27,610 nt of DNA, taken from a virus. Location of the stretch: positions 1 to 27,610 of IMG/VR virus record IMGVR_UViG_3300048694_000467; one strand, written 5' to 3'. This document shows positions 1 to 27,610 of this stretch, piece after piece (position 1 is the stretch's first letter; every line of letters starts with the position of its first letter). The notes beneath the pieces are model-generated. The model did no database searches. It worked only from the letters and a program-made list of their open reading frames with translations, and was not told the DNA's origin. The position numbers and the translations under genes were made by a program.

Positions 1-663
1 TGTATATCCATCTCCTGAAGCATTGCTATATTGAATAGCAAACTGATATGTACCAGCTGTTAATTCACCGCCTGTTACAATATCTACCACTTCTATTTCT
101 GGTATATTGAAATTAGGTTGTACCTTTAATTTGTTACAATCTACCACTCCCACTTCTGTAATAATATCACAAACATTTTCACCTACAATAGTTACCCATG
201 GTGGATTGTCTAAATCTAAAAATCTTCTAGGATTAAGACCATCTGTCCAATAGATTTCTGTTGTACAGTTTGTAATCTTATGTACAGCTTTATGTATTGG
301 GTAGTTTATATCAAAGTTAAGACAGTCTCCTTGTATGTATGTATGATATACACAATCATTATTATTCATATATCCTATTTGAGAACCTCCTGTTTCAGGG
401 TTTGTCAAAAAGAATACATGTTTATTTTGTTCTGGAATAAAGTGTTCTCCTATCAAATGATAGTTCTCAGGAAAGTTTAAGCATAGCTCATTCCCTGGCT
501 CATTCTGATAGTTAACAGAATTAGCATCAAAGTTTTCTAGAGCAGCATTTAAAGCATACGTAAGCTTACCCTTGTCTATCTGATTAACAGATGAGTCCAT
601 GTTTAAGCCAGTTCTGCCAAGATTAAATTCCTGTCTAATATTAGTTGTTTCTTCTCCAGCCAT
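1..663 (-). CDS. Tail muzzle/stabilization protein, N-terminal part
   Basis: An uninterrupted reading frame of 221 codons starts at ATG 663 and runs off the left edge, so the C-terminal part is outside the window. It overlaps the end of the upstream tube gene by 23 bases, which suggests coupled translation. The N-terminal pattern (LNAALENFD, then NEPGNELC) followed by a cysteine-containing beta-rich stretch, and the position directly after the tube connector, match what I recall of the large stabilization or muzzle protein that closes the tail of crAss-like podoviruses. In those phages it forms the distal tail assembly that gates DNA exit. The reading frame is seen directly; the name rests on recalled family pattern and gene order. 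Confidence 0.7.
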   Translation of the reverse strand, partial: MAGEETTNIRQEFNLGRTGLNMDSSVNQIDKGKLTYALNAALENFDANSVNYQNEPGNELCLNFPENYHLIGEHFIPEQNKHVFFLTNPETGGSQIGYMNNNDCVYHTYIQGDCLNFDINYPIHKAVHKITNCTTEIYWTDGLNPRRFLDLDNPPWVTIVGENVCDIITEVGVVDCNKLKVQPNFNIPEIEVVDIVTGGELTAGTYQFAIQYSNASGDGYT

Positions 664-1612
664 ATCTGTTTGTTCTATTTGGTAGTTCGTACATGTTGAA
701 TCTATTCAAATCATTCTTTATCCTTCTTTGCTTAGTCCAAGGATCTTGCTTCTTAATTTCAATATCAGCCATGATAAATGCTTCTTCTGATAGTTGTTTG
801 TAATAAGATAGCTTCGCTTGTATCTGCTGAAAGGTTTCATCAGTTAACTGATTAGAAAGCATCTCAAATACTTTGTATTTAATAAATGCTTCTATATATT
901 CTCTAATACGATAATTATTAGGAATTAATTGATTTCCACCACAGTCATATTCTGTAGCATAGAATATTAAGTGTACCACTCCATGTCTGAAGTTAGTAAC
1001 AAACTTATTATCTCTAATATCAAAAGAATCATAACTAGCAGCTCCTGGAGTGAACTCATTAATAGGAGGAGCAGCATTGTAAAACTCCCAAGCTTCTGTA
1101 TAGGTTACATCACATTTACCTCTTGCAGATATATTACCTGGTTTAAGTAAATATTCTTTTCTATAAGTTCTTGTTCCTTGTTGATTTGTTTTATATACAG
1201 TTTCTATAATCTCAGGCATACAGCTACCATCACAACCTACATTACCACAGCAAGGACTAGGAATAGCACAATCTGTTGTAATAGGACTCACTTGAATCGT
1301 TGTTTGTGTAGCAGCTTGAGAATAGAAAGAATTAGCAGTTTGATATGGATATCCTTCCACTGATGTACACATCCATGCTTCTCTTACAGCATAGAAGTTA
1401 TCAGGAAGTCTAGCTTCAAAGTCTTCAACAAAAAGAGTTTCTTCACTAATAACATAAGTGGTTCTACCCAACTTTCTTAAACATTTGTCTAAGTAAGTGG
1501 GAAATAATAAATCATCTACAGCTCCTGTATCAAAATAAGATTTTAACTCTTCCTTAACAGTTGAGTAAATTGGCTCAGGAGAGATAAAGTTGTATTTGTA
1601 ATAGTATGACAT
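641..1612 (-). CDS. Tail tubular / head-tail connector protein (P22 gp4-like)
   Basis: This 323-residue protein is probably the adaptor or tube protein that joins the portal to the tail in short-tailed phages. The N-terminus (EPIYSTVKEELKSYF, then a DDLLFPTYLDKCLRKLG stretch) looks like the helical start of the P22 gp4/T7 gp11 type of connector. A cysteine-rich insert (CCGNVGCDGSC) lies near residue 120, and the C-terminal 80 residues are charged and helical. The start has the A-rich leader AAAATAAAACAAAATG, identical over 16 bases to that of the gene at 12399-13535. It sits between the HU/IHF-like gene (6-base gap) and the muzzle gene (23-base overlap), the usual crAss-like order. The assignment is by pattern and context; the connector role is inferred. 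Confidence 0.65.
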   Translation of the reverse strand: MSYYYKYNFISPEPIYSTVKEELKSYFDTGAVDDLLFPTYLDKCLRKLGRTTYVISEETLFVEDFEARLPDNFYAVREAWMCTSVEGYPYQTANSFYSQAATQTTIQVSPITTDCAIPSPCCGNVGCDGSCMPEIIETVYKTNQQGTRTYRKEYLLKPGNISARGKCDVTYTEAWEFYNAAPPINEFTPGAASYDSFDIRDNKFVTNFRHGVVHLIFYATEYDCGGNQLIPNNYRIREYIEAFIKYKVFEMLSNQLTDETFQQIQAKLSYYKQLSEEAFIMADIEIKKQDPWTKQRRIKNDLNRFNMYELPNRTNRYGWRRNN

Positions 1613-1618
1613 TTTGTT

Positions 1619-2095
1619 TTATTTTTTCCATTCCCTGTACAGGTGCTGGTATTTATCATCTGTTTTTATGTAATGTGATAGCAATCTAGATGTTACACGA
1701 GAAGGTTTAAAGTACCAAAGGTCTATGTTTCTAATTCTAGCAGTTTCTTTAAACCACATCCAACCAAAGAAATATCCTTCTGTATGGTAATTGAAATTAT
1801 AGATTATCTTTCCTTTCTCTTTAGTTCTTTTCCAATCCACTGGTAGGTTAACAAACTCTTTACCATCTTTAGATTTTAGTTTTCTTCTCTTCTTTTTGTT
1901 TACAGAAAACTCTCCAAACCCAGAAGGAAGCTTAGCTCTTTCACCAGTTTCTAATATATAATTCTTAAACTGGTCATTGAATTGATATACAATGTTTCTC
2001 CACTCATCAAATGTTATTTTAATAGTGGGATTCTTTTTGCAAAAGTTATTGTAGTTTTCTTTACTAGAGCTTCTCCAGTCTATCTTAGTACGCAT
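1619..2095 (-). CDS. HU/IHF-like structural protein
   Basis: This 158-residue, very basic and aromatic protein has an HU/IHF-like core: helices in residues 8-50, then LPSGFGEFSV around residues 57-65, matching the G-F-G-x-F turn of HU and IHF. The C-terminal 80 residues (many W, F, Y, R) are an extension absent from bacterial HU (about 90 residues). crAss-like phages are known to carry IHF-like genes inside the tail-gene block, where the fold is thought to be part of the virion rather than a nucleoid protein. Its start overlaps the upstream stop as TAATG, implying translational coupling with the ring protein gene. The motif is seen directly; the virion role is inferred from context. Confidence 0.6.
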   Translation of the reverse strand: MRTKIDWRSSSKENYNNFCKKNPTIKITFDEWRNIVYQFNDQFKNYILETGERAKLPSGFGEFSVNKKKRRKLKSKDGKEFVNLPVDWKRTKEKGKIIYNFNYHTEGYFFGWMWFKETARIRNIDLWYFKPSRVTSRLLSHYIKTDDKYQHLYREWKK

Positions 2096-2829
2096 TAGTT
2101 GCTTGGTTTTACAGCATTAGGTGCTTGACCATCTGCACCATCTTCTGATATATCAGTTTTAAGTCTAAAATAAGTAGATAACAATTTTTGAGAGGTAAGT
2201 TCTAATACTTGCTTTTCTAAGTATCCTGGGCATCCATACTCCTTATCTAAAGGATTCATACAGATTTCTTCTGTAGGATAGGTAATACTACCACAACCAC
2301 ATTCAGGAAACATTATCTCATTAGGTACATCTTCTTCAAAGAAAGCAGATATTCTAGCTGCTTTTAAGTTAGGATTATTAATGTATAAATAACCACCATT
2401 AGCTATCCAATAGTATTGTTCCTTCTTTATAATAGGAAGTTTCAACAGATTCATATATCTATTGATTGTAATCTCTTTAAACTTAGTTCCCTTACCACCC
2501 ATAGCATTGATAGAATAAACCCCTTGAATAACATATTGATAGTTTCCTTCAGATATACGAGGAAGTTTATATTTGCTTCTTGCTACATTACATGGATCTA
2601 CATATTCACAACAATCAGAAATAGGAACTTCTATCATCTCTAAACAAGGGATGGTAGTAAACAAAGTGTCAGTAGCCCAAAGCTTTCTGAGATTTGTCTC
2701 ACGTTTTACTAATAACTGTGTGTTGTTTTTAATCTCAGAAGCTACCACTCTGTCAGTGATAAGATTGTCTGTAGATAGCAACTTGTGCATTCCACGAACA
2801 TCTGAGACTAATTTACGTAATGTTGCCAT
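2095..2829 (-). CDS. Ring/tail-tube structural protein
   Basis: This 244-residue protein begins with a helical segment (TLRKLVSDVRGMHKLLSTD) and continues into a mixed domain with paired cysteines near residues 73-80 and a CGCG group near 185. I recognise the N-terminal pattern as one widespread in tailed phages of Bacteroidota, located between fibre genes and the IHF-like/tube pair, but I cannot name an exact ring position. It is tightly coupled at both ends by TAATG overlaps: with the metallophosphoesterase stop upstream and the HU/IHF-like start downstream. A structural head-tail ring or tube component is the best reading. An assembly chaperone would be an alternative. Confidence 0.55.
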   Translation of the reverse strand: MATLRKLVSDVRGMHKLLSTDNLITDRVVASEIKNNTQLLVKRETNLRKLWATDTLFTTIPCLEMIEVPISDCCEYVDPCNVARSKYKLPRISEGNYQYVIQGVYSINAMGGKGTKFKEITINRYMNLLKLPIIKKEQYYWIANGGYLYINNPNLKAARISAFFEEDVPNEIMFPECGCGSITYPTEEICMNPLDKEYGCPGYLEKQVLELTSQKLLSTYFRLKTDISEDGADGQAPNAVKPSN

Positions 2830-4079
2830 TATAAATATTGTTTGAGTATATTTGTTATTCCTGAGCCTTGCTCTATTAAGAATCCTGTCACCTCAGCTTT
2901 AGACATTGTATGACCATTCTTATCATCCCAAAGACTCTTAGCGTTAGAGAACGCTGGAATTTGGTAAAATTTAATTCCGTTAAAATCATGACTTACTTCA
3001 TGATGTTTGTCTCCTGTGAAGATGTAGAAGTTATTATGGAAAGACCATCCTTCTCTAAATTCTATTGGAAACAATGCTGCTAACTTAGCAGGCTTAATTG
3101 CATCTCCATGGTTAAACATTAATGCTGAGCTACCATAGCTGATGTACTTTCTATATTTAGGACTCACATCAAATGCAAGTCTGTCTATGTTCTTAAAGTA
3201 GGCTTGTAACCATGTTACCATATGCCATCCTACAAACTCATCATGATTACCTGCTACATACACTACATTAACACTTTCAGCATATTGTAATAACATTGTA
3301 ATTACAAGAATCTCATGCTCACAGATGAACTGAAAAGAATCATGATAGGTATGTGTATTGGTCTGAGGAGTACCTTTTGTTGTAGTTCCTGAGTACTCAC
3401 TATTGAACTCATCTGAACCAATGATGTATGTAATTTGTTCTAGGTTATTTGAAAGCTGTGCCTGTTTTACAATAACTTCTAGCTTATATATAATACTAGC
3501 TAATCTATCTGAGATGTTATTATTACCATCAATGTCATATTTGTTTAAATGAGCATCTTGCTTATTGATAACTAACATGGCAGGATACTTATATTCAAAG
3601 AACTGAGGCTTCATAACATCCTGACTTATAGGCTTATATGAAGCTAAAAAGTCCACAAAGCTATCTTGAAACAGTTGCTCTGTGGACTTCTTTCCTAGCC
3701 AAGCTTTCACCTGCCAGTGGGGATGTTCTCCATTCCCCCAGAAGTTTTGAACATATTTAGTTACTTCCCATTTCTCTGTGTCTATCTTACACTTCTTAAT
3801 TAACTCATCTAGGCTTTTTACCTCTTCGTTAAAATTAGCTACTACCTCTCCTGTACCCTTCGCTAGATCTTCTGTAAACTTAACCACCCTATCTTCTAAG
3901 TCTGCAATATAGTTTCCAATCTCAGCATCTTCTACAACTCTTTCTTGTTTCCTTATCTCTTCTAGCAATTCGTCAATCTCAGTTTCTTTGATTCCTAGCT
4001 TTTCAGCATAGTATTTCTTTGATTTCTTCCAATGTAACATCTGCTGAAGCTTTTCTAAAAGGGATTGGTTTTCAGACAT
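2829..4079 (-). CDS. Calcineurin-like metallophosphoesterase with N-terminal HTH-like segment
   Basis: All motifs of the calcineurin-like (Mre11/SbcD-type) two-metal phosphoesterase fold are visible in order: DAH at residues 175-177, GSDEFN at 221-226 in place of the usual GDxxN, GNHDE at 277-281, NHGD at 323-326 and GDKHH at 356-360. Residues 13-42 resemble a short helix-turn-helix, and residues 40-100 are a probable coiled coil. The family hydrolyses phosphodiesters or phosphomonoesters, so a nuclease or nucleotide phosphatase role is possible. It is odd to find an enzyme heading the tail ring/tube operon. It lies just behind its own promoter (4108-4140) and is coupled by TAATG to the ring protein. 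The catalytic family is clear; substrate and location are unknown. Confidence 0.85.
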   Translation of the reverse strand: MSENQSLLEKLQQMLHWKKSKKYYAEKLGIKETEIDELLEEIRKQERVVEDAEIGNYIADLEDRVVKFTEDLAKGTGEVVANFNEEVKSLDELIKKCKIDTEKWEVTKYVQNFWGNGEHPHWQVKAWLGKKSTEQLFQDSFVDFLASYKPISQDVMKPQFFEYKYPAMLVINKQDAHLNKYDIDGNNNISDRLASIIYKLEVIVKQAQLSNNLEQITYIIGSDEFNSEYSGTTTKGTPQTNTHTYHDSFQFICEHEILVITMLLQYAESVNVVYVAGNHDEFVGWHMVTWLQAYFKNIDRLAFDVSPKYRKYISYGSSALMFNHGDAIKPAKLAALFPIEFREGWSFHNNFYIFTGDKHHEVSHDFNGIKFYQIPAFSNAKSLWDDKNGHTMSKAEVTGFLIEQGSGITNILKQYL

Positions 4080-4107
4080 ATATAGTTAGGTTTAGTTAAA
4101 ATTGCTG

Positions 4108-4140
4108 TAAAGGTACGGAATATTTTTGATATTTACCAAA
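4108..4140 (-). promoter_or_regulatory. Bacteroidota-type promoter of the tube/muzzle operon
   Basis: On the minus strand TTTG (4140-4137), a 21-base spacer and TACCTTTA (4115-4108) match the Bacteroidota primary-sigma promoter (TTTG, then TAnnTTTG) with one mismatch in the last base. It lies about 30 bases upstream of the metallophosphoesterase start and just after a terminator, exactly where a new transcript is needed. No start-site data are available, so this is a motif-plus-context call. Confidence 0.5.
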
Positions 4141-4146
4141 TTTAAT

Positions 4147-4185
4147 TAACTAATTTGATTAGATAGTTTAATCAAGTTGATTAGA
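4147..4185. repeat. Candidate operator: two TTGATTAGA copies 22 bp apart plus TAACTAATTT
   Basis: TTGATTAGA occurs at 4155-4163 and 4177-4185, a spacing of 22 bp (two helical turns), just upstream of the promoter at 4108-4140. Between the copies lies an inverted arrangement (TAATCA, three bases, TGATTA). The 10-mer TAACTAATTT at 4147-4156 also occurs next to the -33 box of the promoter at 25466-25496. Together this looks like an activator or repressor binding area; the protein is unknown. Confidence 0.35.
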
Positions 4186-4193
4186 GTTGAAAC

Positions 4194-4222
4194 AAAAACC
4201 CCCAGCCTAGAAAGGCCAGGGG
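4194..4222 (-). terminator. Rho-independent terminator of the fibre cluster
   Basis: Reading leftward, CCCCTGGCC, the loop TTTCTA and GGCTGGGGG form a 9-bp stem with two G-T pairs, followed directly by TTTTTG. It sits 36 bases after the stop of the threonine-linker protein gene and before the next operon's promoter, so it should end fibre transcripts. Confidence 0.8.
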
Positions 4223-4225
4223 ATA

Positions 4226-4252
4226 CCCTGTAAACCAACAAACAGGGTTTTT
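4226..4252 (+). terminator. Opposite-facing hairpin with T-tract
   Basis: On the plus strand CCCTG, a 12-base loop and CAGGG are followed by TTTTT. It faces the minus-strand terminator next to it, so the pair could block transcription from both directions. The stem is only 5 bp and the loop is long, so its strength is uncertain. Confidence 0.4.
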
Positions 4253-4257
4253 GAATA

Positions 4258-4788
4258 TTATACTGAACAAGCTAAAGAGCATGTAGCACTGCTTCCTAAT
4301 GTATCTAGTATTAATGCTACACCAGAACCAGTTGATGTACTAATCTTGTATACAAATCCACTATGTGAAATGTCTGAGTAATAGTGACTTCCAATATAGC
4401 TAAACCCTGCTGGGAATGCCACTAATACATCTGTTTGAGATATTGTACAGTCTACACAAGTGTACTCAGTTGCTAAATAATAATCATAGTCTACTGGTAC
4501 ATAAGCAGTTGTGGTTGTAGTGGTTGTTGTACTGCTACTTGATGTGGTGGTGGTTGTAGTAGTAGGAGCACCATCTATTGGCATATAAAGTTCTCTACTA
4601 CATGTGCCTGTAGAGATGGCTAATACAGTTGTGCTATCCACAGGAACTAATGTAGATGTATATCCAGCAAGTAAAGCTGCTCTTGATACACCTGTTTCAA
4701 ATGCTGTTGTGTAACCATCTGCATCTGAATAAAGGTCAAATGGTCCTACATTTGTACCTGCTAATGTTAATGTTATTGTTACTGTCAT
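4258..4788 (-). CDS. Two-domain virion-associated protein with threonine-rich linker
   Basis: This 176-residue protein has three parts: a beta-rich N-terminal domain (about 1-74) containing a DLYSDADGYTTAFETGVS stretch, a linker of Thr and Ser only (about 76-93), and a second beta-rich domain with CVDC and a C-terminal CSLAC pair. The N-terminal domain pattern recurs, as I recall, in small fibre-associated proteins of Bacteroidota phages, but no function is known to me. It is the last gene of the fibre cluster, 11 bases after the BNR protein gene and 36 bases before a strong terminator. The Thr/Ser linker resembles the C-terminus of the virion protein at 12399-13535, which favours a surface-exposed role such as a flexible decoration or adhesion domain. 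This is inference. Confidence 0.55.
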   Translation of the reverse strand: MTVTITLTLAGTNVGPFDLYSDADGYTTAFETGVSRAALLAGYTSTLVPVDSTTVLAISTGTCSRELYMPIDGAPTTTTTTTSSSSTTTTTTTTAYVPVDYDYYLATEYTCVDCTISQTDVLVAFPAGFSYIGSHYYSDISHSGFVYKISTSTGSGVALILDTLGSSATCSLACSV

Positions 4789-4799
4789 ATTGATTTATT

Positions 4800-6422
4800 T
4801 TATAATGCTGTAAAACTAGTTCCGCCATTTGTTGATAAGAATAACCCATTACTAGCACCAGCAAGTATATAAGTTCCTCCATTATCTGCATCTACACAAG
4901 TCCAACTTTTTACTCCACTTCCTGTTAAATTTGAAACAACATTTGAAGCGTTTATTGTTTTTATGTAAGTAGACCCACATACCACTCCATAAGTTATGGA
5001 TGTATCATTTGCAGAAACCCCAATCCAATAATCGGTGCTATTAATCATAGTCCAATTAGCTCCATAATTTGTAGATTTATACAATTTAAATGGAGTGCCT
5101 ACAGTGGGATTATTTGACATTGTTGCAAATAACTTACCACCATTTGGAGAACAACTAACATCAGTAAACCATTGGTCTGGATATCCTGCAGAAAGAGAAG
5201 CATCATTAAAAGTTACAGGACTAGACGTCCCATTTGAAGAATAGAAAATATATCCAGAAGTCCATTCTGTTTGAGTGGGAAGAGGACCAACTATATCTAT
5301 ACCAGTTACTATTGTTTGATATACACCATTAGAACTCATAGCACATCCTGAAAAGTTTTTGTTTTCTGGATAATAATTTGGAGAACCTCCATTTGGAGAA
5401 AATTGTGTATATGTATGAGATGAAGCAGTCCATGTAGAACCATAGTTTTGTGACCTATAAACATAATAAGTAAATCCATCTCCTGAATACTGTCCAACTA
5501 TTGTTTGATATTGTCCATCACCTGATATTGCACATCCTGTATAAACAGCTGCTGGCAAAGCAGATATGAAAGACCAAGTAGAGCCATAATTTGTAGATTG
5601 ATATGCATATCCTCCAGCTGCAACTGCTAACATATATTGTCCATCACCAGATACAGCAACTTTAGTCCAATAGTTATCTATTGCTATTCTTGTCCAAGTA
5701 GCTCCGTAATTTGAGGATACATTCAAAGAACCAACTGTATAAGCAGTATTGCAATTAATTACCATTTTAGTTCCAGACGTGGCAACCATATATTGCCCTG
5801 TATTTTTACTTACAGCTACTGAAGTCATTGCTACACCTAAGTTTAAAGGAGGTGGTGTAGGGCCTGTACAATTACCATCACCTGTTTCAATAGAAACTTG
5901 ATTAATTGTATTAATCACCTGACTTGGGAATGTAACATAATAAGGACCTGGACCTAATGATGTAAAACCATCTACACAATATGTATTATATTCGGAATCA
6001 TAACATCTAGCCCAGTTGCTTGGCATATCTGCATCTGCATAATATAATGTAATATCATATGTACCTATTTGGTCTGTGTAACCAATAGTACCATTACCAA
6101 TATCTAATGGAAATGATGCACCTGTTATACTCACTCCATTTACTTGTACATCTGTAATTGTTCCTGTAAAAAATCCATTTGATATACCTACAGCTGCTAC
6201 ATTATCTTTTAAATCACTTTTAACAACTAATTGATTATCTAACTTAGCTGCATATGGAGGATAATTTGGGTCAATATTTACATATGTATAAGCAGCTGTT
6301 TTAGTGCTTTCTTGATTAGTACTTGGTATTGTTGTTTTTGCATCAAAATATCCTTCACTTACTCCGCTTTGTAAGTTATTATAAGATACACATTGATTAT
6401 CTGCTAAGGCACTAAATGACAT
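4800..6422 (-). CDS. BNR/Asp-box beta-propeller tail protein
   Basis: The N-terminal ~190 residues of this 540-residue protein form a beta-rich domain starting with a NQCVSYNNLQSGV segment, probably the virion-anchoring part. From about residue 195 to the end run BNR/Asp-box-like repeats, recognisable as S-x-N-Y-G-(S/A)-x-W turns preceded by S-x-(D/N)-G-(Q/V)-Y blades. This propeller type is found in sialidases, sortilins and many phage tail proteins, where it often binds glycans. No sialidase arginine triad or FRIP motif is visible, so binding is more likely than hydrolysis. It shares a TAATG overlap with the collagen-like fibre stop, so the two are probably made in step. A receptor-recognition role is inferred. 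Confidence 0.7.
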   Translation of the reverse strand: MSFSALADNQCVSYNNLQSGVSEGYFDAKTTIPSTNQESTKTAAYTYVNIDPNYPPYAAKLDNQLVVKSDLKDNVAAVGISNGFFTGTITDVQVNGVSITGASFPLDIGNGTIGYTDQIGTYDITLYYADADMPSNWARCYDSEYNTYCVDGFTSLGPGPYYVTFPSQVINTINQVSIETGDGNCTGPTPPPLNLGVAMTSVAVSKNTGQYMVATSGTKMVINCNTAYTVGSLNVSSNYGATWTRIAIDNYWTKVAVSGDGQYMLAVAAGGYAYQSTNYGSTWSFISALPAAVYTGCAISGDGQYQTIVGQYSGDGFTYYVYRSQNYGSTWTASSHTYTQFSPNGGSPNYYPENKNFSGCAMSSNGVYQTIVTGIDIVGPLPTQTEWTSGYIFYSSNGTSSPVTFNDASLSAGYPDQWFTDVSCSPNGGKLFATMSNNPTVGTPFKLYKSTNYGANWTMINSTDYWIGVSANDTSITYGVVCGSTYIKTINASNVVSNLTGSGVKSWTCVDADNGGTYILAGASNGLFLSTNGGTSFTAL

Positions 6423-9400
6423 TATTTATTTAATTTAGCTTCTAATTCTGCAATACGTTTTTCTAATGCTGCTATTTTTAATGTATGAACATCCATGTAA
6501 TTTACAGATAATTTTTCATCTCCTGTAACTGCTTCTGGTATTACTTCTTGCACTTGTTGAGCTGAATAACCATATCTAACTTGATCTATATCTTTATCAG
6601 TACGAGTAAATTTAATTACATCTATTCCTAATACATCTAAAATAGGGTTTGTTTCTAATACATTCTTAAATCTAATATCTGAAGATTCAAAGAAAGAACC
6701 TGCTGTTAATTGAGATCCACTAATTGTAACTCCTGTATTTGCTGTAGCACTATTTGATGTACCATTAGCTGTAAGTACAGCTCCTGCAGTTGTAGGAGAT
6801 ATAGAAGTGAATCCTGTTCCAGAACTACCATTGGTTCCACTTGAGCCATTGGTTCCACTTGAGCCATTAGTACCTGAAGAACCATTAGTTCCAGATGATC
6901 CATTTCCACCATTAGCACCAGAAGTACCAGAAGAACCACTAGTTCCAGAGGAACCGTTTGTACCTGATGAGCCATTGGTACCTGATGAGCCATTGGTACC
7001 ACTTGATCCATTATTACCACTTAATCCACTTGTACCAGAAGAACCTGAAGTACCAGCTGCACCAGAAGATCCTGATGTACCACTAACTCCTGAACTTCCA
7101 CTTGTACCAGAAGAACCAGGACTACCAGGACCACCATTAGCACCTGCAGTACCAGAACTTCCACTAGACCCACTTGATCCACTAGAGCCAGAACTACCAG
7201 AAGAACCTGATGTTCCATTAGCTCCTGCTGTACCACTAGATCCTGAAGAACCAGATGTGCCTGAAGAACCACTAACACCAGATGAACCAGAAGTTCCAGA
7301 GCTACCATTAGCACCATTAGCACCACTTGTACCTGAGCTACCAGAAGAGCCAGAAGATCCAGATGAACCAGAGCTTCCACTTGTACCAGATGTACCTGAG
7401 GAACCAGATGTTCCAGATGCACCAGAAGAACCACTACTACCACTTGATCCAGAACTAGCAGATGTACCTGAAGAACCACTAGAACCAGAACTACCGCTAG
7501 AACCTGATGTTCCAGAAGTACCTGAAGATCCGTTAACACCATTTATACCTGAAGTACCTGATGAACCTGATGTACCACTTGCACCAGAAGATCCAGAAGT
7601 ACCAGAAGATCCAGAAGATGCACTTGTTCCACTTGAACCTGCAGCACCTACAGCACCACTAGTTCCAGAACTACCATTGGTACCAGATGTACCTGCTGTT
7701 CCACTACTTCCACTTGTTCCAGAAGATCCACTACTTCCTGATGTTGCACTTGTTCCTGCTGTTCCACTTGAACCAGATGTACCACTTGTACCACTTGAAC
7801 CTGATGTACCAGATGAGCCATTAGCTCCACTTGTACCAGATGATCCAGAAGATCCACTTGAGCCAGATGTACCTGTAGTTCCTGAAGAACCAGACGTACC
7901 TGATGCACCACTAGATCCAGATGAACCACTAGTACCTGTAGTACCACTAGAGCCATTAGTTCCGTTAGTACCACTAGTTCCACTTGATCCGTTTGTACCT
8001 GATGTACCATTTCCAGAAGTACCAGCAGTACCTGTTAATCCTGATGTACCTGCACTACCACTTGTTCCTGCAGAACCAGAGGTTCCTGAAGAACCAGAGG
8101 AAGCAGATGTACCACTTGATGCACTAGTTCCGCTTGTGCCAGCAGAACCACTAGTACCAGATGAACCACTAGATCCAGAAGACCCTGAAGTTCCATTAGT
8201 TCCTGAAGTGCCAGATGAACCATTCGTACCACTAGTTCCAGAGGAACCTGATGTGCCTGAAGATCCATTAGTACCTGATGAACCACTGGTACCAGATGAA
8301 CCAGCACCACCAGAGGCCCCTGCTAAGTTTACACTCCATGAAGAATATGTACCACTACCATTAATTGTAGTGACATTTACAGACAAGGCACCTGTGCCAC
8401 TATTGTAGGAAATAACAGAACCTGTCATATCGTTTCCTACACTATTAGCAATGATTGCACTTTGTCCTACTGTATAAGATAAACCTGTTCCAACAGTAAG
8501 GTTTTGTGTACCTGTACCTATTGTTAGGTTAGTAGAAGATGTTGTTGCATATGTATTACCAGAGATACCAGAAGTTCCACTAGAACCATTTGTACCACTT
8601 GTTCCTGATGATCCATTGGTACCACTAGAACCATTCGTTCCACTTGTACCACTTGAACCAGCTGTAGCAGATGTGCCTGATGTTCCAGCTGTACCTGAGG
8701 TTCCACTAGAACCAGAAGTTCCACTTGAACCAGAGGTTCCACTTGAAGCACTAGTTCCACTTGTACCTTTTGTACCACTTGTACCAGAGCTACCACTTGA
8801 TCCTGATGTACCAGAAGAACCTGTTAAACCAGAACTACCACTAGTACCATTAGTACCTGCAGTACCGCTTGAACCTGATGTAGCAGAGGTTCCTGATGAA
8901 CCATTAGTACCACTAGAACCGTTTGTTCCAGATGTACCATTTAATCCAGCAGTTCCTGATGAACCAGATGTACCTGTATTACCACTAGAACCTGACGTTC
9001 CAGAAGACCCATTTGTTCCATTTGTTCCAGCAGTACCACTAGAACCAGATGTGCCACTTGAACCAGAAGATCCACTTGTACCAGAAGAACCATTGGCACC
9101 AGATGTTCCAGATGTACCACGTGTACCACTTGTACCACTAGACCCACTGGTACCAGCTGTACCACTAGATCCACTTGTTGCACTTGTACCTGCAGAGCCA
9201 CTAGAACCACTTGTACCGCTTGATCCACTAGTTCCTGATGTTCCATTCAAACCACTAGTTCCAGATGATCCTGAGGTTCCTGTGTTACCACTAGACCCAC
9301 TAGTACCACTAGAGCCAGAAGTAGCTGAAGTACCAGAAGAACCATTTGTTCCGCTTGATCCAGAAGTTCCTGAACTACCTGAAGTACCAGATGTTCCGTT

Positions 9401-10243
9401 CAATCCTGATGTACCTGAAGAACCAGAAGTTCCTGTGTTACCAGAAGAACCACTTGTTCCACTAGATCCTGATGTGGCAGATGTACCACTAGAGCCATCT
9501 GTTCCTGATGTACCATTTTTACCATCAACACCACTTGATCCACTAGATCCAGATGTTCCTCTTGTACCTGAGGAACCACTTGTTCCTGAAGAACCAGCAG
9601 TACCACTTGATCCACTTGTACCAGCAGAACCACTTGTTGCAGAGGTTCCACTTGATCCACTTGTTGCACTAGTTCCAGCAGAACCATTTGTTCCAGAAGA
9701 TCCGTTTGTACCAGAACTACCATTAGTACCTGAAGATCCATCAAGTGCTGATGTACCAGAACTACCTGCAGTTCCACTTACACCAGATGATCCTGATGTA
9801 CCAAATGTTTCACCAGATGATCCTGACGTTCCAGAAGTTCCTGTTAATCCTGTAGAACCTGATGTACCTGAACTAGCAGAGGTACCAGATGTACCTTTTA
9901 TACCACTAGTACCAGATGATCCAGCTGTACCAGAAGTTCCATAAGTTGCACCAGAAGTGCCGCTAGTAGCAGATGTTCCACTAGATCCATAGGAAAGACC
10001 TGAGGTACCAGCAGTACCATAGGTTTGACCTGAAGATCCTGAGGTACCAGACGTACCATTCCCCACCTCACCCAATTTCTCATCTATCTTCTCAATAGCA
10101 AGTGTTAGACAGTCATGTGTTTGAATGCCTGTGTCAGGTAAGTTAGGTCCAGTATATTCTACGCAATTTGAATTTATTTCGTCATAGCAACCTTTTACAG
10201 ATTCTCCACTACCGTAACAGGGTGCTCCTGGTAAACAAGCCAT
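6422..10243 (-). CDS. Collagen-like GTSGSSG tail fibre with C-terminal S74 chaperone
   Basis: This 1273-residue protein has a cysteine-containing N-terminal docking segment (about 1-62, ending EKIDEKLGE). From there to about residue 1140 it is Gly-X-Y-like GTSGSSG repeat, broken once by a globular beta insert at about 557-640 (YATTSSTNLTIGTG start, SSWSVNLAG end). The C-terminus is a peptidase S74 intramolecular chaperone: SSDIRFKN near residue 1184 carries the Ser-Asp expected for self-cleavage, GYSAQQV follows, and the last ~25 residues are a coiled coil (LEKRIAELEAKL). S74 domains drive fibre trimerisation and are then cut off. The N-terminal docking segment resembles that of the collar protein upstream. 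Adsorption fibre is the likely role. The opposite strand stays open only because of the repeat codons. Confidence 0.85.
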   Translation of the reverse strand: MACLPGAPCYGSGESVKGCYDEINSNCVEYTGPNLPDTGIQTHDCLTLAIEKIDEKLGEVGNGTSGTSGSSGQTYGTAGTSGLSYGSSGTSATSGTSGATYGTSGTAGSSGTSGIKGTSGTSASSGTSGSTGLTGTSGTSGSSGETFGTSGSSGVSGTAGSSGTSALDGSSGTNGSSGTNGSSGTNGSAGTSATSGSSGTSATSGSAGTSGSSGTAGSSGTSGSSGTRGTSGSSGSSGVDGKNGTSGTDGSSGTSATSGSSGTSGSSGNTGTSGSSGTSGLNGTSGTSGSSGTSGSSGTNGSSGTSATSGSSGTSGSSGNTGTSGSSGTSGLNGTSGTSGSSGTSGSSGSAGTSATSGSSGTAGTSGSSGTSGTRGTSGTSGANGSSGTSGSSGSSGTSGSSGTAGTNGTNGSSGTSGSSGNTGTSGSSGTAGLNGTSGTNGSSGTNGSSGTSATSGSSGTAGTNGTSGSSGLTGSSGTSGSSGSSGTSGTKGTSGTSASSGTSGSSGTSGSSGTSGTAGTSGTSATAGSSGTSGTNGSSGTNGSSGTSGTNGSSGTSGISGNTYATTSSTNLTIGTGTQNLTVGTGLSYTVGQSAIIANSVGNDMTGSVISYNSGTGALSVNVTTINGSGTYSSWSVNLAGASGGAGSSGTSGSSGTNGSSGTSGSSGTSGTNGSSGTSGTNGTSGSSGSSGSSGTSGSAGTSGTSASSGTSASSGSSGTSGSAGTSGSAGTSGLTGTAGTSGNGTSGTNGSSGTSGTNGTNGSSGTTGTSGSSGSSGASGTSGSSGTTGTSGSSGSSGSSGTSGANGSSGTSGSSGTSGTSGSSGTAGTSATSGSSGSSGTSGSSGTAGTSGTNGSSGTSGAVGAAGSSGTSASSGSSGTSGSSGASGTSGSSGTSGINGVNGSSGTSGTSGSSGSSGSSGSSGTSASSGSSGSSGSSGASGTSGSSGTSGTSGSSGSSGSSGSSGSSGTSGANGANGSSGTSGSSGVSGSSGTSGSSGSSGTAGANGTSGSSGSSGSSGSSGSSGSSGTAGANGGPGSPGSSGTSGSSGVSGTSGSSGAAGTSGSSGTSGLSGNNGSSGTNGSSGTNGSSGTNGSSGTSGSSGTSGANGGNGSSGTNGSSGTNGSSGTNGSSGTNGSSGTGFTSISPTTAGAVLTANGTSNSATANTGVTISGSQLTAGSFFESSDIRFKNVLETNPILDVLGIDVIKFTRTDKDIDQVRYGYSAQQVQEVIPEAVTGDEKLSVNYMDVHTLKIAALEKRIAELEAKLNK
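6810..8310 (-). repeat. Collagen-like coding repeat, distal block
   Basis: About 1.5 kb encode Gly-Thr-Ser/Gly-Ser-Ser triplets with occasional Asn-Gly, Ala-Gly and Val-Gly. The peptide repeat is near perfect, but the DNA repeat is imperfect because Gly, Thr and Ser codons vary freely at third positions, which limits homologous slippage. Confidence 0.9.
8570..10060 (-). repeat. Collagen-like coding repeat, proximal block
   Basis: About 1.5 kb of the same GTSGSSG coding repeat lie on the N-terminal side of the fibre, separated from the distal block by the ~250-base globular insert at about 8318-8565. The two blocks are of nearly equal length, giving a shaft with a knob in the middle. Confidence 0.9.
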
Positions 10244-10262
10244 TTATGGTTGGTTTAATATA

Positions 10263-11366
10263 TTAAGGAATATACATTATATAATAAGAAGCTAGCACTG
10301 GTTGAATGTTAGCATGAGCTGCTCCATCTCCTGTACTAGAGTTTGATACACTTACACTTACAGAAATACCTGTTGTAGAACTTGATGTAGTAACTGTACT
10401 TGGTCCAGAAATATCTATTGTACTTGTTCCATCCCCAGGATTTCCTTTATCTAAATAACTTATATTATGAGTATGTCCAGGATCTGTAACAGATGCTGAA
10501 GCAGAAGCGTTATGTGTATGAGAAGGAAGTTGTGATGTAAGTAAGGCAACAGAGTTTGCACCATCTGTATCTAATACAGCATAGTTAGGATTACCAGCAT
10601 ATGTTGGATCTACAGCAGCATCTAAAGGACCTCCTGGAACATCTACAATAGCTCCTACACCAACTCTTCCTCTTTTATCAGGAGTGCCATTCAATCCATT
10701 ACATAAATAGATTTTGTCATATCCTAAAGTAGAAATACCTGCACCTGTACCATCAAAGTTAGTTAATGGTCCATAATATTCTAAAACTGTGTAAGGAACC
10801 ATTTTAAGGTATTGCTGTCCACCTGAAATAACACTATCTAAATAAGCTTGAATAAGTGTATTTAAGTCAGAAAGCTTTACATAATTTGTATCTAAATCTA
10901 AAGTAAGAGATATTAAATCATTTGCTGTTGCACATAGTTTTATTATAACAGCTTGTAACACTTCGTGTGTTGTGGAAGTTTCATCCACTCCTGTAAGACA
11001 ATCTACAGTGTAGGGTGAGTTGATTTCAGCAACTATAACATCTGTTGCATCCGCTTGTGTTTTTAAATCACAGGCAGCTCTAACTAAAGCAGATAATATT
11101 TCTACAAGATTAGGAGTTCCTTCTATAGGAAGATATTGACTAACCAGTTCACAATAATAACTTGGGTTAATTGTAATATCTATACCTGTTCCATCTAAAA
11201 AGGATACCACCTTTTCAATTAATATATTTTCTACAGTGAGTAATGAATCTCCTGTTGTTATACCCAATGCTTCTGAATCAATTCCTGTATATCTAACACA
11301 TGCATCAGAAGTTATTTCTACGCATCCATTGTAACAAGCTTCTGGAGGACAAGTTGAACAAGACAT
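10263..11366 (-). CDS. Tail-collar domain fibre protein
   Basis: The C-terminal half of this 367-residue protein reads like a phage tail-collar (microcystin-dependent protein-like) domain: CNGLNGTPDKRGRVGVGA near residues 224-241, then LLTSQLPSHTHN and GHTHN, and finally HANIQPVLASYYIMYIP at the C-terminus. These His-x-His and N-x-Q-P motifs are typical of short tail fibres and baseplate adhesins. The first 55 residues, with GCVEITSDACVRYTG and then GITTGDSLLTVE, match the start of the downstream collagen-like fibre, suggesting a common virion docking segment. It lies 19 bases before that fibre gene and 8 bases after the small 88-residue gene. A host-contact fibre is the best assignment. Confidence 0.75.
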   Translation of the reverse strand: MSCSTCPPEACYNGCVEITSDACVRYTGIDSEALGITTGDSLLTVENILIEKVVSFLDGTGIDITINPSYYCELVSQYLPIEGTPNLVEILSALVRAACDLKTQADATDVIVAEINSPYTVDCLTGVDETSTTHEVLQAVIIKLCATANDLISLTLDLDTNYVKLSDLNTLIQAYLDSVISGGQQYLKMVPYTVLEYYGPLTNFDGTGAGISTLGYDKIYLCNGLNGTPDKRGRVGVGAIVDVPGGPLDAAVDPTYAGNPNYAVLDTDGANSVALLTSQLPSHTHNASASASVTDPGHTHNISYLDKGNPGDGTSTIDISGPSTVTTSSSTTGISVSVSVSNSSTGDGAAHANIQPVLASYYIMYIP

Positions 11367-11374
11367 TTTATAAT

Positions 11375-11641
11375 TTATTTATGAATTAAAACTTTAACTC
11401 TACTAGCTATTCTTTGTACAGTGAAGTGTTTGGCATAATCTGGATTACAATACTTATATGTTAGTATTCTTCTGTAATTCAGTAAATCACCAATTGGACT
11501 ACACGCAAGGTCATAGTTCATAGAGAATATAATATTATTGTATTGAAGCTTAGCTAACTCTGTTAGTTTGCAATCAATATCTTTAAGCAACACAGGGATG
11601 GTTGCACATTCTATACAGTTAGTTAATCTTGGCTGTAACAT
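11375..11641 (-). CDS. Small protein of unknown function, fibre cluster
   Basis: This 88-residue, mildly basic protein has four cysteines (CIEC near residues 9-12, C24 and C47) and a YRRILTYKYCNPDY stretch. I do not recognise a domain. Its start overlaps the end of the 44-residue cysteine-rich gene by 23 bases, and it ends 8 bases before the collar fibre gene, so it belongs to the same transcript. The CxxC pair and basic C-terminus could support metal or nucleic acid binding, but an assembly factor for the following fibres is equally possible. Coding status is supported by tight packing and an intact frame. Confidence 0.6.
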   Translation of the reverse strand: MLQPRLTNCIECATIPVLLKDIDCKLTELAKLQYNNIIFSMNYDLACSPIGDLLNYRRILTYKYCNPDYAKHFTVQRIASRVKVLIHK

Positions 11642-11753
11642 ATTTAATCAGGTTTGTAGCTTGTTTGATAGCGTTGTTACATGCTGAACATAGGCCATTA
11701 ATTAATTGACATCCACAGCCCACTTTAGCACCACAGTTTCTACAGTTTGCCAT
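11619..11753 (-). CDS. 44-residue cysteine-rich zinc-ribbon-like microprotein
   Basis: An intact 45-codon frame starts at ATG 11753, one base after the TAA of the upstream gene, and ends at TAA 11619, overlapping the next start by 23 bases. The product has six cysteines, CxxC at 4 and 7, CxC at 13 and 15, CxxC at 22 and 25, then a short helical tail (NAIKQATNLIKYV). The spacing resembles a compact zinc ribbon or double knuckle. Without it a gap of about 110 bases would interrupt an otherwise packed operon. Its role is unknown: fibre assembly, metal binding or transcription are open options. Confidence 0.7.
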   Translation of the reverse strand: MANCRNCGAKVGCGCQLINGLCSACNNAIKQATNLIKYVTAKIN

Positions 11754-11754
11754 A

Positions 11755-12315
11755 TTAATAGAAATTATTAATGTAATTATTACCAGAACAACCACAATTG
11801 CTTCTTATAAAATTATTTAACATTGTGTTTGCCTGAACATATAACTTATTAGCTGTATCTACAGCACAGTTGTTTGCAGCAGCAATTGATCCTGATATCA
11901 TATAATAGATGCTAGTTAATGTCACTTTTGATTGTGTTTTAATAGCTAGGTCACACTCCATCATATCAAGCTTCATAAATGCATTGTCAAACTTCTCTTG
12001 TATCAACTCAGTACGCATAATGCTCTTGTTTACATAGTTTTCATATGCAGGAGCAACAGTGTAAGTTAAGTAGTATACACCATCTGGTAAAGGAATTAAT
12101 GGTTCACCAACAGTACTAAGTCCTAATGAAGCTGAATTGAATATATTAAACTCATTTACAGTGAATGGAAGAGAAACAGGAGTAGTGTAACCAGGGATAG
12201 TGATATCTATCGTAGGAGCACTAACAACAGGAGGATCTGTATCATATGTTGATGCATCTGCAATACCTAATGTTAAAGTGTTGTAAGTTGGTATTACCAG
12301 TATATCTAAAGTCAT
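11755..12315 (-). CDS. Conserved structural-block protein of unknown function
   Basis: The reading frame can be extended to a GTG at 12363, but that codon lies inside a transcription hairpin, so I choose ATG 12315, giving 186 residues that begin MTLDILVIPTYNTLTLGIAD. The N-terminal ~90 residues look like a beta sandwich with a Pro-rich edge. Residues ~95-175 are helical with several cysteines and end in CGCSGNN. It is the first gene after the hairpin that follows the abundant-looking virion protein, and its stop is one base before the 44-residue microprotein. Its place at the head of the fibre genes suggests a minor virion or fibre-attachment protein, but I do not recognise the family. Confidence 0.6.
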   Translation of the reverse strand: MTLDILVIPTYNTLTLGIADASTYDTDPPVVSAPTIDITIPGYTTPVSLPFTVNEFNIFNSASLGLSTVGEPLIPLPDGVYYLTYTVAPAYENYVNKSIMRTELIQEKFDNAFMKLDMMECDLAIKTQSKVTLTSIYYMISGSIAAANNCAVDTANKLYVQANTMLNNFIRSNCGCSGNNYINNFY

Positions 12316-12319
12316 GTTA

Positions 12320-12373
12320 TTTAAAATAATAATGCCAGAGGATTTGAGAATTAATCCTCTCACCCTCTGGCAT
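12320..12373 (-). terminator. Long hairpin (terminator/attenuator) after the virion protein gene
   Basis: Reading leftward, ATGCCAGAGG (12373-12364) pairs perfectly with CCTCTGGCAT (12341-12332), and a GAGA/TCTC pair lies inside the loop. The stretch TATTATTTTAAAT follows, T-rich but broken. It falls between the genes at 12399-13535 and 11755-12315, so it may reduce read-through into the fibre cluster rather than stop it fully. Confidence 0.6.
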
Positions 12374-12398
12374 AGGTTATATGATAACTACCTTACTC

Positions 12399-13535
12399 TT
12401 AAGGAATCAAAGTAGTTGTTGTTGAAGTTGTAGGCCATACAGTAGTGGTAGTACTTGTAGTTGTTACACAAGAGTTATCACCTGCTACAGTTCCTAATGC
12501 TTCTTCTAATACAGTCTCAATTGCAGAGGTAGCACCTTGAGGGATAGCAACAATTACAGTGCTATCTTCTTTGATGTAATCTCCCCAGCTATAAGCTGAT
12601 TTGTCAAACTCATTAAACTTGATATAGTAGGTATCATAAGTGGTACCATCTGTTACCCAGCTTTCAAAGTTTTCGTTATAACCAACCATTCTGTATAAAT
12701 GCTTCAAGTAACCAGCTTGGTAGCTATAGAAATTCTTTTCTAATTGTTGAATTTCTGCAGAAGTTCCTGAAGGATAAGAAGAACGTTGAGTGATAACTGG
12801 TTCAGCAACGAAGTTACATCTGTCAGCCACAATAAAGTCAGCAGTAGTTGCAGGACCAGAATATACGAATGTACGGAAGTACATACGGTCATATTCCCAA
12901 GGGAACGCAGCAACATCACATGGTTGACCATACTGAGTTAAAGGCTTACCAGAGATAACTAACACAGCGTTTTGATCATCTCCAACTCTTTGGAATTGGT
13001 AGAATGTGTTGAAGCTAATGTTGTCTGGGTTGTTACCTGGAGCTTGTTGAGTCAATTTGATGATAAATTGATCAATTAACGCTGGAACATCAACGTCTGT
13101 ACAAGGATCTCCACCACAATCACAACAAGGAGCTTGAACAGTTACACTACGAGTGAAACCATTGAAGTACAATGTGTCAATGTAAGAAGAGTGAGCACGT
13201 AAAGTTAATGTTACAATGTCACCACATTTAACAGTCCAGCCACCAACTTCTGTAACTTGGTTTGCCACTGTAGAACAGCCAGCAACTTTATACCATTCAG
13301 TTACATTAGATGCAGCAATCTTGTCAGAACGCTTAGAACCTTGTAAATAAGTATTTACTCTACCTTGAGCTAAATAGAAATAAGGATAATCGTTAATATT
13401 ACCAGCGTTAGCCACTGTGTAAATACTAGTGAAAATTCCAAATTGACCTGCGGTCAAATCTTGTGTGGACCCAGCGCTAGGTAGAGAGTTTCCTACTGGC
13501 ACCACAAAGAGGGTGGTTAATGAAAAATCAGCCAT
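12399..13535 (-). CDS. Virion structural protein with Thr-rich C-terminal tail (possible capsid decoration)
   Basis: This 378-residue protein is mostly beta-rich, has a cysteine group CCDCGGDPC near residue 137, and ends in a threonine tail (TTSTTTT repeats around a VWP). The gene is flanked by an A-rich leader (AAAATAAAACAAAATG) and followed by a strong hairpin, and its codons lean towards those of the capsid gene (for example AAC, GTT, GAA), signs of high expression. Its position behind the connector gene and before the fibre cluster suits an auxiliary capsid or major tail-associated protein. I cannot choose between these from sequence alone. The flexible tail suggests exposure on the virion surface. 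Confidence 0.6.
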   Translation of the reverse strand: MADFSLTTLFVVPVGNSLPSAGSTQDLTAGQFGIFTSIYTVANAGNINDYPYFYLAQGRVNTYLQGSKRSDKIAASNVTEWYKVAGCSTVANQVTEVGGWTVKCGDIVTLTLRAHSSYIDTLYFNGFTRSVTVQAPCCDCGGDPCTDVDVPALIDQFIIKLTQQAPGNNPDNISFNTFYQFQRVGDDQNAVLVISGKPLTQYGQPCDVAAFPWEYDRMYFRTFVYSGPATTADFIVADRCNFVAEPVITQRSSYPSGTSAEIQQLEKNFYSYQAGYLKHLYRMVGYNENFESWVTDGTTYDTYYIKFNEFDKSAYSWGDYIKEDSTVIVAIPQGATSAIETVLEEALGTVAGDNSCVTTTSTTTTVWPTTSTTTTLIP

Positions 13536-13563
13536 TTTGTTTTATTTTAAATTGTAAAAAAAG

Positions 13564-14295
13564 TTACTCGTTTGTTTGAATTCTATATATTGAACTTTGC
13601 ACTGCAGATTGATTTTCTGTGTACATTGCTAAGTTTTGAACTGTTAAGTCTAATAACTCATCTTCAAGATAGGTTTCTAGTTCACAGTCAGAGTCTATAG
13701 AATTTGTACCATCAAATCTTACATATCCAACTTTATCAATATATTGTGGATAACGCATGTATGAAATATATATCTTAGTTGGTGTAAATGTACCATCTGT
13801 AAATATAGAGATTTCATCAGAGGATAAGAAGTTAAACGTTTCCTGATATTCAAACGATGGTCTATAATGTGTGTTGTTTAAACAATATTGTAGATCACCA
13901 TGTTTAGCAAGATCTCTATTAATCCATATCTTTCTATCTGTACATACTCCTTTGTTTGCCAATACATAACTATCAATATAGAACATGTATTTAGGAACAA
14001 GGGTGTGTATGTTAGCAGCCCATTGATTTAATTCAGCATTCTTTATTGTTAAGTCAAGAGGTTGATGATTGTAGGTCATCACTAGACTTTGTAGGTCTTC
14101 GTAGCGTTTTTTAAATGCATCTAAACCTTGTCCTGATACAGTACTAAAACCATCAACCTTTTGCTTTATAAGCTTAATCTGAGCTTCATTCAATGCTAGA
14201 ATTTTATCTTCTAGATTGATTTGCTGATGTTCGTTTGTTGATAGTTTATTTAGTTTCTGATCAATCTTATATAATAAACTATCTACAGGGATCAT
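13564..14295 (-). CDS. Head-tail ring/connector protein
   Basis: This 243-residue protein has a helical coiled N-terminal half (about 1-75, EDKILALNEAQIKLIKQK), a central beta-rich domain with YMRYPQYIDKVGYVRFDG near residue 180, and a C-terminal helix EDELLDLTVQNLAMYTE leading to QSSIYRIQTNE. The ending (a helix rich in D/E/L before an A-M-Y-T-E and R-I-x-x-N-E signature) is of a kind I associate with head-to-tail connectors of crAss-like phages. It overlaps the upstream gene by ATGA, so translation is coupled. A ring between portal and tail is the likely role, inferred from pattern and order. Confidence 0.55.
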   Translation of the reverse strand: MIPVDSLLYKIDQKLNKLSTNEHQQINLEDKILALNEAQIKLIKQKVDGFSTVSGQGLDAFKKRYEDLQSLVMTYNHQPLDLTIKNAELNQWAANIHTLVPKYMFYIDSYVLANKGVCTDRKIWINRDLAKHGDLQYCLNNTHYRPSFEYQETFNFLSSDEISIFTDGTFTPTKIYISYMRYPQYIDKVGYVRFDGTNSIDSDCELETYLEDELLDLTVQNLAMYTENQSAVQSSIYRIQTNE

Positions 14296-15260
14296 ACAGA
14301 AGCTAGTTTTTTAGTTTTTAATTTACCTTCTAGTGTTAATAGTTGGTCTTGATTATCTTCATCTGCAAGGAATTTAACTAAATCGTCTTCATCACTTGCT
14401 ATTTCAAATTCACCTTCATAAACCTTACCGTTAGGTTTGATTCTATAAACTGAATGTGTAATTGCTTGTTTTACCAAATCTTTAATATGGAGTAAGTTTT
14501 CTTTCATATCTGCAAATCTACCGAACACCTCTACAGGGTTTAAACCAGCATGCTTGCCATTTTTGAATTCTGTTTGTTTTAATATATTATCCACTTGGTT
14601 ATATACTACTTCCTCTTTAGTATCATCTGTTACAGGAAGTCCAAGTAAGCGAGCTACTTTCTTCTTCTTCTCAGGAGTCATAGCATCAAACTTGATAATA
14701 GCCTTATTGATCAATTGTTTCTTCTTAAACATCACTGCATTTTCAATCTCATCATCAGCTACATAGAACTGTGTGTCTGCAGGATATTCACCTCTTTCCC
14801 AAGCTTGGTATGAAGAAGCAATTGTAGGATGAACTCTTAACCATGCAAAAGCTAATTCTTGTAACGGTTGACCTAAATCAAAGAAGTTATCACCATCCAT
14901 AAGCTTCACTGGTTGTACGTGTAAGGTATCATCTGTAGAAGTTGATAATCCATAGTTCCAGAATTGAGATCTTGGTCCTAAGTCAATATCACCTAAAGCA
15001 GCTTCTAACTTTTTACGTAATGTAGTTACTCTTTCAACTTCTAGTTCTCTTTCTAGATTATCAGCAATGCGTCTAATATAAGCAGCATTTGGATCAAGTC
15101 CTGTTCTGTACTGTCCATCAAGTTCCTTATAAGGATACTTAAATACACCTGTACCAGGAATTCTTGTTAAGCCTTTTCTAGCAAGACCACCTTGCATTGT
15201 TTGTAACTGAGAGTTATTATACTCCTTTTTTAACGTGGAGATTTTTCCTATCTTACCCAT
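14292..15260 (-). CDS. Conserved structural-module protein after the capsid gene
   Basis: This 322-residue protein has a glycine-rich N-terminus (GGLARKGLTRIPGTGVF, then KYPYKELDGQYRTGLDPN), a helical middle and an acidic C-terminal region (SDEDDLVKFLADEDNQD near 290-310). Its family appears next to the capsid gene in phages of Bacteroidota, but no function is known to me. The leader AACTACATATG is identical to that of the scaffold and zinc-protein genes. It starts 29 bases after the structured element and overlaps the ring protein gene by ATGA. Possible roles are a head-completion protein, an internal head protein or an assembly factor. Confidence 0.55.
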   Translation of the reverse strand: MGKIGKISTLKKEYNNSQLQTMQGGLARKGLTRIPGTGVFKYPYKELDGQYRTGLDPNAAYIRRIADNLERELEVERVTTLRKKLEAALGDIDLGPRSQFWNYGLSTSTDDTLHVQPVKLMDGDNFFDLGQPLQELAFAWLRVHPTIASSYQAWERGEYPADTQFYVADDEIENAVMFKKKQLINKAIIKFDAMTPEKKKKVARLLGLPVTDDTKEEVVYNQVDNILKQTEFKNGKHAGLNPVEVFGRFADMKENLLHIKDLVKQAITHSVYRIKPNGKVYEGEFEIASDEDDLVKFLADEDNQDQLLTLEGKLKTKKLASV

Positions 15261-15288
15261 ATGTAGTTTATTTTATTTGGTTTATTTG

Positions 15289-15441
15289 CAGATGGTTCTC
15301 ATTGAAGAGAATGCGTTCAACATTTAGATGAACCATCCATCTGTGTTGAGAAGACTCCCCCACTGGGAGGAGTGGGGGGTAATTCTTCTCGGTTTTATTG
15401 CGAAACACCAGAGGTGTCAGTCTAAGAATACTCTTCTTAGA
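15289..15441 (-). other. Structured non-coding element downstream of the capsid gene
   Basis: Four stems can be drawn on the minus strand. TCTAAGAA pairs with TTCTTAGA (15421-15441, 8 bp, 5-base loop). ACACC pairs with GGTGT (15405-15417). A two-tier stem has GAGAAGA/TCTTCTC outside and CCCCCACT/AGTGGGGG inside (15348-15390). CAGATG and GTTC pair with GAAC and CATCTG with a 4-base bulge (15289-15343). No T-tract follows the strong stems, so this is not a simple terminator. Every other gap in the operon is short and unstructured or a plain terminator. It could stabilise or process capsid mRNA, or act as a small RNA. I see no known ribozyme core. Confidence 0.5.
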
Positions 15442-15457
15442 GGGGCATTATTTTTTC

Positions 15458-17011
15458 TTAGAATTGTGGTATTTCTTCGATTAACACTGTACGTGATAAA
15501 TCTTCAATAAATACATCACAACGGTCTTTCATCCAGATCTCATAACCAGGGAATTTGTTCGCAGAACTCATACCTTGAGACTTAGCAAAACCTAAGTGGT
15601 GACGAGTACCATCGATATAACCCCAAGTCATTGAAGGAGCACCTTTCATACGTACTTCACGGATGTTGTTTACCATTGAACCATCGCTCATTGGAGATAC
15701 ATCAAATACCATGAATACAGGTGTAGACTTTTTGTTTTGTCCAAATTCCAAGTTTGTTTGAGGTAAATCTAATTCTTTCAAGTGAATTAACTCAACACGA
15801 CCAGTCTCACGAGTAACCATTGCATCGAATGCAAAGTTGTAAGTGATGTGTTGACCTTCTCCTTGCATGTAACGATTACCAGAATCAGCCATGAAAGTTA
15901 AACCAGAGTTTAATGCATCATTCTTTAAAGCTTGTTGGAACACGTCAAAACCAGCTTCATTAGTGTACATTTTAACTCTACGATCCTTAACATCAACACG
16001 TCTGTAGAACAAATCACCAAACACTGAACGAATCAAGTTTGCAGTGAACTCTCCACGGTTGTATTGTACTAAGTTACCGTTATTTCTCATTCTGTGGTAT
16101 ACACCAGCAGAAGTACGTTTTAATTCTTGCTTAGAACCATTAGTCTTAACGGTACCTGGTTTAGCCCAGATCATACGCTTAACTTTTAATTCTAACATAG
16201 ACTTACGCATCCAGAACTCAATAAATGGTTCCCATTTAACATCATTACGAGTTAAAGGTAATTGGTTACGTCTTTGAGGAGCATATACTAAGATATCCAA
16301 TGGATTACCTTTGCTATCTCTCATCATTTTGTCATCAGCCCACTCAGTGATCTTGTGCTCATAACCATATGCAGAACCTAAAGATTCAAACATAGTGATT
16401 TGCTCACCTAAACGAGGAAGACCTAATAAGTCTTGATCGAATTCACCAATTGCAGCATCAACTAATTCTAATTCAATACCTACTTTTAAGAATGTAGCAC
16501 TAACGAAGTCTACTGTAGGATTATCACTTACTAAAGTGAAAGTGTACAAATAACCCATGTTCCATGGTTGAGGATCTTTAACCACATAGAAACGAGGACC
16601 ATACTGACGAGTACCTACAGAAACAATTGCATTCTTAGAAAACTCATTAGTATCAATAACTAATGTGAATTCTTGTCCATCAATACCAGGCTTAGATAAA
16701 TCCTGTGTAGAAGTTGGAACATCAATGATCTTTGGAAACTTGTAAGGAACTTGTACTTGCCACTTCCAAGCATCACTGTTGTTATCAATATAGTAAGGAG
16801 TGCTCTTGTTAATCATGTCCAAGAAGTCATTACTGTAAAGAGAACTCTGAGTGTAAAGGCTTATGATCTTCTTATCATAATCTGCTGGCTCAGTAGAGTG
16901 AAAGCTTTCCAAGTGGTTCGCATCTGTTAATTTACCTACAGCACGCTTGTCCATAGAAGCGACACGAGCATAAGTAAAACCAGTTAAACCTGGAATTGTT
17001 TGAATTGCCAT
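15458..17011 (-). CDS. Major capsid protein (HK97 fold, crAss-like)
   Basis: The 517-residue product fits the usual length of crAss-like major capsid proteins (about 490-510) and lies where expected: after TerL, portal and a scaffold-like gene. The N-terminus (IQTIPGLTGFTYARVASMDKR) and the motif-rich middle (MRNNGNLVQYNRGEF near 312) look like HK97-type shell proteins. Codons are biased (AAC, GAA, CGT, GGT/GGA, TTC more frequent), in line with the highest expression in the block. The leader is nearly pure A and T (AAATAAAAAAATG), typical of Bacteroidota translation starts. A long structured element follows the stop. No protease gene is seen next to it, so maturation by cleavage is uncertain. 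Confidence 0.75.
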   Translation of the reverse strand: MAIQTIPGLTGFTYARVASMDKRAVGKLTDANHLESFHSTEPADYDKKIISLYTQSSLYSNDFLDMINKSTPYYIDNNSDAWKWQVQVPYKFPKIIDVPTSTQDLSKPGIDGQEFTLVIDTNEFSKNAIVSVGTRQYGPRFYVVKDPQPWNMGYLYTFTLVSDNPTVDFVSATFLKVGIELELVDAAIGEFDQDLLGLPRLGEQITMFESLGSAYGYEHKITEWADDKMMRDSKGNPLDILVYAPQRRNQLPLTRNDVKWEPFIEFWMRKSMLELKVKRMIWAKPGTVKTNGSKQELKRTSAGVYHRMRNNGNLVQYNRGEFTANLIRSVFGDLFYRRVDVKDRRVKMYTNEAGFDVFQQALKNDALNSGLTFMADSGNRYMQGEGQHITYNFAFDAMVTRETGRVELIHLKELDLPQTNLEFGQNKKSTPVFMVFDVSPMSDGSMVNNIREVRMKGAPSMTWGYIDGTRHHLGFAKSQGMSSANKFPGYEIWMKDRCDVFIEDLSRTVLIEEIPQF

Positions 17012-17047
17012 TTTTTTATTTTTTTAATTTTTGTGAATATGTTGTTT

Positions 17048-18334
17048 TTATACAAACCATGATGTAGGTTTGGCAGGCTTAGAAGATTTAATAGAAGTTT
17101 TAGAAGCTTGTCTAGCAACCTCTCCAAATAACTCATTTGACTTTTTGGTGAGACCTGTCTTTTGAATAGTAGAAAGTGTAGGATCTTTTTCTAAGATTTT
17201 AAGTAGCAATGCCACCTTCACTTTTTTCTCATGATTCTCAGGACGTTTAAGCTCTAAGATAGTCTTATCAAAATCTGTGAGAGTCTCACCAGAATTTGTT
17301 TTGTACTTATCTGTAACTAGGAAATCTTGTAGTTCACCAGCCAATTTTGGGTTAAGAGGGATGCCATCAAACTCTTTAGCTTTCAACTTATCCTGCAACA
17401 CACTATTCACATTCTGAACGTATTGTTGCTTATATTGAGCTTGTTGTTGTAATTGGGCCTCTTTTTGTTGTTCCAATTGTTGAAGCTTTGCAGCTTCTTT
17501 CTTTATTAACACCTTATGATGTTTAGTAGCTACGCTTTCTAAATCACCATAGTTTTTAAGTCTTTCTACTTCTGTTGTAACATCTTCAGGATCAAACCCT
17601 TGATCTGTTAATGCTTGTTTGATTACAGCCACTTGATTTGCTTCTTGAGTAAGATCCATATCAGCGAATGACTGTATTTGATTGAATGCCCCAAAGTAGT
17701 CTTTAGGATCTACTCCTTTTACAAATATGGCATCAAATGCTTTTTGATAATCTTCTCCAAATTGACCAATGAAGTTGTCTACTATTTCAATAGCTCCTTT
17801 CTTTTTCTCAGTGTTAAACTTCTCTAAGAAAGCTTCAGGAGTTTCAATTGCTTCTTCTTCTTCATCATCACCCTTGGAAAATACACCTAATTTAAAAAGA
17901 TCTTTAGATAGAGCGGAGAACTGATTAGGTTCATTTCCTTTTCCTTCTTCATTATCATCATCTTCAGAATCAGATTCTTCAGTTTTAGGATCTGCTTTAC
18001 TATCTTTACTAGGTTTCTTAACTGGTTGAGGATCAGTGTCTTCTTCATCATCTTCTTCCTCATCATCTCCTAATAAGAAATCTGAAAGACCTTTAGAAGC
18101 ATCTTCATCATCTTTCTTAGGAGCGTCATCACTAGTTGCTGCAGGTGCTGCCTTTTTAGCAGGAGCTGCTGTCTTTTTATCAGGTTCATCTATCTTCTGA
18201 ATATCATCAGGATTAGATGTGGATGTCTCAGGAGCAAACAAATCTTGTAAAAGTTCTGTGCTTCCCATACCCATTTCCATAGTATCTTGAATACTAAAGT
18301 TACCCAATTGGGGATTATCTAGATTTTCAGCCAT
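17048..18334 (-). CDS. Scaffold-like acidic coiled-coil protein
   Basis: This 428-residue protein has a very acidic low-complexity region (about 60-170, with DDEEEDDEED runs and Ala/Lys/Pro stretches), a mixed middle, a Gln-rich coiled coil at about 278-315 and a basic Ser/Lys C-terminus (TSIKSSKPAKPTSWFV). This build, and the place between portal and capsid genes, is what is expected of a phage scaffold or capsid-assembly protein: disordered, coiled and with a basic end that contacts the shell. It is the first gene behind the promoter at 18366-18396, so scaffold and capsid may be made from a separate, stronger transcript. The leader AACTACATATG is shared with two other genes. Confidence 0.65.
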   Translation of the reverse strand: MAENLDNPQLGNFSIQDTMEMGMGSTELLQDLFAPETSTSNPDDIQKIDEPDKKTAAPAKKAAPAATSDDAPKKDDEDASKGLSDFLLGDDEEEDDEEDTDPQPVKKPSKDSKADPKTEESDSEDDDNEEGKGNEPNQFSALSKDLFKLGVFSKGDDEEEEAIETPEAFLEKFNTEKKKGAIEIVDNFIGQFGEDYQKAFDAIFVKGVDPKDYFGAFNQIQSFADMDLTQEANQVAVIKQALTDQGFDPEDVTTEVERLKNYGDLESVATKHHKVLIKKEAAKLQQLEQQKEAQLQQQAQYKQQYVQNVNSVLQDKLKAKEFDGIPLNPKLAGELQDFLVTDKYKTNSGETLTDFDKTILELKRPENHEKKVKVALLLKILEKDPTLSTIQKTGLTKKSNELFGEVARQASKTSIKSSKPAKPTSWFV

Positions 18335-18365
18335 ATGTAGTTGTATTTATTTGGTTTTCAAGGTG

Positions 18366-18396
18366 TAAAAGTATATTAAGTTAAGTTAATAGCAAA
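18366..18396 (-). promoter_or_regulatory. Bacteroidota-type promoter of the scaffold/capsid unit
   Basis: On the minus strand TTTG (18396-18393), a 19-base spacer and TACTTTTA (18373-18366) fit TTTG-N19-TAnnTTTG with one mismatch. It lies in the 120-base gap before the scaffold gene, leaving an untranslated leader of roughly 25 bases. The gap has no clear terminator, so it probably boosts the operon rather than starting a separate one. Confidence 0.5.
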
Positions 18397-18454
18397 GAGA
18401 GAAGGCACTATATGACTCATTATTTAATATAATATAGCATTAATATTTTTTACT

Positions 18455-18985
18455 CTAATCTAATTTGTTAACAAAATTGTCATTTATGAGCCTAAAGCTC
18501 CTTATTGGAGCAAGATCTGTAAGCGTAACTTGTTGTACCTCAACCCCCCATTTACGTGCTTCCACTCTCACCTTCTTAGTAAGTGTGTTGTCTAATTCTG
18601 AATCTGTACATTCTTCTAGTGTCATAGACATAATAACATTCTTAATGATACTAGATGACATATCTGATAGAGCATCTTGGGCATCATACACCTCCAATAG
18701 GAATGTTTTAACATCTGCTATCTTATATTTAATCACCCCCTTCACCACAATATTCTGTTTGTCTTTGGTATATAGAGATTGGGCATCTAAACTTAATGTA
18801 GTTACTACCACATGTTGATCTATCACCTCATCAAAGAATGGAAATTTAAAATGGAAGCCTGGTTGTAAAACTGATTGAAATTTACCAAATCTTAGTAATA
18901 CAGCAGCTTCATAGTCCCTGATTATTACAAAAGGGACTATTTGATACCACCAATGAGATAGTATTTCAATCAGTTTATCAAACAT
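18455..18985 (-). CDS. SPFH/Band 7 (stomatin-prohibitin) domain protein
   Basis: This 176-residue protein has a hydrophobic N-terminal segment (about 5-22, LIEILSHWWYQIVPFVII), followed by the SPFH signature: AAVLLRFGKF at 27-36, QPGFHFKFPFFDEV at 41-54, KDKQNIVVKGVIKYKI at 74-89 and KWGVEVQQVTLTDL at 145-158. Cellular stomatin/HflC proteins continue with a coiled coil for ring formation; this one ends just after the SPFH domain, so it is short. It begins two bases after the portal stop. In bacteria SPFH proteins scaffold membranes and control the FtsH protease. A role in the virion, in membrane protection or in host FtsH control is open. The domain call is strong; the purpose is not known. 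Confidence 0.8.
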   Translation of the reverse strand: MFDKLIEILSHWWYQIVPFVIIRDYEAAVLLRFGKFQSVLQPGFHFKFPFFDEVIDQHVVVTTLSLDAQSLYTKDKQNIVVKGVIKYKIADVKTFLLEVYDAQDALSDMSSSIIKNVIMSMTLEECTDSELDNTLTKKVRVEARKWGVEVQQVTLTDLAPIRSFRLINDNFVNKLD

Positions 18986-18987
18986 AA

Positions 18988-21570
18988 TTATTTAGTTTTC
19001 TTAGCTCTTCCCTTGGCATTCTCCTTGGCAACAGCTAAATCATTTGCTTGGTTTTCTCTAGCTACTTTCAATTTCTCCATTTCAATCTTCATCTTATCAG
19101 AAGCTTGTTTATTTTGAGATTGTATTTGAGCTAGTTTAATTTCATAATCCTTAGCAGCTTTCACTTGATCATGGGCTAACTTACTGGTTTCCAATACATC
19201 AGGAACACCACTTGTGTCTACATCAGATAATGGACCTGATTTAGCCTCAGCAGCAATCATTGCTATTTGAACCTTATTGATTCTATCTAACTCATTTTGG
19301 TAATCATCATGAGCTTGTTTCTCTTGTTGTTGTTGTTGAGCAGCAGCAATTTGTTGGTCAGCAATTTGTTTTTGTTGCTCCATTTGTTGTTGCTGTTGTT
19401 GCATTTGTTGATCTTGAAGTTGCTCTTGTCTTTCTTTAAGAGTCTTGAACACCTTCTTCATTTGACGTACAGAGTTTGTACTGTAAAGCTCAATGATATC
19501 ATATAAGCTTCCACCATTTTGAATAACAGCTTGAGATAATCCACGTAATTCTTGGAACATCTTTTGATCTTCTGGTCTGTTTGTCAAATACACTTTTAAA
19601 TCTCTAAACTTCAAATCTGTACCATTCACTTGTACAAATGCACTCTCTCCTTGAGAAGTGATGTATGAAATGGTAGATTGTGGCTTCTTAGTTTCTACAT
19701 ATAATGAAGCATCAATAATTGCTTGGTATAATTGTCCTAATACATATTCATGAGCTACAAACAAAGGTTCAGTTTGAGAGTAGGATTGTGTAATAGCAGT
19801 GTTTGTACCTGTAGCAGATTCACTAGCTGAGATAGATCCTAAACGTTGTTTAGACATACCTATTAATTCCCAACACTCATTCTTTAATTGAACAGCTAAT
19901 TGATATCTAGATTGAATCTCTTGCGTACGTGTAAGGTCAATGTCTCTAAATTGATTGAAGCTAGAAGGACTCTTTAAGTTCTCTGGACTGTCATCAATAA
20001 ATACAACTCCTCTATTACGTGCTTCCATTTCCCATATATCTAATGCATCCTGTGCATCACCATCTTTAGGAACTGGTACGTGTCTGATAGATGTTAAATA
20101 CACCTTACCCACTTCCTTCTCAAGAAGTTTGTATAATTGGTTCATACAAACATTGTATAAAACCTGGAAAGGTTTCATTAAATCTACTAAGCTCTTAGCT
20201 TCTGTATTCTTCACCTCATGTACCAATCCAATGATTGGACAATAAGGAAGTAATTTAAATGGTTTGATATGATAGATGTCTGGACCAATCTTGATACCTT
20301 GGTACCATTGGTTAATCCATCCCCATTCTAAAGATTCTTCTGTAGGAATAGTTCCTGATTTGTAATTCTCATCTACTAACATAGATTGCTCATTACCCAT
20401 TTCATCTAAATAGATAAGCTTTCCTATCTTTTTCTTACTAATCCAATAGGTACGAACAACAACATATTTATAACCAAAGCTACTAACATTTGATGTTAAT
20501 CCTAAGAAGTCTTTTAATCCATCATTGTTCTCCTTCATTTCTGATTCAATAATCATTCTAGTCTGAAGAACTAATGGATCATATGTATCATATTGTACAG
20601 AGTCAATACCAGGAATAGCATCTGGATTACCAAGATTAGATTCACGTACATTGATTAAACCATAATCTTGTAATGAGCTACGTAAGTGGTCAATCTCATC
20701 TTTTGTTAATTCAGGAATAGATTCAATGATTTCAGATAGTTCCATAACCTGTACAGTACCAGCAGCATATGCTCCTTGTGCTCTACCTGTAGGATCTGAA
20801 ATATACTTTCTATCAGGAGTGGTTAAGAAGAATGTATTTTTTGGGTTAGCCACTTCTACATTAAATCCAACTTTTGAGTTGTCTTCATATATATGATAGA
20901 ACTCTCTAGCAGAAATAAGCATGTCTCTAAATGCATCTTCACTCTTCTCCTTCAATACAAACTCAGCCTTCTGAGCTGTAAGAACATGGTTAGCCCATTT
21001 CTCAGCAATAGATGTGTAAGAATCAATTTGTTCTTTCACTTCCTCTAAGGTCATGTTTTGTAAATCCTCATCAGATATTTCTTCTCCTTTCAGAGCAGCT
21101 TGTTCTTGTAGTTTTTGTCTTGCTTGAGCTATTACATAGTCTTGAAGAATCTGTGTTTTAAACTCAAGTTCTTCAGACTTACTATCATCATCAAATGCTT
21201 TTACATTAAAAGAATCTGGTCTTTTACTTATCTCACCTACTAATTCATTAAGAGGAGTGGTGATAATAGAATACATTTTAACATAAGCTGGAAGTTGTAA
21301 ATCTGCTGTAAGCATATCTGTAAAACTTCTCACCTGTGGTTCTTGGTAGAAGTCTTCCATACGTAGAATTCCTTTTACCAAATCATAGTTCTTAACAAAC
21401 GTATCTCTATTCTTTACATACTCAGCATAAGCTTTGTTTGCAAAGTAGTCCATTGTATTCTTTATCCAACTCTCATCTTGCTTCTCTTTCTCAGTTTTGA
21501 ATTGGTCAGGGAATATATTCAGGTATGCGTACCTGATTGTTGCGTCTTTTGTATACCTTATAATTGCCAT
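18988..21570 (-). CDS. Portal protein
   Basis: This 860-residue protein starts at the TAATG overlap with TerL, the classic terminase-portal pair. The core shows portal-like features: a long helical N-terminal half, an IIGLVHEVKNTEAKSLVDLMKPFQ stretch near 446-470 and ARNRGVVFIDDSPENLKSPSSF near 535. The last ~160 residues contain a Gln-rich coiled coil (about 710-757) and a second Lys/Gln coil to the end, consistent with the barrel or internal helices seen in large crAss-like portals. Its length is at the upper end for phage portals. The portal forms the dodecameric gate through which the terminase packs DNA. The two-base gap to the SPFH gene suggests coupled translation. Confidence 0.75.
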   Translation of the reverse strand: MAIIRYTKDATIRYAYLNIFPDQFKTEKEKQDESWIKNTMDYFANKAYAEYVKNRDTFVKNYDLVKGILRMEDFYQEPQVRSFTDMLTADLQLPAYVKMYSIITTPLNELVGEISKRPDSFNVKAFDDDSKSEELEFKTQILQDYVIAQARQKLQEQAALKGEEISDEDLQNMTLEEVKEQIDSYTSIAEKWANHVLTAQKAEFVLKEKSEDAFRDMLISAREFYHIYEDNSKVGFNVEVANPKNTFFLTTPDRKYISDPTGRAQGAYAAGTVQVMELSEIIESIPELTKDEIDHLRSSLQDYGLINVRESNLGNPDAIPGIDSVQYDTYDPLVLQTRMIIESEMKENNDGLKDFLGLTSNVSSFGYKYVVVRTYWISKKKIGKLIYLDEMGNEQSMLVDENYKSGTIPTEESLEWGWINQWYQGIKIGPDIYHIKPFKLLPYCPIIGLVHEVKNTEAKSLVDLMKPFQVLYNVCMNQLYKLLEKEVGKVYLTSIRHVPVPKDGDAQDALDIWEMEARNRGVVFIDDSPENLKSPSSFNQFRDIDLTRTQEIQSRYQLAVQLKNECWELIGMSKQRLGSISASESATGTNTAITQSYSQTEPLFVAHEYVLGQLYQAIIDASLYVETKKPQSTISYITSQGESAFVQVNGTDLKFRDLKVYLTNRPEDQKMFQELRGLSQAVIQNGGSLYDIIELYSTNSVRQMKKVFKTLKERQEQLQDQQMQQQQQQMEQQKQIADQQIAAAQQQQQEKQAHDDYQNELDRINKVQIAMIAAEAKSGPLSDVDTSGVPDVLETSKLAHDQVKAAKDYEIKLAQIQSQNKQASDKMKIEMEKLKVARENQANDLAVAKENAKGRAKKTK

Positions 21571-23609
21571 TATGTAAACAATTTATTTTTATATTTTTTA
21601 GGAGCTCTGCCAAACATCCCTCCTCTTGCTTCTGTAAATAATACATTTCCTTTCTTCTTTGAGAACATAGCTTTCACTCTTTCATCACCTGATCCTCCCA
21701 CCTTTCCGATAATTGGGTCCATCTTAACAGCTTGAGCAATAGCTAATTCTGCAGCAATAATACGGTCAAAGTTACCTTGATCATTATATTGTATCACCTC
21801 TTCTAATAAAACAGGATCAAATATCTTACTCACTCCTGTCACTTCTCTTATAATGTTTCCATCTTTATCCTTCTCCTCATATATTGTTCCTTCCAAATAC
21901 TTCTTTAAACAGATGTGAAGGTAGTCAATTATCTTCTGACTTGAACGATGAATTCCATATTCTCTCTTCACTGTTGTATTAGGAACAATCTCCATAAGCC
22001 ATTGAGGTTGTTTCTCTAGATAGTGAGCATCTCCTTTAGCTTTCATATATTCTATAAAGGATATGTCATCATTCTCACACAGTGTTCTAGCATTGTAATA
22101 CTTGATAAGAAGACGTGCTTGCTCTTCCCATGTTTCTTTCTTATCAGGTCTAGCTACATACGAAGCTACGAACATATCTTGATACTTCTCACCTGTAATA
22201 TCATGCATTCGTTTATAAACATAAACTGCTCCCAATGAGGAGCTATATGCTGATTGTCCTTGTCTGTAAGGATCGACACCTGCTACATACAATCCATATG
22301 GAGGTGTGTCAACAGGAAATTCATATATAATTACAGGAGCATCTTTATTATCACTATTCTTAAGAGGGAAGTTACTAATAGGAGTTTTATCTGTAAACTC
22401 ATGTTTTACAACACCCTCATCATTGAACAATATAACAGGAGTTCCTGTTTTTTCTTGTTGTAATAATTTACTTTTTTGTCTTTTAGCAGCTTCAATATCA
22501 AAGATGTTTGTATCCTCATTCAAGAATATATCGTCCACTTCAAGTGGATAGTACATCTTTTCTTTTAAATAAGCTATTCTATCTCCAGCCTTTTTAAGTC
22601 TTTCTAAATTAGCAGTGGTTATTTGATCAGCTTTCTCTTGATTACTAATCAACATCTCTATATTATAAAGCTCAGAACCAAGAGGCTCATTTAAATATTC
22701 ACCTAATGATCCTTTTTCTTTGGCTTCCATCCTATACTTATTGGATATAAACAATCCATGTATACGAGATTCATCTTTACTGTTATTATATGGAAGGAAA
22801 TTGAAGTTGTCTACATCAAACATTAAGCTTTTTGCATCCATGAATTTCTTCATATCACCACCAGTCCCAGTAAGAATGGGGCTACATCCCCAACCATAAG
22901 GAGTTGTGAAACCTGGAATAGCAGCTTGTAAGCCTCGAAGGAAAGATCCTTTACCAATCTCATCTATAATTAATTTACGTGGTTTAGTACCTGCAATTGC
23001 CTCTTCATTATTACCCTCATCAAGGTTACGGATAAGGATAGAAGAGAAAGGGATACGTTCACCAGACCTAGTCTTTATACCAAGTGTAACCTGGTTCTTC
23101 CAGTTATCCTCAATCCTCTGCCACCTCCAATATTCTGGAATGAAGTTTAACCCCTTATCAATCTTATCTGTAATAAGTTTAATATCTGGGGCATTCAAAC
23201 CAGCAATAATGTTTTGGGAGTTTTCGTCAAACGTAGCTCCCCATGCTATATAAGATGCCTCAAGAACAGATTTAGCAAAACGTCTAATACCTAGAATGAG
23301 TAAGCCCTTTTTTTCAGTTTGAGCTCTATCAATTTCGTTTGTCACAATCCATTCATTGTCCCTTAAAAAAGGGTTGGCATATTTTTGAGATATTCTACCT
23401 CTATCATCTATAACATCCACTTCTGTATGCCAGATGTTTAGATGCCAATATAAAAAGGGGTTGATATAAACACCCCCCATCACAGCTCCATTTAAACAAA
23501 GCTCTTTGTGAAAATCATAAAAAGGCTTATACTCAGAAGAATCTTTATCTGGAAGTCTCTTCTGGTTTATAAACCAATCTTTATAATCTATACTTTGTAG
23601 TTCGTTCAT
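21570..23609 (-). CDS. terL: Large terminase subunit (ATPase-nuclease)
   Basis: This 679-residue DNA-packaging motor has its main motifs in order. A Walker A-like GIRRFAKS lies at 107-114, with Arg-Arg where Gly is more common. Walker B LIIDEIGK spans 213-220, with catalytic Asp216-Glu217. A TGTGGD coupling motif lies at 247-252. The nuclease domain has VAGVDPYRQG near 442-451 (Asp446), CENDD at 511-515, and NFDRIIAAELAIA with Asp615. The N-terminal ~85 residues are the usual lid region. Both ends are joined by TAATG to the small gene upstream and the portal downstream. The motifs are read directly; the headful cutting mechanism cannot be judged here. Confidence 0.9.
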   Translation of the reverse strand: MNELQSIDYKDWFINQKRLPDKDSSEYKPFYDFHKELCLNGAVMGGVYINPFLYWHLNIWHTEVDVIDDRGRISQKYANPFLRDNEWIVTNEIDRAQTEKKGLLILGIRRFAKSVLEASYIAWGATFDENSQNIIAGLNAPDIKLITDKIDKGLNFIPEYWRWQRIEDNWKNQVTLGIKTRSGERIPFSSILIRNLDEGNNEEAIAGTKPRKLIIDEIGKGSFLRGLQAAIPGFTTPYGWGCSPILTGTGGDMKKFMDAKSLMFDVDNFNFLPYNNSKDESRIHGLFISNKYRMEAKEKGSLGEYLNEPLGSELYNIEMLISNQEKADQITTANLERLKKAGDRIAYLKEKMYYPLEVDDIFLNEDTNIFDIEAAKRQKSKLLQQEKTGTPVILFNDEGVVKHEFTDKTPISNFPLKNSDNKDAPVIIYEFPVDTPPYGLYVAGVDPYRQGQSAYSSSLGAVYVYKRMHDITGEKYQDMFVASYVARPDKKETWEEQARLLIKYYNARTLCENDDISFIEYMKAKGDAHYLEKQPQWLMEIVPNTTVKREYGIHRSSQKIIDYLHICLKKYLEGTIYEEKDKDGNIIREVTGVSKIFDPVLLEEVIQYNDQGNFDRIIAAELAIAQAVKMDPIIGKVGGSGDERVKAMFSKKKGNVLFTEARGGMFGRAPKKYKNKLFT

Positions 23610-23941
23610 TATTTTCTATTTGCTAAGAATTCAGCAGCTGCTCCTGACAACTCTCCTTTACCTCTCACTTCCACCTTAGCTTCTTCTGCACTTCTTAACT
23701 TGTCTACCACTTCTACAAGAGCCAAATAGTTTTTCATTGTCTCTTGTACAAACTTACCCTGAGCTTCTATAGAAGCAATCACCATAGGTAACATGCCTCC
23801 TTTAGCTGTGGGTTTCCACTCAATCCTATCTTTCAATTCATGTAGTGGGTTTGCATCTACATAAGCTTTCCATGATTTAAGCTGTTGCTCAGCCCATTCA
23901 AGCTCTGTATTTATATATGTAGTTTTTTTAATAGTCGCCAT
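23609..23941 (-). CDS. Small helical protein before TerL
   Basis: This 110-residue, nearly all-helical protein contains a WAEQQLKSWKAYVDANP helix, a KGGMLPMVIASIEAQGKF segment and a probable coiled coil (about 70-95). It precedes TerL, joined by TAATG, and overlaps the upstream gene by 14 bases. That is the usual place for a small terminase, and oligomeric helical rings fit that role, but I see no helix-turn-helix DNA-binding motif. It may be a divergent TerS or an unrelated packaging helper. The name is left open because only position supports it. Confidence 0.5.
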   Translation of the reverse strand: MATIKKTTYINTELEWAEQQLKSWKAYVDANPLHELKDRIEWKPTAKGGMLPMVIASIEAQGKFVQETMKNYLALVEVVDKLRSAEEAKVEVRGKGELSGAAAEFLANRK

Positions 23942-24209
23942 CTTCTTCCTCTTTTAAAATATTATCAAGATCCATTCCCTCTTTTATAATCTTCTCAAGT
24001 TCAGACTCATCTGTATGTGGGACATCCATTTCAAGTTCAGACTTATACTTATTCAAAGCAAATACTAACTCTTTATCTGTTATCCCCCAGATATCACCAT
24101 AATCTGCTAGAGCTGTAGCTAAATGTCTTCCCATATTGTATGTAGGAAAGTCTTTATGTAGTTCCTGCAGAATAGATATCACTTGATTATAAGGATTCTT
24201 ACTACTCAT
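23928..24209 (-). CDS. Small acidic protein of unknown function
   Basis: This 93-residue protein has the pattern PTYNMGRHLATALADYGDIWGITDKE near residues 22-47 and an acidic C-terminal helix (LEKIIKEGMDLDNILKEEED). I recall the N-terminal pattern as frequent just upstream of terminase genes in Bacteroidota phages, but no function is assigned. ATGA joins it to the upstream stop and it overlaps the downstream gene by 14 bases, so it is part of one coupled chain. A packaging regulator is possible; the acidic tail could mimic DNA. Its coding status is well supported by the overlaps. Confidence 0.55.
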   Translation of the reverse strand: MSSKNPYNQVISILQELHKDFPTYNMGRHLATALADYGDIWGITDKELVFALNKYKSELEMDVPHTDESELEKIIKEGMDLDNILKEEEDGDY

Positions 24210-24466
24210 ATTAATTGGTTAAAGTCCTCATCAGACAGTTTATTTAATGTTTCACTCTGCACCTCAATAGATGTATCCTCTTCAAAATACTTTACACCCT
24301 CTGGTGTCATGTATTCTGGTATAAAGGATATAGCCATTCTGTCTTGTCTTTCTCCCTTCTCTGCTATAATGTCAATATAATCCACCCCCTTATTATACAA
24401 ATCTACAAGGACATCTATAAACTTATTTATAGGAATCTTTTCTATGACGGTTTCTCTATTTTCCAT
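24206..24466 (-). CDS. Small acidic protein of unknown function
   Basis: This 86-residue protein is acidic, with an N-terminal helix (FIDVLVDLYNKGVDYIDIIAEKGERQDRM broken by a turn) and a C-terminal acidic stretch. No cysteines, transmembrane segments or known motifs are seen. It overlaps the zinc-protein gene by 11 bases and the next gene by ATGA; its TGA stop shows that TGA is read as stop here. Function is unknown; it is expressed together with the packaging genes. Confidence 0.5.
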   Translation of the reverse strand: MENRETVIEKIPINKFIDVLVDLYNKGVDYIDIIAEKGERQDRMAISFIPEYMTPEGVKYFEEDTSIEVQSETLNKLSDEDFNQLI

Positions 24467-24758
24467 ATTCTATGGCGGTTTTGATTTCTTGTTCTTTATC
24501 AACAGAATCTATTACAGCTACCCATTTTTTTCTAGGACATTCACAAGAAAGGCATCTCACCTTGGCTGAAAGTGTACATCCACAATCCCTGCAATGTTCA
24601 TCCATTCTTGTTGTTTTAAAATTCTTAGAGTGCATTTCACACCCTTCACATATAGAGATTCTTTCTTTAGCCACTTCCTCAATAAGAGGTTTCATTTCCT
24701 TAGATGGTAATAAGTTGTTTTTCCATCCCTCATAAATCTGGGAGAAATTAATCTTCAT
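24456..24758 (-). CDS. Eight-cysteine zinc-binding protein
   Basis: This 100-residue protein has eight cysteines in a regular layout: C37-x2-C40, C56-x2-C59-x-C61 and C69-x2-C72-x-C74, which would bind two zinc ions. A helical N-terminal part (SKEMKPLIEEVAKERISIC) precedes the cysteines. Similar small zinc proteins occur near the terminase genes of many Bacteroidota phages. DNA or RNA binding is likely but unproven. The leader AACTACATATG lies within the end of the HU/IHF-like gene, which it overlaps by 11 bases, and its TAG stop sits in the next gene's start region. Confidence 0.65.
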   Translation of the reverse strand: MKINFSQIYEGWKNNLLPSKEMKPLIEEVAKERISICEGCEMHSKNFKTTRMDEHCRDCGCTLSAKVRCLSCECPRKKWVAVIDSVDKEQEIKTAIEYGK

Positions 24759-25101
24759 ATGTAGTTCGTCCTTTTAAAGCAGTTATTAGAATATTGGTTT
24801 TTTCAAGGGTGACGCTGGCAGATTTTCTCTTCTGTTCAGAAGTGTTTTCATCTGCTATGATTCTTTCAAGAGCTATTCTCTTCCCATTTAATGCATTTAG
24901 CCTTTTTATAGACTTGCTATTATTAAAGAAGAATTTACCAAAGCCTGATATCTCTATACTATTGTTTGTATCTAGAGCTTGGTTGGCTGATTGGAACTGA
25001 TGGTTCACTACGCTCTCTATTGTCTTTTCAGACTTAAGCATCTTAACAGCTAGCTTCCTAATTAAATAATCCTTGACGGACATGCTTATTGGCTTATCCA
25101 T
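24748..25101 (-). CDS. HU/IHF-like DNA-binding protein
   Basis: The 117-residue protein (ATG 25101 chosen over a TTG two codons earlier) is built like HU/IHF: helices in residues 8-45, then ISGFGKFFF with the GFGKF turn at 53-57, followed by a basic arm region (KSIKRLNALNGKRI) and a helical C-terminal extension. HU/IHF proteins bend DNA as dimers and are about 90 residues long; this has an extra helical part. The conserved arm-tip Arg-Asn-Pro is replaced by Leu-Asn-Ala, so DNA intercalation may be lost. It overlaps the winged-helix gene by 8 bases. Genome compaction or packaging are reasonable roles. It is separate from the HU/IHF-like gene at 1619-2095. Confidence 0.6.
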   Translation of the reverse strand: MDKPISMSVKDYLIRKLAVKMLKSEKTIESVVNHQFQSANQALDTNNSIEISGFGKFFFNNSKSIKRLNALNGKRIALERIIADENTSEQKRKSASVTLEKTNILITALKGRTTYED

Positions 25102-25453
25102 GGGCAAGGCTTATTTGTAATACAACATCATTTTGGAAGTTCAAAATAATAAGAGGGTTCACCTTTATCTTTGTACCATCCTTTACAAATATCCCCATTC
25201 TCTTCAACTTACTAATAATATTATTTATCGTTGGGGGCGAGCTTTGGTATTTGGCACAAAACTCCTCCCTGATGTTGGCATAGGAGATGTTTCCTTTTAT
25301 GGCTGTGAAGGCTATAAGCTGAATCTCTCTAGGGGTTAGCTGTAAGTTGTTTATGGAAGACAACAACTTATAATAGCTCTCGGCTAGAGCGTATTCATCC
25401 TTTGCAAGCTTCTTTAGCTTTTGGACAATGATTTTTTTGTTGGTTGTTTCCAT
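25094..25453 (-). CDS. Winged-helix DNA-binding protein, first gene of the packaging operon
   Basis: I place the start at ATG 25453 (119 residues); the frame can be extended to a TTG at 25468, but that codon lies within the promoter -7 box. Residues 1-35 are helical. Then comes a winged-helix pattern: LTPREIQLIAFTA (about 39-51), NISYANIREEFCAKY (about 55-69), the recognition helix SSPPTINNIISKLKRMG (about 71-87), and a wing with FVKDGTKIKVNP. The protein probably binds DNA and may regulate this operon or aid terminase recognition. The messenger leader would be only a few bases, as the promoter lies immediately upstream. Function is inferred from fold and position. Confidence 0.65.
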   Translation of the reverse strand: METTNKKIIVQKLKKLAKDEYALAESYYKLLSSINNLQLTPREIQLIAFTAIKGNISYANIREEFCAKYQSSPPTINNIISKLKRMGIFVKDGTKIKVNPLIILNFQNDVVLQISLAHG

Positions 25454-25465
25454 AATTAGTTGACA

Positions 25466-25496
25466 CAAAGGTATGTATAACCTACGGATCTACAAA
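25466..25496 (-). promoter_or_regulatory. Perfect Bacteroidota-type promoter of the packaging operon
   Basis: On the minus strand TTTG (25496-25493), a 19-base spacer and TACCTTTG (25473-25466) match the TTTG and TAnnTTTG boxes without mismatch. The start codon at 25453 is so close that the transcript would be nearly leaderless. The -33 box is overlapped by an inverted repeat at 25495-25513. Confidence 0.65.
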
Positions 25497-25513
25497 TAAC
25501 TAATTTAGTTATT
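25495..25513. promoter_or_regulatory. Inverted-repeat operator at the packaging promoter
   Basis: AATAACTAA (25495-25503) and TTAGTTATT (25505-25513) form a perfect 9-bp inverted repeat around one base, overlapping the -33 box. A dimeric regulator bound here would affect RNA polymerase directly. The winged-helix protein encoded next door is a possible ligand. Confidence 0.5.
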
Positions 25514-25531
25514 GTACAAGAGAATGCTATA

Positions 25532-25771
25532 TTATGCACTATTTCTAAAAAAGGACACAAAGAACGTAATGAAAATCAACCCAATACGTAATTCTTGCTC
25601 TTCATCTCCATTATCCCACCTATAGTTTCTATTAGTGATGCCCAACTCAAAGCTTGTCCATCTGAATGTACAAATGTCCACTCCCATCTCTATGTCATCT
25701 GCTAGGTAAAGTCCTACACCTAGGGCCATTAGGACAAGTAGTCCAACTAGTAATAATAATAAATCTATCAT
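25532..25771 (-). CDS. Small membrane protein with its own promoter
   Basis: This 79-residue protein has an N-terminal transmembrane helix (about 3-22, Leu/Val/Gly rich), a 35-residue acidic, Trp-containing middle (CTFRWTSFELGITN, later DNGDEEQELR), and a second hydrophobic stretch at the C-terminus (about 62-75, IGLIFITFFVSFF). It could be a two-pass membrane protein. A TTTG-N21-TATCTTTG promoter lies about 55 bases upstream, which supports it as a real gene. Small phage membrane proteins of this size act as holins, spanins or superinfection blockers, but no diagnostic motif is present. It ends before the inverted repeat of the packaging promoter. Confidence 0.6.
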   Translation of the reverse strand: MIDLLLLLVGLLVLMALGVGLYLADDIEMGVDICTFRWTSFELGITNRNYRWDNGDEEQELRIGLIFITFFVSFFRNSA

Positions 25772-25790
25772 ATATATAAGAAGTTTAATG

Positions 25791-25800
25791 TTCCATGGAA
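25791..25800. repeat. Palindrome TTCCATGGAA
   Basis: This perfect 10-bp palindrome is preceded by TG and lies within the leader of the small membrane protein gene. It shares the TGTTCCATG half with the parS-like 16-mer at 26212-26227, so one regulator might bind both. The role is unknown. Confidence 0.3.
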
Positions 25801-25825
25801 TCTACACTTCCCCACCCACACACCC

Positions 25826-25858
25826 CAAAGATACAGGTAAAAATAATTACCAACCAAA
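25826..25858 (-). promoter_or_regulatory. Bacteroidota-type promoter of the small membrane protein gene
   Basis: On the minus strand TTTG (25858-25855), a 21-base spacer and TATCTTTG (25833-25826) match both boxes fully. The messenger leader would be about 48 bases and would contain the TTCCATGGAA palindrome, which could act as an operator or RNA structure. Confidence 0.55.
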
Positions 25859-25870
25859 TTTATTTTTCTT

Positions 25871-25940
25871 GTCACTCAAATTATATGCATTTTGATATAC
25901 AAATGACTTTGCCTCTCATATTATATGCAGAAGAATATAA
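25871..25940. repeat. Direct repeat with 40-bp spacing around ATTATATGCA
   Basis: ATTATATGCA occurs at 25880-25889 and 25920-25929. Alignment extends to both sides (CTCA before, ATATA nine bases after), so the unit is about 25 bp. The GATATAC and AATATAA ends differ. It could be a binding-site pair or an origin repeat. Confidence 0.45.
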
Positions 25941-25966
25941 TTTTGGTACAGCAACATATTATAACA

Positions 25967-26009
25967 TCCCTTATAAAGGACATGCTTAAGTTGAGACAGT
26001 CCCTTATAA
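25967..26009. repeat. Direct repeat TCCCTTATAA, 33-bp spacing
   Basis: TCCCTTATAA occurs at 25967-25976 and 26000-26009, 33 bp apart (about three helical turns), each followed by a G/A-rich GACA-like end. This suggests two same-face protein sites. Confidence 0.45.
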
Positions 26010-26019
26010 GACACATTAT

Positions 26020-26037
26020 GTAAAGCAATACCTTTAC
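26020..26037. repeat. Inverted repeat GTAAAG/CTTTAC
   Basis: GTAAAG (26020-26025), a 6-base spacer and CTTTAC (26032-26037) form a 6-bp inverted repeat. A TACCTTTA box on the plus strand lies inside it (26029-26036), but no TTTG box is found at the right distance, so I do not call a promoter. Confidence 0.3.
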
Positions 26038-26071
26038 AATATGTAAACTAAAGTAAAGGGATAACTTCACT

Positions 26072-26136
26072 TTTGGCAGGATATGACTGAGTTATAACTT
26101 GCCAAATGTCCAGTTTATTTATTAAAAGACTGGACA
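26072..26136. repeat. Two adjacent inverted repeats
   Basis: TTTGGCA (26072-26078) pairs with TGCCAAA (26100-26106) over a 21-base gap. Directly next to it TGTCCAGT (26107-26114) pairs with ACTGGACA (26129-26136) over a 14-base gap. The arms touch without a single base between them, so a cruciform or two stacked hairpins could form. No T-tract follows, so they are not terminators. Confidence 0.45.
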
Positions 26137-26137
26137 A

Positions 26138-26234
26138 CATTTAACATGGAGCATTGGGCCATTTAACACAGGAGCAAGTTAAGGGGTTGGTTATCAGGTG
26201 ATTAGGATCATTGTTCCATGTGGAACATTTAACA
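26138..26234. repeat. Three CATTTAACA iteron-like copies
   Basis: CATTTAACA occurs at 26138-26146, 26160-26168 and 26226-26234. The distances are 22 and 66 bp, whole multiples of 22, as in iterons bound on one face of the helix by an initiator or repressor. Confidence 0.5.
26212..26227. promoter_or_regulatory. parS-like 16-bp palindrome
   Basis: TGTTCCATGTGGAACA has 7-bp inverted arms (TGTTCCA/TGGAACA) around TG. It differs by one base from TGTTCCACGTGGAACA, a variant of the bacterial parS site bound by ParB (TGTTNCACGTGAAACA). It may be a ParB-type site, or only a phage repressor operator of similar form. No parA or parB gene lies in the window. Confidence 0.4.
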
Positions 26235-26256
26235 AAAAATTTTTTACTAGGGGGTA

Positions 26257-26330
26257 GGGTACTATATAGGTGGGAGGAGAGGGTACTTCCCATTGAAACC
26301 CCTCTGCATCTGGACAAGGTTGGGGGTACT
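26257..26330. repeat. Three GGGTACT copies before the rightward promoter
   Basis: GGGTACT occurs at 26257-26263, 26281-26287 and 26324-26330. The last two continue as TCCCATTGAA and CCCCATTCAA, forming GGG-TACT-CCC inverted elements. The third copy falls within the spacer of the candidate promoter at 26320-26349, so binding there would block transcription. Confidence 0.45.
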
Positions 26331-26349
26331 CCCCATTCAATGTAACTTG
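26320..26349 (+). promoter_or_regulatory. Candidate promoter of the rightward 135-residue gene
   Basis: GTTG ending at 26322, a 19-base spacer and TAACTTGT (26342-26349) match the Bacteroidota promoter pattern with one mismatch in the -33 box and a shifted T in the -7 box. It lies about 20 bases before the start codon. It is weaker than the leftward promoters. Confidence 0.35.
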
Positions 26350-26369
26350 TCACCAAAAACACAATTAAG

Positions 26370-26777
26370 ATGGAAAACATTATTGAAATCACAGGCAGAG
26401 AAGTTCTTGCAATCAAATTGAACAAGAGCAACCAAATCTTCAAGAACGGTGCAAAATTGAAGGGCACTAAGTTCAACAGTTACTCTTATGACGGTAAACC
26501 GTTTAATGTTAGAGAAGATGATGAGTTTATTGAGCTTCAGAAGAATGGCACATTGTTCAGCGCTCGTTTTAAACCAACAACTTATGAAGTTGAGATTAAC
26601 AAAGATGGCGAATTAGTTACTATAACTCGTGAGAGCCTTGAATTAGTGGGCTGCACTAGTGCCAGTCAAGAGATTAATATGGCTAAGACTCTTAGTGTTC
26701 TTAACAGAATCGCTAAAGATGCTGACATTCCTGAGATGGATGATGCTTTGGTTAGTGCATTAGAGCAAGAAGCGTAA
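26370..26777 (+). CDS. Unknown protein, first rightward gene
   Basis: This 135-residue, slightly acidic protein has a beta-rich N-terminal part (about 1-85, with KNGAKLKGTKFNSYSYDGKP and FSARFKPTTYEVEINKDGE) and a helical acidic C-terminus (ADIPEMDDALVSALEQEA). I do not recognise a family. Codons look richer in C- and G-ending forms (AAC, ATC, AAG, GAG) than the neighbouring genes, which suggests strong expression. It stands alone between a candidate promoter with repeat operators and a very good terminator. A small, abundant early protein such as a DNA-binding or host-takeover factor would fit, but this is inference from context. Confidence 0.65.
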   Translation: MENIIEITGREVLAIKLNKSNQIFKNGAKLKGTKFNSYSYDGKPFNVREDDEFIELQKNGTLFSARFKPTTYEVEINKDGELVTITRESLELVGCTSASQEINMAKTLSVLNRIAKDADIPEMDDALVSALEQEA

Positions 26778-26784
26778 TTATTTG

Positions 26785-26816
26785 AGCTCTCTCCTTAATT
26801 GGGGAGAGCTTTTTTC
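26785..26816 (+). terminator. Strong Rho-independent terminator
   Basis: AGCTCTCTCC (26785-26794), the loop TTAATT and GGGGAGAGCT (26801-26810) form a 10-bp stem with one T-G pair, followed by TTTTTC. It begins seven bases after the stop codon of the 135-residue gene, so this gene is probably monocistronic. Confidence 0.85.
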
Positions 26817-27042
26817 TTCTCTCAACCTCAGTGGGTTAGCAAAACGACAGCACAATATACGTATAAGGGAGGGTATTAGACACTTGTCTTGGTGTGGGAC
26901 TACATAACTCATTGATTCACAATAAATTATGTGTGAATAAATAATGAGGTGTGTACACTCTCATGGCTCATCACCCCTTTTCAGCAACATATTAAATCAC
27001 GCTATACAATAAAGAATATATATAGCATTAAATAACAATTAT
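26817..27042 (+). other. Intergenic region with palindromes
   Basis: No gene is seen. The region holds the palindromes TATACGTATA (26856-26865) and GTGTACAC (26951-26958), and an inverted repeat ATTCACA/TGTGAAT (26915-26921 and 26932-26938, 10-base loop). GGGTATT at 26871-26877 is a weak fourth relative of the GGGTACT repeat. No TTTG-N19-TAnnTTTG promoter was found before the next gene, so it may use another sigma factor, a phage polymerase or an activator. Confidence 0.4.
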
Positions 27043-27504
27043 ATGACTACACAGTTTCAACTCACACTTGGTAATGATAGAGATACACTATATGATATAG
27101 TTAAAATCTTTCATCCTTATATAGAGGTTTATGACATTGGTAAGATTAAGTCTCTTCTTAGTATAGAGCTTAGGTATGATTGGGTCACTGTTAAGCTCAG
27201 ATATAAGAATAAGCTTGGTGAGCTTAATATATCTATTGGTATAGAGAATGGGAATGTTCAGCCTATGATATATGGTGGTAATAAACCAATGAGTGTATTT
27301 GAGGATGCATTAGATAATAATCAAGTCTTATTTAGAGCTTGGAGGTTTGTAGATGATATCTTATACAATAGAGAGTCTGTATTTGATGAGAACATTGCTC
27401 AGGTGAATAGAGATTTATCTAATCAAGTAGCAGAATTACTCAAATCAAGAGGATACACTGTACAATCAGCCAAGGAGCTGTTTACAATATATCATGAAGA
27501 TTAA
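27043..27504 (+). CDS. Unknown protein, second rightward gene
   Basis: This 153-residue protein begins with a short beta part (TTQFQLTLGNDRDTLYDIV) and has a middle with alternating hydrophobic beta strands (SIELRYDWVTVKLRYKNKLGELNISIG). A helical C-terminus follows, including an FDENIAQVNRDLSNQVAELLKSRG amphipathic stretch near 114-137. Pattern and length are unfamiliar to me. The AT-rich leader (AAATAACAATTATATG) fits Bacteroidota translation starts. It follows a 226-base spacer after the terminator, so it is transcribed separately from the 135-residue gene. It may open the early or replication arm that continues past the right edge. Confidence 0.6.
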   Translation: MTTQFQLTLGNDRDTLYDIVKIFHPYIEVYDIGKIKSLLSIELRYDWVTVKLRYKNKLGELNISIGIENGNVQPMIYGGNKPMSVFEDALDNNQVLFRAWRFVDDILYNRESVFDENIAQVNRDLSNQVAELLKSRGYTVQSAKELFTIYHED

Positions 27505-27610
27505 TACACATATAACATGTTCTCTTTAGCTATTAGCCTTTAACATGCCAAAGGTAGAGAATATGATTAATGCACCATTTCTATTTCCCAAGGATAGACA
27601 GATGTAAGTA
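27505..27610 (+). other. Non-coding end of window with weak hairpin
   Basis: TTCTCT and AGAGAA can enclose an inner CCTTT/AAAGG pair (about 27519-27572). No T-tract follows, so this is not a clear terminator. A 20-codon frame starts at ATG 27544 and ends in TAA at the window edge; it is too short to support as a gene. Confidence 0.25.

Follow-up and report, generated by a model that had tools for sequence, protein, structure and literature searches.

We found that a crass-like phage carries, directly behind its portal gene, a gene for a 176 aa SPFH/Band 7 protein, which most likely acts as an optional factor directed at the host rather than as a component of the particle. The window, i.e., the whole stretch of DNA analysed, is a 27.6 kb (27,610 nucleotides) viral fragment, and its SPFH protein resembles a stomatin reduced in length (mini-stomatin 'type A'). 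We tentatively read the gene as an optional accessory ('moron'-like) gene for a late, cytosolic mini-stomatin acting on the host membrane or on SPFH assemblies, a reading to which we give somewhat less than an even chance. It is built on the fold prediction, the lack of a transmembrane (TM) segment, the missing tail, a slot that stays fixed, empty sites that are clean, the replacement of one type by another and purifying selection; to these we add, by inference, membrane binding, a host target, late timing, a benefit to the phage and a mechanism.

The phage fragment and its short SPFH protein

The window comes from a member of Crassvirales that has no close relatives in culture. Its minus strand encodes the large terminase (terL, 21570..23609; phrog_6681, 4e-88), the portal (18988..21570; phrog_6547, 7e-98; P22_portal, 8e-15), the SPFH protein (18455..18985), a scaffold-like protein (17048..18334), the crassvirus major capsid protein (MCP, 15458..17011; PF23898, 2.6e-28) and ring/tail proteins; the crassvirus MCP, portal and terL as well as the order terL-portal-scaffold-MCP are those of Crassvirales. 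The label 'scaffold' is positional, given to an acidic, Q/E-rich product whose sole match is phrog_16294 (4e-10; function not assigned). The portal is ~25-31% identical to portals of the closest annotated phages examined, the strongest annotated match being that of Leptolyngbya phage Lbo-JY46 (29%), and relatives are encoded on hundreds of IMG/VR stretches. Looking for the host through portal-bearing bacterial assemblies returned a single match, a 4.2 kb contig (L503; JACIXZ010000031.1) with a crass-like portal 70% identical in a Tissierellales MAG, which was set aside as a probable binning error.

The SPFH ORF (18455..18985, minus strand) starts with ATG, and the portal stop lies exactly two bases (18986-18987) upstream. 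An earlier note, made from the letters of the sequence, had described an SPFH protein at this place between portal and scaffold, and the ORF coordinates, Pfam and AlphaFold2/Foldseek agree with it. Residues 20-159 (18509..18928) match PF01145 (Band_7) with E=6.3e-29 and 101.7 bits (cut-off 23.6), over profile positions 2-147 of 176. By phmmer, the PDB matches were QmcA (best, 1.3e-11), stomatin, HflK and HflC, with E values from 1e-11 to 1e-7. The fold that the earlier note had supposed is present in the AlphaFold2 model (built from 21 relatives; pLDDT 79, pTM 0.64), which gave 63 matches in the PDB (E<=0.001) with SPFH proteins at the top. Human stomatin structures took the top five places in Foldseek (5e-14, TM 0.78), followed by HflK (6.5e-13) and QmcA (4.5e-11), with prohibitin also behind stomatin. 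As judged by profile and predicted structure, the phage protein is a true member of the SPFH/Band 7 family. Its best-scoring NCBIfam models are HflK (TIGR01933; 75.8 bits vs a curated cut-off of 159.4, E 3.5e-21) and HflC (TIGR01932; 57.1 vs 134.4 bits, E 1.2e-15), both under half of the cut-off; it is therefore an SPFH protein, but neither HflK nor HflC.

The protein is short at one end and altered at the other. Of 138 sequences, 130 are 176 aa long, and the protein ends 17 residues past the SPFH match, so the stomatin-type C-terminal helical oligomerisation region is absent and the shortening to an N-terminal segment plus SPFH domain, claimed earlier, is borne out. Since the last 13 of these codons (164-176; 18455..18496 with the stop) are of low confidence (pLDDT <50) with no C-terminal coiled coil after them, the cage-building helical tail is missing. 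At the other end, residues 2-16 (codons at 18938..18982) form a predicted, strongly amphipathic helix with a moment of 0.58, reached by none of 500 shuffles, and this helix, a likely membrane contact by hydropathy, hydrophobic moment and model, is present in type A sequences. The N-terminal TM helix that places the SPFH domain of HflK/HflC in the periplasm is lacking: the maximal 19-residue Kyte-Doolittle mean near the N-terminus is 1.24 (family median 1.25), against 3.36 for the yardstick, the E. coli HflC N-terminus entered by hand. What stands of the 'membrane part' proposed earlier is the retained N-terminal segment with its amphipathic helix, and what falls is a transmembrane character; through this helix, the protein would instead bind the inner face of the membrane.

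The slot between portal and scaffold

The SPFH gene lies between portal and scaffold in every SPFH-bearing relative of the clade, usually 2-12 nt after the portal, and so keeps its place beside the portal, a point that the earlier note had proposed to check. Its presence is variable. Of the 80 loci whose portals are closest to that of the window, SPFH is present in 60 and missing from 20, and the latter have portals 82-86% identical, intact portal, scaffold and capsid genes and mostly no replacement. Across 133 distinct portals, 75 are accompanied by type A SPFH, 11 by a divergent type B in the same slot (25-29% identical to the window protein in the two members compared; Band_7 2e-14) and 47 by none. 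SPFH-bearing genomes carry exactly one copy, and no copy was found elsewhere in near-complete SPFH-less genomes (110-117 kb) of the clade. Empty slots are clean, the portal stop being followed by the same downstream region as in SPFH-bearing genomes, and the portal-scaffold gap is ~130-145 bp in most empty sites vs ~650 bp in occupied ones. The slot of the outgroups Lbo-JY46, cr10_1 and phi17:2 holds no annotated SPFH gene.

Other genes also occupy this slot. Two small overlapping ORFs, without a Pfam match and the second with the motif HEHFH, replace SPFH in three loci (L120, 12586-13054; L133; L140), and a fourth (L189) has a gap of the same length and similar sequence. An additional ~65 aa ORF precedes SPFH in L055, L060 and L076, and an endonuclease VII-type gene (L146:8712-9134; PF02945, 8e-26) lies between portal and SPFH in another; it is possibly a homing endonuclease that could drive slot exchange. 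Such varied occupants (type A, type B, ORFs with an HExxH motif, extra ORFs, or nothing) indicate that the portal-scaffold junction in these phages is a cassette site that takes up optional genes. In the empty slots of L145, L107, L118, L098 and L112, the portal stop is followed by a short inverted repeat (e.g., TCTAACC-AAATA-GGTTAGA), and its 3' half persists behind the SPFH gene in type B genomes. In terms of morons, the gene shows accessory presence and absence between conserved structural genes (60/80 vs 20/80, with clean empty sites); its own promoter and terminator are missing, as it starts two bases from the portal and a promoter-like site lies behind it.

That site belongs to an intergenic region (18335..18454, minus strand) which the empty-site alignment showed to be conserved with and without SPFH. 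The region contains TTAATGCTATATTAT at 18429-18443 and, ahead of the scaffold/capsid unit, TTTG-N19-TACTTTTA at 18366..18396; downstream of most empty slots, the arrangement TTAATGCTATATTAT ... TTTG-N19-TAnnTTT ... AACTACAT-ATG is as in SPFH-bearing genomes. We take TTTG-N19-TAnnTTT to be the Bacteroidota-type promoter consensus. Two matches in the window vs 1.47 expected are weak alone, and the 18366..18396 site is conserved across relatives. Bacteroidota are the usual hosts of the crass-like order, and the site, as a sequence pattern, weakly fits such a host. As the promoter-like element lies after the SPFH gene, the gene is probably part of the terL-portal transcription unit. The only other window match to TTTG-N18-20-TANNTTTR (25466-25496, minus strand) directly precedes the genes with which the terminase unit begins and may be its promoter.

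The history of the gene is neither that of a fixed structural gene nor that of a recent stray insertion. On the portal tree, the type A label takes 16 changes, of which supported branches force 12, vs 43 for shuffled labels, the type B label takes five, and the slot is empty in the outgroups and several early branches. At least 12 changes for type A against 43 are indicative of a gene that is inherited, yet repeatedly gained, lost or swapped. Median dN/dS is 0.07 for SPFH, similar to MCP (0.06) and terL (0.08), with higher values for portal (0.11) and scaffold (0.19); by these sequence comparisons, the gene is under strong purifying selection. A sporadic, recent insertion, which the earlier note had considered, does not describe a gene that occurs widely, has diverged and is kept by purifying selection, though it is patchy and has been gained, lost or replaced repeatedly. 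A profile search of bacterial genome contigs with the SPFH alignment for a bacterial source gave no relatives. Gene-pair distance correlations in the module are only 0.27-0.60, the lowest being SPFH-portal (0.27), which suggests recombination throughout the packaging/head module. The variable columns associated with SPFH presence (p<1e-4) amount to 19% in terL, 12% in scaffold, 9% in MCP and 5.5% in portal, percentages which lack phylogenetic correction and are meaningful only as a comparison between genes.

Possible roles of the SPFH protein

In the reading that we favour, the gene occupies a cassette slot at a fixed point in the late operon for packaging, and a cytosolic mini-stomatin would attach through its N-terminal amphipathic helix to the inner face of the host inner membrane. 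There, late in infection, it would join or block host SPFH scaffolds (stomatin-, QmcA- or HflK/C-like) or occupy membrane microdomains, and host membrane organisation or proteolysis would be altered in the phage's favour. The C-terminal tail of SPFH proteins closes rings into cages, and joining or blocking host scaffolds, or occupying microdomains, is the most likely course because the phage protein keeps the SPFH domain and lacks that tail. An essential role in the head is hard to reconcile with the accessory distribution, and the portal columns being least associated with SPFH presence is as expected for a factor which does not bind the portal. As a counterpoint, the constant place within a few bases of the portal may point to a function tied to portal synthesis.

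Another reading is a role in head assembly, which starts at the inner membrane and in which the protein would tether the portal or procapsid there. The gene is always beside the portal and nowhere else in the clade, its usual distance of 2-12 nt makes translational coupling probable, and the modelled amphipathic helix would probably bind membrane. Nevertheless, the gene is missing from one in four of the nearest relatives, whose scaffold and capsid genes are present, the slot of the outgroups has no annotated SPFH, and portal columns show no special association, with the SPFH-portal distance correlation the lowest. Portal-SPFH co-adaptation was accordingly rejected, portal being the least associated gene. 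The procapsid anchor suggested in the earlier note is weakened by these absences and by the portal columns, and we regard it as unlikely. We also consider it quite unlikely that the protein serves superinfection exclusion or counter-defence by a membrane change that blocks the injection of other phages or a membrane-acting defence: patchy distribution, type replacement and purifying selection fit conflict genes, but a place among packaging genes is late for exclusion, PADLOC-DB contained no defence-system match for the protein, and the literature searched held no SPFH anti-defence protein. SPFH proteins commonly regulate membrane proteases, and HflK and HflC as the best-scoring models would suit a mimic that shields assembly factors from FtsH, as the earlier note had proposed. 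Control of the HflK/HflC type requires a periplasmic SPFH domain, as in HflK and HflC, which meet FtsH in the periplasm. The phage protein scores under half of the curated cut-offs, has stomatin as its best structural match, has no TM helix to put its SPFH domain in the periplasm and consists of the SPFH part, the helical and C-terminal parts from which the HflK/C cage is made being absent. The lack of a TM segment and of an oligomerising tail argues against HflK/HflC-like control of FtsH; this link is not supported, and we hold it distinctly improbable.

A phage-encoded pairing of the SPFH protein with a membrane-anchored HExxH protein was also weighed. This family (~145 aa; N-terminal TM or lipobox-like segment; HExxH...TEExYAY; related to phrog_1365) is encoded far from SPFH in most genomes, at a second variable site among conserved replication-region genes, with an HNH-like/PhoH region on one side and a conserved gene of ~90 aa on the other (e.g., L298:6000-6437, minus strand, equal to G008 100705-101142, and nine other genomes). 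In the first gene-content comparison of 20 near-complete genomes, it was found in 10 of the 12 with SPFH and none of the eight without; extended counts gave 20/22 vs 0/9, with both SPFH types, and of 1275 mid-frequency family pairs, only three at most show a stronger positive association than this one. The one apparent exception (G056) is a fragment without portal. These raw counts are striking but not phylogenetically independent: they reduce to 2-4 independent events with non-significant sign tests (p 0.125 with the portal tree and 0.5 with a core tree of 30 genes), the HExxH search was itself the route to some of the genomes, and two near-complete SPFH-bearing genomes lack the family. Further, the HExxH N-terminus suggests export and the SPFH protein looks cytosolic, so that the two are probably on opposite sides of the membrane, and a zincin fold was dropped, as a confident model (pLDDT 91) had no PDB match at E<=0.001. 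We therefore treat the HExxH protein as a lead and not a result. A two-part membrane quality-control device, with a late mini-stomatin and a putative metallopeptidase encoded in the replication region, the two being gained and lost jointly, is highly improbable; if true, it would act on host or phage membrane proteins, and a functional SPFH-protease pair as such is of equally slight probability. Two other small gene families, c3 and c1 (G008 5888-6085 and 7404-7574, minus strand; ~1.3 kb apart), co-vary with SPFH, c1 being found by tblastn in two SPFH-less genomes also.

Comparison with known SPFH systems

Among cellular proteins, stomatin (human STOM, PH1511) shares with the phage protein the SPFH fold and a predicted N-terminal membrane contact without a full TM helix. 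They are ~21% identical, the phage protein has an amphipathic helix in place of stomatin's hydrophobic hairpin, and stomatin's C-terminal helical/oligomerisation region is missing from it. HflK and HflC share the SPFH domain and are the highest-scoring curated family models, but the phage protein falls under their cut-offs, lacks the TM helix and the coiled-coil cage region, and is encoded by a single gene and not a pair. In the QmcA-YbbJ (SPFH-NfeD) system, QmcA is the best PDB sequence match, yet its C-terminal region is lacking in the phage protein, and no NfeD partner was found in 18 SPFH-bearing phage genomes.

Other phages carry SPFH/Band 7 genes too (e.g., DLP3/DLP5, 44RR, Aeh1, RB43, and Rhizobium and Agrobacterium phages), and partial alignments of their products with the phage protein reach no more than 39% identity. 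T4-like phages are among those for which SPFH genes are listed (PMC1524935), that of DLP5 was termed a moron (PMC5834331), and that of DLP3 encodes a 264 aa protein among mostly hypothetical genes (PMC7326821); the parts of these reports dealing with the genes give no tested function for them (PMC1524935, PMC7326821, PMC5834331). In the open-licence papers searched, nothing relevant on crass-like phages with SPFH or prohibitin was found, which does not prove novelty. Lbo-JY46 (PP438436.1), the closest isolate by portal, has the same gene order in the portal region and also one SPFH gene; however, its portal-scaffold slot is empty and its SPFH gene, in a longer frame of 273 codons, is elsewhere (3938-4483). 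It is a cyanobacterial phage with crass-like gene order, in a record without a Crassvirales label. Phage SPFH genes are already known but unexplained, and the dozens of close crass-like genomes in which SPFH has been cleanly gained, lost or swapped are a natural comparison set, at a fixed place and under strong selection, which makes the role of a phage stomatin testable by comparison, expression and deletion.
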